Shown here piece by piece: positions 1-64,000 of a DNA stretch of 64,000 nucleotides (its first letter is position 1; each line of letters begins with the position of its first letter). The notes beneath the pieces are model-generated. The model searched no databases. It had not been told where the DNA came from and saw nothing but the letters and a program-made list of their open reading frames with translations. This DNA is from Herbinix sp. (GTDB taxonomy: Bacteria > Bacillota > Clostridia > Lachnospirales > Lachnospiraceae), in the NCBI GenBank assembly GCA_029238935.1, contig JAQZBN010000005.1:1-64000 (forward strand), written 5' to 3'. The position numbers and the translations under genes are program-made.

Positions 1-494
1 TCATCCACCGTAGTACCAATTCTCTGAAATAATTCATTTGATATTACTGCTGACCTCAACCCCTCTGTTGTATAATCAACCATTATTTGAAATGTCACTG
101 TCAAGTCATTCATAACAATCTTGTGTGGCATATTGTGAAGCATCCGCTGATTCATCTCATAATTAACCAGTCTAAGTATCACCTTATCCTTAATCTTATC
201 CCAGTTAAACTCGTCTACTATGGCTACATTTTTATCACATCCACGATATACCGTAAGGATATCAGCTACTACATCGTCAAATGCCCTGCCATTTACACAA
301 TCTCTATAGTAATCATTTAGATAGATAACAGGTGCTGTATTGCTATCAATCTGCCGGATACAAATCCCTTTTAAACTTAATCCATTATTCTTGTTAATCG
401 TGTTTACACTTACAATATAATTACCACCAAGCTTAGCACTCAATTTGTCTGCTACTGTTTGTACAAAATCATTAAACCTTAATCTCTCTACCAT
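1..494 (-). CDS. DUF5688 family protein, 3' end cut by window edge
   Basis: The leftward reading frame begins at an ATG at 494 behind GGAG and stays open to the window edge, giving the first 164 residues. Visible segments include VSVNTINKNNGLSLKGICI and PVIYLNDYYRD, which I recognise as typical of the DUF5688 family of Lachnospiraceae accessory regions. The function of that family is unknown to me; no catalytic motif is visible. It lies downstream of, and in the same direction as, the acidic winged-helix gene at 571-1398, with a 76-base gap, so the two may be cotranscribed. DUF5688 genes are common on mobile or accessory segments, which fits the neighbouring island. The C-terminus is not available. 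Confidence 0.72.
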   Translation of the reverse strand, partial: MVERLRFNDFVQTVADKLSAKLGGNYIVSVNTINKNNGLSLKGICIRQIDSNTAPVIYLNDYYRDCVNGRAFDDVVADILTVYRGCDKNVAIVDEFNWDKIKDKVILRLVNYEMNQRMLHNMPHKIVMNDLTVTFQIMVDYTTEGLRSAVISNELFQRIGTTVD

Positions 495-570
495 TTTTCA
501 ATTCTCCTTTATAAAAAAGTTGGGAGCCAATATCCTTATAGATAATGGCTCCTACTGACTGTATTCATAT

Positions 571-1398
571 TTAATTACTTCCTAATGACAATCTATCAAA
601 TATATCATTTAACAGACCTCGTAACTCCTTAACATCCTTCACCACAGCAAGATCCGTTTCGTTAATTTCTGATATGCTTATCGTAGTGATCTTTTCTAAC
701 CCTTTTCTTGTAGCATCAACAAATTGAAGTAACTTAGAAGCCAATCCAATGCCAGAACCAACTTTATACGAACCCCTCTCCAACTGTAACAGATTACCAC
801 TATTAATTAAATTTCTAAGTACATTAATAATAGTTGCTTCGGTAAACTCTTTGCCAGCTCTTTTACTGATATAAGCCACAACCTCTTGTTTCTTATGACT
901 TTCACCATCCGATAATAATTCCATTATATAAGTCCTAGCCATTTCGCTATCACTTCTAAACACTACGCTAGTAGCCGTATTTTCTGTCTCAAAGCTTACT
1001 TCATCGTTGTTTACTACAACTGTTTCTTCCTGCTGTATATCCTCCATAATATCCTGATCGAAATTAGGAAGCTCCTCATTATCTGCTGTAACACTTTCTA
1101 ATAAACTAGCCTCATCAGACAAGATAACGGCTTCTTCACTTTCAACCAAACCTTCATCAATAACAGCTTCAATGATTTCCTCTGAATCAATTACTGCATT
1201 TTGTGGTAACAGTGGTAACTCTTCTAAACTACTTTCCTGCTGCTCCGTTTCAACCTCTGCTATAACCTGTTCCGGTTCCAGTCCTTCATCTACAACAACT
1301 GTATCAATAACCATATCTTCATTATTATCGATCTCATTCTCAACAACTGCACCTTTTACCTTAACTGCTACTTCTCTTTTCATATTTTTCTTTGCCAT
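571..1398 (-). CDS. Acidic protein with C-terminal winged-helix domain, function unknown
   Basis: A 275-residue protein. I chose the ATG at 1398 (MAKKNMKREVAV) because a GAAGGAG ribosome binding site lies about 9 bases upstream; an ATG 24 bases further upstream has no comparable site. After a basic start, residues about 20-140 are extremely rich in Glu, Asp and Val with no recognisable fold. Residues about 150-215 (SDSEMARTYIMELLSDGESHKKQEVV...) look like a winged-helix domain, with turns typical of helix-turn-helix proteins used to sense or bind DNA. The final part is helical. It precedes the DUF5688 fragment on the same strand. I do not recognise the family. A regulatory or DNA-mimic-like role is possible but unproven. 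Confidence 0.6.
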   Translation of the reverse strand: MAKKNMKREVAVKVKGAVVENEIDNNEDMVIDTVVVDEGLEPEQVIAEVETEQQESSLEELPLLPQNAVIDSEEIIEAVIDEGLVESEEAVILSDEASLLESVTADNEELPNFDQDIMEDIQQEETVVVNNDEVSFETENTATSVVFRSDSEMARTYIMELLSDGESHKKQEVVAYISKRAGKEFTEATIINVLRNLINSGNLLQLERGSYKVGSGIGLASKLLQFVDATRKGLEKITTISISEINETDLAVVKDVKELRGLLNDIFDRLSLGSN

Positions 1399-1732
1399 AA
1401 TCGTACGCTCCTTCTCAAACATTAATTTTCATTACACAGATATAATAACGCTGCTTTCTGCTTTTGACTGTAGGCATGTTGCAAGAAGTTTATATTTGAA
1501 ACTGTACGATGTGCCGGATATGACAAAAGGGAGCTTCTCAACACACCTTTGTGCTAAATAAATCCCCTTATATACGCCTATTGGTAAAATGAAAGAAGTT
1601 TATCTTTTTATTTTATTACTTAACACAATGTATGATAAATCTATTAAATAATATCTTTCTTGTTTTAGTTAAAATATGTTATTATTAAGTACCAGTTATA
1701 ATCGGTTAATACCATATCATAGGAGTAATAAT
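1399..1732. other. Divergent intergenic region at the island's left edge
   Basis: This stretch separates the leftward acidic winged-helix gene from the rightward GHKL gene and must hold both promoters. A TATAAT at 1697-1702 is a possible -10 box for the rightward gene, but I see no convincing -35 box. A GGAG at 1722-1725 serves the ATG at 1733. Open frames in it are short and antisense; I see no RNA gene. Confidence 0.4.
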
Positions 1733-2650
1733 ATGCCTTATATAGTAAATGAAGACGATTTCAAGAGCTTTGAAACTGCTAATAGCCTAATAAATAATCT
1801 AAAATCTGAAACCTCTATAGCCTTTAATCTTTCTAAATTTTCATCACCAACACAATCTTCCATATCTTTGTTTTTATATACATCCTGCTATCTATTTCTT
1901 ATGTGTAGTAATAAAATAGTACTTCTAAACGCATCCGATTATTTTCTTCAAATAATGGGTCGCTATCAATATTTTCAAAAAATATTTGATATAGATATGT
2001 CTACCATTACAATAATAAAGAAGGAAGCTACTGTAACGAAACCAGTATCTTATCTATCTCACTCCTACATTTTTTATGCTAGCAGTATACCAGAACATAG
2101 TAGCTTATGTATGACAATTAGGTCAATCTTAAACAATATGCTAATGACTACGCCCAAAGTTTCTAGTCAAATATTTGATGTAATCAAGGAACTATTAGGA
2201 AACTCGCTTGAGCATAGTGTTATAGACCAAACAATAGATTTATCAACTTGTGGCAAGTACATAACATTATTTAATGTATATAAGTCAAATAAATCTGTAG
2301 ATCAATCTCTATTAGATATACAGATAATTGATGCAGGAATTGGAATACGCTATAATATTGAAAATACATATGGTACATTATCCTCTAAAGACTTCATATA
2401 TATTAGTGAAGCAATTAAACCAGGTGTTACCTCTCGAAAAAGCAACGAGGGAGGAAGCGGTTTATCAAGTACAATTGATATCTTTACAAACATTCCTTCC
2501 GATATGAAATACCTCGAAATCATATCAGGTTATGGTAGATATATGTACCAATACCCAAATGCTCTTAAAAATTCTGCTAATTTGTCAGATATTATATATA
2601 AAATCTCTGGGACATATATAAATATAAGATTAGTTATACAGGATAAATAA
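1733..2650 (+). CDS. GHKL-type ATPase (histidine kinase/anti-sigma-like), island gene
   Basis: A 305-residue protein starting at ATG 1733, chosen because ATAGGAG lies 7 bases upstream; an earlier ATG at 1676 has no ribosome binding site. The C-terminal half carries the Bergerat ATP-binding fold: an N-box (ELLGNSLEHS, near residue 151), a G1 box (IIDAGIGIR, near 199) and a G2-like box (GGSGLSS, near 239). The N-terminal 130 residues are unassigned. No transmembrane segment, phospho-accepting HisKA helix or receiver domain is visible, so it resembles an anti-sigma-type kinase more than a classical sensor kinase. The next gene encodes a STAS-like domain, the usual partner of such ATPases. Its substrate is inferred from this context only. 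Confidence 0.75.
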   Translation: MPYIVNEDDFKSFETANSLINNLKSETSIAFNLSKFSSPTQSSISLFLYTSCYLFLMCSNKIVLLNASDYFLQIMGRYQYFQKIFDIDMSTITIIKKEATVTKPVSYLSHSYIFYASSIPEHSSLCMTIRSILNNMLMTTPKVSSQIFDVIKELLGNSLEHSVIDQTIDLSTCGKYITLFNVYKSNKSVDQSLLDIQIIDAGIGIRYNIENTYGTLSSKDFIYISEAIKPGVTSRKSNEGGSGLSSTIDIFTNIPSDMKYLEIISGYGRYMYQYPNALKNSANLSDIIYKISGTYINIRLVIQDK

Positions 2651-2668
2651 ATTTTATTTAATCTTCTA

Positions 2669-2713
2669 TTGACATTCATTGGAATCTGTTGTATCTTAAA
2701 GGTACAACAGATT
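2669..2713 (+). promoter_or_regulatory. Promoter with overlapping 11-bp palindromic operator
   Basis: TTGACA (2669-2674) and TATCTT (2692-2697) are spaced by exactly 17 bases. A perfect inverted repeat, AATCTGTTGTA (2683-2693) and TACAACAGATT (2703-2713) with a 9-base spacer, covers the -10 box and the likely start site. It lies between the GHKL gene and the STAS/winged-helix gene, so the downstream genes appear to have their own repressible promoter. The winged helix of the first gene it drives is the obvious candidate binder, which is inference. Confidence 0.75.
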
Positions 2714-2738
2714 TTATTTATCCTTTGGAGGTAATCTT

Positions 2739-3401
2739 ATGCAACAAATAAACTTAAATATATGGGATATCGTTACCCAAAATAATATACCATGTTTCGA
2801 TCACTTTTTACTTTTACGCCCTAATGCTATTAAAACCAAGAGTATTATTAAGAATTATATATTTACCAAACTCACAGACGATCCGCATATCATATTGAAA
2901 TACGATTTTTCGTTAATTGATTCCATGGATATTTCGTTTGCAGATGAAATTATATTTTTACTAAAACTTGATTTGCAATTATATGATAAATATCAGTTTA
3001 TTATTGTTTTAGTATCTTCTGGAATAAATTTCACCAATGAATTACTCCCGACTATTACAGCGGCACAAATGAATCGTGAAAAAATAGAAACTGCAAAGTT
3101 ACTTAATAAAAAAAATCTATACTTACCTGTTTTAATATATGAACATAATTCACTATCTGTATTAGGAGAATTCGAAAAAAAACTTCAAGATATATATGCC
3201 AATTCTTTTACAAACAAAGCAATGACAACAAGAGAGTTGAGTGAGTCTTTAAACATTTCTTTAACGAACGCCGGAACTCAAGCAAATAATTTGCTTAATC
3301 TCGGACTTATTTTTAAAAAATCAGAAAATGGACCCAACGGGAAATTTAATACCTATTTCAAAATAGATTCAACTCATATCACTCAATCGGAGGTTAAATA
3401 A
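2739..3401 (+). CDS. STAS-like (DUF4325-type) domain fused to winged helix
   Basis: A 220-residue protein; ATG 2739 follows GGAGG (2727-2731). Residues about 50-90 (IILKYDFSLIDSMDISFADEIIF) have the strand-loop-helix pattern of STAS-like DUF4325 domains, including the Asp-Ser-x-x-x-SFADE turn. Residues about 160-215 (MTTRELSESLNISLTNAGTQANNLLNLGLI) form a winged helix. STAS domains typically partner GHKL kinases in SpoIIAA/SpoIIAB-like switches, and the GHKL gene lies just upstream. I infer that this protein links such a switch to transcription, possibly of its own operon through the palindrome before it. Its stop codon overlaps the next start (TAATG), indicating translational coupling. Confidence 0.72.
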   Translation: MQQINLNIWDIVTQNNIPCFDHFLLLRPNAIKTKSIIKNYIFTKLTDDPHIILKYDFSLIDSMDISFADEIIFLLKLDLQLYDKYQFIIVLVSSGINFTNELLPTITAAQMNREKIETAKLLNKKNLYLPVLIYEHNSLSVLGEFEKKLQDIYANSFTNKAMTTRELSESLNISLTNAGTQANNLLNLGLIFKKSENGPNGKFNTYFKIDSTHITQSEVK

Positions 3402-3865
3402 TGGATATCAAAACAACATTTTATAATACAACAGACGTAATTCTATATGAGGATACGGTAAACTCAATAAAAGAATTATTTATTACCTATGACAGGTATA
3501 TATCATATACATTTGGACACTTGAGAAAATATTTAGATAATTTTTTGCTGTTAAATGGATGGTCAGAAAAGATTAAAATTGATGAAGGTTCAAACATGAC
3601 AGTACCTGCTATAAAAAATAAAGTAGGTTTAAGTTTCCAGACCGGAAATGCAGCTAGATTTTATTCTGATATGCTTAAATTTCAAACACTTTATATTCAA
3701 AATAGGCTAGATAGTCTCATATACATAGTGCCTCAAAATAACTTAGCTACTCATATCAACACAAATACAGCTAATTATGAAAGAGTAGTTAAAGAACTTG
3801 ATATTTTTAGAAATATTATAAATATGCCTATAGTAATTATTGGCATAACTAACAAGGAGGATTAA
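3401..3865 (+). CDS. BglII/BstYI-like restriction endonuclease fold, probably catalytically altered
   Basis: A 154-residue protein starting in a TAATG overlap with the STAS gene. The segment KNKVGLSFQTGN (residues 72-83), followed by DMLKFQTLY, LDSLIYIVPQ and NYERVVKEL, matches the pattern I know for the BglII/BstYI restriction endonuclease family: a hydrophobic strand, a Gly-Asn turn, 'LLKFQ', 'IVP' and 'ERVVREL'. In active members the strand reads roughly Asp...Val-Glu-Val-Gln. Here the Glu position is Ser and the expected upstream Asp position is occupied by Val-Pro-Ala, although the Gln is kept. The protein may therefore bind DNA without cutting, or use other residues. The assignment is by eye; an unrelated PD-(D/E)XK-like protein is the alternative. 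Confidence 0.6.
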   Translation: MDIKTTFYNTTDVILYEDTVNSIKELFITYDRYISYTFGHLRKYLDNFLLLNGWSEKIKIDEGSNMTVPAIKNKVGLSFQTGNAARFYSDMLKFQTLYIQNRLDSLIYIVPQNNLATHINTNTANYERVVKELDIFRNIINMPIVIIGITNKED

Positions 3866-3869
3866 TTAT

Positions 3870-5168
3870 ATGGAATACGGTGCTTCATATCCAAAAAGAA
3901 TAGAATTTCTATCAAGATTAATTGATAGTAAAAGCAGTAAAATAGGCGAACATTTTTTAGTTTTCCAAAATACACCCAAATATTATTCAATTTACAATGT
4001 ACCTATCTATTTACCAAAATATCGTTTAGCAAACGGTAGAACAAAAGCTGATCAGTTGCAGCATTTAGCTTTAAATCCTGAATTACCTAGTGATTTCTTT
4101 ATGAATGATAAAGAAAATATTGAAGCAATTAAAGTTCAGCATGAATTATTAAAAAAGAAAGTTGAAAAAGCGCCTAACGATAGGAATCTTTTAAAGTTTT
4201 TTAAAGAGAATAGCTTTGATGAACCTCTTATTCTAGATGCTAAGGGATTTGTTATAAATGGTAATAGGAGATTATGCGCGATCCGAGAATTATATTATTC
4301 AGACCCCACCTCATTTAGCCATTTCACTCATTTAAAAGCTATTATCTTACCTGAATGTACAGAAGAAGATTTAGATGTATTAGAGGCTCAATTGCAGATT
4401 ATACCGGATATCAAAGAAGACTATTCCTGGACAAATACTGCTTGTAAATATCGTGATATGCAAGTTAATTATGGTTATAGTGATAAAGCACTTGCTGATT
4501 TATATCAAGTGAAAGAAACAGAAATGAGGGCTATGCTATCAAAACTTAATCTTGGTGAAAGATACCTTGATAAATATAATCTATCTCATGAATATTCTAA
4601 AATAGAAGATGATAAATTTGCATTTGATCAAATTTTTACATCCTCTGGTAAGTTAAAACAAACAGAGCCAAACTATAGTTTTTTAAAAGAGGCTTTAGAA
4701 AATCTATCATTTATAGCTATAAATAATAAAGATTCTCTTGATGTTGGTCGTATTTATGCAGCTGTAGCAGATATTTATTCGTACCATGAGAAAATATTTG
4801 ATGAAATATCAAACGAAATTAATCTTGATAACGAGATGATTCCTACCGAGGATAGTCTTGATGACTTATTTGGATTTGATACAAGTTCTGTAGATAATAC
4901 AGTTCTATTAAATGCTATAAAAAATTCTGAAAACGATACTACAATTGCTGAAATACTCAAGAATGTAATAAATGAAGAAAGAGCTGCAAACCACTCAAAT
5001 AATCTTAAAAATGCATTCTTAAAACATCTACAACGAGCGCAAAAAGAATTGGAAGAAGCTTGCTCATGCATTAAAAACACTACTAATTCAACTACTACTA
5101 ACTCAGATCAATATATTAATCAAATTGATGAATATATTTTAGAATTAAAGGAGTTGTTATCATTATGA
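3870..5168 (+). CDS. ParB/Srx-like domain protein of the island
   Basis: A 432-residue protein; ATG 3870 follows AAGGAGG and lies 4 bases after the previous stop. Residues about 112-150 (DEPLILDAKGFVINGNRRLCAIREL) show the ParB/sulfiredoxin-fold signature: a 'leave-blank' strand, then G-N-R-R followed by a helix. This fold in ParB binds CTP and in other families cuts or modifies DNA. A helical middle (residues 180-230) could contain a DNA-binding helix-turn-helix; the last 100 residues are acidic and coiled-coil-like. The stop overlaps the helicase start (ATGA). It is not near a parA gene, so chromosome partitioning is unlikely. I infer a DNA-tracking or DNA-recognition role in the island system. 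Confidence 0.7.
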   Translation: MEYGASYPKRIEFLSRLIDSKSSKIGEHFLVFQNTPKYYSIYNVPIYLPKYRLANGRTKADQLQHLALNPELPSDFFMNDKENIEAIKVQHELLKKKVEKAPNDRNLLKFFKENSFDEPLILDAKGFVINGNRRLCAIRELYYSDPTSFSHFTHLKAIILPECTEEDLDVLEAQLQIIPDIKEDYSWTNTACKYRDMQVNYGYSDKALADLYQVKETEMRAMLSKLNLGERYLDKYNLSHEYSKIEDDKFAFDQIFTSSGKLKQTEPNYSFLKEALENLSFIAINNKDSLDVGRIYAAVADIYSYHEKIFDEISNEINLDNEMIPTEDSLDDLFGFDTSSVDNTVLLNAIKNSENDTTIAEILKNVINEERAANHSNNLKNAFLKHLQRAQKELEEACSCIKNTTNSTTTNSDQYINQIDEYILELKELLSL

Positions 5169-6937
5169 TCACTATTGACTACAATATTCAATCGTATAAC
5201 GCTATATTATCATCATCTGACAATGATAATAGTTGGATAAGTATCATAAATATTTGTTTTGAAGAGGCTAAAGAAACCATAAAAACTTCAATACTTTCAC
5301 TGGAAATTCCTTGGTGGTCTTTTTTAAATATTAAAAATGATATCTATTTTATTACAAAATCCAACTCTGTTTCCATTAATTTAACAGAACAAGCAAAACA
5401 ATTGTTATTGTTATCCCGAAATGAAATAATTAACTTGAATTCACCTACGTTAACTTATACGGAGTCAGATATAAACGAGAAGTTAAACAAATCCGGATTT
5501 ATACGTATCCTAAAACCTTTCCAGTTTAATAATTTGACAAATTTAATTCGGTTTCCATCGGGTGCAACCTTTTCGGTTCCTGGAGCAGGAAAAACTACTG
5601 AAGCATTAGCTTTCTATAGTTTTTTTAAAAATCCTAGATCAAAATTATTAGTAGTGCTTCCTAAAAATGCTTTTATAGCATGGGAAGAACAAATACCTGA
5701 ATGCTTTTCTTATAACCCAACCACTGTTCGTTTAACAGGGGGGTACGATAATATTCGTAATATATTATATTCTGAGCCTGAAATACTCCTAATAACATAT
5801 CAACAACTTATTAATGTTTACGAAATAGTTGGCAGCTATCTATCAAAATTTGATTCTTTTATTTTTGTTGATGAAAGCCATAGAATTAAGAAAGGAGTAA
5901 ATGGTAAAGCTGCTTCTGCTATTTTAAAACTTTCAGTTGTCCCCAAACATAAGCTAGTAATGTCAGGCACTCCTATGCCTCAAGATACAACAGACTTAAT
6001 TCCCCAGTTTAATTTTCTCTATCCCGGAATTAGAGTAACGGAAACAAATATAATTGAAAATATCACTAAGATATATGTTAGAACTACTAAACAGGATTTA
6101 GGTCTACCTCTTCCTCATTTTATTCAAACACCAATAAAAATGAGTTCTACACAACAATACTTATATGATATTGTAACCGATGATGGAAAGCGCTCTGTAG
6201 AAGCCTATCTAAGGTCTAGAGACAAAAATATTCTTCGTTCCATAAAGAAGAGTTGTATGCTTATGATTCAATTAATATCTAACCCAGCTTTGTTAACAAA
6301 TAAATTACCTAACGAAACCCTTAAAAATATTTTATCTTTAGGTGAAAGCCCTAAGTTAAATTATGTATGCAAAAAAGCACATTCATTAGCAAAAGAAAAA
6401 ACAAAAGTACTTATTTGGTCTAATTTTGTTGAAAATGTTGAAATAATCGCAAATAGATTACAAGACCTAAATGCTGTATATATTCATGGTGGTGTACCAT
6501 CCGGATCTGTAAATGATGTTAATACTCGTGAATATAAAATCAAGAAATTTCTTGATGATGATAACTGTTTTGTAATGGTCGCTAACCCCGCCGCTGCATG
6601 TGAAGGTATTAGCTTACATTCAAAGTGCCATTATGCAATTTATGTAGACCGAACATTCAATGCAGCTCACTATCTACAATCATTAGATAGAATCCATCGC
6701 CTTGGGTCAACCTCGGAAGTCACAATTGAAGTTTTATCTACTAATCAAACTATCGATGATACTGTAGAAAATCGACTATCACAAAAAGCTCAGAACATGG
6801 CAAATGTATTAAATGATCCTTCTATTATACGTGAGTATGAATACTCCGATGAAGACAATACAGAAGATGACGATGTATTAGGTATGCAAGAAGATGATAT
6901 AGAATACATTCTTTCACAAGTATGGGGGGTTAGTTAA
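5165..6937 (+). CDS. SNF2/superfamily 2 DNA helicase-like ATPase
   Basis: A 590-residue protein starting in an ATGA overlap with the ParB-like gene. Helicase motifs appear in order: motif I VPGAGKTTEA (near residue 138), motif II VDESH (near 236), motif III SGTP (near 266), motif V-like ANPAAACEGISL and motif VI QSLDRIHRLG (near 508). The DESH box and the Q-x-x-x-R-I-H-R-L-G motif are typical of SNF2 proteins, which translocate on double-stranded DNA. The N-terminal 110 residues are unassigned and the C-terminus is acidic. In restriction and defence systems such ATPases remodel or scan invading DNA. Its stop overlaps the start of the DUF3883 gene (TAATG). Confidence 0.88.
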   Translation: MITIDYNIQSYNAILSSSDNDNSWISIINICFEEAKETIKTSILSLEIPWWSFLNIKNDIYFITKSNSVSINLTEQAKQLLLLSRNEIINLNSPTLTYTESDINEKLNKSGFIRILKPFQFNNLTNLIRFPSGATFSVPGAGKTTEALAFYSFFKNPRSKLLVVLPKNAFIAWEEQIPECFSYNPTTVRLTGGYDNIRNILYSEPEILLITYQQLINVYEIVGSYLSKFDSFIFVDESHRIKKGVNGKAASAILKLSVVPKHKLVMSGTPMPQDTTDLIPQFNFLYPGIRVTETNIIENITKIYVRTTKQDLGLPLPHFIQTPIKMSSTQQYLYDIVTDDGKRSVEAYLRSRDKNILRSIKKSCMLMIQLISNPALLTNKLPNETLKNILSLGESPKLNYVCKKAHSLAKEKTKVLIWSNFVENVEIIANRLQDLNAVYIHGGVPSGSVNDVNTREYKIKKFLDDDNCFVMVANPAAACEGISLHSKCHYAIYVDRTFNAAHYLQSLDRIHRLGSTSEVTIEVLSTNQTIDDTVENRLSQKAQNMANVLNDPSIIREYEYSDEDNTEDDDVLGMQEDDIEYILSQVWGVS

Positions 6938-7788
6938 TGTATTACTCTGTAGGTATTTTATATTCCGTATCTAGCTTTTTAGAATTGATAAAAAAGGTTG
7001 AAATCATTGATAGTGATTTTATAAAAACCTTCAATCAGTTTAATGTAGCTAATGCATCATCAGTGCTAGAAGCATCAATTAATTACAACTGGGTTTCTAT
7101 AAATTCAGAAAACAAACTTCGCGTAACTACAAAAGGAGATGAACTATTACAGCTAAATAGTGACAATAAACGTTTACGTACTCAACTTATGCAAATGATT
7201 ATTCAAGATAACCCAATTTGGGCAAAAAACACTCATTTAGGTCGTAATGAAATTATTCCTTTCTTAAAACCCAATATTTTGCAGTGTTTTCGGGAAGCTA
7301 ATCTATTAGATACTTATTCAACTGAAGTTATTCAATGGTGGGATAACATCTCATATTTTACAAGAAATAATAACGATATCTATTTAAGTAAACTAGGTAG
7401 ACAAGCAGAAGAATTAAGTATAAAATTTGAAACCAAAAGAACAGGTGTACTTCCAAAATGGATATCAATTGATAGCAATTTGACAGGATATGATTTATTG
7501 TCTATTGTAGATATTTCTAATCCTAAACTATTATCAATTGAGGTAAAAGGAATTTATTCTACTTTATGCTCTTCCTTTTATTTGACAAATAATGAATGGG
7601 AAGTCGCAATGAATTCTGATAATTATATTTTTCATATATGGGATATTAAAGGTTCTGATTGTAGCCTTTCTATACTATTACCCGATGATTTAACCCCTCT
7701 CATTCCATCTAATACAGAGTATTCTACATGGGAAAAAATTATAGTAACCCCACCCAAATCATTATTAGAAATGCGGAAGGCTAATTAG
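6937..7788 (+). CDS. DUF3883 nuclease-like protein with N-terminal helix-turn-helix regions
   Basis: A 283-residue protein whose ATG overlaps the helicase stop. The C-terminal part, from GYDLLSIVD (near residue 184) through SIEVKG (near 201) to FYLTNNEWEVA and the final Y-x-x-H-I-W strand, matches DUF3883, a PD-(D/E)XK nuclease-fold domain frequent in defence helicase operons. The catalytic pattern (Asp of GYD, then Glu-x-Lys in EVK) is intact. Residues 30-160 contain two winged-helix-like segments. It is the best candidate for the cutting subunit of the island, by motif and context. Its 3' end overlaps the convergent methyltransferase by 4 bases inside a palindrome. Confidence 0.72.
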   Translation: MYYSVGILYSVSSFLELIKKVEIIDSDFIKTFNQFNVANASSVLEASINYNWVSINSENKLRVTTKGDELLQLNSDNKRLRTQLMQMIIQDNPIWAKNTHLGRNEIIPFLKPNILQCFREANLLDTYSTEVIQWWDNISYFTRNNNDIYLSKLGRQAEELSIKFETKRTGVLPKWISIDSNLTGYDLLSIVDISNPKLLSIEVKGIYSTLCSSFYLTNNEWEVAMNSDNYIFHIWDIKGSDCSLSILLPDDLTPLIPSNTEYSTWEKIIVTPPKSLLEMRKAN

Positions 7789-7796
7789 CTTTCCGC
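7773..7796. terminator. Bidirectional hairpin spanning two convergent stop codons
   Basis: GCGGAAGGCTAA followed directly by TTAGCTTTCCGC is a 24-base palindrome with one G-U pair. It contains the stop codons of the DUF3883 gene (plus) and the methyltransferase gene (minus). TTTCTCAATTTT follows on the plus strand, with a weaker T-run on the other. It probably terminates both transcripts within the coding ends. Confidence 0.65.
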
Positions 7797-9104
7797 TTTC
7801 TCAATTTTCTTTATGTCTTTCTCTGATATAGCTATATCGCTCATGATTATTAATTCAGGGATTTCTTTAATAAATCTATTACTCTTGAAGGCTTGCTCAG
7901 ATGCTTTAAAGGTTTCATATCCATACGGATATTTCTTAACTAATTCCTTTATTTTAGTTGCCTCATATTTATTATATTGAATTTTAACACTTAAATTATA
8001 CTTAGACATTGGAGCTTTTGATATAATTTCATTAACATATTTAACAATTTGATCCTTATTTTCTTCTTGCTTTAATAAGAAATCACACATTAATTCTGCA
8101 TAGTAACCGCCTTCATTTTTGTCATAATACTCATAACTTGAAAGAATACCGACACATTCAGGATACTTCTCACTTACCTTCTTTAACATTAATTTTGCAT
8201 ATTTAATACAACGTAATTTTGTTGTCATAATTTTATAAACTTCCAATAATCTCTCACGTTCTTCATCACTCTTTTTTATATCATTCCATTCTGAATCTAC
8301 ATATAGCTTTGTAGCACTATTAAACAAGTCTTTATATTCACTATTTATTTCGACTCCAAAATATCTCCTACCAAGTTTTTCAGATACTCTTAATGTAACA
8401 CCGGATCCTGCAAAGGGATCAAAAACTAAATCATTAGGATTTGAGGACAATTGAATCATTCGATGTGCAAGCCTTGCAGGAAATGGACAAGCATGTTGCA
8501 ATTTTTCTTCATCTCCATAGCTCCCCCAGCTTCCTTGCGCCGGGATAGTAAAATCCCATATATTTGAAGGTATAATACCTAATCTACTGTATCTCTCCGG
8601 ATAGTTTTTCCACCATTCCTTTGGGTTTAAAACTGTTATCTGATTTTCATTATAAGTATATTCTTTAGGGTTTTTACTAAAAAACAAAATATATTCAAAA
8701 ACATTTCTTATTTGCCCCTTTCGAGACCATGGTAAAGTCTTTCCTTTATTCCATATAATAGTGTCTTTATGATACCAGCCTATATTCTCTAATAACTTCG
8801 CTAATTCGTCTGGCAATCTTATTAATCTATCATTTCTTTTGATAGTGTCAATAATCAAATATAAGGATGCGGTTTCTTTTGATATATTGTAGACTCCGGT
8901 AAATATTTTTTTTAATGAATCTATATATTCTTCAAAAGTTTGTCCGTATCCGGTTTGTTGAGAATTACCTTCATAATCTTTAGCATCCCAATATGGTGGC
9001 GATGTAATTACCAGATCAACAAACGGATTATAATCCTTATATGTATCAATTAATGCCTCTGCATTCATCAATTTATATATATTAAATTCATTAAAGTCAT
9101 TCAT
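7785..9104 (-). CDS. N4-cytosine-type DNA methyltransferase with long C-terminal extension
   Basis: A 439-residue protein starting at ATG 9104 behind GGAGG. The catalytic motif TSPPYW (residues about 34-39) precedes the S-adenosylmethionine-binding motif DPFAGSGVTL (near residue 230), so the motif order is that of beta-class amino-methyltransferases. SPPY is characteristic of N4-methylcytosine enzymes such as those paired with BamHI- and BglII-type nucleases. About 170 residues after residue 265 are extra compared with minimal enzymes; I do not recognise them. It converges on the helicase/nuclease operon with a 4-base overlap, so it likely protects host DNA from that system. A TGGTATAAT extended -10 box lies upstream on the minus strand. 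Confidence 0.88.
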   Translation of the reverse strand: MNDFNEFNIYKLMNAEALIDTYKDYNPFVDLVITSPPYWDAKDYEGNSQQTGYGQTFEEYIDSLKKIFTGVYNISKETASLYLIIDTIKRNDRLIRLPDELAKLLENIGWYHKDTIIWNKGKTLPWSRKGQIRNVFEYILFFSKNPKEYTYNENQITVLNPKEWWKNYPERYSRLGIIPSNIWDFTIPAQGSWGSYGDEEKLQHACPFPARLAHRMIQLSSNPNDLVFDPFAGSGVTLRVSEKLGRRYFGVEINSEYKDLFNSATKLYVDSEWNDIKKSDEERERLLEVYKIMTTKLRCIKYAKLMLKKVSEKYPECVGILSSYEYYDKNEGGYYAELMCDFLLKQEENKDQIVKYVNEIISKAPMSKYNLSVKIQYNKYEATKIKELVKKYPYGYETFKASEQAFKSNRFIKEIPELIIMSDIAISEKDIKKIEKAES

Positions 9105-9275
9105 AAATAAACCTCCAGCACATTATACACACCATAAAACTCTAAGGTAATTATACCATTCTATCACAAAAAGATCCAGAGAAATAATTCTAAAATTCAT
9201 TATATGTTATGCAAATGTATCAATTTCTTTATACATCAATAATTACAATAATTATTCTACATTCTTTTATTATAT

Positions 9276-9944
9276 CTAAAAATGAAATATACTTTTATTT
9301 AATCTTTGAAGCTTAATATCTAAATCATTTTTGAATATAACACGTTTTTCAACAATTTTTAATCCTACAGCTACACATTCATTTAGTAGCTCCCTATAGT
9401 TGCTTTTTTCTGTAACGTTAACATTTTTCAATCTGCTATTCAGATAAATTATCCATAACTCCACTTTATATCCTGTTTCTAAAAGCTTTTTAATTGCAAT
9501 AAGTTGATTCTGTCCTCTTTCTGCACTCGTGCTTGGATAATCTGTTTGACTTCTGTTAGACAACACAGTTTTAACTTCAATAATACATTTATTATCAATG
9601 ACAAAATCAGTTTTGTATGAATCACAGTATTTTTCTTTTAAAATTATCCCTCTCTTGGATTTTATCAACTCCTTATATACTAAGTCATTTGCATATGAAA
9701 GATTTAATAATGATTTAGGTCTGTCCAATAAAGCCAAAAGCGTGTATTTCGTTCTTAATCCAGCTTGATGATTTTTAGTCAATAATACCCTTTTTCCTTT
9801 TAAATTAATTATCTTCTCAAGCTTAGCCGAACTAGCCACATGACAAAGCTCTTTTTTTCCATCTATCATTACATTACACATAAATCTATGCTTTGTTTCA
9901 TATAAAAATATACCCTGTACGCAATTCTCTTTTATTAAATCCAT
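9276..9944 (-). CDS. SfsA-like DNA/RNA nuclease-fold protein
   Basis: A 222-residue protein if it starts at ATG 9944, which has a weak GGGGA site; an in-frame ATG at 9959 lacks one. N-terminal residues (GIFLYETKHRFMCNVMIDG, then HVASS...KGKRVLLTKN) follow the SfsA oligonucleotide-binding domain pattern. The centre has the PD-(D/E)XK signature TDFVIDNKCIIEVKTV, and then PSTSAERGQNQLIAIKKLL and a C-terminal YRELLNECVAVGLKIV as in SfsA. SfsA proteins bind or cut nucleic acid; the original 'sugar fermentation stimulation' name is historical. It lies upstream of, and in the same direction as, the methyltransferase with 171 bases between. Whether it belongs to the defence module is inferred only from position. 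Confidence 0.7.
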   Translation of the reverse strand: MDLIKENCVQGIFLYETKHRFMCNVMIDGKKELCHVASSAKLEKIINLKGKRVLLTKNHQAGLRTKYTLLALLDRPKSLLNLSYANDLVYKELIKSKRGIILKEKYCDSYKTDFVIDNKCIIEVKTVLSNRSQTDYPSTSAERGQNQLIAIKKLLETGYKVELWIIYLNSRLKNVNVTEKSNYRELLNECVAVGLKIVEKRVIFKNDLDIKLQRLNKSIFHF

Positions 9945-10088
9945 CAATGATATCCCCATTATAATTATTATTTATCTCAATAACAAAACCTCGAATAAAT
10001 ACCTTAACACATAAAGAGCTATTTCACAATTTATTTCGAGTAATTCTAGTCCTCACAATATTCAACTATATCAACTTTTCCTTAAAAC

Positions 10089-10129
10089 TTGAGTCATAGT
10101 TTGACACCACCTTTTTAATGTGATATATA
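10089..10129 (+). promoter_or_regulatory. Orphan promoter resembling the queT promoter
   Basis: TTGAGTCA (10089-10096), four bases, TTGACA (10101-10106), 17 bases, TATATA (10124-10129). The same TTGAGTCA-4-TTGACA arrangement occurs at 12089-12106 before queT, exactly 2,000 bases downstream. No convincing rightward gene follows this copy, since it runs into the 3' end of the leftward 460-aa gene. It may be a relic left at the edge of an insertion, or it may make an antisense RNA. Confidence 0.45.
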
Positions 10130-10186
10130 AAGTCAATGCTTCCGACACATAATTAACTTGAGTTCAAGAACGAGAACTAAACTAAA

Positions 10187-10230
10187 GGTGGGCTTCAGAC
10201 ACACTCGCATCCAAAGCCCTCACTTTAACT
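10187..10230 (-). terminator. Hairpin at the 3' end of the 460-aa gene
   Basis: On the minus strand AAAGTG-A-GGGCTT pairs with AAGCCC-CAC-TTT around an 18-base loop, starting right at the stop codon and followed by AGTTTAGTTC. It is a plausible weak terminator for the leftward gene. Confidence 0.4.
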
Positions 10231-11611
10231 ACCGCAGATCACCATTTATATATGTTGATATGATATCTTTATCCATTTCTAAACTACTGTTTCGACTGGT
10301 AACTGCGGTAACAATTTTCGCTTCCTCTAGACTAAAAGTATATGTATCCGATTCTATTTCCCGGTAAGTACTGTCGATAATAATGTTATCGTCAATCAAA
10401 TCCTCTGTTTCAGCTACTTTCCTCTTTGCTTTATTAACTCTGTCCTCTTCTCGTCTTATTGCTTCAATATATTTTATTTCTTGATCAAAAGAAAAGAGTA
10501 CTCCCTTTTTCTTATGTCTATCGTATTGCATTATAAAATACCTATCCTCAAGCTCCTGTAATGACTTCTCATTTATTATCGGATCATTCGATGTGCGAGC
10601 CAAGAACCTTTCAAGGCTTATCACTGCATAACCCTTTTTAAGCTCCGTTTGTTTCTTATCTTTTACTTGTTCTTTTACTTTTACTCTTGCTGTTTTTCCC
10701 AGCCTACCATCATCGTCACATACTAGAAGCCAAGACAGTGCCAATTGTCTAAGTAGTTCTTCTCTCTTATATCCGTTGAGCCTTGCAACCTCATCAAACT
10801 GGTCAGGCAAAAAGAAGTAGAAATCTCTCTTTATGGAATCCTCATTTCCTGCTGCATACAGTTTTTTAGCTTCCAATATAAGGCTTCTGTATACCTCACC
10901 TATATCGGGCTTATCGTCGATAGTTTTATATGTAACTCTAGGCAAGCTTGTAATCTTATCCCAAATAGCATGATACAATTTATCGCAGTCAATGTGATTG
11001 TTCCCTTGAAACTCAGTTAATCCCTTTAGCACTTTGCTACCTGCAAAGTTGTTGCTACTAAAATCTGACATTCTAAACTCAAATGGATCACAGCATACAC
11101 CGTCTTCATGCTTTAATACCAGATACAACTTTGAACGCTTAGATTTACTCTCAACCGTTATACCTGCATAAATTCCTGCTTTCTTATTATCCCAATTGTA
11201 TATCTTCATCAGTCCATCCGTTAAATCAACCTTAGTCTCTGGAACCTCTTCATGCAGCTTCTGTTGGATTTCCTCATCTAATTCAAGCTCATCAATGGCA
11301 TCCATAAAATCTTTTACATTATTTATTTGCCCTCCCGGAAATTCACTGTTGGCTAGTATGGTAGGAAGATGCCTATTCACTTTCTTTGCATATTCCTCCG
11401 ATAGTAAATCTTTAAATTTTTCTATCTTTTCTTCAAAAGTTAAATTATTCATGTTAGGTGTTACTATCTCATTCTTTTCTGCCTCATTACTTCCTCCGAT
11501 CTTCACCTCCTTCGCTGTAGGTTCGTCAGCCATATTACCATCTGTTACCTTCCTCTCACAAAATTCTTCCCTTGCTAATGCTTCATTATTAGTGCTGTAA
11601 TTGTTTTCCAT
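10229..11611 (-). CDS. Orphan 460-aa hypothetical protein
   Basis: A 460-residue soluble protein; ATG 11611 has a good GGAGG site 9 bases upstream. The N-terminal 70 residues are polar, Glu/Asn-rich and probably disordered. The middle contains FYFFLPDQFDEVARLNGYKREELLRQL, a helical segment that could be a small DNA-binding or interaction domain, and LGKTARVKVKEQVKDKK, a basic stretch. The C-terminus is charged with a likely coiled coil (IRREEDRVNKAKRKVAE). No transmembrane segment, Walker box or nuclease motif is visible and I recognise no family. It lies between the restriction-like genes and core chromosome genes, so it may be part of the same accessory element. Confidence 0.6.
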   Translation of the reverse strand: MENNYSTNNEALAREEFCERKVTDGNMADEPTAKEVKIGGSNEAEKNEIVTPNMNNLTFEEKIEKFKDLLSEEYAKKVNRHLPTILANSEFPGGQINNVKDFMDAIDELELDEEIQQKLHEEVPETKVDLTDGLMKIYNWDNKKAGIYAGITVESKSKRSKLYLVLKHEDGVCCDPFEFRMSDFSSNNFAGSKVLKGLTEFQGNNHIDCDKLYHAIWDKITSLPRVTYKTIDDKPDIGEVYRSLILEAKKLYAAGNEDSIKRDFYFFLPDQFDEVARLNGYKREELLRQLALSWLLVCDDDGRLGKTARVKVKEQVKDKKQTELKKGYAVISLERFLARTSNDPIINEKSLQELEDRYFIMQYDRHKKKGVLFSFDQEIKYIEAIRREEDRVNKAKRKVAETEDLIDDNIIIDSTYREIESDTYTFSLEEAKIVTAVTSRNSSLEMDKDIISTYINGDLR

Positions 11612-12076
11612 TATTAATACCTCCAGATTTTGTTTGCTTTACAATTTTTAAATATGTCAAAAGCATAAGCAAAAGCATGCAAGTATTTTTAGGTAACGTA
11701 TTATTCAATTTTTACATAAAGAATTAACATAAATCGGAAAACTATATAGTGGTCACTTTAAAAAAATAATGTTCCTATACGCTTGTCTAATATATTAAAA
11801 AACAATGCCATACTACAACCTAACGCATAAAAAAAATACCCTACTGCATTAATTTTGTATGACTGCATATTAATTTTAAGTGACTGTATCCACTTATATA
11901 TTAAAACAATGGATATCCTCAATTCCCCATTTGGTATATTTAGCTATCATTTAAACACCTTTCTATTTTGTATTGTCCACACATTTACAGTACACACGGA
12001 TGAGTCCTTATAGTTTCATAGGAATATTTTCAGCTATTCTATTCTCTATCTATTTTTATCTCTCTTTCCCCCAGAG
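11612..12076. other. Intergenic region at the island/core junction with a short direct repeat
   Basis: About 465 bases without a supportable gene. The only structure I see is an imperfect direct repeat, ACTGCATTAATTTTGTATG (11844-11862) and ACTGCATATTAATTTTAAGTG (11863-11883). The region holds the promoter of the leftward 460-aa gene and could contain the right boundary of the accessory element, but I cannot identify an integrase, tRNA or clear attachment site. Confidence 0.35.
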
Positions 12077-12128
12077 TTGAGTCAAAAATTGAGTCAGCGC
12101 TTGACAACCACGATTTTCATGTTATACT
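12077..12128 (+). promoter_or_regulatory. queT promoter with upstream TTGAGTCA repeats
   Basis: TTGACA (12101-12106), 16 bases, TATACT (12123-12128). Two TTGAGTCA boxes (12077-12084 and 12089-12096) lie 12 bases apart just upstream, which is a possible activator or repressor site. Confidence 0.7.
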
Positions 12129-12174
12129 AAGAAGGTCGCAAAGCCTTATAAATCAAGGCTTTCCCCAATCCATT

Positions 12175-12220
12175 ATCGTGTGTTCGAGACCTTCCACACG
12201 TAAAACAAAACTATAGGAGA
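12175..12220 (+). promoter_or_regulatory. Probable preQ1-I riboswitch
   Basis: Stem CGTGTG (12177-12182) and CACACG (12195-12200) enclose the 12-base loop TTCGAGACCTTC, followed by the A-rich tail TAAAACAAAACTATAGG. A short stem, a 12-base loop beginning UUC and an A-rich tail folding back as a pseudoknot are the hallmarks of class I preQ1 riboswitches. Loop CCT can pair with AGG of the ribosome binding site (12215-12219), so ligand would shut off translation. The downstream gene encodes a queuosine-precursor transporter, the expected target. A separate 8-bp hairpin (12140-12162) precedes it. Confidence 0.72.
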
Positions 12221-12228
12221 TTAACAAT

Positions 12229-12729
12229 ATGAAAAACAAAAAAACTCTGTTCATGGCACAAGCGGCCATGATTGCGGCGATCTATGTCGTTCTGGTACTA
12301 ATCTTTAATTACACCAGCTTCGGATTTATTCAGTTTCGTGTAGCAGAAGCATTAACCATCCTTCCGTATTTTACACCTGCGGCAATCCCAGGGGTAACCC
12401 TTGGCTGCTTAATCAGCAATATGCTGGCTCCCGGTGTACACATTCTGGATATTGTGTTTGGTTCCTTGGCCACCTTAGTTGCAGCCATTCTTTCCTACCT
12501 ACTTCGAAAGAATAAATTTCTGGTACCAATTCCCCCCATTGTTGTGAATGCCCTTGTAATTCCTTGGGTACTTCGCTTTGCTTATGGCGAAGCACAACCG
12601 ATTCCTCTCATGATGTTTACGATTGGTTTGGGTGAACTGGCAGCCTGTGGAGTATTGGGATTGGTGTTATTATTTGCATTAAGTAAGGTTCGTCATATTA
12701 TTTTTAAAGAGAATGCATCCTATAACTAA
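12229..12729 (+). CDS. queT: QueT-family queuosine precursor transporter
   Basis: A 166-residue integral membrane protein with about five hydrophobic segments. The starts of the segments (MAQAAMIAAIYVVLVLIF, FIQFRVAEALTILPYF, GVTLGCLISNM) and the conserved FRVAEALTILP follow the QueT family, substrate-binding components of energy-coupling-factor transporters for preQ1-type queuosine precursors. The length is normal for the family. ATG 12229 follows AGGAG after a 9-base spacer. No ECF ATPase genes lie nearby, so it would share a common energising module. The riboswitch-like leader supports preQ1 or preQ0 as the regulating ligand and likely substrate. Confidence 0.85.
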   Translation: MKNKKTLFMAQAAMIAAIYVVLVLIFNYTSFGFIQFRVAEALTILPYFTPAAIPGVTLGCLISNMLAPGVHILDIVFGSLATLVAAILSYLLRKNKFLVPIPPIVVNALVIPWVLRFAYGEAQPIPLMMFTIGLGELAACGVLGLVLLFALSKVRHIIFKENASYN

Positions 12730-12905
12730 AATCATATTACTTCTTTTTCCTGTATAAAATGAGAAAACAAGGTATTATAAAGCACAATATCATGTACTTA
12801 TTCTATTATCTAAACAGTAAAATGTCTAAAACTGTAAATATATCTAAAACTGTTAACATACCTAAAACAGTAAAAACCAAGGTCGATCAATTCCATATGG
12901 ATAAG

Positions 12906-12964
12906 AAAGAGGTCCTGTTGTCCTATCAGCATAAAAGCTTTGATAGAATTGCAAGACCTCTTTT
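12906..12964. terminator. Bidirectional terminator between queT and asnS
   Basis: AAAGAGGTC (12906-12914) pairs with GACCTCTTT (12955-12963). An inner CTATCA/TGATAG stem is present and T-rich sequence follows. It lies between the convergent queT and asnS genes. Confidence 0.65.
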
Positions 12965-12987
12965 ATTATCGTTATTAATCTTTTTAT

Positions 12988-14379
12988 TTACAGATCGCAG
13001 TTATTTACTGTTCTAGGGAATGGAACTACGTCACGGATATTGCCCATACCGGTCAAGTACATTACGCAACGTTCAAAACCAAGGCCAAAGCCTGCATGTC
13101 TGGTGGAACCATATTTTCTAAGATCAAGATAGAATTCATAATCCTCTTTCTTAAGCCCCAACTCTTCCATTCTCTTAACTAATTTATCATAATCATCTTC
13201 TCTTTGGCTGCCACCGATGATTTCACCAATGCCAGGAACCAGAAGATCCATAGCCGCTACGGTCTTATTATCCTCGTTCAGCTTCATATAGAACGCTTTG
13301 ATTTCTTTTGGATAATCCGTAACGAAAACAGGTTTCTTAAATACCTGCTCGGTTAAATAGCGTTCATGTTCGGTCTGAAGATCACAGCCCCAAGTAACTT
13401 TATAATCAAAATTATCATTGTTCTTTGTAAGGATATCAATTGCTTCCGTATAGGTTACATGTCCGAATTCGGAATTTGCTACACCATTCAAGCGCTCTAA
13501 TAATCCCTGGTCAATGAACTGATTAAAGAAAGCCATTTCTTCCGGGGCATTCTCAAGTACATAACGAATGACAAACTTGATCATACCTTCTGCCATTGCC
13601 ATATCATCCTTAAGATCTGCAAATGCAATCTCCGGCTCAATCATCCAAAACTCTGCCGCATGACGGGTGGTGTTGGAATTTTCTGCACGGAAAGTAGGTC
13701 CAAAGGTATAGATATTTTTAAACGCCATTGCATAGGTTTCACCATTTAACTGACCACTTACGGTTAAGCTGGTTTCTTTACCGAAGAAATCCTGGGAATA
13801 ATCCACAGCACCTTCCTCCGTCTTTGGCATGTTTTCCATGTCCAAAGTGGTTACACGAAACATCTCGCCGGCACCTTCGCAATCACTGCCTGTGATAATG
13901 GGAGTATGAACGTATACGAAGTCTCTTTCCTGGAAATATTTATGAATCGCATAAGCGACTAAAGAGCGCACGCGAAATACCGCCTGAAATGTATTGGTTC
14001 TTGCTCTCAGATGTGTGATGGTTCTTAAATATTCTAATGTATGTCTTTTCTTTTGTAGCGGATAATCCGGGGTAGAGGTACCTTCCACCGTTACTTCAGT
14101 TGCCTGTATCTCAAATGGCTGCTTCGCTTGCGGAGTAGCAACTAATTCACCGGTTACAATCACTGCGGAGCCTACATTTAATTTTGAAATAGCTGCAAAG
14201 TTCTCCAGCTGATCATGATATACTACCTGCAGGGTCTCAAAATATGTTCCATCATTTAATACAACAAAACCAAAGGTCTTAGAATCTCTGATACTTCTAA
14301 TCCATCCGCCAACCTGAACTGTTTTTCCGATATACTGATCTTTATTCCGATATAGTTCTCTGATATCAACTAATTCCAT
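12988..14379 (-). CDS. asnS: Asparaginyl-tRNA synthetase
   Basis: A 463-residue class II synthetase of normal length for bacterial AsnRS; it charges tRNA-Asn with asparagine. The N-terminal OB-fold anticodon-binding domain (residues about 15-100, [22 protein letters not shown]) is followed by the catalytic core. Motif 2 is the FRAEN...[11 protein letters not shown] stretch (near residues 225-245) and motif 3 the [15 protein letters not shown] stretch near residue 435. The start is ATG 14379, preceded by GGAG. It stands alone and is convergent with queT. I looked for a T-box leader upstream and found no T-box core, unlike ileS in this window. Confidence 0.96.
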
Positions 14380-14604
14380 ACAATAAACTCCTTATCCTAC
14401 GATTTATATATTTCATAATTGGCCTTTACTTTTAAGCGTGTGCTATGAAAGTATAAAATATGAATTATTATAAATCTTTACCATAAAAATTTATGATATT
14501 CATATATCACCAACGTGATGAACAAAATCATACATGGTCTGCCAAATTATGAGATTATCTCAATAATTATATCACAACAAAAGGATATTACAATAGCGAA
14601 CTCA

Positions 14605-15330
14605 TCATTCTTCCCTTTGCTCGCTTAATGCTTTTATGATATCCATCGGACTTTTACTCTCTGCGTATAGATAATAAACAGGCTCATGAATGAGTCCCAG
14701 AGAATGGGCATCGGAATTGGTTATGATATTGCATTTTTTTAAGTAGGGGTTCCTTCCGGTCAGATCCTCCCTTTTTCCAATATCTTTTAGTTCTGCACAG
14801 GTAAAATCAGAATCTGGAGGAATGAAACCAAGATTTGATAATAAGCTGTTCGTATTTTTATCCATATGAGCCGGTATCGCAATTCCATGAAACTTCTTCA
14901 TTAATTCTTTCAATTCATCAAAAGGAATATCTGCCGCATTAATGAGCAAATACGGTTCCGTTCCTATTTTGCAGTCCTTTGCATCATAGATCTCCTGTTT
15001 TCCAAAGATCTGTTCATCGTTGGGAATCCGAAGTAATCTTGAAGATACATAGGAATCAAAATCCATAGCATCCTGTAGATCAGCAAACAAGCAAAGGACA
15101 TGTACCTCCTCCTGTGTGCATAGCTCCATACCCGGGATCGCTACGATATCATATTCTTTTACCAGTTCCATAACTGCGGGACAATTCTTGCAGGAATTAT
15201 GGTCTGTTACCGCAATCACATCCAATTCCTTGATTGCTGCCATACCCACAATATTCCCTGGTGTCATATCCTCATCACCGCAGGGAGACAAGCAGGAATG
15301 GATATGTAAATCATAAGAAAGTTTAACCAT
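14605..15330 (-). CDS. PHP-domain phosphoesterase
   Basis: A 241-residue protein from ATG 15330, which overlaps the stop of the upstream DRTGG gene by 8 bases; a TTG at 15363 would extend it but fits the family less well. The N-terminal YDLHIHSCLSPCG (metal-binding His-x-His), VIAVTDHNS, a His in IPAHMD and NSDAHSLG define the PHP fold, a trinuclear-metal phosphoesterase. PHP proteins hydrolyse phosphate esters; the substrate here is unknown. It closes a leftward cluster with DRTGG, sensory hydrogenase and RsbW-like genes, an arrangement I associate with clostridial hydrogenase regulation. Confidence 0.85.
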   Translation of the reverse strand: MVKLSYDLHIHSCLSPCGDEDMTPGNIVGMAAIKELDVIAVTDHNSCKNCPAVMELVKEYDIVAIPGMELCTQEEVHVLCLFADLQDAMDFDSYVSSRLLRIPNDEQIFGKQEIYDAKDCKIGTEPYLLINAADIPFDELKELMKKFHGIAIPAHMDKNTNSLLSNLGFIPPDSDFTCAELKDIGKREDLTGRNPYLKKCNIITNSDAHSLGLIHEPVYYLYAESKSPMDIIKALSEQREE

Positions 15331-15658
15331 GCAGTTGTTGATGGATTGTAAACGCTGTCTCAAAGATCGGGCGGTCGGTAGCTAATACCGTAATTCCCTG
15401 ATCTTTGGCTTTATTTTTGGCTGCATCATCCAGAGTACTGCCTTCCGCTAGTATAATACAAGCTGCATCTGCGAGGGTTGCAACAGCAAGGGTATTCATG
15501 TTGCCCATTACCGTGACCCAAGCCGATCCAGCCGGCATCTTACCCATAGCAATACTTAATAGATCGCAGCAATACGGTACCGTAATCTCCCTGGTTACGT
15601 CTTCTCCGATGTTGATAACTTTAAACTCCCCTAAATCCAATAAATCCTGTACTTTCAT
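15323..15658 (-). CDS. DRTGG-domain protein
   Basis: A 111-residue protein from ATG 15658, preceded by GGAGG; a TTG 12 bases upstream is a less likely start. The fold is a single DRTGG-type domain (LLDLGEFKVINIG... AGSAWVTVMGNMNTLAVATLADAACIILAEG... ITVLATDRPIFETA). DRTGG domains occur beside CBS domains and in phosphotransacetylase-type proteins; their ligand is not firmly known to me. A second DRTGG gene lies at 17733-18089 in the same cluster. It is translationally coupled to the PHP gene. Confidence 0.75.
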   Translation of the reverse strand: MKVQDLLDLGEFKVINIGEDVTREITVPYCCDLLSIAMGKMPAGSAWVTVMGNMNTLAVATLADAACIILAEGSTLDDAAKNKAKDQGITVLATDRPIFETAFTIHQQLHG

Positions 15659-15830
15659 ATCGTCCTCCAACCTATTATCCTATTATCTTTTGTCTATATC
15701 ATATCTTTATTTATTTATATAATATGAGATATTACATTTCTAGATCTTTATATATTATGTCTTGAGCATCATATTTTTTGTAAACGAAATACAATAATAT
15801 AAAAATTCAATTTAATAAATATCAATCTAC

Positions 15831-15916
15831 AATGAGAATTAATTTATTTATGTGAAGCAACTATTTAATGCGAATCAATAATTTAATGCGAATCAACCAT
15901 TTAACGTGAATCAACC
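15831..15916. repeat. Five in-phase 18-bp tandem repeats
   Basis: A 12-base core AATGCGAATCAA recurs every 18 bases: 15831 (AATGAGAATTAA), 15849 (TATGTGAAGCAA), 15867 and 15885 (exact), 15903 (AACGTGAATCAA). The two central 18-base units differ only at their last bases. The array lies in the 332-base gap between the sensory hydrogenase gene and the DRTGG gene, close to two helical turns per... repeat spacing of roughly 1.7 turns. Possible uses are protein binding or slipped duplication. Confidence 0.7.
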
Positions 15917-15990
15917 TACTTTACATGCATTCCCATTCGAGAATCGCTTAACTAATATTTATGATATTCCCGTCATGAAATAGTATCTAC

Positions 15991-17274
15991 TTATTTCTTC
16001 GTATCAATCAGTGATATCTCATCCGAAAGCTTATGAATGTATTCTCTCAGGATATGTATACAATCCCTATCATGGGCCACACCTCGAGCGATATCCTCCG
16101 CCAGAGCTTTACAAGTTGGCGCACCGCAGGAACCACAGTCCAAGCCGGGAAACTTATCACAGAGTTCTTCCACCTGAGCGAGCTTTGCTATACTTTCCTT
16201 CATATCCGTACCCAGTTTAAATACCGGTTCGTATTTTACTTCTCCGGTCCAATAAGCATCATCGAGGGTTTTCACACCCAGATGATTACAGGCTACCGGC
16301 ATATACTTACGTAATCTCTTTAATTTAACCTTCGCCGCATATGGATTTTCAACCGTAAGAACACCTCCGACACATCCACCAGCGCAAGCATTTAATTCAA
16401 TGAATTCCAGTTGATTGAATTTCCGATCCTCTAAATCCTCCAGAACCCGGATGACATTCTCAATTCCGTCCGCTGCCAGATAGTTGTCCGTGAGCAGTCC
16501 CCCAGCTTCCCCACCGGTACTTCCCCAGCTTATCCCAATTCGTCCGGAGATACCAAGCTCTTCTACCTCATCGATACTATGTTTCATCAACGGTAGCAGA
16601 ATTGGATATATTTCTTTCATTGCCAAGACCCCGTCAATCTCACTTTTCTCAATTCCAATGGGATCTTTCACTGCCGTTACTTTCGCAGGGCAGGGAGAGA
16701 TAAATATAATTCCTATCTTCTCTGCAGGAAGTCCGGAATCCTTCATAGCTTTCTTTCTTGCCAGTGCTGCTGCAACATCCACCGGTGCACAAATCGGCAA
16801 TAGATGTTCAATCAGGTCCGGAAAGCGAACTTTGATTAAACGAACTACGCTGGGACAGGCCGTACTGATAATCGGCCATTTCTCCTTATGCTCCCTGACA
16901 TATTTTCTAGACATCTCTGATACCAGTTCCGCAGCTCCGCTGACTTCATAGACATCATCGAATCCCATCTTTTTTAAAGCTGTAAGAACAATATTAATAT
17001 CCTCTAGGTTATTAAACTGTGCATACAGGGAAGGCGCCGGTAAAGCAACCTTATATTCAAACTGACCCATGATGGAAACCGCATCATAAGTTGCTTCTTT
17101 CGCATGGTGTGGGCAAATTCGGATACATTCCCCGCAATCAATACAGAACTCCTTCGTTATAACCGCTTTCCCGTTTCTTACACGGATGGCTTGTGTCGGA
17201 CATCGTTTGATGCAATTAATGCATCCCTTGCATAAGTCTTCCTTCAGATGAACGGATGTAAAAAATTTACCCAT
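15991..17274 (-). CDS. Sensory-type [FeFe] hydrogenase-like iron-sulfur protein
   Basis: A 427-residue protein. Two N-terminal 4Fe-4S ferredoxin motifs (CKGCINCIKRCP and CIDCGECIRICP) precede an H-cluster domain with degenerate signatures: STACPSV for L1, SPCPAK for L2 and LNACAGGCVGG for L3. In L1 the first cysteine of the usual TSCCP is Ala, the change known for sensory or slow hydrogenases where the proton-relay Cys is lost. The C-terminus has a further Fe-S motif (CGSCGAPTCKALAEDI). No PAS domain is fused, but a PAS-GGDEF protein is encoded upstream. A role in sensing H2 or redox state is inferred from motifs and context. Confidence 0.8.
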   Translation of the reverse strand: MGKFFTSVHLKEDLCKGCINCIKRCPTQAIRVRNGKAVITKEFCIDCGECIRICPHHAKEATYDAVSIMGQFEYKVALPAPSLYAQFNNLEDINIVLTALKKMGFDDVYEVSGAAELVSEMSRKYVREHKEKWPIISTACPSVVRLIKVRFPDLIEHLLPICAPVDVAAALARKKAMKDSGLPAEKIGIIFISPCPAKVTAVKDPIGIEKSEIDGVLAMKEIYPILLPLMKHSIDEVEELGISGRIGISWGSTGGEAGGLLTDNYLAADGIENVIRVLEDLEDRKFNQLEFIELNACAGGCVGGVLTVENPYAAKVKLKRLRKYMPVACNHLGVKTLDDAYWTGEVKYEPVFKLGTDMKESIAKLAQVEELCDKFPGLDCGSCGAPTCKALAEDIARGVAHDRDCIHILREYIHKLSDEISLIDTKK

Positions 17275-17314
17275 TATCCTACCCCCTGGATATCTGTGCT
17301 ATTTAATAAAACAG

Positions 17315-17740
17315 CTAACTCATATTAACCTTCATAGTTACTGTAGTTCCGTATCCTAGTTCCGTCTCAATCTTCATTTCATCAGAATATTTTTTCATAT
17401 TGGGCAATCCCATTCCAGCGCCAAACCCTAAGGATCTTACATTATCCGGAGCGGTAGAATACCCCTCTTTCATAGCCAGTTCAATATCCGGTATTCCAGG
17501 TCCCCGATCCTTTAAGATCATTTCGATCAAATCCGGTGTAATTGTAACATCAATAGTTCCCCCACTGGCGTGAATTACCATATTGATTTCACCTTCATAC
17601 ATGGCAATCGCTACTTTTCGTACAATTTCCGGATCAACGCCCATTTTCTTTAACTTACTCTTTATATTGCTGGATGCTTCACCAGCCCTAGTAAAATCAT
17701 CCCCTGGTACTTCATAGTACAGCGTTATCTTATCATTCAC
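17315..17740 (-). CDS. RsbW-like anti-sigma/serine kinase ATPase
   Basis: A protein of about 141 residues, one small GHKL ATPase domain. The N-box (AMYEGEINMVIHA), G1 (LKDRGPGIPD) and G2 (GFGAGMGLPNMKKYSD) are clear. The start is uncertain: GTG 17740 has GGGGAGG 11 bases upstream, while GTG 17752 would sit directly on that site. It overlaps the upstream DRTGG gene by 8 bases. RsbW/SpoIIAB proteins bind sigma factors or phosphorylate STAS partners; no such partner is encoded next to it, so its target is unknown. It belongs to the sensory hydrogenase cluster. Confidence 0.82.
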   Translation of the reverse strand: MNDKITLYYEVPGDDFTRAGEASSNIKSKLKKMGVDPEIVRKVAIAMYEGEINMVIHASGGTIDVTITPDLIEMILKDRGPGIPDIELAMKEGYSTAPDNVRSLGFGAGMGLPNMKKYSDEMKIETELGYGTTVTMKVNMS

Positions 17741-18089
17741 GGTAAGGGCCACCTCCCCTTAATCCTTTTTCGTAAAGCAAACCGCAAGCAGAGAACATGC
17801 GATGCCCACTGATTAGAAGAGCAATCTCCCTCTCCTTAGCCATCTCAATCATATTTTCATCAGGTACTTTGCCCCGGACAAACACGATGCAAACGATATC
17901 CATCATTTCTGCAGTTCGAATTACCTGTGGGTTGCATAAACCGGTTAACAATACAGACTGATCCTTTACAAAAGCAAGAACATCACTCATCATATCAGAT
18001 CCGCAAGCGGTGTGTACCTCTTTATCCTTCCACTCTTCACCACAGATAAACCTTGCGCCTATCGCCTCTTTTACATCATTTATTGTCAT
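17733..18089 (-). CDS. DRTGG-domain protein
   Basis: A 118-residue protein from ATG 18089 with AAGGAG upstream. It has the same single-domain fold as the gene at 15323-15658 (MSDVLAFVKDQSVLLTGLCNPQVIRTAEMMDIVCIVFVRGK... IALLISGHRMFSACGLLYEKG). The two copies are clearly diverged paralogues. It sits 23 bases after the PAS-GGDEF gene and overlaps the RsbW-like gene, so it is in the same transcript. Cys residues in HTACGS and LLTGLC could be functional but no metal motif is clear. Confidence 0.72.
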   Translation of the reverse strand: MTINDVKEAIGARFICGEEWKDKEVHTACGSDMMSDVLAFVKDQSVLLTGLCNPQVIRTAEMMDIVCIVFVRGKVPDENMIEMAKEREIALLISGHRMFSACGLLYEKGLRGGGPYRE

Positions 18090-18112
18090 ATAATATGACT
18101 CCTTCCTTAATT

Positions 18113-19420
18113 TTAGATTCCATCTTGAAAAATTTCAAAAGAACTTATTACTTCTTTTTTCGCTAATGTGAGAGCAGTATGTGCATTTGCAAGAAGTGCT
18201 TGGAATTCTTGATGTTTTCCTTTTTGAAATGCAATTCCGATATCAATTGATATTCTGTTTCGAGTATATTGAAATCCATAAATATTCTCTACTTCTTTAC
18301 ACAATTGCTCTGCATAATCAAGAACAATTCGTTCAGAAGTCAGGTCCTTAATATAAACTAAAAACTCATTCATCCCAATTCTTCCGATAATATCGGTTGT
18401 ACGAAACCTTGCCTTTAGCATTCCTGCAATCGTAACAAGTACGTTATCTCCACCCAGGGCAGCCATCATCCGTTCGTTTCCTGCTCCGTTATTTCTTACT
18501 TCAATCAATAACATAGCAGATAAGGATTGTGCTTCCTGTTTCCCTATGGCGTACATAATGAGATTTTCCGTTGCTTCCTTGGTACAGAGCTTTGTTAAGG
18601 AGTCCAGCTGTGGCTTAATTGCGGTTTCCTTTTCCTTCTTCATGTTCATAACGGAAAGCTTACCACATATCTTAGAGGGATTCCGATTTTCATCAAATAT
18701 AATCGATGCATAGCAGATGTACCAACAAGGCATCCCGTCTTTTCCAATCAGTCTAAGTTCAAATCTAACCTGCTTCTTCCCGGCCATCATACTGGTAAAT
18801 ATTTTATTGACTGCAACCAACTCATCGGGATGGATCAGCTTCGTTTTTTCCAGTCTGCTGCGTAGGTTGCTCATTTTTGATTCTTTTCCAAAGATTTCAC
18901 GAAACAATTCCGTAAATTCCAGGGTATCAGATGCTATATCATATTCAAAAACCAGCTCTCTTGACAATTCGGAAATGGTTCGCTGATTGTTGTAGGTTTG
19001 TTCTAATTGCTTATATTTTAACATATGGTCAGAGATATCCATCGCTATACAAGAGTACACTGGTACGACTTTATCTCCTGATTGATATACTTCACTCGTG
19101 AGGTTACCGGTGATCATTACCCATTTGAAACCACCATCTGGTTTTAAGGTTCGAAAATTCAGACTGAACATCTTATCGGTACGATTTTTCTGCGCTGCAA
19201 TTTGTTGTGTGACATAGATAATGTCCGCAGAATAAACCATACGTAGCAGTGCCATAGATTTGTTTGCCTTTACCGGATCGGTAGCATTTTGGATTAAACA
19301 ATAAAATTCATCGGTTGCATATACGATGGTAAGTATATCATCATATGCAATCTTAGCTATCCCCCCTGGAATCGTCTTCAGTAATTGATCTATTTGAAAC
19401 GAATTAAAAAAATCAGACAT
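18113..19420 (-). CDS. PAS-sensor protein with degenerate GGDEF domain
   Basis: A 435-residue protein from ATG 19420, chosen because AAAGGTG lies 8 bases upstream; an ATG at 19444 and the TTG at 19462 lack a site. Two PAS-like domains (residues about 10-125 and 130-265) are followed by a GGDEF-type domain beginning LDSLTKLCTKEATE. The diagnostic loop reads RIGMNEFLV instead of R-x-GGDEF: the second Gly is Met and the Asp is Asn. Diguanylate cyclase activity is therefore unlikely, and it may act as a nucleotide- or protein-binding sensor. It is the first gene of the leftward cluster and divergent from the catalytic hydrogenase operon. Confidence 0.8.
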   Translation of the reverse strand: MSDFFNSFQIDQLLKTIPGGIAKIAYDDILTIVYATDEFYCLIQNATDPVKANKSMALLRMVYSADIIYVTQQIAAQKNRTDKMFSLNFRTLKPDGGFKWVMITGNLTSEVYQSGDKVVPVYSCIAMDISDHMLKYKQLEQTYNNQRTISELSRELVFEYDIASDTLEFTELFREIFGKESKMSNLRSRLEKTKLIHPDELVAVNKIFTSMMAGKKQVRFELRLIGKDGMPCWYICYASIIFDENRNPSKICGKLSVMNMKKEKETAIKPQLDSLTKLCTKEATENLIMYAIGKQEAQSLSAMLLIEVRNNGAGNERMMAALGGDNVLVTIAGMLKARFRTTDIIGRIGMNEFLVYIKDLTSERIVLDYAEQLCKEVENIYGFQYTRNRISIDIGIAFQKGKHQEFQALLANAHTALTLAKKEVISSFEIFQDGI

Positions 19421-19687
19421 CTTTTGCACCTTTCTTTTGCACATAAAATCCGTGCTTTCCAAATCTTCTACCTATAGCAACTTTATTTTACAATAATCTT
19501 ATTATAATACAGAATTCATTAAATTACAATCCTGTCCTAAGCCCATTCCATAAGGGGTTGCGGCCATTTTCGCTAAACTTCCTCACATTCCCTAAACAAA
19601 AGTTATCCTTATTCATTTATAATAAAAATATACTTGATTTTGACCCCTCAGTTGTTGATAATTTTTGTAGATTTTTTAACATAGTTA

Positions 19688-19696
19688 TGATATAAT
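19688..19696 (+). promoter_or_regulatory. Extended -10 promoter of the hydrogenase operon
   Basis: TGATATAAT (19688-19696) is an extended -10 box; no good -35 is visible. It lies in the 321-base divergent region (19421-19741) between the PAS-GGDEF gene and the hydrogenase operon. I see no other clear element in that region. Confidence 0.55.
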
Positions 19697-19741
19697 GACT
19701 TTGTTTGTGGTAACACAATTTATTTTTAAGGAGGTTTGAAG

Positions 19742-20236
19742 ATGGGTTCGCAGAAAAAATCAGTACCTTTTGCAGGTACAAAGGAACAGGAAGCAGCACT
19801 TTTAGAAGTTATTGCAGAACACAAGGACGACAAAGGTGCACTGATGCCAATTCTGCAAAAGGCACAAGACATTTATGGTTATCTTCCGATAGAGGTACAG
19901 ACCATAATATCGAATGAAATGGATGTTCCGTTAGAAAAAATATACGGTATTGTAACGTTTTATTCACAATTCTCCCTGAATCCAAAGGGTAAATTCAAAA
20001 TTTCAGTATGTTTAGGTACCGCATGTTATGTTAAAGGCTCTGGTGATATTTACAATAAGCTTCAGGAGATTCTAGGAATTACCGGTGGAGAATGTACTCC
20101 GGACGGTAAATATTCCCTTGATGCCTGTCGTTGTATCGGCGCTTGTGGCTTAGCACCAGTATTAACAGTAAATGAAGATGTATACGGTAAATTGACAGTA
20201 GACGATGTGGACGGAATTTTAAAGAAGTACGCATAG
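19742..20236 (+). CDS. hydC: NuoE/HydC-like [2Fe-2S] subunit of NAD-linked hydrogenase
   Basis: A 164-residue thioredoxin-like [2Fe-2S] protein; ATG 19742 follows AAGGAGG. The helical N-terminus (LMPILQKAQDIYGYLPIEV) and the cluster ligands CLGTACYV and CRCIGACGLAP are the standard NuoE arrangement (C-x4-C...C-x3-C). In trimeric electron-bifurcating or NAD(P)-reducing [FeFe] hydrogenases this small subunit passes electrons between the flavin subunit and the rest of the complex in the cytoplasm. It starts a five-gene operon; the stop is followed 2 bases later by the ATPase gene. Confidence 0.92.
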   Translation: MGSQKKSVPFAGTKEQEAALLEVIAEHKDDKGALMPILQKAQDIYGYLPIEVQTIISNEMDVPLEKIYGIVTFYSQFSLNPKGKFKISVCLGTACYVKGSGDIYNKLQEILGITGGECTPDGKYSLDACRCIGACGLAPVLTVNEDVYGKLTVDDVDGILKKYA

Positions 20237-20238
20237 TT

Positions 20239-20796
20239 ATGATGACTGAATTATCCCTTAATGTATTAGATGTTGCAAACAACTCCGTGAGAGCTAATGC
20301 AAGCCTAATCACTATCTCGGTTCGCATACATAGAGAAACGGATGAGCTAATGATAATCATAGCCGATAATGGTTGTGGAATGACAAGGGAACAGTTACTT
20401 AGAGTTGAAGATCCTTTTTTTACGACCCGTACTACGAGGGGTGTCGGACTGGGCGTTCCATTTTTTAAATGGGCTGCCGAAAGCACCGGAGGAAGCTTCC
20501 TCATTGAATCAGAGGAAGGAAAGGGAACTACCGTAACTGCAAGCTTTGGGTTAATGCACATTGATCGGATGCCACTTGGCGATATGACAAGCACCATGCA
20601 TACATTAATTACCTTGAATACGCAGATCGACTTCTTATATACCTACCAATTCGATCATAAGAGCTTTTGTCTGGACACGCGAGAATTTAGGGAAGTTCTC
20701 GGAGATGTTCCACTGAATGCTCCCGAAGTATCTGCATATATCAAAGAATATTTGGAAGAAAATCATAGGGAAGTGGATGGCGGTTATCTTGTATAA
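20239..20796 (+). CDS. GHKL ATPase-domain protein of the hydrogenase operon
   Basis: A 185-residue protein starting 2 bases after the NuoE-like gene. An N-terminal histidine-kinase-type ATPase domain is visible: LNVLDVANNSVRANA (N-box region), IIADNGCGMT (G1) and TRGVGLGVPFFKWAAE (G2). The C-terminal 70 residues lack a known domain. No histidine phosphorylation domain or membrane segment is present. Such genes recur inside clostridial NADH-linked hydrogenase operons; their role is unknown to me, possibly phosphorylating a partner or aiding assembly. An in-frame second Met directly follows the first. Confidence 0.82.
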   Translation: MMTELSLNVLDVANNSVRANASLITISVRIHRETDELMIIIADNGCGMTREQLLRVEDPFFTTRTTRGVGLGVPFFKWAAESTGGSFLIESEEGKGTTVTASFGLMHIDRMPLGDMTSTMHTLITLNTQIDFLYTYQFDHKSFCLDTREFREVLGDVPLNAPEVSAYIKEYLEENHREVDGGYLV

Positions 20797-20853
20797 TCCC
20801 ATCTAAAAAACGAAGCAAATAGACGCATTCATATTTCGATAGGAGGATAACAC

Positions 20854-21225
20854 ATGAAATCTCTAGCAGAACTGAAAGCAATCAGAGAATCGATGCAGGG
20901 TCAGATCGGACTTCGCAGCGAGAGCAGTGAGCAAACCCGCGTTGTTGTAGGTATGGCTACCTGCGGAATTGCCAGCGGAGCAAGACCGGTTCTTACTGCT
21001 TTATCCGACGCAGTACAAGAAAAGGGGTTAACGAATATAGCAGTTACCCAGACCGGATGTATCGGTTTATGTCAATATGAACCAATTGTTGAAGTATTAG
21101 AACCTGGCAAGGAAAAAGTTACGTATGTAAAGATGAATCCGGAGAAAGCGCTTGAAATCGTAGAGCAGCATTTAATCCGCGGTCAGGTTGTTAAAAAATA
21201 TACTATTTCCGAGGTACTCGGATAA
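20854..21225 (+). CDS. Thioredoxin-like [2Fe-2S] ferredoxin
   Basis: A 123-residue protein; ATG 20854 follows AGGAGG. The fold is the thioredoxin-like [2Fe-2S] type with ligands in MATCGIASGA and TQTGCIGLCQYEP. It closely parallels the N-terminal domain of the next gene product (CGGTGCTSS and TGCHGLCALGP), so it is probably a free electron carrier or a small accessory subunit of the hydrogenase complex. The spacing to the NuoF-like gene is 18 bases, within the same operon. The N-terminal 30 residues are helical and polar. Confidence 0.85.
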   Translation: MKSLAELKAIRESMQGQIGLRSESSEQTRVVVGMATCGIASGARPVLTALSDAVQEKGLTNIAVTQTGCIGLCQYEPIVEVLEPGKEKVTYVKMNPEKALEIVEQHLIRGQVVKKYTISEVLG

Positions 21226-21243
21226 TCCTAAGGAGGACGCATT

Positions 21244-23031
21244 ATGTATCGTTCACATGTTTTGGTTTGCGGTGGTACCGGGTGTACTTCCTCAGGAAGT
21301 CCCCAAATCATAGATGCACTGCAGGCAGAAATCAACAAAAACGGTCTGAAAGACGAAGTAGCCGTTGTACAGACAGGTTGTCATGGTCTTTGTGCATTAG
21401 GCCCTATCATGATTATATATCCGGAAGCTACCTTCTATTCTTTAGTTAAGGTAGAAGATATTCCTGAAATCGTATCCGAACATTTACTCAAAGGTAGAGT
21501 TGTTACCCGTCTCATCTATCAAGAGACCGTTACAGAAGATGGTATCAAATCCTTAAATGAAACGGATTTCTATAAAAAACAGCACAGAATTGCTCTTCGT
21601 AACTGTGGTGTTGTTAACCCTGAAGAAATTGATGAATATATCGGTACCAACGGATACGAGGCACTTGGTCGTGTTCTTACCGAATATACACCGGATCAGG
21701 TTATTCAGACTATCTTAGACAGTGGTCTTCGTGGCCGTGGCGGCGGTGGTTTCCCAACCGGTTTAAAATGGAAACTGGCAAAAGGAAATGACGCTGATCA
21801 AAAATACGTTTGCTGTAACGCAGACGAAGGCGATCCAGGCGCATTCATGGATCGTTCCGTATTAGAGGGTGACCCTCACGTTGTATTAGAGGCTATGGCA
21901 ATTGCAGGTTATGCAATTGGTGCTTCTCAAGGTTATATCTATGTTCGTGCAGAGTACCCAATCGCTGTTGATCGTTTAAAGATTGCGATTGCTCAGGCAA
22001 GAGAATACGGATTACTTGGCAAGAACATCTTCAACAGCGGCTTTGATTTTGATATCGATTTAAGACTTGGTGCAGGAGCTTTCGTATGTGGTGAAGAGAC
22101 CGCTCTTATGACTTCCATCGAAGGAAATCGTGGTGAGCCTCGTCCTCGTCCTCCGTTCCCTGCTCAAAAAGGTTTATTTGGAAAACCTACCATTTTAAAT
22201 AACGTAGAGACCTATGCGAACATTCCTCAGATCATTTTAAACGGAGCTGAATGGTTTGCATCCATGGGTACTGAAAAGTCCAAGGGTACTAAAGTATTCG
22301 CACTCGGTGGTAAGATCAACAATACCGGTTTGGTTGAAATCCCTATGGGAACAACTCTTCGTGAAATCGTTGATGAAATCGGTGGCGGTATTCCGAACGG
22401 CAAGAAGTTTAAAGCAGCACAAACCGGTGGTCCTTCCGGCGGTTGTATCCCTGTTGAGCATTTTGATATCCCGATCGATTATGATAACTTAATCGGAATT
22501 GGTTCCATGATGGGATCCGGTGGTTTGATCGTAATGGATGAAGATAACTGTATGGTTGATATCGCAAAATTCTTCTTGGAGTTTACCGTTGATGAGTCCT
22601 GTGGTAAATGTACTCCTTGTAGAATTGGTACCAAACGTATGTATGAAATGTTAGAAAAGATTACCGAAGGTAAAGGAACTTTAGAAGATCTTGATAAGTT
22701 AGAAGAGCTTTGCTATTACATCAAAGAGAACGCTCTTTGTGGACTTGGCCAGACAGCACCAAACCCTGTTCTTTCCACATTACGTTACTTCAGAGATGAA
22801 TATATTGCCCATGTAACGGATAAGAAATGTCCAGCAGGAGTATGTAAATCCCTCCTTTCCTATACAATTAATCCTGATCAGTGTAAGGGATGTACCTTAT
22901 GTGCAAGAGTTTGTCCAAACGGTGCTATTGATGGTAAGGTAAAAGAAATTCACGTGATCAACCAAAGCAAATGTATCAAGTGTGGCGCTTGTATGGAGAA
23001 ATGTAAGTTCAGCGCTATTTCTAAGAAATAA
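21244..23031 (+). CDS. hydB: NuoF/HydB-like flavin subunit of NAD-linked [FeFe] hydrogenase
   Basis: A 595-residue protein. Domains in order are: thioredoxin-like [2Fe-2S] (residues 1-90); FMN/NAD-binding NuoF core with GRGGGGFPTGLKW (near 160) and CNADEGDPGAFMDR; SLBB; an iron-sulfur domain with ESCGKCTPCRIGT (near 455); and two C-terminal 4Fe-4S ferredoxin motifs (CKGCTLCARVCP and CIKCGACMEKC). This is the full HydB architecture of bifurcating or NAD(P)-reducing hydrogenases, where FMN exchanges electrons with NAD(H). ATG 21244 follows AAGGAGG. It sits immediately before the catalytic subunit gene. Which nicotinamide is used cannot be read from sequence. Confidence 0.95.
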   Translation: MYRSHVLVCGGTGCTSSGSPQIIDALQAEINKNGLKDEVAVVQTGCHGLCALGPIMIIYPEATFYSLVKVEDIPEIVSEHLLKGRVVTRLIYQETVTEDGIKSLNETDFYKKQHRIALRNCGVVNPEEIDEYIGTNGYEALGRVLTEYTPDQVIQTILDSGLRGRGGGGFPTGLKWKLAKGNDADQKYVCCNADEGDPGAFMDRSVLEGDPHVVLEAMAIAGYAIGASQGYIYVRAEYPIAVDRLKIAIAQAREYGLLGKNIFNSGFDFDIDLRLGAGAFVCGEETALMTSIEGNRGEPRPRPPFPAQKGLFGKPTILNNVETYANIPQIILNGAEWFASMGTEKSKGTKVFALGGKINNTGLVEIPMGTTLREIVDEIGGGIPNGKKFKAAQTGGPSGGCIPVEHFDIPIDYDNLIGIGSMMGSGGLIVMDEDNCMVDIAKFFLEFTVDESCGKCTPCRIGTKRMYEMLEKITEGKGTLEDLDKLEELCYYIKENALCGLGQTAPNPVLSTLRYFRDEYIAHVTDKKCPAGVCKSLLSYTINPDQCKGCTLCARVCPNGAIDGKVKEIHVINQSKCIKCGACMEKCKFSAISKK

Positions 23032-23047
23032 CGAGAAGGAGGTTATT

Positions 23048-24793
23048 ATGGAAACTGTTAATATTAAAATAAATGGTATTGCGGTCGAAGCACCTAAGGG
23101 TTCCACTATATTAGAAGCTGCAAAGCTTGCTCATATTGATATTCCTACCCTTTGCTACTTAAAGGAAATCAATGAAATCGGCGCATGCCGTATCTGTGTC
23201 GTTGAAGTGAAAGGTGCAAGAAGCCTTGTTGCATCCTGCGTATATCCAATTAACGATGGTATGGAGATCTGGACCAATACAAAGAAAGTATTAGATTCCC
23301 GTAAGAAGACCTTACAGTTAATCCTCTCCGATCATGATAAGAAATGTTTATCCTGTGTTCGCAGCGGTAACTGCGAGCTTCAAAAATTGAGCACCGACTT
23401 AAAAGTAGATGATGAAAACTTATATGCAGGTGTTGCAAATCATTTTGAAATAGATAACTCCGCAGCTCATATGTACCGGGACAACAACAAATGTATTCTT
23501 TGCAGACGCTGTGTAGCAGCTTGTGAAAAGGTACAGGGAATTGGCGTAATCGGTGCTAACAATCGTGGTTTTGATACAAACATTGCCAGCGCTTTTGATA
23601 TGGGCCTTGCTGAGACCAGCTGTGTATCTTGTGGTCAATGTATCGCTGTCTGTCCTACCGGAGCACTCTCCGAGAAGGATTGCACCGATGAAGTATTTGC
23701 AGCAATTGCTGATCCTACAAAACACGTTGTAGTTCAAACTGCTCCTGCTGTTCGTGCAGCTTTAGGAGAAGCATTCGGACTTCCAATTGGAACTAACGTA
23801 CAGGGCAAGATGGTATCCGCTCTTCGTCGTCTCGGCTTTGACAAAGTATTTGATACTGACTTTGCTGCGGACTTAACTATCATGGAAGAAGCAAATGAAT
23901 TCTTACACAGAGTTCAAAATGGCGGTACTCTTCCTTTAATCACTTCCTGTTCACCAGGTTGGATTAAATACTGTGAGCATTACTTCCCTGATATGCTTGA
24001 CAACTTATCCAGCTGTAAATCTCCTCAGCAGATGTTTGGTGCTATCACTAAGACCTATTATGCAGAGAAGATGGGCATAGACGCAAAAGATATCGTTATG
24101 GTCAGCGTAATGCCATGTACCGCTAAGAAATTTGAGATTGGCAGAGAAGATCAGAGTGCAGCCGGTGTACCGGATGTAGATATCTCTATCACAACTCGCG
24201 AATTAGCGCACATGATTGATCGTGTAGGCCTTAACTTCTTATCTCTTCCGGATGAAGATTTTGATGATCCGCTTGGCCGTTCTACCGGTGCTGCTGTAAT
24301 CTTTGGTGCTACCGGCGGTGTTATGGAAGCTGCTCTTAGAACAGCGGTAGAAACTTTAACCGGCGAAGAACTTGCAAGCCTTGACTTCAAAGAAGTTAGA
24401 GGTGTAGAAGGTATTAAAGAAGCTACTTACAATGTTGCAGGAATGGATGTAAATGTAGCCGTTGCTTCCGGTCTTGCAAATGCAAGAGATCTTCTTACTA
24501 AGGTACAGTCTGGCGAAGCAAACTATCACTTCATCGAGATCATGGGCTGCCCTGGCGGCTGTGTAAACGGTGGTGGTCAGCCTCAGCAGCCAGCAAGCGT
24601 ACGCAACTTCAATGATATCCGTTCCATGCGTGCAAAAGCTCTGTATGATATTGATGCTAATATGCCTCACAGAAAGTCTCATGATAATCCTTCCATCAAG
24701 AAGTTGTATGATGAGTATCTTGGTAAACCAGGCAGCCACAAAGCACACGATATCCTGCATACTACCTATGTAAAGAGAGCCATTAACAAATAA
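23048..24793 (+). CDS. hydA: [FeFe] hydrogenase catalytic subunit
   Basis: A 581-residue protein from ATG 23048 (GAAGGAGG upstream). Domains are: plant-type [2Fe-2S] (CYLKEINEIGACRICVVE); a His-ligated 4Fe-4S motif (HDKKCLSCVRSGNC); two 4Fe-4S motifs (CILCRRCVAAC and CVSCGQCIAVCP); the H-cluster domain with TSCSPGW, MPCTAKKFE and EIMGCPGGCVNGGGQP; and a C-terminal small-subunit-like tail (RAKALYDID...). It interconverts protons and H2. L1 reads TSCSPGW rather than TSCCPxW, a variant I recall from multimeric NAD(P)-linked enzymes. As last gene of the operon, it is followed by a strong terminator. Confidence 0.96.
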   Translation: METVNIKINGIAVEAPKGSTILEAAKLAHIDIPTLCYLKEINEIGACRICVVEVKGARSLVASCVYPINDGMEIWTNTKKVLDSRKKTLQLILSDHDKKCLSCVRSGNCELQKLSTDLKVDDENLYAGVANHFEIDNSAAHMYRDNNKCILCRRCVAACEKVQGIGVIGANNRGFDTNIASAFDMGLAETSCVSCGQCIAVCPTGALSEKDCTDEVFAAIADPTKHVVVQTAPAVRAALGEAFGLPIGTNVQGKMVSALRRLGFDKVFDTDFAADLTIMEEANEFLHRVQNGGTLPLITSCSPGWIKYCEHYFPDMLDNLSSCKSPQQMFGAITKTYYAEKMGIDAKDIVMVSVMPCTAKKFEIGREDQSAAGVPDVDISITTRELAHMIDRVGLNFLSLPDEDFDDPLGRSTGAAVIFGATGGVMEAALRTAVETLTGEELASLDFKEVRGVEGIKEATYNVAGMDVNVAVASGLANARDLLTKVQSGEANYHFIEIMGCPGGCVNGGGQPQQPASVRNFNDIRSMRAKALYDIDANMPHRKSHDNPSIKKLYDEYLGKPGSHKAHDILHTTYVKRAINK

Positions 24794-24813
24794 TCAATAT
24801 TAATCAATAGAAT

Positions 24814-24852
24814 AAAGAGTGCCGATGTATAAACTATTTCGGCACTCTTTTT
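24814..24852 (+). terminator. Terminator of the hydrogenase operon
   Basis: AAAGAGTGCCGA (24814-24825) pairs perfectly with TCGGCACTCTTT (24839-24850), followed by TT and T-rich sequence. Confidence 0.9.
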
Positions 24853-24913
24853 ATGTGTAGATTACTTATTACGTTATATTCATACCAATTGACGAAACAT
24901 TAATTCCCACTTA

Positions 24914-24942
24914 TTGACATATCCACGTTAACTGCCTATACT
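24914..24942 (+). promoter_or_regulatory. Promoter of the DUF1874-like gene
   Basis: TTGACA (24914-24919), 17 bases, TATACT (24937-24942). The leader carries a TCCTGTC/GACAGGA hairpin (24999-25019) just upstream of the ribosome binding site. Confidence 0.78.
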
Positions 24943-25041
24943 AATAGTAAGAATACTTTTTCTCAAAAGCACTGTCCCAGTGGTTCGTTTTATTATTATC
25001 CTGTCACTAACAGACAGGAAGTTAGGAAGGAGCGGTTTACC

Positions 25042-25422
25042 ATGAGCAAAAAGTCTGATAATCCCTTATTACTTCTTGATAATAGTAATATGACCTCCCT
25101 CATCAATGAAGGTGAGTTCAAATGTACTAATATGAGCTTTGAAGAAGCTAGAGAAATCATTGGAATGTACGACATTGACGATATCCTTGTCTGTTTTAAC
25201 CATCCTGACATTTTTAACATTATCTTTAACTACATTGGAATCCCAAAAAAAGATTATACCTACAAAAATATTCGCAACATGAGAGTTCATCAGGACGCAA
25301 TTATTTTCAAGTTATACACGACTCAATCCGAGACCCAACCCATGATACAGATAGACGGAGTAGAAGCTAAGAAGATACAGAATATCTATGTTTATTGCCA
25401 GCATATTACTAGATTAAAATAA
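25042..25422 (+). CDS. Small protein, possibly DUF1874/STIV B116-like
   Basis: A 126-residue soluble protein; ATG 25042 follows AAGGAG. It has a consensus promoter, a leader hairpin and its own terminator, so it is a single-gene unit. The pattern 'LLLLDNSNMTSLI..GEF', then MSFEEAREIIG, NIIFNYIGI and 'VHQDAIIFKLYT' resembles DUF1874 proteins (first structurally described in an archaeal virus), where an Asn-rich strand, a 'lt.eEA' helix, a histidine-bearing helix and a 'GD.alvf.l' strand occur in that order. The conserved Gly-Asp is His-Gln-Asp here, so the match is tentative. Function unknown; no catalytic motif seen. Confidence 0.6.
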   Translation: MSKKSDNPLLLLDNSNMTSLINEGEFKCTNMSFEEAREIIGMYDIDDILVCFNHPDIFNIIFNYIGIPKKDYTYKNIRNMRVHQDAIIFKLYTTQSETQPMIQIDGVEAKKIQNIYVYCQHITRLK

Positions 25423-25452
25423 AGTTTTATAAATAATAAAGTATAGTTTCTT

Positions 25453-25486
25453 AAGGGAAGTCCGTTTTGGACTTCCCTTGATTTTT
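25453..25486 (+). terminator. Terminator after the DUF1874-like gene
   Basis: AAGGGAAGTCC (25453-25463) pairs with GGACTTCCCTT (25469-25479), followed by GATTTTT. Confidence 0.88.
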
Positions 25487-25502
25487 GGCTTAGTTTCTCG
25501 CT

Positions 25503-26318
25503 CTATTTTTGGTTTCCAAACAACTTACGAAATTCATAAGGACTATAGCCTGTATTCAGGTGAAAGAAATGCGAGAAAGCACTACTCTCCTCAAACCCAA
25601 CCTGTAGCATAATCGAATTGATCGGTATCTCAGTATTTTCCAACAAGCTTTTCGCTATTTCACATCGTAAATTATTAATGTATTTCCCAGGTGCCATACC
25701 GGTCTTACTTTTAAACATACGAATGAAGTAGTTTGGGTGCATATGCATTATATCTGCCAATTCAGTAATCGTTGGTTTTTTACCTAAGTTCGTTTTGATA
25801 TAATGCAACACCTTGTTAAAATCATTGCTTCCTCCGGATTGATTAACGTTGCCACTGTTTTCACTGAGGGAAAGGTAGATTGAGAATAGTTCCAATAACT
25901 TCGCATTTCTTCTTAGCTCCTCCGATAAAGTGGTGCAAGGCATGTTAATTGCCTGAAAGCATTCTACTAATGCTGTGTCATCCTTTACATCTACAAAGAG
26001 CGGCAATCGATAACTCTTGTCAATGCTTTCTCCTCCTACATCTAATTTGAAATGGACCCAATGCTTTGTAAGATAGTTGTCATTGATATGGTAGAAGGAG
26101 TGTCGCGTACCAGCAGGAATAAAAAAAAGTCTCCTCGGTTGCCCTTGATAGACCGTATCTCCTACTTTAATCTCGCACTCTCCACTCGTTATGTAATAGA
26201 ACTTACTGTAAACACAATTCTGATTATATCCATGCCATCTCTCGTTTAAATGAATATAGCTACCGTAATAATACGCTATAAACAAATTTGAAAAATGATC
26301 AAACTTTATTATTTCCAT
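25503..26318 (-). CDS. AraC-family transcriptional regulator
   Basis: A 271-residue regulator. An N-terminal cupin-like sensor domain (residues 10-150; YYITSGECEIKVGDTVYQGQPRRLFFIPAGTRHSF) is followed by two helix-turn-helix motifs (PTITELADIMHMHPNYFIRMFKSKTG and INSIMLQVGFEESSAFSHFFHLNTGYSPYEFR), the AraC/XylS DNA-binding pair. The cupin is the type that binds sugars. It is divergent from the alpha-L-fucosidase gene across a 135-base intergenic region, so it most likely controls that gene in response to fucosylated glycans; the ligand is inferred from this neighbour. Confidence 0.92.
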   Translation of the reverse strand: MEIIKFDHFSNLFIAYYYGSYIHLNERWHGYNQNCVYSKFYYITSGECEIKVGDTVYQGQPRRLFFIPAGTRHSFYHINDNYLTKHWVHFKLDVGGESIDKSYRLPLFVDVKDDTALVECFQAINMPCTTLSEELRRNAKLLELFSIYLSLSENSGNVNQSGGSNDFNKVLHYIKTNLGKKPTITELADIMHMHPNYFIRMFKSKTGMAPGKYINNLRCEIAKSLLENTEIPINSIMLQVGFEESSAFSHFFHLNTGYSPYEFRKLFGNQK

Positions 26319-26405
26319 AGTTCTACCTCAGATGATATGATTAAATAATAGGTTAATTTTTTACAATATTTTGTTTGTTTTATCATAACACCTATTCCAC
26401 GTATT

Positions 26406-26414
26406 TGCTATACT
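26406..26414 (+). promoter_or_regulatory. Extended -10 box before the fucosidase gene
   Basis: TGCTATACT (26406-26414) is an extended -10 without a good -35, consistent with activator-dependent expression by the divergent AraC regulator. Confidence 0.5.
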
Positions 26415-26453
26415 TTTGTTATCAGTTCACATTTCATTTTGGAGGATAACGCA

Positions 26454-27764
26454 ATGACATTATATGAAGAACGCAAGCTACGTACCGAGTGGTTCCGTCA
26501 GGACAGATTCGGAATGTTTATTCATTGGGGGCTATATTCAATTCCTGCTCGCGGCGAATGGGTAAAAAGTTGGGAGAAGATATCTACGGAGGCTTATCAG
26601 CAATATTTTGACGAGTTTAATCCTACTCGCTACAATCCGAAAGAGTGGGCAAAAGTCGCAAAAAATGCTGGTATGAAATACGCAGTATTAACAGCAAAGC
26701 ATCATGACGGTTTCTGCTTGTTTGACTCCGAGTATACCGACTATAAAAGCACTAATACCAAATGCAAAAGGGACTTAGTCAGGGAATATATTGAAGCATT
26801 TCGTGCAGAAGGTATTAAAATAGGGCTCTACTACTCTCTGATTGACTGGCATCATCCGGATTTCCCTCATTACGGCGACAATCAGCATCCGATGAGGGAT
26901 AATGAGAGCTATAAAGGGGTAGAGCATCACTGGGATAATTACACCACCTATTTTCATAATCAGGTTCGCGAGCTGCTGACTAACTACGGAAAGATTGATC
27001 TTTTATGGTTCGACTTTTCTTACCAAAACAAAGCGCTGGAAGGGACACAGTTTGAATTTATGAGTGGAGAAACCTGGAAGGCCACGGAACTAGTGAAAAT
27101 GATTCGTTCCATTCAACCGGATGTTATTATTGATAACCGTCTGGGTGGTGATTGTAAGAAAGCGGAACCGGAATTTTATTCAGGAGACTTTGCATCTCCA
27201 GAGTGTATGATGCCTACAGATCCAATCCTTGATGAGGTGGGTCGCCCTGTTCCTTGGGAATTATGCTTAACTCTTGATAACAACTGGGGTTATGCAAAGC
27301 ACAAGCCTAGTAATTATAAAACCACCAGGAACGTCATTGAGATGCTGGTAGAATGTGTGTCGATGGGCGGAAATATGTTAATCAATGTAGGACCGAATGC
27401 AAAAGGTGAAATTCCAAAAGAAAGTATTCGAATCTTATCTGAGGTTGGGGAATGGATGAAGAAAAACTCTGAAAGTATCTATGGCTGTACGACAAGCGAT
27501 TTCCCGATACCACGCTTTGGCCGATATACTCAGAACGGTAAAATGCTCTATGCTCACGTGTATCATCGTTTTACGGATGCTGTTTGTTTACCGGGCCTTG
27601 GAAACAAAGCGAAGAAAGCACGCCTGTTGGAAGATGGTTGTGAGTTATCCATGTCAAGACCTTGGAATGCCTTTGTCAATGGTTCTGAGGATTTATATAT
27701 TGATCTTGGTATTCCAGGTCTGTATGATGAGAATGATACTGTAATAGCGATTGAATTGCTATAG
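26454..27764 (+). CDS. GH29-type alpha-L-fucosidase
   Basis: A 436-residue protein from ATG 26454, which has TTGGAGG 9 bases upstream; an upstream TTG lies within that site and is not the start. The N-terminal WFRQDRFGMFIHWGLYSIPARGEW, then YAVLTAKHHDGFCLFDS, IGLYYSLIDWHHPDF and IDLLWFDFSY, are the GH29 alpha-L-fucosidase signatures; the Asp in LWFDF is the expected nucleophile position. There is no signal peptide or carbohydrate-binding module, so the enzyme is cytoplasmic and acts on imported oligosaccharides. No transporter gene adjoins it. The divergent AraC gene is the likely regulator. Confidence 0.9.
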   Translation: MTLYEERKLRTEWFRQDRFGMFIHWGLYSIPARGEWVKSWEKISTEAYQQYFDEFNPTRYNPKEWAKVAKNAGMKYAVLTAKHHDGFCLFDSEYTDYKSTNTKCKRDLVREYIEAFRAEGIKIGLYYSLIDWHHPDFPHYGDNQHPMRDNESYKGVEHHWDNYTTYFHNQVRELLTNYGKIDLLWFDFSYQNKALEGTQFEFMSGETWKATELVKMIRSIQPDVIIDNRLGGDCKKAEPEFYSGDFASPECMMPTDPILDEVGRPVPWELCLTLDNNWGYAKHKPSNYKTTRNVIEMLVECVSMGGNMLINVGPNAKGEIPKESIRILSEVGEWMKKNSESIYGCTTSDFPIPRFGRYTQNGKMLYAHVYHRFTDAVCLPGLGNKAKKARLLEDGCELSMSRPWNAFVNGSEDLYIDLGIPGLYDENDTVIAIELL

Positions 27765-27807
27765 TATCGATAAGCTAACATACCTATATAATTTAGCCTT
27801 AAAACTA

Positions 27808-27852
27808 AGAACTCCAAGGATAGGCCATGAGTCTATCTATTGGGGTTCTTTT
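27808..27852 (+). terminator. Terminator after the fucosidase gene
   Basis: AGAACTCC pairs with GGGGTTCT with additional internal pairs (CCAA/TTGG, ATAG/CTAT), followed by TTTT. Confidence 0.78.
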
Positions 27853-27949
27853 ACACCTAAGTCAACTTTTATTACATCTTATCATCAAATAGTTTATCCA
27901 GTTCTTTTGACCCTAATGCAAGCTTTGTGATTGTTTTATGCACAATGAA

Positions 27950-27975
27950 ATACGCCCCTTGGGATTGGGGCGTAT
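27950..27975 (-). terminator. Hairpin downstream of rubrerythrin
   Basis: ATACGCCCC (27950-27958) and GGGGCGTAT (27967-27975) form a perfect 9-bp stem followed on the minus strand by TTTCATTG. It lies in the 316-base stretch 27765-28080, which otherwise holds only the fucosidase terminator and no gene I can support. Confidence 0.6.
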
Positions 27976-28080
27976 CTCTGGTGTTGGGAACTATATATTA
28001 GGGAGTATATACAACGGGGGATTATATATACTTTAGGAAATAAGCTTTTGTTATATCTATGAACTTGTTCATACGATATA

Positions 28081-28623
28081 TTAATTGAAATATCTGCTAA
28101 GTAACCCCTGGAAAGCCTTACCGTGTCTAGCTTCATCCTTAGCCATCTCATGAACGGTATCATGGATTGCATCCAAATTAGCAGCCTTAGCGCGGGATGC
28201 AAGGTCCTTCTTACCCATGCATGCACCATTCTCAGCTTCTACTCTTAATTCCAGGTTCTTCTTTGTACTATCAGTTACAACTTCGCCTAAAAGCTCAGCG
28301 AATTTTGCAGCATGTTCTGCCTCTTCCCAAGCTGCTTTCTCATAATATAAGCCGATCTCAGGATATCCTTCTCTGTGAGCTACTCTTGCCATAGCAAGGT
28401 ACATACCTACTTCAGTACATTCACCCATATAGTTTGCTCTAAGGTCTTTGATAATATCTTCGCTAACACCCTTTGCAACACCTACTACATGCTCATCAGC
28501 CCAAGATAACTCTCCGGACTGCTCTGCGAATTTGGTGGAAGGTGCTTTACAGATTGGACATGAGTCTGGAGCGCTATCTCCTTCATGAACATAACCACAT
28601 ACCTGACATACATACTTTTTCAT
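28081..28623 (-). CDS. Reverse rubrerythrin (rubredoxin domain first)
   Basis: A 180-residue protein from ATG 28623, with AAAGGAG upstream; an ATG 24 bases earlier lacks a site. Residues 1-38 form a rubredoxin domain ([12 protein letters not shown]...CPICKAP, two CxxC pairs), followed by a four-helix ferritin-like diiron domain with the ligand motifs [23 protein letters not shown] and DEARHGKAF. The domain order is reversed relative to classical rubrerythrin, as in clostridial reverse rubrerythrins that reduce H2O2 and O2 with NADH via redox partners. PerR lies 258 bases upstream on the same strand and shares its operator. Confidence 0.94.
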
Positions 28624-28677
28624 ATTATAATTCTCCTTTTTCGTCATTGAATTAAATTTATTTCATGATTACTTCTT

Positions 28678-28734
28678 AGTAATAGTAATCATTACTGATA
28701 TTCATATAATATACTATAAACAATACTTTGTCAA
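28678..28734 (-). promoter_or_regulatory. Rubrerythrin promoter with PerR-type operator
   Basis: On the minus strand TTGACA (28734-28729), 17 bases, TATTAT (28711-28706). Just downstream, covering the start region, lies plus-strand AGTAATAGTAATCATTA (28678-28694), which contains the palindrome AGTAAT-C-ATTACT. It matches 15 of 17 bases of the site before perR at 29284-29300. Confidence 0.78.
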
Positions 28735-28835
28735 TACCTTATTGATAACTTTTTTATTTATTTTCCATTATATTCATCATCTAGCTTAATATCAGTACCG
28801 ACCTATTACCATATATTTATATTAAAATACATAAT

Positions 28836-28869
28836 AAAAAAGAGTTGAAGAATGGTTTCTTCAACTCTG
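28836..28869 (-). terminator. Terminator of perR
   Basis: AGAGTTGAAGAA (28842-28853) pairs perfectly with TTCTTCAACTCT (28858-28869); on the minus strand it is followed by TTTTTTATT. Confidence 0.88.
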
Positions 28870-28881
28870 ATTTATCCAGCG

Positions 28882-29265
28882 CTATTCTTTGCAATCCGGG
28901 CATAGACCATAAAAGAAAGTAATGTGACCTTCAATCCTACCATCAAAACCTGCTCCTGCTATGACATTAATATGTTCGATGGACTCCATCTCTAAGTCAA
29001 CAACTCTGCCACATTTGTTACATAAGAAATGATAATGGGGTTTCGGGTTGCCGTCATAACGGTCACTGCCATCTTGACAGTTTAGTTTTAACACTTCCCC
29101 TTGTTCTGCTAACATATTGAGGTTCCGATATACGGTCCCTAAGCTTATGTTTGGATACGATTTGCGTATATGCATATACACAGTATCCGCTGTAGGATGC
29201 TCTTTCGTTTGCGCAAGGTATTCCTTGATTGCTTCTCTTTGACGACTGTACTTAATTACTGGCAT
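28882..29265 (-). CDS. perR: PerR-type Fur-family repressor
   Basis: A 127-residue Fur-family protein. The N-terminal winged helix (YSRQREAIKEYLAQTKEHPTADTVYMHIRKSYPNISLGTVYRNLNMLAEQG) is followed by the dimerisation domain with PHYHFLCNKCGRVVDLE (structural zinc CxxC) and a second CPDC near the C-terminus. The His and Asp positions (DRYDGNPKPHYHF) suit the PerR regulatory metal site, in which histidine oxidation by peroxide causes release. Its neighbour rubrerythrin carries the same operator. Repression of itself and rubrerythrin is thus strongly suggested. Fur or Zur specificity is not excluded by sequence alone. Confidence 0.88.
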   Translation of the reverse strand: MPVIKYSRQREAIKEYLAQTKEHPTADTVYMHIRKSYPNISLGTVYRNLNMLAEQGEVLKLNCQDGSDRYDGNPKPHYHFLCNKCGRVVDLEMESIEHINVIAGAGFDGRIEGHITFFYGLCPDCKE

Positions 29266-29283
29266 ATCGAGTCACTCCATTGC

Positions 29284-29328
29284 AATAATAGTAATTATTA
29301 TTATATATTACTTTTTTTCTTACGTCAA
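29284..29328 (-). promoter_or_regulatory. perR promoter with operator
   Basis: On the minus strand TTGACG (29328-29323), 17 bases, TATAAT (29305-29300). The plus-strand site AATAATAGTAATTATTA (29284-29300) overlaps the start region; arms AATAATA and TATTATT (29284-29302) are a perfect inverted repeat around 5 bases. It is nearly identical to the rubrerythrin site. Confidence 0.78.
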
Positions 29329-29331
29329 GAA

Positions 29332-30924
29332 TTACTTTCTATTTGCAGGCTCGATATTAATACTTTTACCTTTAATCTTAGCAGTTTTCATAACTTGGAT
29401 TACTTCGGATGCATATTCTCTCGGAACTTCAACAAAGGTATACTTATCATACATATCAATACTTCCGATTAACTTTCCTGGCATTCCGGTTTCTCCAGCA
29501 ATGGCACCAAGGATATCACCAGGCCTTACATTTTGCTTTTTACCTAGGTTTACAAACAATCGAACCATTCCTGCTTCCGCACCGGTATCACCAAAATCAA
29601 CGAGAGATTTTTCATCTTCTGCTTTTGTAGGATCATCGCCCATGGATAACTTTAAGAATGCTGCAGCTACGTCCAGAGAGGTATAATTTTCTGCATTTAC
29701 TCTTGCGTCAATTAAATCGATCATTTTCGATAGGTCTTCATTCTGTATAATGGAATGGATCTTATCCAATATCTTTTCCGCTTTTACTGCTGTTACATCA
29801 TTAATAGAAGGAATTGGTTGAACTTTGATCTTTGTTTTACAATAGTTCTGTATATCTCTTAATTTATATACTTCCTTACCAACAACCAGTGTAAAGGCTC
29901 TTCCTTCTCTACCTGCTCTACCGGTACGACCAATTCTGTGTACATAATACTCATCATCCTGAGGAACATCATAATTAAATACTGCTTCTACATCATCAAC
30001 ATCAATACCTCTTGCAGCCACATCGGTTGCAACCAGGATTTCTGTTCTACCATTACGGAAGGAGTTCATAACACGATCTCTTTGTTGTTGCTTTAAATCT
30101 CCATGAAGGCCCTCTGCAAAGTATCCTCTACCCTGTAACGCTATGGTTAATTCATCTACCTGTTTTTTCGTATTACAGAATACTAAGGATAACTTAGGGT
30201 TATACATATCAAGAAGTCTTGATAATACTTCTTCTTTATTCTTAGGACTCACTTCATAATAGTACTGCTCTATCTTAGGAACGGTAAGCTCCTTCTTTAC
30301 TACTTTAATGATTTCTGCATTTTTCTGATAGGTTCTTGCAATTTCTAAAATCGGTCCCGGCATAGTAGCTGAGAATAACACCGTCTGTCTTTCTTCCGGA
30401 ACGTCCCGAAGTATGGTCTCAATATCTTCACGAAAACCCATGTTTAACATCTCATCTGCTTCGTCTAAGACAATCATCTTAACCTTATCAAATTTTACTG
30501 TTTTTCTTCTCATATGATCCATAACACGACCCGGGGTTCCGATCATTATCTGAGTACCGGCCTTTAAGGATCTAATTTGTTTGGATATTTCCTGTCCTCC
30601 GTAGATCGGAAGTGTTTTAATTCCATGCATAAATAAAGCTAATTTTCTAAATTCTTCAGCAACCTGGATAGCCAGCTCTCTTGTCGGGCATAATACCACT
30701 GCCTGTAAAGCTCTTTCTCTTTGATCGATGCTCTGCAGTAATGGAATACCAAACGCTGCTGTCTTTCCGGTACCTGTCTGTGCTTGGCCTACAATATCTT
30801 TTCCTGATAAAATTGCAGGAATTGCTTTCGCCTGTATCGGTGATAATTCTTCAAATCCCATCTCCTCCACTGCTCTAAGAATTTGGGGATTTAAATCCAT
30901 TTCTTCAAATCTGATTGTTTCCAT
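29332..30924 (-). CDS. DEAD-box ATP-dependent RNA helicase (DeaD/CshA type)
   Basis: A 530-residue protein from ATG 30924 (AAAGGAAA upstream). Helicase motifs run in order: Q motif LSPIQAKAIPAIL, motif I AQTGTGKTAAFG, DEAD (VLDEADEMLNMGF), SATM, and motif VI HRIGRTGRAGREG. The C-terminal domain (MVRLFVNLGKKQNVRPGDILGAI...GKLIGSIDMYDKYTFVEVP) is the DbpA-type RNA-binding domain, so it probably acts in ribosome assembly or cold adaptation. The reading frame is intact and of normal length. A hairpin at 31041-31074 lies in its upstream region. Confidence 0.94.
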   Translation of the reverse strand: METIRFEEMDLNPQILRAVEEMGFEELSPIQAKAIPAILSGKDIVGQAQTGTGKTAAFGIPLLQSIDQRERALQAVVLCPTRELAIQVAEEFRKLALFMHGIKTLPIYGGQEISKQIRSLKAGTQIMIGTPGRVMDHMRRKTVKFDKVKMIVLDEADEMLNMGFREDIETILRDVPEERQTVLFSATMPGPILEIARTYQKNAEIIKVVKKELTVPKIEQYYYEVSPKNKEEVLSRLLDMYNPKLSLVFCNTKKQVDELTIALQGRGYFAEGLHGDLKQQQRDRVMNSFRNGRTEILVATDVAARGIDVDDVEAVFNYDVPQDDEYYVHRIGRTGRAGREGRAFTLVVGKEVYKLRDIQNYCKTKIKVQPIPSINDVTAVKAEKILDKIHSIIQNEDLSKMIDLIDARVNAENYTSLDVAAAFLKLSMGDDPTKAEDEKSLVDFGDTGAEAGMVRLFVNLGKKQNVRPGDILGAIAGETGMPGKLIGSIDMYDKYTFVEVPREYASEVIQVMKTAKIKGKSINIEPANRK

Positions 30925-31040
30925 ATAAATTTCCTTTCTCGTACATCTCTTCAATTATATTTCCCGCCATCTGCTCTTCCTATGTACTTAGTCTTTCCGG
31001 ATTCGCAGTTTATATAGTAAATTTTCATCTAATAATCCAC

Positions 31041-31074
31041 AAAAAAGCTCTTAGTCTGCCTCGGACCAAGAGCT
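31041..31074 (-). terminator. Terminator between ygiQ and the DEAD-box gene
   Basis: On the minus strand AGCTCTT-GGTC pairs with GAC-T-AAGAGCT and is followed by TTTTTT. It most likely ends the lipoprotein-ygiQ transcript; it could also act as an attenuator in the helicase leader. Confidence 0.75.
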
Positions 31075-31165
31075 GATACAAGTTAAATACATATTCTATT
31101 TTTAAACAGATTTCTTGCGTAGTATATCACGCAACGTTTTTCTTGTCAAGGGTTTTCCTTCTTCG

Positions 31166-33523
31166 CTATTTTTTCGAAGATTTGGTATGATTCTTATTCT
31201 GCGTTGATTTTTGTTTGTTATTGCCAGAACTTTTAATGAAATCCGAGTTATGATTCAAGCTTTCATTTCTATTGGCCTTACCTTCTGATCTTAGCTTTTT
31301 GCCATCAAACTTATTCTGACCCTTATCGGTTCCATATTTATTAGAACTTTTATCCGATGTATATTTACCCTGAGTTTTATCGGATCCATATTTAATCTGA
31401 CCCTTATCCGATGCATATTTACTTTGGTTTTTATCGGTTCCATATTTAATCTGACCTTTATCCGATGTATATTTACCCTGACTTTTATCGGATCCATATC
31501 TATTCAGACCTTTATCCGCTGTAATCTTATTCTTCTCGAATTGGTTATTCTTACTATATGGATTTCCTTGCTTTGTGGAAGCATTCTTATGATCCTGTTT
31601 CTTGTAATTACTCCTATTCTCTTGCCTTTCAGAAACATTCCTACTTTCCTGCTTACCATTTCTACTTTCTTGTTTTACGGATGTTTTTTTATACTCCTGA
31701 GCCAACTGTTGCTTTTCTTTGTTAAGAAGTCGTGGTCGTACCAGGCACTTTTTATCAAAACCGATTAAATCAGTACGGTTTGCCTTTGTTAATGCCTCTA
31801 CCACCAAAGCGTAATTCTTTGGATTTCGGTATTGGATCAACGCTCTTTGCATTGCTTTTTCATGTGGTGACTTCGGTACATAAACTTCCTTCATCGTTCT
31901 TGGATCAAGACCGGTATAATACATACAGGTTGAAATCGTGGACGGTGTTGGATAAAAGTCCTGTACCTGCTCCGGCATATAACCGATATCCCGTAAGTAT
32001 TCCGCTAAGGCAATCGCTTCTTTTAATGTGGATCCGGGATGGGAGGATATGAGATAGGGAACAACAAACTGCTTCTTTCCCATCTTCTCATTTACCTTCT
32101 TGTATTTTGCAACAAACTCTTCATAAACAGAATTGGCTGGTTTACCCATCAATTCCAATACATTGTCGCTGATGTGCTCGGGAGCCACCTTTAACTGACC
32201 ACTGACATGATGTTCGCACATTTCCTTCATAAAGGTTTCATCGGGATCTTTTACGAGATAATCATATCGAACACCGGAACGGATAAATACCTTCTTTACG
32301 TTTGGTAGATTTCTTAATTTTCGAAGTAAAGCCAGATAATCCTGATGATCAATCTTTAAACTTTTACAAGGGGTCGGATATAAACATTGCTTATTGACAC
32401 AGGCACCCTTGGCATTTTGCTTTTCACAGGCAACATGTCTGAAATTTGCAGTAGGACCACCTACATCATGGATATAGCCTTTGAAATCCTTATCCCACAC
32501 TAGTTGAGACGCCTCTGCAACAATGGATTCATGACTTCTCGTCTGAAGTATTCTTCCCTGATGGAAGGTTAAAGCACAGTAATTACATCCGCCAAAGCAT
32601 CCTCGGTTACTGATCAAACTAAATTTTACTTCTTCTATGGCAGGGATTCCACCCTTTTCTATATAGGACGGATGATAATCCCTCATATAAGGAAGAGCAT
32701 ATACCCTATCCATCTCAGCTTGAGTTAAGGGCTTCGATGGTGGATTTTGCACGACATACTCATGCTCACTATACTGTTCTACAAGACGTCTTCCAGTATA
32801 AGGATCCGTATTAATGTATTGAATATAGAAGCTCCTAGCAAACTCTTCTTTACTTTCAAGAATGCGTTGAAAACTCGGCAACATCTGAGCATCATATACG
32901 GAGTCTAAATTCTTCGCTTTAAATACGGTACCGTTAATAAACGTGATATCTTTGATCTCAATTCCACTTTGCAGTGCATCTGCTATCTCAACAATAGAAT
33001 GCTCGCCCATACCATAGGAGATAAGATCTGCCTGGGAATCAAGCAATATGGATCTTTTTACCTTATCACTCCAATAGTCGTAATGAGCGAGTCTTCGCAG
33101 ACTCGCCTCAATACCTCCGATAATAATCGGAACTTCTTTATATACTTTACGGATTAAATTGCAATAAACAACCGTAGCATAATCGGGTCGTTTCCCCATC
33201 TCGCCGCCGGGTGAATACGCATCCGTCTGTCTTTTTTTCTTTGCAACGCTATAATGGTTCACCATGGTATCCATATTACCGCCACTTACTAAGAATCCAA
33301 GTCGAGGGGTTCCTAATACTGTAATGCTGTTGTTGTCTTTCCAGTCCGGTTGTGCTATGATACCTACTTTATAACCGTTGCTCTCCAATATCCTGCTAAT
33401 GATAGCCGGACCAAAGGAAGGATGATCGACGTACGCATCCCCTGTTATAAAGACAAAGTCGCATTGCTCCCAGCCCCTTTGTTCCATATCTTCTTTGGAT
33501 ATTGGTAAATAATCTTTTATCAT
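31166..33523 (-). CDS. YgiQ-family radical SAM protein with repeat-containing basic tail
   Basis: A 785-residue protein. The N-terminal region (FVFITGDAYVDHPSFGPAII, IEASLRRLAHYDYWSDKVKRSI) is the UPF0313/YgiQ signature, and the radical SAM motif is CFGGCNYCALTFHQG (near residue 312). The DUF3362-type part ends near residue 600. After it come about 170 basic, low-complexity residues. Residues about 675-737 are seven 9-residue repeats of the type K-Y-x-S/T-D-K-x-Q-x. YgiQ proteins are usually shorter, so the tail is unusual; its charge suggests nucleic acid or ribosome binding. The true substrate of YgiQ is unknown. It starts 4 bases after the lipoprotein gene. Confidence 0.9.
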   Translation of the reverse strand: MIKDYLPISKEDMEQRGWEQCDFVFITGDAYVDHPSFGPAIISRILESNGYKVGIIAQPDWKDNNSITVLGTPRLGFLVSGGNMDTMVNHYSVAKKKRQTDAYSPGGEMGKRPDYATVVYCNLIRKVYKEVPIIIGGIEASLRRLAHYDYWSDKVKRSILLDSQADLISYGMGEHSIVEIADALQSGIEIKDITFINGTVFKAKNLDSVYDAQMLPSFQRILESKEEFARSFYIQYINTDPYTGRRLVEQYSEHEYVVQNPPSKPLTQAEMDRVYALPYMRDYHPSYIEKGGIPAIEEVKFSLISNRGCFGGCNYCALTFHQGRILQTRSHESIVAEASQLVWDKDFKGYIHDVGGPTANFRHVACEKQNAKGACVNKQCLYPTPCKSLKIDHQDYLALLRKLRNLPNVKKVFIRSGVRYDYLVKDPDETFMKEMCEHHVSGQLKVAPEHISDNVLELMGKPANSVYEEFVAKYKKVNEKMGKKQFVVPYLISSHPGSTLKEAIALAEYLRDIGYMPEQVQDFYPTPSTISTCMYYTGLDPRTMKEVYVPKSPHEKAMQRALIQYRNPKNYALVVEALTKANRTDLIGFDKKCLVRPRLLNKEKQQLAQEYKKTSVKQESRNGKQESRNVSERQENRSNYKKQDHKNASTKQGNPYSKNNQFEKNKITADKGLNRYGSDKSQGKYTSDKGQIKYGTDKNQSKYASDKGQIKYGSDKTQGKYTSDKSSNKYGTDKGQNKFDGKKLRSEGKANRNESLNHNSDFIKSSGNNKQKSTQNKNHTKSSKK
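31313..31501 (-). repeat. In-frame 27/54-bp tandem repeats in the ygiQ 3' end
   Basis: The DNA repeats with a 54-bp period (for example TATCCGATG at 31351, 31405 and 31459), each made of two 27-bp subunits encoding nine residues. About seven subunits are present. High identity between 54-bp units suggests recent expansion or homogenisation. Confidence 0.8.
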
Positions 33524-33527
33524 AATT

Positions 33528-34583
33528 TTAAACTTCTTTCGCCTCTGCTGTTACAAAATCTAAAACTTTTTGCCATAACAAGGTTTCTCTGATGGTTTCT
33601 TCATCATAGCTTTGTAACATCTCTTCTTCGGATGCAAAACCATAGTCTGTCATGATTTTTGTAACGCCTTCCTGATATTCTTCATCCGTTAACTCAATGC
33701 CTTCTGCTTCAATGATTGCTTCAAAAACTAATTGCTGAGAAACTGCTTCTTCTGCCATTGCATCTAATTCTTTATTAAAGTCCTCTAAGGTCATTCCATA
33801 GTAGCTCTGGATAAAAGCTTCTAATTCCATGCCATATTGAGTCGCATATTGTGTATAGTTATCGGTCATCTGAGTTTTAAACTCATCGATTAGTGTCTGT
33901 GGATATGAGGTAATCTCTGAATTCTCAATAATTGTATTGAAAACATCATTGATTTTATTATTCTTCATTGTTTCTACATTTTCCGCTGCTAAATCTTCAC
34001 GAACACCGGTTTTGTAAGCATCGATGGTATCATAATCTGTGTTAGCTGTAACAAAGTCTTCTGTTAATTCAGGAACTACCGATTTCTTAATCGCATTTAC
34101 AGTTACTTTAAATACAACGGCTTGACCTGCTAAATCAGTTGCTGTGTAATCCTCAGGAAAAGTTACGTTTAATTCTAATTTATCACCTTTGTTAGCACCA
34201 ATAATCTGCTCTTCAAAGCCTTCGATAAAGTTACCGGAACCAATTGTTAAATCATATCCGGTAGCTGTGCCACCTTCAAATGCAACACCATCTTTTAATC
34301 CTTCATAATCGATATTAACAATATCGCCCTCTTGTACCGGTCTGTCCGTCACTTCTTCTGATGTCGCTGCTGCTTCAAGATCTGTCTGGATCTTCGTTTC
34401 CACATCCTCATCGGTTACTTCCAGTTGTTCTACCGTTACTTCTACTCCTTTGTATTCTCCAAGCTTAATATGATCGCTTAATTTATAATCCTTGCTGCTA
34501 TTGCTGCTGTCATCCTTCTTGCATCCCCCTGCAAGCATTGCAATACTTAACCCCATAACCAAAAATACAGCTATTTTTTTCAT
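33528..34583 (-). CDS. Trigger factor-like FKBP lipoprotein
   Basis: A 351-residue protein from ATG 34583. The signal sequence ends in a lipobox (AMLAGGC, Cys near 22). An FKBP-type peptidyl-prolyl isomerase domain follows (residues about 85-170; VQEGDIVNIDYEGLKDGVAFEGGTA, FIEGFEEQIIGANKGDKLELNVTFPEDY). After it comes a trigger-factor-like C-terminal helical domain (residues 180-340). The ribosome-binding N-terminal domain of cytoplasmic trigger factor is missing. I infer an extracytoplasmic foldase anchored on the membrane outer face. It is the first gene of a transcript with ygiQ. A TGATATAAC extended -10 lies upstream near 34685-34695 on the minus strand. Confidence 0.88.
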   Translation of the reverse strand: MKKIAVFLVMGLSIAMLAGGCKKDDSSNSSKDYKLSDHIKLGEYKGVEVTVEQLEVTDEDVETKIQTDLEAAATSEEVTDRPVQEGDIVNIDYEGLKDGVAFEGGTATGYDLTIGSGNFIEGFEEQIIGANKGDKLELNVTFPEDYTATDLAGQAVVFKVTVNAIKKSVVPELTEDFVTANTDYDTIDAYKTGVREDLAAENVETMKNNKINDVFNTIIENSEITSYPQTLIDEFKTQMTDNYTQYATQYGMELEAFIQSYYGMTLEDFNKELDAMAEEAVSQQLVFEAIIEAEGIELTDEEYQEGVTKIMTDYGFASEEEMLQSYDEETIRETLLWQKVLDFVTAEAKEV

Positions 34584-34889
34584 GTTTTTAATCCTTTCCT
34601 CTTCCATGTTTATATTTTGTGAAGGCTTGTCTGATATATTTCCTTATCGTTTCTTGACCTCCATAAAAAAAAGTCTCTAGACCGTTATATCACATTTTAA
34701 AGAAAAAAGAAAGTAAATTTGATTAGTTCACAAATATTTCAATAAATAAAAGCATGTATTCCCAGCCTTGACGAACAATTCCTCTAAAGTACATTTTCCT
34801 GTCTTTTCTCTATTGCCTATGGAATACAACGCCTTAGTATACCCCTTCTAATTTCTCTCTTAATGTAACTGATTTATTTTAGATATAGA
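34584..34889. other. Intergenic region upstream of the FKBP lipoprotein
   Basis: About 300 bases of AT-rich sequence holding the leftward promoter of the lipoprotein gene. No gene or RNA element is recognisable here. Confidence 0.4.
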
Positions 34890-34946
34890 AAAAGGATATC
34901 CCACAGAAAGCATTATTATAAAACGCTATCTATAAAATATCCTTTT
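34890..34946 (-). terminator. Terminator-like stem after darA
   Basis: AAAAGGATAT (34890-34899) pairs with ATATCCTTTT (34937-34946) around a loop with a small inner stem; the minus strand continues TTTTTC. Confidence 0.65.
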
Positions 34947-34999
34947 GCCTTTAATTTATGCAACTATAAATTTATTTCTTCTGGTAAATCCATTTGCTT

Positions 35000-35320
35000 T
35001 TAGATCTTTTCAAACCGATCAACATCTGTGACAAATATTGTCGCACCGCCTACATTCACCATCACTTGCATGGTTGCATATTCTCCTGTCCCAACGGCAG
35101 AGTTTGAGAAGATCTGCTGCCTTGGTCCGCATTCTTTCTTTACTACATTAATTACTTCATCCACTTTATTTTCATCAGTACCAATCATAAGGGTTGTATT
35201 TCCTTCTCTTAAAAAGCCGCCGGTAGAAGCCAGTTTTGTTACATAAAACCCTTTCTTATTTAAACCTTCTGTTACTCTACTGCTATCAATATTACGGACT
35301 ATTACATAAATAAGTTTCAT
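35000..35320 (-). CDS. darA: Cyclic-di-AMP receptor (DarA/PstA)
   Basis: A 106-residue PII-like protein. MKLIYVIVRNIDSSRVTEGLNKKGFYVTKLASTGGFLREGNTTLMIGTDE and the final GGATIFVTDVDRFEKI are the family signature (DUF970, renamed after its cyclic-di-AMP binding). These trimers sense the nucleotide that signals cell-wall and potassium stress; their partner is not established. Upstream gap 35321-35628 holds its promoter and the ileS terminator. It appears to be monocistronic. Confidence 0.95.
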   Translation of the reverse strand: MKLIYVIVRNIDSSRVTEGLNKKGFYVTKLASTGGFLREGNTTLMIGTDENKVDEVINVVKKECGPRQQIFSNSAVGTGEYATMQVMVNVGGATIFVTDVDRFEKI

Positions 35321-35549
35321 ATGAACCCATCCTTTCTATGAATTGATAATGGAACAGCCTTGCACACTCTTTGGTATATCTTACATTTATTAATTACGTT
35401 ACATGAAAGAAACGACTTAAGTAAATCTCTCCTTTTGAGTTTCCCTTATAACAAACCAATTATATTGGACTCTTTATAATTCTATATTAGATCAAAATCG
35501 AGGAAAATGCAACCCTTCCTGCCAGGTTTTACGATTTTCTCTTCCGCAT

Positions 35550-35592
35550 AAAAAAGCAGGGAAGCCCCTTATTAAGGAAGCAACCCCGCTTT
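35550..35592 (-). terminator. Terminator-like hairpin of ileS
   Basis: On the minus strand AAAGCGGGG pairs with CCCTGCTTT (one mismatch) with additional inner pairing, followed by TTTTTATG. Confidence 0.65.
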
Positions 35593-35628
35593 GTCTTACC
35601 AATATCTATTTTATATTTCTCTCAAACA

Positions 35629-38600
35629 TCAGAGTTTCTCTACGCCCAAGGTTACATTTTCACCATTCAAATTCCATTCCTTGGTAAATCCTTGCACCTG
35701 GTCTACCAGTAATTCATCTGCCATTACCTCAGACATAATTTCCTCTTTGTTTCGTTCCATAATCGCTTTGATTTTGTCATTCCCTGTGGTCGTCACACGA
35801 ATATGATCCATCACTTCAAAGTCAGCATCCTTACGCATGGTCTGGATTTTACTGATGATTTCTCTTACAAAACCTTCTTCAATCAGTACCTCTGTTAAGT
35901 TTGTATCCAGTACAACCGTTACTCCATGATCGGAATCTGAGATATATCCTTCTGCCTGTGCAGCCTCGATGAGGAGATCTTCCTTTTCAAGAATAGCTTC
36001 AGCTCCCTCTAAGGTAATTTTCAGTTGTCCTGTTGCATTAAGCTCATCCATTGCCGCATTGCCATTCAGCTCTGTTAAAACGGTACGGATTGCTCCGATT
36101 TGTTTGCCAAACTTCGGTCCTAAGGTACGAAGCTGAGGCTTAAAGGTATAGGAGGTAAAGTTTCTCACATCCTGCGTAAATTCAACTTCCTTCACATTTA
36201 ACTCATCAGCAATAATATCGGTGTAGAATTTAGGAAGCTCTGCCTCTGCTTTTACATACATCTTGCCGATTGGCTGACGGTTCTTGATATTAGCAGCATT
36301 TCTGCAGGCGCGACCAAGAACAACCACTTCTAATACTTCTTCCATGTTCTTCTCAAGCTCAGCATCGATATAGTTTTCATTATACTTTGGATAATCACAC
36401 AGATGAATGCTTCTTGGGGCTGTTTTATCAATATTAACTACAAGATTCTGATAGATATCCTCCGTCATAAACGGTATAAATGGAGCTGCTAATTTTGCTA
36501 CATTCACCAAAGCTGTATAGAGAGTCATATAAGCGTTGATTTTATCCTGTGGCATTTCCTTCACCCAGAAACGTTCACGGCTTCTTCTTACATACCAGTT
36601 ACTTAATTCATCCACAAAATCTGCTAATAGTCTAGCACCTTCTGTAATTCTGTAGTTATCTAAGTTTCCATCCACGGATTTGATTAAGGTATTTAATTTA
36701 GATAACAACCATTTATCCATTACCGGAAGTTTATCGTACTCCAACGTATATTTTGTTGCATCAAATTGATCAATATTGGCATACAGAACGAAGAATGCAT
36801 AGGTATTCCATAACGTTCCCATGAACTTTCTTTGACCTTCTGTTACAGCGCCGTTATGAAAACGGTTTGGAAGCCATAACGCAGAGTTAATATAGAAATA
36901 CCAACGGATTGCGTCTGCCCCATGTTGTGATAAGGCATCAAATGGATCTACTGCATTTCCTTTGGATTTTGACATCTTTTGTCCGTTCTCATCCTGTACA
37001 TGGCCAAGTACGATAACATTTTTAAATGGTGCCTTATCAAAGATTAAAGTGGAGATCGCCAGCAAGGAATAGAACCAGCCTCTGGTCTGATCCACTGCCT
37101 CACTGATGAAATCTGCTGGGAAATTATCATCAAAAATCTCTTTATTTTCAAATGGATAGTGCCATTGTGCAAAAGGCATGGAACCGGAATCATACCAGCA
37201 GTCAATCACCGGTTTTACTCTCTGCATCTGTTTACCGCATTCCGGACATTTGATGGTTACTGCATCAATAAATGGTCGGTGAAGCTCAATATCCTCCGGA
37301 CAATTATCCGACATAGCCTTTAATTCTGCAATACTTCCGATCGCATGGCGATGACCGTCTTCACATTCCCAAATCGGAAGCGGTGTTCCCCAATATCGGT
37401 CACGGGAAAGACCCCAGTCCTGAACGTTCTTTAACCAATCACCAAAACGTCCCTGTCCGATACTCTCCGGCATCCAATTAATCGTATTATTATTCTTAAT
37501 CAGATCATCTCTGACTTCTGTCATCTTAATAAACCAGGTATCTCTTGCGTAATAAATCAATGGAGTATCGCATCTCCAGCAGAATGGATAGCTGTGTTCA
37601 AATTTTAAGACTTTAAACAGTAATCCTTTCTCTGCCAGCATCTTCATGATGCCTTCGTCTGCTTTCTTACAGAACATTCCCGCAAAATCGGTAGCTTCCG
37701 GTTTGAATTCACCTTTACCGTCAATTAACTGTACAAAAGGCAGATCATATGCCTTTCCTACTTTGGAGTCATCTTCACCAAAGGCAGGTGCAATATGAAC
37801 AACACCGGTACCATCGGTCAGTGTTACATAATTATCACATGTAACATAATATGCCTTTTTATCCGGCTTTACATAATCAAATAAAGGTTCATATTCCTTG
37901 TATTCCAGATCCTTACCAAGATAAGTCTCTTCTATTTCATAGGCTCCTTCTAACACTCCAAGAAGTGCTTCAGCCAGGATGTATCTTTCCTCGGCAACTG
38001 CTACCTGTACCTCATGTCCATGGTCATGACCATGATCGTGGCCGCAGGAACAGTCTTCTTTTACTACGTTGCCTTTGGCATCCACAGAAACTTTAACCTT
38101 TACATAGGTCTCAGCAGGATTCACACAGAGTGCTACGTTTGATGGCAGGGTCCAGGGGGTTGTAGTCCAAGCAAGAATGTATTCATTCTCGGTTCCCTTA
38201 ACCTTAAATTTTGCGATAACAGACTTTTCTTTAACATCCTTATATCCCTGTGCCACCTCATGACTGGATAATGGGGTTCCACATCTAGGACAGTAAGGAA
38301 CGATTTTAAACCCTTTGTATAATAAACCTTTATCCCAGATCTGCTTTAATGACCACCATACTGACTCTATATAATCATTATGATAGGTTACGTAAGGGTT
38401 ATCCATATCGGCCCAGAAGCCAACGGTTCCTGAGAAATCCTCCCACATCCCTTTGTATTTCCAAACACTTTCTTTACATTCCTTTAAGAACGGTTCCAGA
38501 CCATAGCTTTCAATCTGATCTTTTCCATCGATTCCCAGCTTTTTCTCTACTTCCAGCTCTACCGGAAGTCCATGGGTATCCCATCCGGCTTTACGAAGTA

Positions 38601-38835
38601 CCTTATATCCCTTCATGGTTCGATATCTCGGAATCATATCCTTGATAACTCTTGTTAATACGTGCCCGATATGGGGCTTTCCATTTGCCGTTGGCGGTCC
38701 GTCATAGAAGGTAAATGTCTCTCCTTCTTTTCTCTCATCAATACTGGTTTCGAAAATTTTATTCTCTTCCCAGAATTTTAACACCTTTTTTTCACGATCG
38801 ACAAAGTTTAAATCAGTAGATACCTTATCGTACAT
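35629..38835 (-). CDS. ileS: Isoleucyl-tRNA synthetase, long type, with His-rich insert
   Basis: A 1068-residue class I synthetase. HIGH appears as GKPHIGHVL (near residue 55) and KMSKS as GQKMSKSKGNAVD (near 620), with the editing domain between. Length and C-terminus suit the longer eukaryote-like IleRS type, which often tolerates mupirocin; that is family knowledge, not tested. In the editing region, residues about 258-275 read CSCGHDHGHDHGHE, a Cys/His cluster I do not expect in IleRS and that could bind a metal. Expression is controlled by a T-box leader (see 38945-39211). The ATG at 38835 follows GGAGG. Confidence 0.95.
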   Translation of the reverse strand: MYDKVSTDLNFVDREKKVLKFWEENKIFETSIDERKEGETFTFYDGPPTANGKPHIGHVLTRVIKDMIPRYRTMKGYKVLRKAGWDTHGLPVELEVEKKLGIDGKDQIESYGLEPFLKECKESVWKYKGMWEDFSGTVGFWADMDNPYVTYHNDYIESVWWSLKQIWDKGLLYKGFKIVPYCPRCGTPLSSHEVAQGYKDVKEKSVIAKFKVKGTENEYILAWTTTPWTLPSNVALCVNPAETYVKVKVSVDAKGNVVKEDCSCGHDHGHDHGHEVQVAVAEERYILAEALLGVLEGAYEIEETYLGKDLEYKEYEPLFDYVKPDKKAYYVTCDNYVTLTDGTGVVHIAPAFGEDDSKVGKAYDLPFVQLIDGKGEFKPEATDFAGMFCKKADEGIMKMLAEKGLLFKVLKFEHSYPFCWRCDTPLIYYARDTWFIKMTEVRDDLIKNNNTINWMPESIGQGRFGDWLKNVQDWGLSRDRYWGTPLPIWECEDGHRHAIGSIAELKAMSDNCPEDIELHRPFIDAVTIKCPECGKQMQRVKPVIDCWYDSGSMPFAQWHYPFENKEIFDDNFPADFISEAVDQTRGWFYSLLAISTLIFDKAPFKNVIVLGHVQDENGQKMSKSKGNAVDPFDALSQHGADAIRWYFYINSALWLPNRFHNGAVTEGQRKFMGTLWNTYAFFVLYANIDQFDATKYTLEYDKLPVMDKWLLSKLNTLIKSVDGNLDNYRITEGARLLADFVDELSNWYVRRSRERFWVKEMPQDKINAYMTLYTALVNVAKLAAPFIPFMTEDIYQNLVVNIDKTAPRSIHLCDYPKYNENYIDAELEKNMEEVLEVVVLGRACRNAANIKNRQPIGKMYVKAEAELPKFYTDIIADELNVKEVEFTQDVRNFTSYTFKPQLRTLGPKFGKQIGAIRTVLTELNGNAAMDELNATGQLKITLEGAEAILEKEDLLIEAAQAEGYISDSDHGVTVVLDTNLTEVLIEEGFVREIISKIQTMRKDADFEVMDHIRVTTTGNDKIKAIMERNKEEIMSEVMADELLVDQVQGFTKEWNLNGENVTLGVEKL

Positions 38836-38944
38836 TCCAATTCCTCCTTCTAAAATAACTAATCCTTAAAAAAACATTTGGATGAACACTTTCATAGCAA
38901 AGTTCTTAATTAACTAAATTATAACCAGGATCTCCCCGGATAAT

Positions 38945-39211
38945 AAAAAAGCTCTCATCCGAAAAAGGATGAGAGCATAAGCTTTCATAAACCACCTGTT
39001 TCACATACTCTGCTTTGCAGCATTCATACATTATCTAAATAACGGTAGATACCGGCTCAGCCTACTGGATGGTAACTTGTGATCTTTGGGCTTTGCAACT
39101 AGGGAGTGATTTTCAGACATCTGCTACTAATACCAGGCTTCCACTATCCCCGGTTCGCTGCGACTTTTGCTGGATGCTTACTCTCTCCGTCACTGTTTTT
39201 AACGATTATTT
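38945..39211 (-). promoter_or_regulatory. T-box leader of ileS
   Basis: On the minus strand the leader begins with GGAGAGAGTAAGC-type stem I sequence. A candidate isoleucine specifier ATC-A lies in AAAATCACTCCC near 39110. The T-box core ACAGGTGGTTTATGAAAGC (38981-38999) contains TGGT, complementary to the ACCA end of tRNA-Ile. A terminator (GCTCTCATCC/GGATGAGAGC at 38951-38976 with TTTTTTATT) follows. Uncharged tRNA-Ile would stabilise the antiterminator. The remaining bases to the kinase gene (39247-39424) hold only its promoter region. Confidence 0.85.
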
Positions 39212-39217
39212 TTGATT

Positions 39218-39246
39218 ATCATAGTATAGAAAATGCATAATGTCAA
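39218..39246 (-). promoter_or_regulatory. ileS promoter
   Basis: On the minus strand TTGACA (39246-39241), 17 bases, TATGAT (39223-39218), starting transcription just before the T-box leader. Confidence 0.78.
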
Positions 39247-39424
39247 TAGGTTTTCTCAACGGATTACCTTTTCTACTATTTTTGACATTTTTTATTCGTA
39301 TATTGAAAACTATGGCAGTTAATGATACTATTTTCATATAGAATATAATATATTTTTTATCGAACGAAAAGGACTGTTGCTTCATGTAGTATCAAAAAAT
39401 AAAACAAAGGGAAAGGATGTTATA

Positions 39425-42400
39425 ATGGAGAACAATGGTGACCAGGCTTTTAAAAAACAGCGAAGAAAGTCATTACGGCTATTAATCAGTATGTCCTTTC
39501 TTTCCCTAATGGTTATATACATTACAATTATATCAACGATTATTTTTATCCGATGGAAAATCTCGATTGATACAGCCATCGATCAGATCGAAGAAGAGGT
39601 TTATCAGGACATCTACAAGGAAGTAGATGCTTTAGCTTATGTGCCTTTGGAATTAAATCAAATGACCCATAGTCTATTTGAAAATGGGATTATTGATCTC
39701 CATGACCAGAAGATGAGAGACCGCTTTTTCATTGGAGTGATATCCTCCGCTGACGACGAAATATACAGCTTTAGTTATGGTACGGAGGAAGGCGAGTATT
39801 ACGGTGCACGTAAAAACGAGAAAGGTGCCGTTGAATTATATAAGAACGATTCCCAAACAAATGGGCATTCAATCTATTATACAGTAGATAAGGATTTTAA
39901 CTTTGAACAACTTACCAAGGATTATGGTTATTTTGACCCCAGAGCCAGAGATTGGTATAAAGCAGCAAAAGAGCTTGGTGAACCTATATTTTCTCCTCTG
40001 TATCAGCATTTTGTATCTGATGACTTCGTACTGTCAGCAGCTTATCCGATCTTTAATAAGGACGGTACCCTGAATGGGGTAATCGGAACCCATATTACTC
40101 TCTCTAATTTAAACGAGACACTTCAAGACATTGTTAAAAACAATCATGCCACTGCCTTTATCGTAGAAAAAAATACAGGAAATTTGGTAGCCAACTCAAA
40201 TAGTATATTAAACTTTATACATAACCCAGGAGAGTCCATTAAAAAAGCACATATCACTGAGATCAATATGCCTACCATTACATCCGCTTTCTATGATTAC
40301 ATCCAAAATAAACATACCAAATACACGACAAAAGATCGTCAGGACGTTTATCACATCAATGTTACCGAGTATAAAAATGTTGGCATTGACTGGCTTATTA
40401 TTACCTCCATTCCAGATAGCCAATATACTTATGAAATAAATCGTAATATCAAAACAACGATTAAAATCTCAATACTAGTGCTTCTGGTTGCAATTCTAAT
40501 TTATATAAAAAGTATGCAGGTTATCCTAAAACCAATTAATCACCTGGTAATTACTGCAGAGAATCTTTCAAAGGGTGAATTATCTCAAAGAGCAAAAATT
40601 TTTCGAAATGACGAGATAGGAAGCTTAGCTCATAGCTTTAATCATATGGCAGGTGAGTTAAATTTATTAATCCATAACTTAGAGGATAAGGTGAAGGAAA
40701 GAACAAAAGAGCTCGAGACTACCAACTTAGCCTTAGCCAAAAGCGAGGAGAATATCCGTCTTCTACTGGATTCTACGGCTGAAGGCATTCTAGGTGTTTC
40801 TCTTTCCGGAGAATTCACGTTCTGCAATGTAAGTTGTTTAAAACTTCTGGGATACCATAGCACCGATGAACTGGAGGGTAAAAATGTACATGATTTAATT
40901 CATTATCAGGACTTAGATAATCACCCCATAGCCTTTGATGATTGTCATACCTTCAATGCTTTGAAGTTGGGAAGCGGTTATCATTCCGTAGACGAAGTTT
41001 TTTGGAAAGCAGATGGAACCTATATACCCGTGGAATACTATTCCTTCCCTCAATATCGCGATGGTATTGTCATAGGTGCTGTCATTACCTTTATGGATAT
41101 TACAGAACGCAAACAAACGCAGGATGAATTGATTCGGGCGAAGGAGTTGGCAGAAGCTGCAAATATAGCAAAGAGCCAGTTCTTAGCCAGTATGAGTCAT
41201 GAAATTCGTACACCTATGAACGGAATCATCGGTTTCTTACAATTACTAAAAGATACAGAACTAACGGCCGAGCAAGCAGATTATATCCAAATAATGAAGA
41301 CATCCACCGATAACTTACTTTCCGTCATCAATGATATCTTGGATATCTCTAAGATAGAAGCCGGAAGAATGGAGCTGGAGCAAATTCCCTTTGATCTGCG
41401 GGCTGCTATTACATCCGCCATAAACTTATTCCAAGCAAAGGCAAGGACCAAGCATTTAGATCTTCTATCTTCTATCGACCCTGCATTACCTCCCTATGTA
41501 CTAGGTGATCCTGTAAGATTAAAGCAAGTATTATGTAACTTGATTAGTAATGCCGTTAAATTTACTGAAGTAGGTAACGTTACGATCGACGCCACATTAC
41601 AACGGGATGATAGACAATTTGCAAAAATCCGCATTGTTATTAAGGATACCGGTATTGGTATTTCCGATAAGGATTTGGATAAATTATTTAAGCCCTTTAG
41701 CCAGGCAGATTCTTCTTCTACCAGAAAATACGGAGGTACGGGGCTAGGTCTTGTTATCTGTAAACGAATTCTTGATATGATGGATGGAACTATTGATGTT
41801 ACCAGCCAGGTGGGAGTAGGCTCAACATTTACAATTAACATAACTTTTAATAAAGGAGATTTGTCTCAAATTCCGGACCTTCTGGAAGATAGCTGTTATG
41901 AATATACCCTAACTGACCCTATGTTACTTGAAGAAGAAAAACTAACGATTTCAGACTCACTCCCCATAACGACACCTTCAAAAAAAGGTCTGAATATTTT
42001 ACTTGTTGAGGATAACGAATTTAATCGAAGATTCTTTACTAAGTTCCTACAATTGAACGATCTTACCTATACGGTAGCTGCTAATGGATATGAAGCATTA
42101 AAGTGTTGCGATCAGGAATTCTACGATATCATATTCATGGATTGCCAGATGCCCGTGATGGATGGATTTGAGGCGACACGAAATATAAGACAGGTGGACG
42201 GACCCAACCAGCATACCAAAATCATTGCTATGACAGCCTACACGATGAAGGGTGATAAAGAAAAATGTCTTGAAGCCGGTATGGATGACTATCTTAGTAA
42301 GCCGGTTGATTTAAATCAAGTAATAACAATTATTAAGAGTATAAAAGCAGCGAAACGCCTTAGCAATTCCGAAGGGAATACTTACTCCACTATTTTGTCG

Positions 42401-42715
42401 GATTTTTTTGAAGAATCCGGTTTCCATTTAGAACTTTGTGAAGAATTGTTAAATGACTTTTGCAAACAGGTTGATGGTATGTTATTGACGCTATCCGATG
42501 CAATGGAAAAGAGGGATTTGGAACAAGTCCGTCGAACGCTACATCAAATCAAGGGTTCTGCCGGGAATGTCAGAGCTAAAAAAATCGCTCAATATGCAAG
42601 GCTTGCGGAAGAAGCAGCAGAAAGTAAAGATTATGATTTAGTATTAACCATATCCGATAAGATTGCCGAATTTATATCCGTCTTACTGCAAGACGTAAAA
42701 GATATGGAGGCATAA
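39425..42715 (+). CDS. Hybrid sensor histidine kinase (Cache-HAMP-PAS-HK-REC-HPt)
   Basis: A 1096-residue protein from ATG 39425 with AAAGGA upstream. Domains are: a transmembrane helix (17-42), an extracellular Cache-type sensor (to about 350; FSYGTEEGEYYGAR, DPRARDWYK), a second transmembrane helix, HAMP, PAS (about 445-560), HisKA with ASMSHEIRTPMNG (near 590), HATPase with N, G1 and G2 boxes (DTGIGI, YGGTGLGL), a receiver with phospho-Asp in IIFMDCQMPVMDG (near 903), and HPt with HQIKGSAGN (near 1039). It is a full phosphorelay in one chain; no separate DNA-binding regulator adjoins. A paralogue follows directly. The signal is unknown. Confidence 0.93.
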   Translation: MENNGDQAFKKQRRKSLRLLISMSFLSLMVIYITIISTIIFIRWKISIDTAIDQIEEEVYQDIYKEVDALAYVPLELNQMTHSLFENGIIDLHDQKMRDRFFIGVISSADDEIYSFSYGTEEGEYYGARKNEKGAVELYKNDSQTNGHSIYYTVDKDFNFEQLTKDYGYFDPRARDWYKAAKELGEPIFSPLYQHFVSDDFVLSAAYPIFNKDGTLNGVIGTHITLSNLNETLQDIVKNNHATAFIVEKNTGNLVANSNSILNFIHNPGESIKKAHITEINMPTITSAFYDYIQNKHTKYTTKDRQDVYHINVTEYKNVGIDWLIITSIPDSQYTYEINRNIKTTIKISILVLLVAILIYIKSMQVILKPINHLVITAENLSKGELSQRAKIFRNDEIGSLAHSFNHMAGELNLLIHNLEDKVKERTKELETTNLALAKSEENIRLLLDSTAEGILGVSLSGEFTFCNVSCLKLLGYHSTDELEGKNVHDLIHYQDLDNHPIAFDDCHTFNALKLGSGYHSVDEVFWKADGTYIPVEYYSFPQYRDGIVIGAVITFMDITERKQTQDELIRAKELAEAANIAKSQFLASMSHEIRTPMNGIIGFLQLLKDTELTAEQADYIQIMKTSTDNLLSVINDILDISKIEAGRMELEQIPFDLRAAITSAINLFQAKARTKHLDLLSSIDPALPPYVLGDPVRLKQVLCNLISNAVKFTEVGNVTIDATLQRDDRQFAKIRIVIKDTGIGISDKDLDKLFKPFSQADSSSTRKYGGTGLGLVICKRILDMMDGTIDVTSQVGVGSTFTINITFNKGDLSQIPDLLEDSCYEYTLTDPMLLEEEKLTISDSLPITTPSKKGLNILLVEDNEFNRRFFTKFLQLNDLTYTVAANGYEALKCCDQEFYDIIFMDCQMPVMDGFEATRNIRQVDGPNQHTKIIAMTAYTMKGDKEKCLEAGMDDYLSKPVDLNQVITIIKSIKAAKRLSNSEGNTYSTILSDFFEESGFHLELCEELLNDFCKQVDGMLLTLSDAMEKRDLEQVRRTLHQIKGSAGNVRAKKIAQYARLAEEAAESKDYDLVLTISDKIAEFISVLLQDVKDMEA

Positions 42716-42813
42716 GTAATATGGTCTTACCGGTATAAAGATTTGAAAATACATTATCATACAATGCTAAAAAAGTCAGACTACCAAAGTAACATTACTC
42801 AGATTTCAATATG

Positions 42814-42852
42814 TGTGATAATATATAGCGGTGATTCCTATATATTATCACA
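42814..42852 (+). repeat. Perfect 15-bp hairpin between the two kinase genes
   Basis: TGTGATAATATATAG (42814-42828) and CTATATATTATCACA (42838-42852) with a 9-base loop. No T-tract follows, so it is not a typical terminator. It lies 23 bases before the second kinase start and could be an operator, an RNA processing site or a translation-control hairpin. Confidence 0.7.
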
Positions 42853-42874
42853 CAACTATATCGGGGCGGTACCA

Positions 42875-45463
42875 ATGATGAACTTCCATAAAAATATCAA
42901 AAATAAAAAGCTGGATAAAGATAAGTCACTATTATTTATGTTTATCACCCTTTTCTTTGTACTTTTCATAATAAGTATCAGTGTGATTATTCTCATTGTA
43001 TTTTCAAATTGGAGAAATTCCATCCAAAATTCTATCAAACTTATTGAACAAAAAGCAGATGATGATATTTATGACCAAATCAACGAAATGATATCTATTC
43101 CGTCGGAAATGAATCGGATTAACGCAGAGTTACTCAAATCAAATTATATAGATCTTAACAATAAAGATGCACGGGAGAAGTATTTTGCAGGTATGATCAA
43201 AGTCAATAATCCCAGTATCTACAGTTTCAGCTATGGAACGGAAGAAGGTGATTATTACGGTGCTCGAAGAAATAATAACAACGAAATTGAGCTTTACCAT
43301 AGTACCAAGGAAACAAAACAACATTCTCTTTATTACTCAGTTAATAAAGATCTGACCGAGGGTGATTTTATTATGGATTACGGACTTTTTGATCCACGAT
43401 CCAGAGAATGGTATCAATATGCTAAAAAAAGTGGTATTCCGGTATTTTCTCCTCCTTATAAACACTTTGTAAAAGATGATCTGGTTCTTACAGCAACCTA
43501 CCCGATTTATAGTTCGAATGGTAGTCTACAAGGTGTGCTAGGGACTCATATTACTTTATCAAGTTTGAATCATTATTTAGAAGATATTGCCTGTGGTAAT
43601 CATATGGAATACGCCTATGTGGTTGAAAAAAATACAGGCTATCTGGTCGCCAACTCAAAAGGTAGTTTAAACTTTCACAAATCTGATGAAGGTATCTGCA
43701 AGCGCTTAAGTATCTTTGATTTAGATAATAAAGAGATTTTAACTGCCTATGAAAACTATATTAGCTATTCTATTCATAAAAGTATTGTCCCGACTCAGTA
43801 TGATAAGTATCATATCAACATCGATGAATTCGAAAAAGATGGTTTGGAGTGGCTGATTATCACAGCACTTTCCGACCGTAATTTTTCATCAGTTATGCAC
43901 AACAATATCCGCAATGCAATGCTCCTATCACTGGTGGCACTCATTATTTGCGTCGTTGTGTATATTAAATTTACTGCTAAGATTTTAAATCCGATCAATA
44001 ATTTAGTTCATACCGCTGAGAAGTTGTCGATCGGGGACTTCACTCAACGGGCAAGGATTTTTCGGAATGATGAAATTGGTAAATTAGCAAAAATGTTTAA
44101 TCATATGGCAGAAGAACTTAATATGTTAATCAACGACCTGGAAGATAAGGTGAAAGAACGTACCACAGAGCTTGAGGATGCTAATATGGCATTTCGGCAA
44201 AGCGAAGAGAATATCCGCCTTCTTCTGCACAAGGCAGAGGCTGCTAATATAGCAAAGCGAAAATTTATCGCCAACATGAGCCATGAGATACGTACCCCGA
44301 TGAACGGCATCGTTGGTTTTCTTCAACTTCTAGAAACGACAAGATTATCCCGCAAACAATCCTTCTATGTCAGAACTATAAAAACTTCAGCAGATGCACT
44401 ACTTCATGTCATGAATGATATTCTGGATATCTCCAAGATAGAGGCTGGACGAATGGAGCTTGAAGAGGTGACTTTCCATTTTAAAGAAACCTTCCAAGCA
44501 GCTGTTTATTTATTTGATGCAAAAGCCCACCAAAAGGGATTGGAACTGCATAGCTATGTAGATCCTCAAATACCAAATCTTTTGGTTGGCGACCCTGTAA
44601 AATTAAGACAAGTAATCAGTAACTTCGTCAGCAACTCGGTCAAGTTTACAGATCAGGGACATATCTATGTGACGGCTGTATTGGAGGAAGAAACGGATCA
44701 AACGACTATCATTGCCTTTCAGGTAGAGGATACCGGGATTGGGATTTCCCAGCAAGAGATTGACAAGCTATTTCAACCATTTAGCCAGATTACTACTTCA
44801 TCCATCCACAATTACGGTGGTACCGGACTTGGTTTGGCTATCAGCAAAAACTTTATAGAAATGATGTCCGGTGAGATTACGGTATCCAGTACCCCCGGAG
44901 AAGGAACTATCTTTCAGTTTACTTTAAGATTTAATAAAGCAGAAGCAGAATTAGCAAGCATTTCTCCCAACTTACCCGACCTTGTGGATACAACGAATGA
45001 TAATACTGACCTTGTTATTCCAAAAGAATCCTCTATGGTTGATTATACTCCCTCTGTCATAAAGATTTTATTGGCTGAAGATAATGAGATTAATATTGAA
45101 CTGTTTACTTCATTATTGCATATGAATGGATACTTTTGTGATCTTGCGAAAAACGGGATTGAGGCAGTGAATCTATGTAAAAATAATCATTATGATATCA
45201 TCTTTATGGATTGTCAAATGCCGGAATTGGATGGCTTTGATGCTGCAGCTAAAATCCGTTCAATGGAATTATCGACCGAGCATACGTATATAATCGCACT
45301 AACGTCCTATGCTACTATGGAGGACGTTGAGAAGTGCAAGCAGTCCGGAATGGATGATTTTATATCAAAACCCATTCATCTAGATCAGGTACTTCAGATA
45401 CTAAAGACAGTTCTGGTAGCAAAATCCAACCTTGATTCTAGCAGTTCTTGTGATATAATGTAG
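42875..45463 (+). CDS. Hybrid sensor histidine kinase (Cache-HAMP-HK-REC)
   Basis: About 862 residues. I use the tandem ATG at 42875/42878 just before the first membrane helix; the frame is open upstream but runs through the 15-bp hairpin. Architecture parallels the preceding kinase: transmembrane helix, Cache sensor (FSYGTEEGDYYGAR, DPRSREWYQ), transmembrane helix, HAMP, HisKA (ANMSHEIRTPMNG, near residue 466), HATPase (DTGIGI, YGGTGLGL) and receiver (IIFMDCQMPELDG, near 778). It lacks the PAS and HPt domains of its neighbour, so it may need an external phosphotransfer protein, possibly the neighbour's HPt. The pair arose by tandem duplication. The ribosome binding site is weak (GGGGCGG). 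Confidence 0.9.
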   Translation: MMNFHKNIKNKKLDKDKSLLFMFITLFFVLFIISISVIILIVFSNWRNSIQNSIKLIEQKADDDIYDQINEMISIPSEMNRINAELLKSNYIDLNNKDAREKYFAGMIKVNNPSIYSFSYGTEEGDYYGARRNNNNEIELYHSTKETKQHSLYYSVNKDLTEGDFIMDYGLFDPRSREWYQYAKKSGIPVFSPPYKHFVKDDLVLTATYPIYSSNGSLQGVLGTHITLSSLNHYLEDIACGNHMEYAYVVEKNTGYLVANSKGSLNFHKSDEGICKRLSIFDLDNKEILTAYENYISYSIHKSIVPTQYDKYHINIDEFEKDGLEWLIITALSDRNFSSVMHNNIRNAMLLSLVALIICVVVYIKFTAKILNPINNLVHTAEKLSIGDFTQRARIFRNDEIGKLAKMFNHMAEELNMLINDLEDKVKERTTELEDANMAFRQSEENIRLLLHKAEAANIAKRKFIANMSHEIRTPMNGIVGFLQLLETTRLSRKQSFYVRTIKTSADALLHVMNDILDISKIEAGRMELEEVTFHFKETFQAAVYLFDAKAHQKGLELHSYVDPQIPNLLVGDPVKLRQVISNFVSNSVKFTDQGHIYVTAVLEEETDQTTIIAFQVEDTGIGISQQEIDKLFQPFSQITTSSIHNYGGTGLGLAISKNFIEMMSGEITVSSTPGEGTIFQFTLRFNKAEAELASISPNLPDLVDTTNDNTDLVIPKESSMVDYTPSVIKILLAEDNEINIELFTSLLHMNGYFCDLAKNGIEAVNLCKNNHYDIIFMDCQMPELDGFDAAAKIRSMELSTEHTYIIALTSYATMEDVEKCKQSGMDDFISKPIHLDQVLQILKTVLVAKSNLDSSSSCDIM

Positions 45464-45481
45464 ATAATTTTAAATAAGTTC

Positions 45482-45526
45482 TATCCTGTGGACATTACAA
45501 AATGAGTATAATATTACCACAGGATA
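45482..45526 (+). promoter_or_regulatory. Inverted repeat enclosing the pncB -10 box
   Basis: TATCCTGTGG (45482-45491) and CCACAGGATA (45517-45526) are a perfect 10-bp inverted repeat; TATAAT (45507-45512) sits in the loop. AAGGAG (45528-45533) follows at once. It could be an operator straddling the promoter. Confidence 0.6.
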
Positions 45527-45538
45527 TAAGGAGATTAC

Positions 45539-46993
45539 ATGGGAAAACAAAATTTAACGTTATTAACTGATTTTTATGAGTTAACCATGATGCAGGGTTA
45601 TTATAATAATCATAACAATGACACAGTTATCTTTGATGTATTTTACAGAGATAATCCCTGTGGTAGCGGCTATGCCATCTGTGCCGGCCTTGAACAGGTC
45701 ATCGATTATATAAAGCATCTTAATTTTACCGAAGACGATATCGAATATCTTAGGAGTCTGACTATTTTTGATGAGGGCTTTCTTTCTTACCTTAGAGACT
45801 TTCACTTCAGTGGTGATATTTATGCAATACCCGAAGGTACGGTTGTGTTTCCAATGGAGCCTCTTGTAAAAGTAATCGCACCGATTATGGAAGCACAATT
45901 AGTGGAAACAGCTCTCCTTAATATCATAAATCATCAAAGCTTAATCGCTACCAAAGCCTCCCGTGTCGTATATGCTGCAGGGGGACAACCGGTTATGGAA
46001 TTTGGATTACGAAGAGCCCAAGGCCCCGACGCCGGAACCCTGGGTGCAAGAGCAGCCGTGATCGGCGGATGTATCGGTACCAGCAATGTACTTACTGCTA
46101 AATTATTCGATGTTCCGGCTCTCGGTACTCATGCTCACAGCTGGATTATGAGCTTTGATGATGAATTAACTGCTTTCCGTAAATATGCCGAGCTCTATCC
46201 ATCGAATACCACCTTACTGGTAGATACTTACGATACTCTCCGTTCCGGAGTACCCAATGCAATTAAAGTTTTCCGTGAGCTTCGAGAGAAGGGCAAAATG
46301 CCGGAGAAATACGGTATTCGTTTAGATAGTGGTGATCTTGCCTACCTATCTAAAAAATCAAGAAGAATGTTAGACGCTGCAGGTTTTACCGAAGCAACCA
46401 TTACTGCTTCCAGTGACTTGGATGAATATCTGATTGACTCTTTAAAAACACAGGGAGCGAAGATTGATTCCTGGGGAGTTGGAACTAAATTAATTACGTC
46501 CAGAGATTGTCCTGCCTTTGGAGGAGTCTATAAGCTGGCTGCAATTGAGCGAAACGGAAAATTCCTCCCAAAAATCAAGTTATCAGAGAATCAGTGGAAG
46601 ATAACTAATCCTGGAAATAAAAAGATTTATCGTATTTATGAAAATGAAAGCGGTAAAGTAAAAGCAGACTTAATCACCCTGGCAGATGAAGTTTTCTCTG
46701 AGGCCGATCCTCTTCTCTTATTCGACCCCATTGCTACATGGAAGAAAACGCATCTTGAACCGAATAGCTACACATTACGGGAGATCCTTTTACCTATCTT
46801 TATTAACGGAGAGTGTGTATACCAATCCCCTTCCGTAATGGATATTCGTGAATATTGTTCCAAAGAAATGGAAACACTTTGGGATGAAGCAAAACGCTTA
46901 GTGAATCCTCACAATGTATATGTAGATTTATCTGTCAAACTGTATCAGATGAAAAATGAGCTTTTAGATAGCCATGCGCAAATGTTATCATAA
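45539..46993 (+). CDS. pncB: Nicotinate phosphoribosyltransferase
   Basis: A 484-residue enzyme of normal length for the Gram-positive type; it joins nicotinate to PRPP for NAD salvage. LLTDFYELTMMQGYY at the N-terminus, EFGLRRAQGPDAG (near residue 150), GTHAHSWIMSF (near 195), YGIRLDSGDLAYLSKKSR and GVGTKLITS are family hallmarks; the His of GTHAHS is the phosphorylation site in characterised members. The start ATG 45539 follows AAGGAG with a 5-base spacer. The gene seems to form its own unit, with promoter elements on both sides. NAD supply links functionally to the NAD-dependent hydrogenase, but there is no operon connection. Confidence 0.95.
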   Translation: MGKQNLTLLTDFYELTMMQGYYNNHNNDTVIFDVFYRDNPCGSGYAICAGLEQVIDYIKHLNFTEDDIEYLRSLTIFDEGFLSYLRDFHFSGDIYAIPEGTVVFPMEPLVKVIAPIMEAQLVETALLNIINHQSLIATKASRVVYAAGGQPVMEFGLRRAQGPDAGTLGARAAVIGGCIGTSNVLTAKLFDVPALGTHAHSWIMSFDDELTAFRKYAELYPSNTTLLVDTYDTLRSGVPNAIKVFRELREKGKMPEKYGIRLDSGDLAYLSKKSRRMLDAAGFTEATITASSDLDEYLIDSLKTQGAKIDSWGVGTKLITSRDCPAFGGVYKLAAIERNGKFLPKIKLSENQWKITNPGNKKIYRIYENESGKVKADLITLADEVFSEADPLLLFDPIATWKKTHLEPNSYTLREILLPIFINGECVYQSPSVMDIREYCSKEMETLWDEAKRLVNPHNVYVDLSVKLYQMKNELLDSHAQMLS

Positions 46994-47009
46994 CTCTTTA
47001 TAAATTTAC

Positions 47010-47086
47010 AATATACTAGTTTTTTGCTCCATATGTGGTATAATGAGATAGAACTCTTACTACATAAAGTAAAAAACTAGTATATT
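47010..47086 (+). promoter_or_regulatory. 16-bp perfect inverted repeat enclosing an extended -10 box
   Basis: AATATACTAGTTTTTT (47010-47025) and AAAAAACTAGTATATT (47071-47086) are perfectly complementary. Between them lies TGGTATAAT (47036-47044), an extended -10 box reading toward the VanY-type gene. The arms each contain palindromic ACTAGT, so two dimer sites flanking a promoter are possible. A T-run in the left arm could also aid termination of pncB. Confidence 0.65.
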
Positions 47087-47108
47087 TTGCGAAAGGAGGA
47101 ATACGTCC

Positions 47109-48347
47109 TTGATTAAGAAAATAATAATCGCTGGTACCGCGGTTTTAGTCATAAGCATCATCGGCTATGCATCCCTCGGTTTTGACTCCAAAGCCAGTGA
47201 CCAGACATCCGAATACGAACATACACTGTCCCCTAACGCGACGATTTCTCCAGGAAACCCCGACGTAGATGACTCCGGAAATAATAATCCTTACATACCT
47301 AATACAGAGGGCAATAACAATACAACTCCGAATGGCAGTTCCCCCAGTTCCGAATGGACTCCTGCGACTGAGATGGATCTCGATCCCACTAGTATCACAG
47401 TCTTTGTAAATCAGGAGCATACCCTTCCGAAAGAATATGTCCCTGAAAATATGGTAGTTCCTGATGTCCCTTTTGATATTTCAAGGTATGATGATAAAAA
47501 ATTAATGCGGCCGGAAGCTGCCAGGGCTTTAGAGGATTTATTTGCTGCGGCAGAATGGGAAGGTTTATCCTTATGCGGTATCTCCGGCTATCGTTCCTAC
47601 GACAGGCAGTACGAGATATTTACCAGCAACCTGGTAACAAAGGGAAAAGCGCATACCATAAAATATTCAGCAGTTCCCGGAACCAGTGAGCATCAAACCG
47701 GACTAGCCATCGATTTATCCAGTAAATCGCTGAATTATAAATTGATCGATACCTTCATCACAACACCGGAAGGCCAGTGGCTGGAGGAAAACTCCTATCG
47801 ATTTGGATATATCGTCCGTTATCCTAAAAACATGACTGATGTCACCGGTTATGCTTACGAACCTTGGCACATTCGTTATGTTGGAATTGAGTTGGCAACT
47901 TATCTCTATGATAATAATCTTACCTTAGAGGAATATTATAAGTATGAACCAAGTCCCAGTTTTGATTTTGAAAAGGAGTATGCAGAGATTTTAAGCTATC
48001 GACCGACGCCGACTCCGTCACCTACCCCCACTCCATCACCAACACCAACGCCGACTCCATCCGTTACTCCAACCCCACCTTTAGTAGAGGGAGAAAATCC
48101 GGGCGAAGGACCTATAGAAGGTGAGGATCCTGAGGAAGAAGAAATACCTGAAGTTCCTGTAGAGGAAGAACCCGGGGATGACAATTCAGAAGTAACTCCA
48201 AGCATTCCTCCAGAGAATACTGACGGTGACAATACCGATGACTCTGCGGAAGGAGCACCGGATGATAGTGACCAGGAATCGAACGAGGATAGCTCGAATG
48301 AGCTTCCAGACGGGACACTTCCTGACGTTAATCATAATAATAATTAA
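47109..48347 (+). CDS. Membrane-anchored VanY-type D,D-carboxypeptidase
   Basis: A 412-residue protein from a TTG start with AAGGAGG 9 bases upstream. One N-terminal transmembrane helix (IIIAGTAVLVISIIGYASLGF) is followed by a disordered Ser/Pro/Asn linker. The M15B peptidase domain (residues about 115-275) has SGYRSYDRQ, SEHQTGLAIDLSS (zinc His and Asp) and the third zinc ligand in EPWHIRYVG. Such enzymes trim the terminal D-Ala from peptidoglycan stem peptides. A Pro-Thr repeat linker (near 300-330) and a very acidic tail of about 80 residues follow, with no sortase or cell-wall-binding motif. Vancomycin resistance is not implied, since no van genes adjoin. Confidence 0.88.
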   Translation: MIKKIIIAGTAVLVISIIGYASLGFDSKASDQTSEYEHTLSPNATISPGNPDVDDSGNNNPYIPNTEGNNNTTPNGSSPSSEWTPATEMDLDPTSITVFVNQEHTLPKEYVPENMVVPDVPFDISRYDDKKLMRPEAARALEDLFAAAEWEGLSLCGISGYRSYDRQYEIFTSNLVTKGKAHTIKYSAVPGTSEHQTGLAIDLSSKSLNYKLIDTFITTPEGQWLEENSYRFGYIVRYPKNMTDVTGYAYEPWHIRYVGIELATYLYDNNLTLEEYYKYEPSPSFDFEKEYAEILSYRPTPTPSPTPTPSPTPTPTPSVTPTPPLVEGENPGEGPIEGEDPEEEEIPEVPVEEEPGDDNSEVTPSIPPENTDGDNTDDSAEGAPDDSDQESNEDSSNELPDGTLPDVNHNNN

Positions 48348-48359
48348 ATTTATATAGAG

Positions 48360-48413
48360 AGAGATTTTTTTCATAACATATGTTATAATAGGGGGATGAA
48401 AAAATCTCTTTTT
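48360..48413 (+). terminator. Terminator hairpin with a -10 box in its loop
   Basis: AGAGATTTTTTTCAT and ATGAAAAAATCTCT pair with one bulge and are followed by TTTTTC. TGTTATAAT (48381-48389), an extended -10 box, lies in the loop and reads toward plsC. The element probably ends the VanY gene transcript and starts the plsC transcript. Confidence 0.65.
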
Positions 48414-48477
48414 CTATCAGAAATTTTACTATATTTCAATCAAAAGAGTGATTACTACTATTTACCGGGAGGACATT

Positions 48478-49206
48478 ATGCGTATTATTTTAGTCGCAGC
48501 CTTTTTAATCATTTTCTTTATTATCAGCATACCGTTATTTCTCATTATGTATATCATCGGGCGGTTTCATAAAAGATCGATGGTAGCAATATCACAAGCA
48601 ATCGTGGTTACCGCCTTTCATGTGGTTCTATTCCTAAGCGGAGTGAAAATCACGAAAATCGGCAAAGAAAATATACCAAAGAACGAAGGCGTATTATATG
48701 TAGCAAATCACCGAAGCTATTTTGACGTTCCGGTGGCATATGTATCCATTCCTACCTTAACCGGCTTTGTTGCGAAAAAAGAAATTTCTAGGATCCCTTT
48801 CTTGCGGACTTGGATGCGTTTTCTTCAATGTCTGTTCCTTGACCGGGATAATATCAAGGAAGGACTAAAGATGATTTTACAGGGCATTGAACAGATTAAG
48901 GAAGGTTATTCTGTATTCATCTCGCCGGAAGGCACCAGGAGCCAGGGAGACGATATGCTTCCCTTTAAGGAAGGCAGTTTCAAGATGGCTGAGAAAACAG
49001 GATGTGCCATCATTCCGGTATCAATTTCTAATACGGATGCACTATTTGAAAAACATAAACCGTGGGTAAGAAGTGCACATGTTATTATTGAATTTGGTAA
49101 ACCTATTTATGTAAATGAATTAGAGAAGGAACAACGGAAATTCCTCGGTTCCTATGTGCAAGAAATCATCAGAACTACACTAAAGAAAAACTCTTCCATG
49201 ATTTAA
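48478..49206 (+). CDS. plsC: 1-acyl-sn-glycerol-3-phosphate acyltransferase
   Basis: A 242-residue membrane enzyme from ATG 48478 with GGGAGG upstream. Two N-terminal hydrophobic segments (ILVAAFLIIFFIISIPLFLIMYIIG and AIVVTAFHVVLFLSG) anchor it. The acyltransferase motifs are NHRSYFDVP (HX4D; near residue 80), FLDRDNIKEG and SPEGTRSQGD (near 155). It transfers the second acyl chain onto lysophosphatidic acid to make phosphatidic acid. The length is normal. It has its own promoter element; the next gene may be read through, as no terminator is apparent between them. Confidence 0.93.
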   Translation: MRIILVAAFLIIFFIISIPLFLIMYIIGRFHKRSMVAISQAIVVTAFHVVLFLSGVKITKIGKENIPKNEGVLYVANHRSYFDVPVAYVSIPTLTGFVAKKEISRIPFLRTWMRFLQCLFLDRDNIKEGLKMILQGIEQIKEGYSVFISPEGTRSQGDDMLPFKEGSFKMAEKTGCAIIPVSISNTDALFEKHKPWVRSAHVIIEFGKPIYVNELEKEQRKFLGSYVQEIIRTTLKKNSSMI

Positions 49207-49375
49207 TTTATGTCGAAGGATTTCTTCAATTTTTTATTTATTACCTATTTATTTTTTATAAGAAAAATGATACAATAGCTACGCACTGCCCATATATTGG
49301 ACGTGCCTGTCATTGAATATTCAGAATGAAAAGCGTTATATTAGAGAATATTACTTATTAGGAGGTACATATCAC

Positions 49376-49831
49376 ATGCCTACGTTTACCATCGTTTTAT
49401 TAATCATTGCTGCAGTTGTTCTGGGAGGAATGATTGCCCTTTATTTTGTCGGTAGAAAGCTTCAGAAGAAACAGGAAGATTCAGAAGCTCAGATGAAAGT
49501 CGGCGCACAGACCTTCTCCATCCTGGTTATAGATAAAAAGAAGATGCGTTTAAAAGATGCGAATCTTCCTAAAATCGTAGTAGATCAAACACCAAAATAT
49601 CTAAGAGCATCCAAGGTCCCGATCGTTAAAGCTAAGATTGGTCCTAAGGTTATGACGTTAGTATGTGATGCAAAAGTATTTGATTTAATTCCTGTGAAAA
49701 AAGAAGTGAAAGCTGTTATGAACGGTATCTATATCATGGATGTAAAAGGATTAAGAAGTGGTTTAGAAGCAAAACCGGAGAAAAAGAGCTTTTTCGGTAA
49801 AATGAAAGACAAAGTGATTAAGAAAAAATAA
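49376..49831 (+). CDS. Small membrane-anchored protein, function unknown
   Basis: A 151-residue protein from ATG 49376, chosen because AGGAGG lies about 10 bases upstream. A single N-terminal transmembrane helix (FTIVLLIIAAVVLGGMIALYFVG) is followed by a short charged linker and a compact beta-rich domain of about 90 residues (FSILVIDKKKMRLKDANLPKIVVDQTPKYLRASKVPIVKAK). It ends in a strongly basic tail (KMKDKVIKKK). I recognise it as a recurring Lachnospiraceae hypothetical but know no function. The cytoplasmic domain could bind nucleotides, RNA or lipids; no motif decides this. A strong terminator follows. Confidence 0.78.
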   Translation: MPTFTIVLLIIAAVVLGGMIALYFVGRKLQKKQEDSEAQMKVGAQTFSILVIDKKKMRLKDANLPKIVVDQTPKYLRASKVPIVKAKIGPKVMTLVCDAKVFDLIPVKKEVKAVMNGIYIMDVKGLRSGLEAKPEKKSFFGKMKDKVIKKK

Positions 49832-49838
49832 TTCTAAA

Positions 49839-49875
49839 CCTCTTACCTTAGACTTCATTGGTAAGAGGTTTTTTT
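49839..49875 (+). terminator. Strong terminator
   Basis: CCTCTTACC (49839-49847) and GGTAAGAGG (49860-49868), followed by TTTTTTT. Confidence 0.93.
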
Positions 49876-49891
49876 GTAGAAAGGATAACAA

Positions 49892-51160
49892 ATGAAAAAA
49901 ACAACTGTAAGAATACTCTCTGCAATCGGTATAACTACCCTCTGTATCTTGGTAGGTTTTACAGGTTATACCTTTGGAAAACAACAGAAGTTAAGGCAAA
50001 TAGAAGATCAGAAAGATCTCGACCTGGTGGGTGTTCTAACACCGACGCCTGTAGTAGAAGTTCCCGGCGAGGGTGGGGGGACGATAGAGCCGGATATTAC
50101 TGATACTGTCACCCCAACTATAACGGTCACACCACCGGTAGAAGCTGGGAATACATCACCAACTCCACAACCGGGAGCCGACCCTGACTCTCCTACGGAC
50201 CAGCCATCAGAACCTATTACTCTGACCTTTGCCGGAGATATTCTCTTTGATGAAGGCTCAAAGCCTATGGAACGTTATGATCAAAAGAAGCAAGGGATAT
50301 TAGGTGGTCTGTCTGCCGATCTCGTGGAAGAGATGAAAGCAGCTAATATCATGATGTTAAATAATGAATTTCCTTATAGCACCAGAGGAACGAAAACCCT
50401 TGATAAAACTTATACCTTTCGGGCAAATCCAAGCCGTGTAGATATTCTCCATGAAATGGGTGTGGATATTGTATCCTTGGCAAACAATCATGCATTAGAT
50501 TACGGCAAAGATGCTCTTATGGATACCTTTGATACTTTAGAGGATGCTAAGGTTGAATATGTCGGTGCCGGCAGAGATTTGGATCGAGCCAAGGCTCCGA
50601 TCTATATGACGATTGGAGCTACGAAGATCGCCTATTTGGCAGCCTCCCGGGTCATATTTGCCGGTGATTGGTACGCTACCACAACGGAACCCGGTATGTT
50701 CGGTACTTATGATCCCACCATGCTAATTGAGCAAATCAAAGAGGCTGAGAAAAATAGTGACTTTGTGGTGGTCTTCCTTCACTGGGGTGTAGAATCCAAT
50801 CAATATCCGGAAGAGTATCAAAAAATATTTGCGAAACAATACATTGATGCCGGAGCGGATGCAGTCATCGGCTGTCATCCTCATGTAATGCAGGGCTTTG
50901 AATATTATAAAGGTAAACCAATTGCCTACAGCCTCGGTAACTTCTGGTTTTCCAGTTACCGCCGAGAATCCGGATTGTTTAAGCTAACCTTAGAAACTGA
51001 CGGAACTGTGAAAGCTCAAATCTTCCCGGTAATGACAGATAACTGCTATACTTACCTGTTAGAAGCTGATTCCGAGAAAAAGAATTACTTTGATTATATG
51101 GAGGATATCTCCTTTGGGGTAACCATAGATGAAGAAGGGTTTATTACAGAGTCAGAGTAG
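49892..51160 (+). CDS. CapA-family (poly-gamma-glutamate synthesis-type) surface protein
   Basis: A 422-residue protein from ATG 49892 with AAAGGATAAC upstream. An N-terminal transmembrane helix (ILSAIGITTLCILVGFTGYTFG) and a Thr/Pro-rich linker (to about residue 108) place the domain outside. The CapA-type metallophosphatase-like domain follows: LTFAGDILFDEG (near 112), NNEFPYS, SLANNHALDYG, FLHWGVESN, IGCHPHVMQGFEYY and YSLGNFWFS. Such proteins are named after poly-gamma-glutamate capsule synthesis, but no capB or capC genes are here, so the substrate is uncertain. The Pro-Thr linker resembles that of the VanY protein nearby, suggesting both work in the cell envelope. Confidence 0.88.
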   Translation: MKKTTVRILSAIGITTLCILVGFTGYTFGKQQKLRQIEDQKDLDLVGVLTPTPVVEVPGEGGGTIEPDITDTVTPTITVTPPVEAGNTSPTPQPGADPDSPTDQPSEPITLTFAGDILFDEGSKPMERYDQKKQGILGGLSADLVEEMKAANIMMLNNEFPYSTRGTKTLDKTYTFRANPSRVDILHEMGVDIVSLANNHALDYGKDALMDTFDTLEDAKVEYVGAGRDLDRAKAPIYMTIGATKIAYLAASRVIFAGDWYATTTEPGMFGTYDPTMLIEQIKEAEKNSDFVVVFLHWGVESNQYPEEYQKIFAKQYIDAGADAVIGCHPHVMQGFEYYKGKPIAYSLGNFWFSSYRRESGLFKLTLETDGTVKAQIFPVMTDNCYTYLLEADSEKKNYFDYMEDISFGVTIDEEGFITESE

Positions 51161-51243
51161 TAAAAATACGAGAATATGTTTACCATCAGAAGTCCTTGAA
51201 GTCTCATTTCTAATCTACTAAAAACTGCCGGGAGATGTCATTA

Positions 51244-51285
51244 ACGCAGGAAGGTTTCTTTATTCAAAGAGAAACCTTCCTGCGT
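51244..51285. terminator. Bidirectional terminator
   Basis: ACGCAGGAAGGTTTCT (51244-51259) and AGAAACCTTCCTGCGT (51270-51285) form a perfect 16-bp stem between convergent genes; the T-tract is weak on the plus strand. Confidence 0.75.
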
Positions 51286-51382
51286 TTATTGATTTATCTG
51301 CCCGGCATTATTATTTATCCGGATAGTTTTGTCCGGATCGATATGATTATCTCTATTTCATTTACATCTTTATTTGATAGGC

Positions 51383-51814
51383 TTATTTTCCAGCTTTCTT
51401 CTTAGGCTCAATCAACACCCGAATCTTATTATCCGAAACATAAGCGTCATTGATTTCTAAGGAATAATGTATCCTTATCTTAATTTCTTCTACTTTAACT
51501 TCGACCTGAAGCATAGTAGTATGAATTCCTAAGAACAGGTTCCCAAAGGGTGTTCTATAATCAGTTGCGGAGTCTTCGTTGATACAAAAGGTCATCTGGG
51601 TGTTATAGCTTCCTTTTTTTGTGATATCGATCTGGTTCGAAGATATCTTTATTGTATTCTTTGTAATTGCACCACCATCAGCTGCTACTTCATCAAAATG
51701 AATATAGTGCTTTCCATTTCTGTAATGATAGGTACCTTCTGAAACATTTTTTACTGCATCATCGTCGGTCCCCAGCTGTATCCCTTCTATCGTCACCAGT
51801 ACTTCCTTCGTCAT
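51383..51814 (-). CDS. DUF1934 beta-barrel protein
   Basis: A 143-residue protein. Alternating strands (EVLVTIEGIQLG, GTYHYRNGKHYIHFDE, NTIKISSNQIDITKKG, TPFGNLFLGIHTTMLQVEV, IRIHYSLEI) match the YwiB-like DUF1934 family, a small lipocalin-like barrel of unknown role. It starts 11 bases after murI and is cotranscribed with it. The arrangement with murI suggests a link to cell-wall precursors, but that is inference. Confidence 0.8.
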   Translation of the reverse strand: MTKEVLVTIEGIQLGTDDDAVKNVSEGTYHYRNGKHYIHFDEVAADGGAITKNTIKISSNQIDITKKGSYNTQMTFCINEDSATDYRTPFGNLFLGIHTTMLQVEVKVEEIKIRIHYSLEINDAYVSDNKIRVLIEPKKKAGK

Positions 51815-51825
51815 AGCGAACTCCC

Positions 51826-52638
51826 TTATGAATAATTTTCTATGTTTACATCCTTTGTCTCTAAGACTTCACAAGGTAAGATGGTATTGGCGAAACGCTT
51901 AAATTTCTCAGCCCCATCACTGACGTAAAATCTATGATCCAAACTTAATGTGTTGTCATTTTCCAGTCCTTTTTCTAATAATACTTCCTTTAAACTCTTG
52001 GCCGTTTCATAGGCAGGATTCACCAGCTCTACATTATCACCAACAATTTTACGAATTGTTTTTCTGATTAATGGATAGTGTGTACATCCAAGTACTAAAG
52101 TATCGATATCCTGCTCTAATAAATCCGCTATGTATCTTCTCGCCATCTCAAAGGTAATTGGGTCATCAATGAGTCCCTCTTCTACCAATGGTACAAAAAG
52201 AGGACATGCTTTTCCGAATACTTTTACCTGAGGATTTGTCTTACTTAAAAATTCGTTATATATACCACTTTGTATGGTACCTTCGGTACCGATTACTCCA
52301 ATATAACCATTCTTTGTTGTTTCTGCTGCAACTTTTGCCCCCGGCTTGACTACTCCGATGATTGGAATATCTATCTCCGCTTTCACTGTCTCTAACGCAA
52401 AGGCACTGGCAGTATTGCATGCAATGACAATGGCTTTTACTCCTTTTGTCATAAGAAAACGAACTATTTGCCTTGTGTATTTTATAATGGTCTCCTTAGA
52501 TTTACTTCCGTAAGGAAGTCTCGCAGTATCACCAAAATATACGATTGTCTCACCCGGTATCTGGCGCATAATCTCTTTTACTACCGTTAAACCGCCAACA
52601 CCCGAATCAAACACTCCTATCGGTGCTTTACTTGACAT
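51826..52638 (-). CDS. murI: Glutamate racemase
   Basis: A 270-residue enzyme from ATG 52638, selected because AGGAGG lies 9 bases upstream; the frame is open for 31 more codons but without a site. The N-terminal IGVFDSGVGGLTVVKEI, YFGDTARLPYGSKS and VIACNTASAFALE (first catalytic Cys) and the later VLGCTHYPLI (second catalytic Cys) are diagnostic. It makes D-glutamate for peptidoglycan. It is first in a two-gene unit with DUF1934. Confidence 0.95.
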   Translation of the reverse strand: MSSKAPIGVFDSGVGGLTVVKEIMRQIPGETIVYFGDTARLPYGSKSKETIIKYTRQIVRFLMTKGVKAIVIACNTASAFALETVKAEIDIPIIGVVKPGAKVAAETTKNGYIGVIGTEGTIQSGIYNEFLSKTNPQVKVFGKACPLFVPLVEEGLIDDPITFEMARRYIADLLEQDIDTLVLGCTHYPLIRKTIRKIVGDNVELVNPAYETAKSLKEVLLEKGLENDNTLSLDHRFYVSDGAEKFKRFANTILPCEVLETKDVNIENYS

Positions 52639-52975
52639 AAGCTTTGCCTCCTGCTGCCATTTACTTCTTCCTGGCCCGTTCATAATAATGGAACGCTTCA
52701 TTATTGTACTATTATTTGAATCCAAGTTCAAGTATTTTCTCCTTACTTACGAAATACCAGTTCCAGGTAACTATTCCCAACAGCATAGTTTTCTTTTGAA
52801 ATATCAGAATCAATTCCATATTTTGGTATAAATATCCATATGCTAGGTAATACTATCAGTTAATAGAAATGTACCGGAACTGTTACCATATATATTATGG
52901 CTTTTTCTATCCTAGGGTACATATTTAAAATAAAATAAATATACATATTCCTGTTTTTACAGGAGAGGAGGCATC

Positions 52976-53695
52976 ATGAGATTTATTAAGTTTCTGCAGG
53001 TATTACCTTTCGTACTGATTCATAAGTGGCAGTTCTTCACCTTACCATTAAAGAAGAAAAAAGAAACTCTTCGTTATCTATCCCTGATTGTTTTAATGAT
53101 TCTTACTATTTCAGTTAGCCTAGCACTTCGTTCTAGAGCAGCTGAAGCTTTACCTCTTCAAGAGGGTATTGCAAAAGAAGTTATTCGATTTCATGTGATC
53201 GCTAACAGCGACAGTAACGAGGATCAGGCTTTAAAGCTTAAAGTAAAGGAAGCACTCACTGGAATGCTTTCTCCTGTATTAAATCAGACAAAGGACATTA
53301 ATGAGGCTAGAAATGTAATTAAGGACCAGCTAGATACGATAGAAAATTTGGCTGAGGCAACCATCTACGACAATGGATATTCTTATCCTGTGACCGTCAC
53401 TTTGGAAAATTGCTATTTTCCGATCAAGGTATATGGTGACTATACATTTCCTTCCGGTACTTATGAAGCTCTCCGTGTTAAGATTGGCGCTGCAGAAGGT
53501 CAAAACTGGTGGTGTGTTATGTTTCCTCCCCTATGCTTTGTTGACGAGACCTATAGTATCGTTTCTGAAGAATCAGATCAGCAATTAAAGCACATACTCA
53601 CAGAAGATGAATACGAATCCTTAAAGGGTCAGAAGGTTCCTGTAAAAATAAAATTTAAAATATTTGATTATTTTAAAAGCCTATGGAATAAATAA
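52976..53695 (+). CDS. spoIIR: Stage II sporulation protein R
   Basis: A 239-residue protein with one hydrophobic segment near residues 33-50 (YLSLIVLMILTISVSLALRS) acting as signal or anchor. The conserved domain begins AKEVIRFHVIANSDSNEDQALKLKVKEAL and continues with NWWCVMFPPLCFVDE. SpoIIR is made in the forespore and activates SpoIIGA to process pro-sigma-E in the mother cell. The gene shows that this organism has an engulfment-type sporulation pathway. ATG 52976 follows GAGAGGAGG. In other species it is read by sigma-F; I could not identify that promoter with confidence. Confidence 0.92.
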   Translation: MRFIKFLQVLPFVLIHKWQFFTLPLKKKKETLRYLSLIVLMILTISVSLALRSRAAEALPLQEGIAKEVIRFHVIANSDSNEDQALKLKVKEALTGMLSPVLNQTKDINEARNVIKDQLDTIENLAEATIYDNGYSYPVTVTLENCYFPIKVYGDYTFPSGTYEALRVKIGAAEGQNWWCVMFPPLCFVDETYSIVSEESDQQLKHILTEDEYESLKGQKVPVKIKFKIFDYFKSLWNK

Positions 53696-53831
53696 TGTCT
53701 CTAAGATAATCGCATCCTAGGTGACCTCTAAGCCTAGAATGATTGTATTGCCCCTTATTCTATGATAGAATACGAGTATTAGAATACAATGTATAATTTT
53801 TTTGTAGATCGAACAAAGGAGTATCTGATCA

Positions 53832-54704
53832 ATGAATACAATTACGATGAATGCCTATGCAAAAATCAACTTAGGTCTTGATGTTGTCCGAAAAAGAGAA
53901 GACGGTTACCATGATGTTTGTATGATCATGCAGAGCCTGGATCTTCATGATACTGTTATTATAACCAAATCACCAACTCCTAGGATCCAGGTTAAGACAA
54001 ATCTTCATTTTCTTCCAACGGATCAAGGGAATTTAGTTTATCGGGCTGCAAGGTTATTTCTTGAAACATTTTCGCTCACCGAAGGAGTTGATATCGTTTT
54101 AGAGAAACGAATACCGGTTGCTGCAGGACTTGCCGGTGGTAGTTCTGATGCTGCTGCTACCCTAAAGGGACTAAATGAACTTTTCCAAACCAGACAAACC
54201 AAGGAAGAACTTCAAAAACTCGGGGTAAAACTTGGTGCTGATATCCCCTATTGCATTCAATTAGGGACCGCTCTCTCGGAAGGGATCGGCGAAGTCCTTA
54301 CTCCTGTTAAACCAATGCCAAACTGTAGTATTCTTCTTGTAAAACCGAACTTTAGCGTATCCACCAAATATGTCTATGAAAATTTACAGTTAAACAACGG
54401 CGTTATCCATCCAGATATTCATAAAATGTTGTATGCCTTGGATGAGCAGGATCTTAGTCTATTAACAACCTCTATGGATAACATTCTTGAAACCGTTACT
54501 GCAAAGGAATATCCATTAATCGAAAAGATTAAACAGAAGATGAAAGGACAAGGTGCTTTAACTGCTCTGATGAGCGGCAGCGGACCTACTATCTTCGGGA
54601 TCTATGACAAAGAAGAAACTGCTCGCAATGCATATACCTTTTTTAAGAATAGAGATAAGAATTATGAGATCTATCTCACGAAACCTTATTGGCCGGAGGG
54701 GTAA
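53832..54704 (+). CDS. ispE: 4-diphosphocytidyl-2-C-methyl-D-erythritol kinase
   Basis: A 290-residue GHMP-family kinase of the non-mevalonate isoprenoid pathway. MNAYAKINLGLDVVRKREDGYHDV, the phosphate-binding loop VAAGLAGGSSDAAATLKGLN (near residues 97-116) and GALTALMSGSGPTIFG near the C-terminus are family signatures. It phosphorylates CDP-methylerythritol using ATP in the cytoplasm. The start follows AAAGGAG. The stop codon lies 4 bases before the MFS gene start, and GGAGGGG at the end of ispE serves as that gene's ribosome binding site. Confidence 0.95.
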   Translation: MNTITMNAYAKINLGLDVVRKREDGYHDVCMIMQSLDLHDTVIITKSPTPRIQVKTNLHFLPTDQGNLVYRAARLFLETFSLTEGVDIVLEKRIPVAAGLAGGSSDAAATLKGLNELFQTRQTKEELQKLGVKLGADIPYCIQLGTALSEGIGEVLTPVKPMPNCSILLVKPNFSVSTKYVYENLQLNNGVIHPDIHKMLYALDEQDLSLLTTSMDNILETVTAKEYPLIEKIKQKMKGQGALTALMSGSGPTIFGIYDKEETARNAYTFFKNRDKNYEIYLTKPYWPEG

Positions 54705-54708
54705 TGCT

Positions 54709-55950
54709 ATGAGTAAGAGGACTTATACTTATAAAAATACTACCTTATCCTGTTACCGTGGATATATCACCCAAGCCATTATCAATAATTTGGCACCATT
54801 ATTATTTGTTATATTTCAAAATTCCTATGAAATCAGTTATAACAAGCTGGGACAGTTAGTATTGCTTAATTTCGGAACGCAATTACTAACGGATCTTTGG
54901 GCAACCAAATATGCAGATCGGTTTGGATATCGAACGTGTATCATAGCTGCTCATATCTTCAGTGCACTTGGCTTGCTTTCCCTTGGTCTTCTGCCCCTTG
55001 TAATGCCATCTCCTTACGTTGGTCTTATGATCTCTATCATCATATACGGAATTGGTGGGGGACTTCTTGAAGTACTGGTAAGTCCCATTGTAGAGGCTCT
55101 TCCCAATGAGAACAAGGAAGCGTCCATGAGCTTGTTACACTCCTTCTATTGCTGGGGACAAATGTCGGTCGTACTAGTGAGTACACTGCTCCTCTCCATC
55201 ATTGGAACCGACCTATGGTACATACTCCCTTTGCTGTGGTCTATCTTTCCGTTGTATAATATGGTTCAATTTTTCCATGTTCCTATCCTACCACTGGTGA
55301 AAGAGGGGAAAGAAATGGGGTTAGTACAATTATTACGATCTCCGCTTATTTATCTTGCCATGCTACTAATGATCTGTGCCGGTGCCAGTGAATTAACCAT
55401 GTCCCAATGGTCTTCCATGTTTGCTGAAAAGGGACTTATGCTACCAAAGCTATACGGTGATTTGCTCGGTCCTTGCCTCTTTGCTATCTTCATGGCGATA
55501 GGAAGAACTATATACGGCTTTTTCGGGGATCGCATTCCGATTAAGATATGCCTTATGGGTAGCAGTATCCTGTGTGTCCTAACTTATCTTGTTACGGTAT
55601 TTAGCAGTCAACCCATCTTTGCTTTATTATCCTGTAGTTTGACGGGTTTTGCCATCAGTCTGATGTGGCCCGGTACCTTTAGTTTAGCCTCTGCTGCTTT
55701 TCCCCGGGGAGGAACCTTGCTATTTGGTATTCTTGCAATCTGCGGTGATATCGGGTGTTCCTTAGGTCCTTGGCTTGCCGGATTGGTTTCTGACCGGGTA
55801 CAGAATGGCGGTAAAAGCTTATCCGTCTGGGTAAATCAAGGACTGGATTTGGAGCAGATCGGTTTACGTTCCGGTTTACTTATTGCTGTAATATTTCCTG
55901 CTCTTATGTTGATCGGTCTCCTTGGATTTCGTAAAAAAGCGCGCAATTAA
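54709..55950 (+). CDS. Major facilitator superfamily transporter
   Basis: A 413-residue protein with about 12 hydrophobic segments. ATG 54709 is used because GGAGGGG lies 8 bases upstream; the frame also runs back into ispE but such starts would overlap heavily. TKYADRFGYRTC between helices 2 and 3 is the MFS loop motif (G/D-x-x-x-D-R/K-x-G-x-R), and a related GDRIPIK lies in the second half. The overall pattern suggests the sugar/FucP-like or drug-exporter branch; the substrate cannot be read. It is translationally close to ispE, but a functional link is doubtful. Confidence 0.88.
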   Translation: MSKRTYTYKNTTLSCYRGYITQAIINNLAPLLFVIFQNSYEISYNKLGQLVLLNFGTQLLTDLWATKYADRFGYRTCIIAAHIFSALGLLSLGLLPLVMPSPYVGLMISIIIYGIGGGLLEVLVSPIVEALPNENKEASMSLLHSFYCWGQMSVVLVSTLLLSIIGTDLWYILPLLWSIFPLYNMVQFFHVPILPLVKEGKEMGLVQLLRSPLIYLAMLLMICAGASELTMSQWSSMFAEKGLMLPKLYGDLLGPCLFAIFMAIGRTIYGFFGDRIPIKICLMGSSILCVLTYLVTVFSSQPIFALLSCSLTGFAISLMWPGTFSLASAAFPRGGTLLFGILAICGDIGCSLGPWLAGLVSDRVQNGGKSLSVWVNQGLDLEQIGLRSGLLIAVIFPALMLIGLLGFRKKARN

Positions 55951-55963
55951 TAGAAGCTAATAT

Positions 55964-56012
55964 ATCCTTTCGTACTATATAAAGCAAAGTGCGGAAGGAT
56001 TTTCTTTCTCCT
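55964..56012 (+). terminator. Terminator after the MFS gene
   Basis: ATCCTTTCGTAC pairs with GTGCGGAAGGAT (two G-U pairs), followed by TTTCTTTC. The stretch 55951-56436 (486 bases) otherwise shows only a nested hairpin (ATTCCGA/TCGGAAT around TTCTATAGAA, about 56146-56177) and the UvrA-like gene's upstream region; I see no gene. Confidence 0.7.
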
Positions 56013-56436
56013 TAATTACACACTGATAGGAGACCGTATTCTTTTCATTTTGCAGTCGATTGATCTAATCTATGTTCTTAGCATAATTCTGTCTGCTAAT
56101 GTCTTATCTTATCACCATTCTTATAACAAATGATTTTATTCTTTTATATTCCGATTGATTCTATAGAACTCTTCGGAATAGCCATACTGCAAATAAGATA
56201 GCTTAATAACAAACATTACACTATAGTTCTAAGGTTCCGAATCATAATACTCTTAATAATCAGTAATTATCTATAAAAAGTTTAGCAGTTGCACACATGT
56301 TATATAATAAAGATAGTAATCGATGAGATTAGTTATATATAAGGATTTTTAGATCTTCATTATGAATTTATATCAGAACTTCTTATACATAACTCTTTTC
56401 AGTCTTTTGATAAGATGATCAGAGAGGAGTGCTATA

Positions 56437-58917
56437 ATGTCTCATATTATCGTAACCGGTGCCAGAGAAGGAAACTTAAAGAATCTATCTGTTCAGATCC
56501 CTCGAAACAAACTCGTTGTGTTAACGGGGTTATCGGGATCAGGAAAAACAACTTTAGCTGTGGATGTTATATTTCAAGAATGTCAGAGACAATATCTAGA
56601 GGCCATGGGGTTACAAGGGATTAATAAACCCAACATTGACTCCATTCGAAACGTGTCTCCGGCCATCCTGATAACGCAAGCCGATGCAAATAAAAATCCC
56701 CGTTCCACCGTTGGTACAGTGACCAATATCTATACCGACCTCCGAATGGTCTTTGAGAAGTTAAGTATTCGGACTTGCCCAGGCTGCCATGAAGTCATCT
56801 GTGCAGCGGACTGCAAAGAAGAAGTGGAAAAATCAGATGGTGATTTTAAAGTTTATATGTATTGCAACCATTGTAATACCAGAATAGAAAAACTAACCCG
56901 TACCCATTTCTCTCATAATACCAGAGAAGGAGCTTGTAAAACTTGTGAAGGATTGGGCAAAGTTTTGACTATCAATAAAGAACATACCATCCATGAAGAT
57001 CTTTCACCAGAAGATGGTGCTGTTGATTATTGGGAACAAAAATACAAAGAATATCAGATTTCCTCGTTGTATAGTGCATTCAATCACTATGGCATATCAA
57101 TTACAGCGAATACTCCCATAAAGGATTTTAGTGATCTCCAGAAATCCATTCTCTATCACGGAATAGAAAATGATGAAATAAAGAAAGCATTTCCAGGGAA
57201 ACAGCCTCCGAAGACGGTTGTGACCGGTAAGTTTGAAGGTGTTTTTCCAACCCTGTGGAGACGAATGTCCGATAAGGGCGGTGATGCGAAGCAAATAAAC
57301 CAGTATTTTGATTATCATACCTGCCCCGACTGTAAAGGGGAGCGGCTTAACGAGTTAAGTCGAGGTGTTACAGTAGAACACACCCGACTGCCCGAGCTTT
57401 CTACACTATCCTTGGAAGAACTATATGAATGGATTCAAACAATAAGCTCTTCTACCGGTGCTACTCATAGAAGACTTGTAGAAGTCTATCTATTAGACCT
57501 TGGGACAAAAATACAAAGGCTGATCAAAGTTGGTCTAGGGTATCTCTCCCTAGACCGCCAAACGATAACTTTATCCGGAGGAGAGCTGCAAAGATTGAAA
57601 TTAGCCGCAACTTTAGATTCCGATTTAACCGGAGTAATATATATCATGGACGAACCAACGGTTGGTCTACATCCCAAAGATACGCAAGGTATGATTGCTA
57701 TCTTAAAAAAACTAAGGGATTTAGGTAATACTGTCATTGTAATTGAACATGACCCGGACATCATGCAGGAAGCGGATTATATTATTGATATCGGACCCGG
57801 TTCGGGAAAGCATGGCGGAAATATCCTAGGGGTAGGAACCTTAGGGGAGATCATGGAACAGGAAGCTTCGATTACCGGAATCTATCTAAGGAGAAAGCAG
57901 GCTGATAAAAAAGTCTTCCGAGCAGGAAATGGCAATACCATAACGATTTCAAGCGCTATATTGAATAATCTTAAAAATATTAATGTCACTTTCCCGGTTG
58001 GCTGCCTGATCGCTATAACTGGCGTCTCCGGTTCCGGGAAATCCACCTTGGTATTTGATCTACTGGCAGATGGAGCCCGTACTATCCAAGGCACCCAGAA
58101 CAAAGTAAGCGGGACAGATCAATTTGACCAAATCGTCAAGATTGAACAGTCTGCAATTACCAAGATGAAGCGTTCCAATGTAGCAACCTATTCCGAGGTG
58201 TATTCGGAAATCCGTAAAATCTTTGGAAAGCTTCCGGAAGCGAAACAAAAAGGGTTATCCGATAAGTATTTTTCATTTAATACTCCGGGTGGCCGCTGTG
58301 AGAATTGTGAGGGACTTGGATATATCAGCAGTAATATGCTATTCTTTAAAAATGCAGATGTAGTCTGTCCCGTTTGTAATGGAAATCAATTTATCGAGGA
58401 TGTCATTTCCGTAACATATAATGGTTATTCCATTAAAGATATCCTTAAGTTGTCCGTGGAAGAAGCGTTAGAACTCTTTCAAAAGAATTCAAAAATCATG
58501 AGAATCTTAAGCTTATTGGAAGAGGTAGGCTTAGGTTATCTAGAGCTAGGTCAGACCTTAACAACCCTATCCGGTGGTGAAGGTCAGCGGTTAAAACTGG
58601 CAAAAGAATTGATAAGTAATACCGGCCAGCGCAGCTTATATCTTATGGACGAACCCACAACCGGTTTACATCCGGTGGATGTAGAACACTTTCTGCTTCT
58701 GCTAAACCGTATGGTAGACTCCGGAAATACTGTTATTATCGTAGAACACAATCAGCAGGTGATCAAAGCTTCCGATTGGATCATTGATCTTGGTCCTGAA
58801 GGCGGTAAAAATGGTGGTGAAGTAATGTTTACCGGAACGCCCTTGGAGATGATAATGCACGGAGAAACTGCAACGGCAGAATGCTTACGAAGATTCCTTC
58901 CCAGACAACTGTGCTGA
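56437..58917 (+). CDS. UvrA paralogue (short, UvrA2-like) ATPase
   Basis: An 826-residue protein with two ABC ATPase modules. The first has GLSGSGKTTLAV (near residue 34), zinc-binding CPGC and CNHC / CKTCEGLG pairs, LSGGELQRLKLA and MDEPTVGLHP. The second has GVSGSGKSTLVF (near 530), CENCEGLG...CPVCNGN, LSGGEGQRLKLA and MDEPTTGLHP. Classical UvrA is about 940 residues; this one is over 100 shorter, as in UvrA2/DrrC-like paralogues linked to DNA-damaging drug tolerance rather than core excision repair. No uvrB gene adjoins. It seems to be monocistronic with an upstream region of nearly 490 bases. Confidence 0.88.
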   Translation: MSHIIVTGAREGNLKNLSVQIPRNKLVVLTGLSGSGKTTLAVDVIFQECQRQYLEAMGLQGINKPNIDSIRNVSPAILITQADANKNPRSTVGTVTNIYTDLRMVFEKLSIRTCPGCHEVICAADCKEEVEKSDGDFKVYMYCNHCNTRIEKLTRTHFSHNTREGACKTCEGLGKVLTINKEHTIHEDLSPEDGAVDYWEQKYKEYQISSLYSAFNHYGISITANTPIKDFSDLQKSILYHGIENDEIKKAFPGKQPPKTVVTGKFEGVFPTLWRRMSDKGGDAKQINQYFDYHTCPDCKGERLNELSRGVTVEHTRLPELSTLSLEELYEWIQTISSSTGATHRRLVEVYLLDLGTKIQRLIKVGLGYLSLDRQTITLSGGELQRLKLAATLDSDLTGVIYIMDEPTVGLHPKDTQGMIAILKKLRDLGNTVIVIEHDPDIMQEADYIIDIGPGSGKHGGNILGVGTLGEIMEQEASITGIYLRRKQADKKVFRAGNGNTITISSAILNNLKNINVTFPVGCLIAITGVSGSGKSTLVFDLLADGARTIQGTQNKVSGTDQFDQIVKIEQSAITKMKRSNVATYSEVYSEIRKIFGKLPEAKQKGLSDKYFSFNTPGGRCENCEGLGYISSNMLFFKNADVVCPVCNGNQFIEDVISVTYNGYSIKDILKLSVEEALELFQKNSKIMRILSLLEEVGLGYLELGQTLTTLSGGEGQRLKLAKELISNTGQRSLYLMDEPTTGLHPVDVEHFLLLLNRMVDSGNTVIIVEHNQQVIKASDWIIDLGPEGGKNGGEVMFTGTPLEMIMHGETATAECLRRFLPRQLC

Positions 58918-58939
58918 TATCACAAAATACTATAATTAA

Positions 58940-58995
58940 AAAACAGAAAGAGCATAGCAACTTTTTATTACAGTCACTATGTACTTTCTGTTTTT
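58940..58995. terminator. Bidirectional terminator
   Basis: AAACAGAAAG and CTTTCTGTTT enclose a CATAG/CTATG inner stem, with A- and T-runs on both sides, between convergent genes. Confidence 0.78.
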
Positions 58996-59067
58996 CTATT
59001 TAATATTTATGTTTTATTTAATCCTATATAACTTATAATTTAGTTCACATAAATATAAGCTATCTTT

Positions 59068-59703
59068 CTACTGATTATCGCTTTGTATCGAATCTCTCCA
59101 CTCTTCCAGCTTCTTAATTGATGCATCCAACGTGTCCTTGCTGATTTGGGGAAGATCTGCACCCCAGGATTTTGTTGCTTCTTTAAAGCCTTTTTTGACA
59201 GCATCAATCATCTCATCTGCTTTGCTGGGATCATTCCCTGTCAGAGCCATTGCAAAGGAAACGATCCGATCGGAGGTTTGTTTAACACCCCAATAGCCAT
59301 CTTCTGCGATGTCCTTTTGAGCTTGTGCTCTTGTCTCCTCATCAACCTCTACTTTGCCTTCCCGAAGTAAAGAATAGATATCATCGGAATTAGATAATGT
59401 GTGACCTTGCTTAAGCAAAAGCTTCTCCACCAAATCTCTCAGCTGACTCGTTCTCTTCTCTGCATCAGCTTTTAACTTTTCCATGGTGGCAGTATCTCTT
59501 TGGTGTACCTTTTTGGTAGGCTCTGCACTTCTTTCATAGACTGCCGCAGGATTTTGTGTTACTGCCTCCTGACTCTGTGCTGCCTCATTCTGATTATCCT
59601 GATGTTTTAATTGTCCAAGATGCTTTCCTTGGTTTGTCTTATCACCTTTTACACCGTTGTTTTGATAAGATGGTACTGCATTCGTAACTCCATTTACGCC
59701 CAT
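59068..59703 (-). CDS. Conserved protein with disordered N-terminus, function unknown
   Basis: A 211-residue protein. Residues 1-75 are Gln/Asn-rich and likely disordered. Residues about 80-205 are helical (EKLKADAEKRTSQLRDLVEKLLLKQG, EDGYWGVKQTSDRIVSFAMALTGNDPSKADEMIDAVKKGFKEATKSWG). I recall the 'GYWGVKQTSDRI...' segment as a recurring feature of clostridial hypotheticals, but no function is known to me. No membrane segment or catalytic motif is visible. ATG 59703 has AGGAGG 7 bases upstream, but that site lies inside a perfect 9-bp inverted repeat (59708-59733), so translation may be regulated. Confidence 0.75.
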   Translation of the reverse strand: MGVNGVTNAVPSYQNNGVKGDKTNQGKHLGQLKHQDNQNEAAQSQEAVTQNPAAVYERSAEPTKKVHQRDTATMEKLKADAEKRTSQLRDLVEKLLLKQGHTLSNSDDIYSLLREGKVEVDEETRAQAQKDIAEDGYWGVKQTSDRIVSFAMALTGNDPSKADEMIDAVKKGFKEATKSWGADLPQISKDTLDASIKKLEEWRDSIQSDNQ

Positions 59704-59707
59704 TTCT

Positions 59708-59743
59708 AATCCTCCTTGATTTGTAGGAGGATTTCTCCTCCCC
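59708..59743 (-). promoter_or_regulatory. Possible ribosome-binding-site switch
   Basis: In the minus-strand mRNA, AATCCTCCT (59733-59725) pairs with AGGAGGATT (59716-59708), burying the ribosome binding site of the 211-aa gene. An upstream GGAGGA (59741-59736) can instead pair with TCCTCC across a GAAA tetraloop, freeing the site. Three segments with mutually exclusive pairing suggest temperature- or ligand-controlled translation; this is inference from sequence. Confidence 0.55.
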
Positions 59744-59779
59744 TGCTACATACAACTTGTCTTATGTTTTGATACGAAA

Positions 59780-59869
59780 AGGAGGTGTTGTAAAACAGCT
59801 TTTCTAAAAGCAGACCAAAGTAAATTACTTTCGTCATACTTCACAAACTATCTGTTTACAACACCTCCT
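59780..59869 (-). repeat. 18-bp inverted repeat with long loop
   Basis: AGGAGGTGTTGTAAAACAG (59780-59798) and CTGTTTACAACACCTCCT (59852-59869) are complementary apart from one bulged base, around a 53-base loop. On the minus strand the stem is followed by TTTTCG, so it may end the DUF3794-LysM transcript. It lies between that gene and the 211-aa gene. Confidence 0.6.
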
Positions 59870-59945
59870 AGTTTGTATAACATATTTCGGAGGTTTTACG
59901 TATTTTCTTAATAGTATTACTTACGGTATTACAAATTTTACCCAA

Positions 59946-61514
59946 TTAAAGAATTGCATCTACTTTCTTCATTATGATAAGTTTATCGCCTTCTTTGATC
60001 TTATCATCTTCTAACTCATTTATACTTTTAATCGTATCTACCGTAGTATAATATCTTTTTGCAATTTTCCATAAGGTATCCGCAGGTTTTACTACATAAC
60101 CGATAATACCCGGCATTGCTTGCAGCTTCTCAAGATCCAGATCACCCACTTCAACATCTGTTATAATATTTTCAGTGATTTTATCGAACACAATGGTATT
60201 CATACTCATCGTAGCTTTGACTTCGATTTCTTCACTATCAAGCATCATAACACTGAGTTGATCGATATTTGGCTTCACATCAAAAGTGCTATCCGGCTTC
60301 ATGCCCTTTACTTCAATTGTCTGTGTAAACGGAATAATACCTTTGATTGCATTTAACGGAATGGAATCATCCTCAGAAATGTAGAGGATATTAGCTTCGA
60401 TTACACCTTCTACTAAAAGTTCTGTACCATTTGGTATTATATCATCGATTTTTATATTTCCGTTCGCATGGCAGATTTGAAGAATTCTTGGTTGATTATC
60501 CATAACATGAATACGATCTGCAATACGGTATTTACTGTTATTCTTGATTACAAGATTTTCATAGGTTGCCGGTTTCATAATAGGAATTATATCTTTGGAT
60601 GGGCTATATACGTCGCATAAAATTTCCGGTTCTTCAATCTCATACACCTTGATATCCATCTCAAGAATTACTTCGATATCCAGTACTCTTTCTTCTCCAT
60701 CGGCATCCGGTTTAATCTCTAAACTCTTATTTACGATACTGAAGGTGATATCTTCAATCATATCTTCGTTACATCCATTACAATCAATGGTACCGGTAAA
60801 TGGAATATCCGTTTCATAATACTCAATTGGATTCTCTTCATCAGCACTGGTATAAAGTAAGAATACCGGGAGTTCTCCTTTGATCGTAAACTTATCACTA
60901 AGAAGTCTAACCTCCACATTATTTAAACCAACTTCACTATAAAGAATTTCTGTAACATTACCTTTATTGGTCGGAAGAAGTATTTCATCCTTCACCCGAT
61001 AAGTATCTTTTTTACTGACACTCACATCGGTAATCTCTATTTTTTTATTAATATATTGAACATCCTCTGGGCCTTCTACCATAACGGCTGTTTCTTCATC
61101 ATAAGCATCTTCTATCGCTACATTTAACCGAACGATAGATTTTACGCTTAATTTTCTGGAATTAATCAATCCGGTTGATAAGTCTTCCAGATCCCATTTT
61201 ACAATAGGATCATCCGAAGCACAGGCATTTTCCATATTGATGACCTCATCAAAAGGGATTTCGCCTGAAATATTATGTACTGGTCTCTGGTCTTCATCAC
61301 TTAAATAAAGAACATGGAAGGAAAGTGCACCTTTCACTATAAGTTTACCGTTCATTGCCTTGATGTCAGTGAATTTAATATCGCCCTGCTCTTTTATTAT
61401 TCTATCAATGTCCGGTTTTACGTCAGGAACATTGAAATCATCGTCCAATGTAAGCTGCAGGCTACTCTTACATTTTAATTTATTCATGTGAATATTCTTT
61501 TTTATTAATTCCAC
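59946..61514 (-). CDS. DUF3794 (SPOCS)-LysM protein, SipL-like
   Basis: A 522-residue protein from a GTG start at 61514 with AAGGAGG upstream; starts at 61562 or 61541 have no site and would add residues unlike the family. It begins MELIKKNIHMNKLKCKSS and FNVPDVKPDIDRII, typical of DUF3794 proteins. Three DUF3794 repeats (about residues 25-150, 160-290, 310-440) are followed by a C-terminal LysM domain (GYVVKPADTLWKIAKRYYTTVDTIKSIN). SipL of Clostridioides difficile has the same layout and is needed for spore coat and cortex assembly, so a sporulation role is likely but inferred. Confidence 0.88.
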   Translation of the reverse strand: MELIKKNIHMNKLKCKSSLQLTLDDDFNVPDVKPDIDRIIKEQGDIKFTDIKAMNGKLIVKGALSFHVLYLSDEDQRPVHNISGEIPFDEVINMENACASDDPIVKWDLEDLSTGLINSRKLSVKSIVRLNVAIEDAYDEETAVMVEGPEDVQYINKKIEITDVSVSKKDTYRVKDEILLPTNKGNVTEILYSEVGLNNVEVRLLSDKFTIKGELPVFLLYTSADEENPIEYYETDIPFTGTIDCNGCNEDMIEDITFSIVNKSLEIKPDADGEERVLDIEVILEMDIKVYEIEEPEILCDVYSPSKDIIPIMKPATYENLVIKNNSKYRIADRIHVMDNQPRILQICHANGNIKIDDIIPNGTELLVEGVIEANILYISEDDSIPLNAIKGIIPFTQTIEVKGMKPDSTFDVKPNIDQLSVMMLDSEEIEVKATMSMNTIVFDKITENIITDVEVGDLDLEKLQAMPGIIGYVVKPADTLWKIAKRYYTTVDTIKSINELEDDKIKEGDKLIIMKKVDAIL

Positions 61515-61614
61515 AAAAAATCCCTCCTTGTATTTGGACATACGATGGAATGCCTCTGTCATATCATATTCGACGGAGTTTGGATTTATGAATTGATTAT
61601 TTTAGAAAAATAAA

Positions 61615-61653
61615 AAAGGCTAAAACCCTGGTAACCTCCCAGCTTTAGCCTTT
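61615..61653 (-). terminator. Terminator of veg
   Basis: AAAGGCTAAA (61615-61624) and TTTAGCCTTT (61644-61653) with inner CTGG/CCAG-type pairing; on the minus strand it is followed by TTTTTATTTTT. Confidence 0.88.
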
Positions 61654-61664
61654 CATTACATTTA

Positions 61665-61913
61665 TTACTGATTGCATAATATCAGTTCTACATCCTTTGT
61701 TAATATATCCGCATAGCTGTAGGAAATTAGCCGAACGGGCATATCAGCCTTTTCCTGTGTCCGAATAAGAAATATACTCGGATAAGTCTCTGATATAATG
61801 CCTTCTGTCACATCTACCTTATGTCGTCCTCTGTTTACTCTAATCTTTACTCTTTTACCAGTGTGGCTTATTACAGCGTTCCGTACTCTGTTTACATCAC
61901 TTTGTTTCATCAT
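61665..61913 (-). CDS. veg: Veg family protein
   Basis: An 82-residue protein. VNRVRNAVISHTGKRVKIRVNRGRHKVDVTEGIISETYPSIFLI is the Veg (DUF1021) signature, an SH3-like small protein strongly expressed in Firmicutes and linked in Bacillus subtilis to biofilm gene control. The start could be either of two tandem ATGs behind GGAG. It is followed by its own terminator, so it is monocistronic. Confidence 0.93.
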   Translation of the reverse strand: MMKQSDVNRVRNAVISHTGKRVKIRVNRGRHKVDVTEGIISETYPSIFLIRTQEKADMPVRLISYSYADILTKDVELILCNQ

Positions 61914-62222
61914 TATTTTCTCCTTATCTAATGTTCAATTTCCACGGCTGTAATTTACCAACACCTGCACTGACACAAGGTGGAACTATCAAACATTCAC
62001 TAAATAAATCTGTAACAAATCCTATGCACCACTGGTATTATACCCTAAATTCATCGAAATGTCAAATAATTGTCTGACAATTTAATGCGTTAAGGCGTTA
62101 TGTACTGAAAAATATGCACATCAAATTTCTTTTTTCTTGTATATTATTATGGAATAATTTCACAGCAATAGTTCTTTCGACCTATTTGCTTACAAAATTT
62201 TGCACAAAGAATATACTGATTA
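61914..62222. other. Intergenic region upstream of veg
   Basis: About 310 bases of AT-rich sequence between the 3' end of the lipoprotein gene and veg. It must hold the leftward veg promoter. I see no gene, RNA element or clear repeat. Confidence 0.4.
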
Positions 62223-62639
62223 TCAGTTAAAAACTACCGATTTATCCAAAAATTCAAGCTTTACCACAACATATGGATATGTAACTCCCTGAGACACTAA
62301 ATCTTGTTGTGACGGCCCAATTAAATTCGTATCGATATAAATTGCGTTGCTGGTTAAGTACAAATCTTCTACTGCTATACTGTAACCACCGCTTTCCTGT
62401 TTTCCGTATCCAACAACAATATACAGATAGTCTTTATTGGAATAGGACAATTTAAATGGGTTTTCCTTTTTCTCATCAATAATCTTCTTAAGTTCACCAG
62501 GTAGATCATCATCCGACACTACGGTAAATTCCAAATCCTTAATTTTTTTAACATCGGTATCCTCCGTCTTACAGCCTACAAAACCAAGCACTGTAACTAC
62601 TATCATAAGAAACAGAAACTTTTTTCGAAGCTTGTTCAT
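62223..62639 (-). CDS. Lipoprotein with PrcB-like C-terminal domain
   Basis: A 138-residue protein from ATG 62639 behind GGAGG. The signal peptide (KKFLFLMIVVTVLGFVGC) ends in a lipobox Cys near residue 23. The C-terminal half (YLYIVVGYGKQESGGYSIAVEDLYLTSNAIYIDTNLIGP... TYPYVVVKLE) resembles PrcB_C, a small beta domain found in protease-complex and secreted proteins. The protein probably sits on the outer membrane face; its partner is unknown, as no protease gene adjoins. Confidence 0.78.
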   Translation of the reverse strand: MNKLRKKFLFLMIVVTVLGFVGCKTEDTDVKKIKDLEFTVVSDDDLPGELKKIIDEKKENPFKLSYSNKDYLYIVVGYGKQESGGYSIAVEDLYLTSNAIYIDTNLIGPSQQDLVSQGVTYPYVVVKLEFLDKSVVFN

Positions 62640-62933
62640 GTTAACCTCCATAGAGAAATTACTTATTAAATTCTATGTATAGACAAGGAAAAACATTCAA
62701 GCATATCCGTATTTTTCGTAGTTATCAAACGAAGCGATACACATAACGGCTATTTAAATGATTAAATTACGTTTATTTGAAAATAAATATTTGATATACT
62801 GGAACAATAGCAAGAAAATATAAAGGAGGTTAATGGAAGTAGATATCATAAAAATCTAGTCTAATCTTCACAACTTATGATAAAAAAATATAGAAACTTT
62901 TCATTATAATTATTGTGGAAGGAGGGATACAAC

Positions 62934-63833
62934 ATGTATGAATGGGTCAAAGCAATACAAAGGATGATTGACTGGATTGAGGATCATGTAGAAGATAATC
63001 CGACGCTTTCAAAAATGTCATCACAAATTGGCTATTCGACTTTTTATTGTTCTGTTCAATTTCATCAAATAGTCGGAATGACGTTGAAAAGCTATATTGC
63101 AGGGCGACGTTTATGCAAGGCGACGCTTGCTGTGAGGGATACAAAAGAAAGACTTATCGATATCGCTGTAGAGTATGGCTTTTCATCACAGGGTGCTCTG
63201 ACGAGAGCATTCAAAGATGCTTATGGTTGTACACCGGCAGCATATAGAAAAAAGCCAGTACCGATCCCGTTGTCCATAAAAAAAGTTGTATTAAATCCTT
63301 CACATTTTATTGAGAAAGGTGATCTTGTTATGAGTGAACGCATCGTAAGTAATCCTTTTATTTGGATGGAGCATATCCCAGCTCATAAGTTTATTGGAAT
63401 ATGGGATATTAATGCAAAAGGTTATTGGGATTTTGAAAAACGTAAAGATTTTGATGAGCTTGAGGGTTTCCTCGAGAGTATGCGTCCTGTGATGCACCCT
63501 ATTGTCTGGGCACATACAGCTGGTTGGTTTTATGAGCATGGTCATAAAGGTTATTTTTATGGAGTGGGCGTTTCCATTGATTATGACGGTGAGATTCCAA
63601 AGGGGTTTGAGATCAGAGAATTCCCTGAAAGTTATTATATGGTATTCTGTCATCCTTCCTTTGATTATTTGAATGACAATGGTGAGGTAATGAGGAGAGT
63701 TGAAGATTTAGCATGGAATTATGACCCCAAAGTACGAGGCTACCAATGGAACGAGGATTTTTGCCAAGACTATCAAAGGCATTGCCCTGGGGATAGAGGA
63801 TATGAAGTGTTGCGACCAGTTAAAAAACTATAA
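62934..63833 (+). CDS. AraC-family regulator with effector-binding domain
   Basis: A 299-residue protein from ATG 62934 with GGAGGG upstream. The DNA-binding AraC domain is N-terminal (residues 5-110; LSKMSSQIGYSTFYCSVQFHQIVGMTLKSYI and LIDIAVEYGFSSQGALTRAFKDAYGCTPAAYRK). A GyrI-like effector-binding domain follows (residues 135-295; FIWMEHIPAHKFIGIWDI...YGVGVSIDYDGEIPKGFEIREFPESYYMVF). This order resembles the Rob/SoxS-like small-molecule sensors that bind hydrophobic drugs or metabolites. The ligand and target genes cannot be read from the window; its neighbour beyond the right edge may be the target. Confidence 0.92.
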   Translation: MYEWVKAIQRMIDWIEDHVEDNPTLSKMSSQIGYSTFYCSVQFHQIVGMTLKSYIAGRRLCKATLAVRDTKERLIDIAVEYGFSSQGALTRAFKDAYGCTPAAYRKKPVPIPLSIKKVVLNPSHFIEKGDLVMSERIVSNPFIWMEHIPAHKFIGIWDINAKGYWDFEKRKDFDELEGFLESMRPVMHPIVWAHTAGWFYEHGHKGYFYGVGVSIDYDGEIPKGFEIREFPESYYMVFCHPSFDYLNDNGEVMRRVEDLAWNYDPKVRGYQWNEDFCQDYQRHCPGDRGYEVLRPVKKL

Positions 63834-63886
63834 AAGAATAAAACTATATAGTATATAAATCATCGTTATCGTATGGGTTTATACAA

Positions 63887-63916
63887 CGAACCAGACTGGA
63901 TTATCCGTCTGGTTCG
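63887..63916 (+). terminator. Terminator after the AraC gene
   Basis: CGAACCAGAC (63887-63896) and GTCTGGTTCG (63907-63916) form a perfect 10-bp stem; the following T-run is weak. Confidence 0.7.
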
Positions 63917-64000
63917 CTATTATCAAGATATTAATAAACCCTTCGTATTAATAATAAATTTGTAGAATGAATATATTTAGCGTTATGAAACTCTTTCGTG

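Follow-up and report, generated by a model that had tools for sequence, protein, structure and literature searches.

A cassette of adjacent genes for a BglII-like protein, a ParB-like protein, an SNF2-type ATPase and a DUF3883 protein, mostly with a DNA methyltransferase gene close by, is widespread and apparently unnamed. The conserved linkage of these genes, their co-divergence, the protein folds, the absence of the catalytic acid from the BglII-like protein and the intact DUF3883 motif were all observed. We give an even chance to the reading that the cassette is a variant of restriction-modification that divides recognition and cutting between subunits. The arrangement is more than chance, because the same order recurs in unrelated bacteria.

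Gene order in Herbinix and in related loci

The ORF listing of the window, the whole 64-kb Herbinix stretch analysed, has eight ORFs in the island, at the positions given in the preliminary description.

1733..2650, + strand: CapK/VapK-like STAS-GHKL kinase; ORF open from 1676; N-box, G1 and G2 motifs; HATPase_c 0.026
2683..2713, no strand: palindrome in the gap between the kinase and STAS-winged-helix genes; 15-nt arms, 93% complementary
2739..3401, + strand: CapS-like STAS-winged-helix putative repressor; DISFADE motif; weak wHTH match
3401..3865, + strand: BglII/BamHI-fold protein without the catalytic glutamate; PF09195, E 1.9e-14; predicted recognition subunit
3870..5168, + strand: ParB-like protein; ParB/Srx domain with GNRR, HTH, long C-terminal helices
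5165..6937, + strand: SNF2-type ATPase; PF00176, 9.4e-17
6937..7788, + strand: DUF3883/NOV_C (NO VEIN C-terminal) protein, predicted PD-(D/E)xK nuclease; PF13020, 4.7e-9
7773..7796, no strand: palindrome where the convergent genes end, probably a two-way terminator; from the sequence
7785..9104, − strand: amino (N6/N4) DNA methyltransferase, TSPPYW; PF01555, 1.4e-48
9276..9959, − strand: SfsA-like protein, divergent; PF03749, 5.3e-10; neighbour, not core

The three stop/start overlaps described earlier are present in the ORF coordinates, all on the same strand, at 3401, 5165-5168 and 6937. The DUF3883 and methyltransferase genes converge with a 4-base overlap inside GCGGAAGGCTAA/TTAGCTTTCCGC (11/12 pairs by eye), so that the palindrome said to be common to the convergent pair does lie at their stops. 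It looks like a two-way terminator and was dropped as a special feature. The methyltransferase and SfsA-like genes had both been described as converging on the plus-strand genes; this holds for the methyltransferase, which faces them directly, whereas the SfsA-like gene, also on the minus strand, sits upstream of the methyltransferase. Across 2-9 kb the G+C content is about 0.29-0.31, against about 0.34-0.43 in steps past 12 kb.

A full-scoring sfsA was found at G000:C31, the SfsA-like gene at 9276-9959 being a second, divergent copy, and the ORFs of the relatives gave no match to it (0 of the best 80 of at least 498). On these grounds it was rejected as a part of the system and is not a core gene.

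A single-protein helicase query of genome contigs gave no match; the relatives came from an alignment-based query and are the best 80 of at least 498 stretches encoding a helicase relative, kept from named genomes. The four core genes are adjacent and on the same strand in 64 of these best 80 loci, which disposes of the concern that the gene order might be unique to one genome; the helicase, nuclease and modification genes, first seen as a restriction-type set, do form one conserved cassette of that type. Within the same 80, the ParB-like gene was found in 78 loci, the DUF3883 gene in 79, and a DNA methyltransferase at most 4.5 kb from the helicase in 73 (63 of the amino type, 10 of the C5 type). 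Pairwise distances of the four core genes correlate with r 0.87-0.95 in the 44 comparable loci of the 80, whereas those of the methyltransferase follow the core genes more loosely (r 0.51-0.57). The BglII-like distances track those of ParB, SNF2 and DUF3883 (0.87-0.92) far better than those of the methyltransferase (0.57). Relatives are located on plasmids and a prophage; as the sole query of viral contigs, the BglII-like protein gave no match. A relaxase stands beside the cassette in L015 and an integrase in L026.

By six-frame search, the BglII-like gene is absent from 16 of the best 80 loci, some of them at contig ends. Five loci (L006-L009 and L086) carry instead a 281-aa Cys-rich protein whose fold was not recognised, and certain others a BanI/DpnII-like protein, for which the structure search returned TAL-repeat matches only. 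In L010 and L093 the BanI/DpnII-like protein, which may be another dead enzyme, has DVS and DIT, respectively, where E-x-K was expected, an expectation not taken from the family's own active-site pattern. In L015, L020, L035, L046 and L056 the methyltransferase directly precedes the ParB-like gene, and these loci have the methyltransferase, ParB-like, SNF2 and DUF3883 genes without a BglII-like gene. In G177 and G481, a C5 methyltransferase lies directly upstream of the ParB-like gene. Both arrangements would suit a system in which the methyltransferase or the ParB-like protein performs recognition, leaving the BglII-like protein in an accessory role such as regulating through DNA binding or guarding host sites. 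We consider this unlikely: the BglII-like gene is found in 64 of the best 80 loci of at least 498 and co-diverges with the rest, and the methyltransferase is the loosest partner.

The BglII-like protein and its partners

In the structure search with the predicted fold of the BglII-like protein, all 16 matches with E below 0.001 were BstYI, BglII, OkrAI or BamHI, which places this 154-aa protein in the BglII/BamHI family fold. The position of the catalytic glutamate, Ser78 in the window, is non-acidic in 67/67 cassette copies (C 38, Q 23, H 4, G 1, S 1); these comprise 57 distinct rows and 10 six-frame copies, with L003 and L092, identical to the window sequence, counted once. Relatives outside the cassette have E or D at this position in 11 of 11 cases by alignment, and the twelfth, L128, has D. 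These 12 controls were judged by motif, L118 and L119 being two columns out of register with the EWETGN motif shifted. Elsewhere in the cassette copies Q80, N83 and N122 are invariant, as are D90 and K93, and an acid at position 61 (BamHI-type spacing) is retained in 40/67, so that the loss is general for just one of the two acids. In the alignment with BamHI, N83 and T121-N122 of the window protein correspond to N116 and D154-R155, which we take to have base-contact roles.

Since none of the cassette copies examined has the catalytic glutamate, we read the BglII-like protein as probably a recognition subunit and not the cutter, which changes the first interpretation. D90 and K93 may have an alternative catalytic role. 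The protein could still be an active, non-canonical enzyme forming an ordinary Type II pair with the methyltransferase, the ParB-like, SNF2 and DUF3883 genes being a linked second and independent defence layer. The two genes are indeed neighbours in many loci, the invariance of Q80, N83, D90 and K93 points to strong selection, and the position-61 acid persists in 40/67. An intact endonuclease active site, as a Type II enzyme would have, was not found in any of the 67 copies, however, the glutamate position never being acidic there as it is in the 12 relatives outside the cassette, and the BglII-like distances follow ParB, SNF2 and DUF3883 (0.87-0.92) more than the methyltransferase (0.57). We therefore judge such a pair improbable and prefer split recognition and cutting.

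The ParB-like protein had no convincing Pfam match. With its predicted fold, ParB, Noc, KorB and Spo0J chains head the Foldseek list, a result clear by rank and probability, with E only about 1e-3. GNRR is invariant in 56 aligned rows, and the protein has the ParB fold, GxRR motif and HTH of the ParB/Srx superfamily. The same rows show E172 and a nearly invariant Q176, which may match the ENxQ motif of ParB CTPases. In the SNF2 ATPase, the Walker A motif SVPGAGKT and DE[AS]H are invariant or nearly so in seven aligned copies.

The DUF3883 protein is likely the nuclease of the cassette, judging from its conserved residues: E158, D186, E202, K204 and E220 are present in 60/60 rows, with an invariant D...E-x-K site. 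No solved structure was matched by its sequence. The nearest printed statement is in the available text of PMC3710099, which describes DUF3883, in a fusion with SNF2 from another R-M operon, as a new REase domain.

The controller pair and a proposed mechanism

For the kinase, the start at 1733 is preferred and is preceded by AGGAG. Its N-box (ELLGNSLEHS), G1 (DAGIGI) and G2 (GGSGLS) motifs align with a Tissierella copy; the assignment rests on these motifs, the Pfam match to HATPase_c (0.026) being below cut-off. In the 2739-3401 product the STAS-like half had no Pfam STAS match and was identified by motif only, while the winged-helix half gave weak Pfam matches and a weak wHTH match to 9z71_A (E 0.097). 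A DISF.DE motif is common to the window (DISFADE) and Tissierella copies, and Ser66 within it is a candidate phospho-acceptor of the CapS-like repressor. A promoter-like site, TTGACA-17-TATCTT, lies at 2669-2697 with its -10 overlapped by the palindrome 2683-2713, a candidate operator or terminator of the kinase gene; counts of promoter-like and terminator-like matches are near shuffled expectation.

Besides the window, the pair was found in only one (Tissierella) of the best 80 relatives of at least 498, with profiles built from these two sequences, which can miss distant forms. The CapK/CapS-like pair was rejected as core, its profiles matching only these two loci; it is an optional add-on. 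In the preliminary description the combination with such control matched none of the defence systems listed there; the pair itself resembles the CapK/CapS or VapK controllers of PMC13373217, in whose available text CapK/CapS (VapK/VapS) are DNA-damage-responsive controllers of immune operons. As there, a GHKL kinase gene is followed by a STAS-winged-helix gene upstream of an immune-type operon, and the conserved Ser of the STAS motif is common to both. The window kinase is without the N-terminal HTH of CapK and is VapK-like, the region before its STAS-like part being too short (by eye and Pfam). The published CapS operator with TTAA half-sites is absent from the gap, which has a different palindrome; a search of 1401-5300 gave a single wide match at 5005, inside a coding region. 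The adjoining operon also differs, the R-M systems reported in 88/443 cases lying upstream of capK-capS and not downstream as here.

A modification-linked cassette for maintenance or conflict of mobile elements (addiction, exclusion or control of DNA uptake), and not for anti-phage defence, would account for the plasmid and prophage locations and for the relaxase (L015) and integrase (L026) neighbours. Restriction systems are commonly mobile too, however, and the available text of PMC13373217 places the controller pair mainly upstream of immune operons (348/443); we regard this explanation as very unlikely.

What follows for the split-recognition reading is inferred throughout, from the defence function and the forming of a complex to the site, the use of nucleotides, the sequence of steps and the regulation. 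The methyltransferase would mark host DNA. The BglII/BamHI-fold protein would bind the methyltransferase's site, probably GATC-containing, when unmodified and would pass the DNA to the ParB-like protein, a presumed adaptor or nucleotide-gated clamp. Moving along the duplex, the SNF2 ATPase would bring the DUF3883 nuclease, which would cut. In the window and one relative, the restriction genes behind the CapK/CapS-like pair would be repressed until ssDNA signals damage, while the methyltransferase would be made from its own transcript. Against this model, recognition is unexplained in L015, L020, L035, L046 and L056, which are without the BglII-like gene.

Tentatively, and at somewhat less than an even chance, we propose a new R-M type. 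In it a dead Type II enzyme would be a methylation-sensitive reader that loads a ParB-like nucleotide-gated clamp on invader DNA and licenses the SNF2 motor and DUF3883 to cut at a distance. Readers (BglII-like, BanI/DpnII-like, 281-aa Cys-rich) would be swappable, and the cutter would in some bacteria be held off by a CapK/CapS-like switch until DNA damage. If true, a common bacterial cassette keeps reading apart from cutting, with a restriction-enzyme fold that serves purely to read and is coupled to a protein of the ParB type, a family known above all for its part in chromosome segregation. It would allow the idea of ParB-like proteins as DNA clamps in immunity to be tested directly and would account for BglII-like genes annotated as restriction enzymes. 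A restriction-type operon would also join the set possibly controlled by a kinase-repressor pair that senses damage.

Relation to named systems

Among the window's proteins, PADLOC, Pfam and NCBIfam named no system of this kind, and an open-library literature search found no description of the cassette. In the PADLOC scan, ten window proteins showed nothing beyond similarity to helicases, matches to methyltransferase models and some weak single matches. As first noted for DISARM, BREX, Dnd/Ssp, Zorya and Druantia, no PADLOC system covers the cassette, the models matched being generic helicase or methyltransferase ones or weak restriction-enzyme ones. Zorya ZorD, DISARM DrmD, the BREX helicases and Dpd DpdE share SNF2-type helicase similarity with the window's ATPase, but the hallmark partners of Zorya, DISARM, BREX, Dnd and Dpd had no PADLOC match among the other window genes. 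The BREX-related systems in the available text of PMC12839542 do not describe the cassette.

The Type II enzymes BglII, BstYI, BamHI and OkrAI have fold and sequence profile in common with the BglII-like protein. Unlike them, the window protein has no catalytic glutamate, is 154 aa long and, throughout the set examined, is always encoded within a multi-gene cassette. The site-specific DNA methyltransferase of a Type II system is present, as judged by family only (PF01555, 1.4e-48). Type II restriction-modification cuts without NTP hydrolysis; an SNF2 ATPase belongs to the window's unit.

Compared by description, CglI and NgoAVII, in the available text of PMC5737866 and PMC4267653, likewise combine a methyltransferase, a separate recognition/nuclease protein and a separate helicase-like ATPase. 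Pfam reported no domain of their R-protein type in the window proteins. As that text presents it, R.CglI is the endonuclease itself, unlike the window's predicted recognition protein, which has the BglII/BamHI fold and is accompanied by ParB-like and DUF3883 proteins. Long-distance NTP-dependent cutting would be the expected shared logic.

Distribution and co-divergence of the cassette

The eight proteins named in the preliminary description were all recovered as open reading frames, and the three stop/start overlaps it reported are real. Its protein assignments also held, with the GHKL and STAS genes weakly supported by profile alone. The A+T content of the island is higher than that of the rest of the window, and no tRNA genes were found within the window. 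Two minus-strand proteins flank the island (window 10229-11611 and 571-1422), neither with a convincing Pfam, PADLOC or NCBIfam match. The same genome encodes two sfsA-like genes, one in the island and one on contig G000:C31.

Genes of the island and the second sfsA-like gene
1733-2650, plus strand, GHKL kinase
2739-3401, plus strand, STAS-winged-helix protein
3401-3865, plus strand, BglII-like protein
3870-5168, plus strand, ParB-like protein
5165-6937, plus strand, SNF2 helicase
6937-7788, plus strand, DUF3883 protein
7785-9104, minus strand, methyltransferase
window:9276-9959, minus strand, SfsA-like protein, island copy; 55 bits, below the family cut-off of 126
G000:C31:111669-112328, sfsA-like gene, other copy; 206 bits (family cut-off 126)

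With the ParB-like protein as query, tblastn gave matches on five plasmids and one prophage. In the five annotated matches a variable gene was followed by the ParB-like gene, the helicase, and DUF3883 or a nameless gene; in locus L008 one insertion sequence separates helicase from DUF3883, and the nameless fourth gene of L010 matches NOV_C. An unannotated Paracoccus locus has the order methyltransferase, BglII-like, ParB-like, SNF2, DUF3883. A helicase-alignment scan with one genome per species gave at least 498 stretches encoding a helicase relative, which are not proven cassettes, and the best 80 of these were kept, a selection that biases the set towards near relatives. Six-frame profile searches of these best 80 detected the ParB-like protein in 78, DUF3883 in 79 and the BglII-like protein in 64; in L031 and L079, which miss the ParB-like protein, the helicase lies close to the contig end. 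Whether the gene order recurs elsewhere had been raised in the preliminary description, and all four genes, with adjacency and strand required, were found in 64 of the best 80 loci. Genomes with the four-gene cassette include Bacillus, Paenibacillus, Tissierella, Mesorhizobium, Luteimonas, Winogradskyella and Chitinophaga, as well as a Planctomycetota, a Spirochaetae, a Verrucomicrobiaceae and a Nitrospinota genome. Within the window's own taxonomic order the ParB-like protein occurs in 2 of 295 genomes, and within its phylum the profile matched in 11/398, some matches being weak or of another architecture.

In 44 of the 80 loci, selected for an amino-type methyltransferase, full-length proteins and the complete four-gene set, the BglII-like, ParB-like, SNF2 and DUF3883 proteins correlated at 0.87-0.95 in their pairwise distances, and the methyltransferase with each of the four at 0.51-0.57. 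In a permutation test of four pairs the observed value was reached in 0 of 1,000 permutations. Of the best 80 loci, 73 have a methyltransferase no more than 4.5 kb from the helicase (63 amino type, 10 C5 type); six others have none and one lacks a helicase open frame. From these correlations and counts, the restriction-side genes form one unit, and the protecting enzyme is swapped more freely.

Predicted recognition and cleavage proteins

The predicted structure of the BglII-like protein was of high confidence (mean pLDDT 90.9), and all 16 structural matches with E <0.001 were BstYI, BglII, OkrAI or BamHI. Sequence alignments placed window Ser78, Gln80 and Asn83 at BamHI E111, E113 and N116, and Thr121-Asn122 at D154-R155. 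The 80 loci supplied 54 open frames and 10 six-frame copies, which L005, L096 and the window brought to 67 cassette copies; at the glutamate position these hold C in 38, Q in 23, H in 4, G in 1 and S in 1. Positions 69 and 70, the place of the other acid in BglII-type enzymes, are acidic in 0/67, and position 61, at BamHI-type spacing, in 40/67. The controls were 12 relatives in this family, from the window's phylum, that lie outside cassettes and have no ParB-like match in their ~2-3.6-kb loci; the glutamate column holds E in 10 of 11 and D in one, L128, the twelfth, has D, and L118 and L119 are two columns out of register in the alignment of cassette copies. Judged from these alignments, the glutamate loss is specific to cassette copies, since the controls keep E or D.

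In DUF3883, residues E158, D186, E202, K204 and E220 were kept in 60/60 rows. This conserved site, together with the glutamate lost in 67/67 cassette copies, favours DUF3883 as the predicted nuclease and the BglII-like protein as the predicted reader, that is, the DNA-recognition protein. PMC3710099 describes DUF3883 as a new kind of REase domain, which in a different R-M operon is joined to an SNF2 helicase. Standard annotation would label the BglII-like protein a Type II enzyme, because PADLOC lists 30 and 22 of 52 members under two REase_II models. The known enzymes with the BglII/BamHI fold cleave at sites whose core is GATC, from which we would guess such a core for the cassette's predicted site.

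The ParB-like model was likewise confident (mean pLDDT 93.2), and its PDB matches were led by Noc, ParB, KorB and Spo0J (probability ~1, E ~1e-3). Over 56 rows GNRR and E172 do not vary and Q176 hardly does; these residues and the structural matches make a nucleotide-gated clamp plausible. Among 56 members, Pfam detected ddrB-ParB in 5 and HTH_ParB in 1, and PADLOC gave a few weak matches to unrelated models.

Variant loci

An amino methyltransferase directly precedes the ParB-like gene, with the BglII-like gene absent, in L015, L020, L035 and L046; a C5 methyltransferase does so in L056, also without a BglII-like gene, and in genomes G177 and G481. In L006-L009 and L086 the BglII-like place directly upstream of the ParB-like gene is taken by a protein of 281-319 aa that has no Pfam match and whose Cys/His motifs (PCRHxGAPP, IFHN..CG...R.CPK) are invariant. 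In Streptococcus phage Javan191 (L010) a BanI/DpnII-like protein precedes the ParB-like one, as does its homologue in L093.

The putative E-x-K region of the BanI/DpnII-like protein reads D-V-S or D-I-T in the two loci. In L098 and L099 (G629, G297) the gene after the ParB-like one encodes an SNF2-type protein lengthened by an N-terminal region that by eye is phospholipase-D-like; these loci are possibly a sister architecture without DUF3883. Taken together, the variant loci suggest that readers are exchangeable and argue against an indispensable role of the BglII-like protein in every locus.

Putative controller pair and known systems

The GHKL kinase followed by the STAS-winged-helix protein resembles CapK/CapS as described in PMC13373217, both pairs standing before an immune-type operon; according to that paper, single-stranded DNA activates CapK and phosphorylated CapS leaves DNA. 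The STAS-winged-helix protein has a conserved Ser within D-I-S-F-x-D-E. Unlike CapK, the window kinase, as VapK, is without an N-terminal HTH, and the TTAA operators are absent from the gap between the two genes. A 31-bp palindrome between the two controller genes spans a promoter-like -10 and also scores as terminator-like. Among relatives, profiles from the window and Tissierella found the pair in Tissierella sp. P1 (L017) only. In genome G107, a homologue (L105:976-2211) unites in a single chain a GHKL domain and two STAS-like parts, the second of them an SSFADE stretch, which fits a partnership of the two proteins.

No named system emerged when the window proteins were scanned with PADLOC, Pfam and NCBIfam, in agreement with the initial view of the island. 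Searches of an open-access library gave no description of the operon, which may be described elsewhere, in subscription papers or preprints. The parts are ordinary and their arrangement is new to the sources searched. We class the cassette as a variant of restriction-modification rather than a Type II system, since by sequence the active site of the partner endonuclease is not intact, its glutamate position never being acidic (67/67). CglI/NgoAVII is the nearest working model for the cassette.
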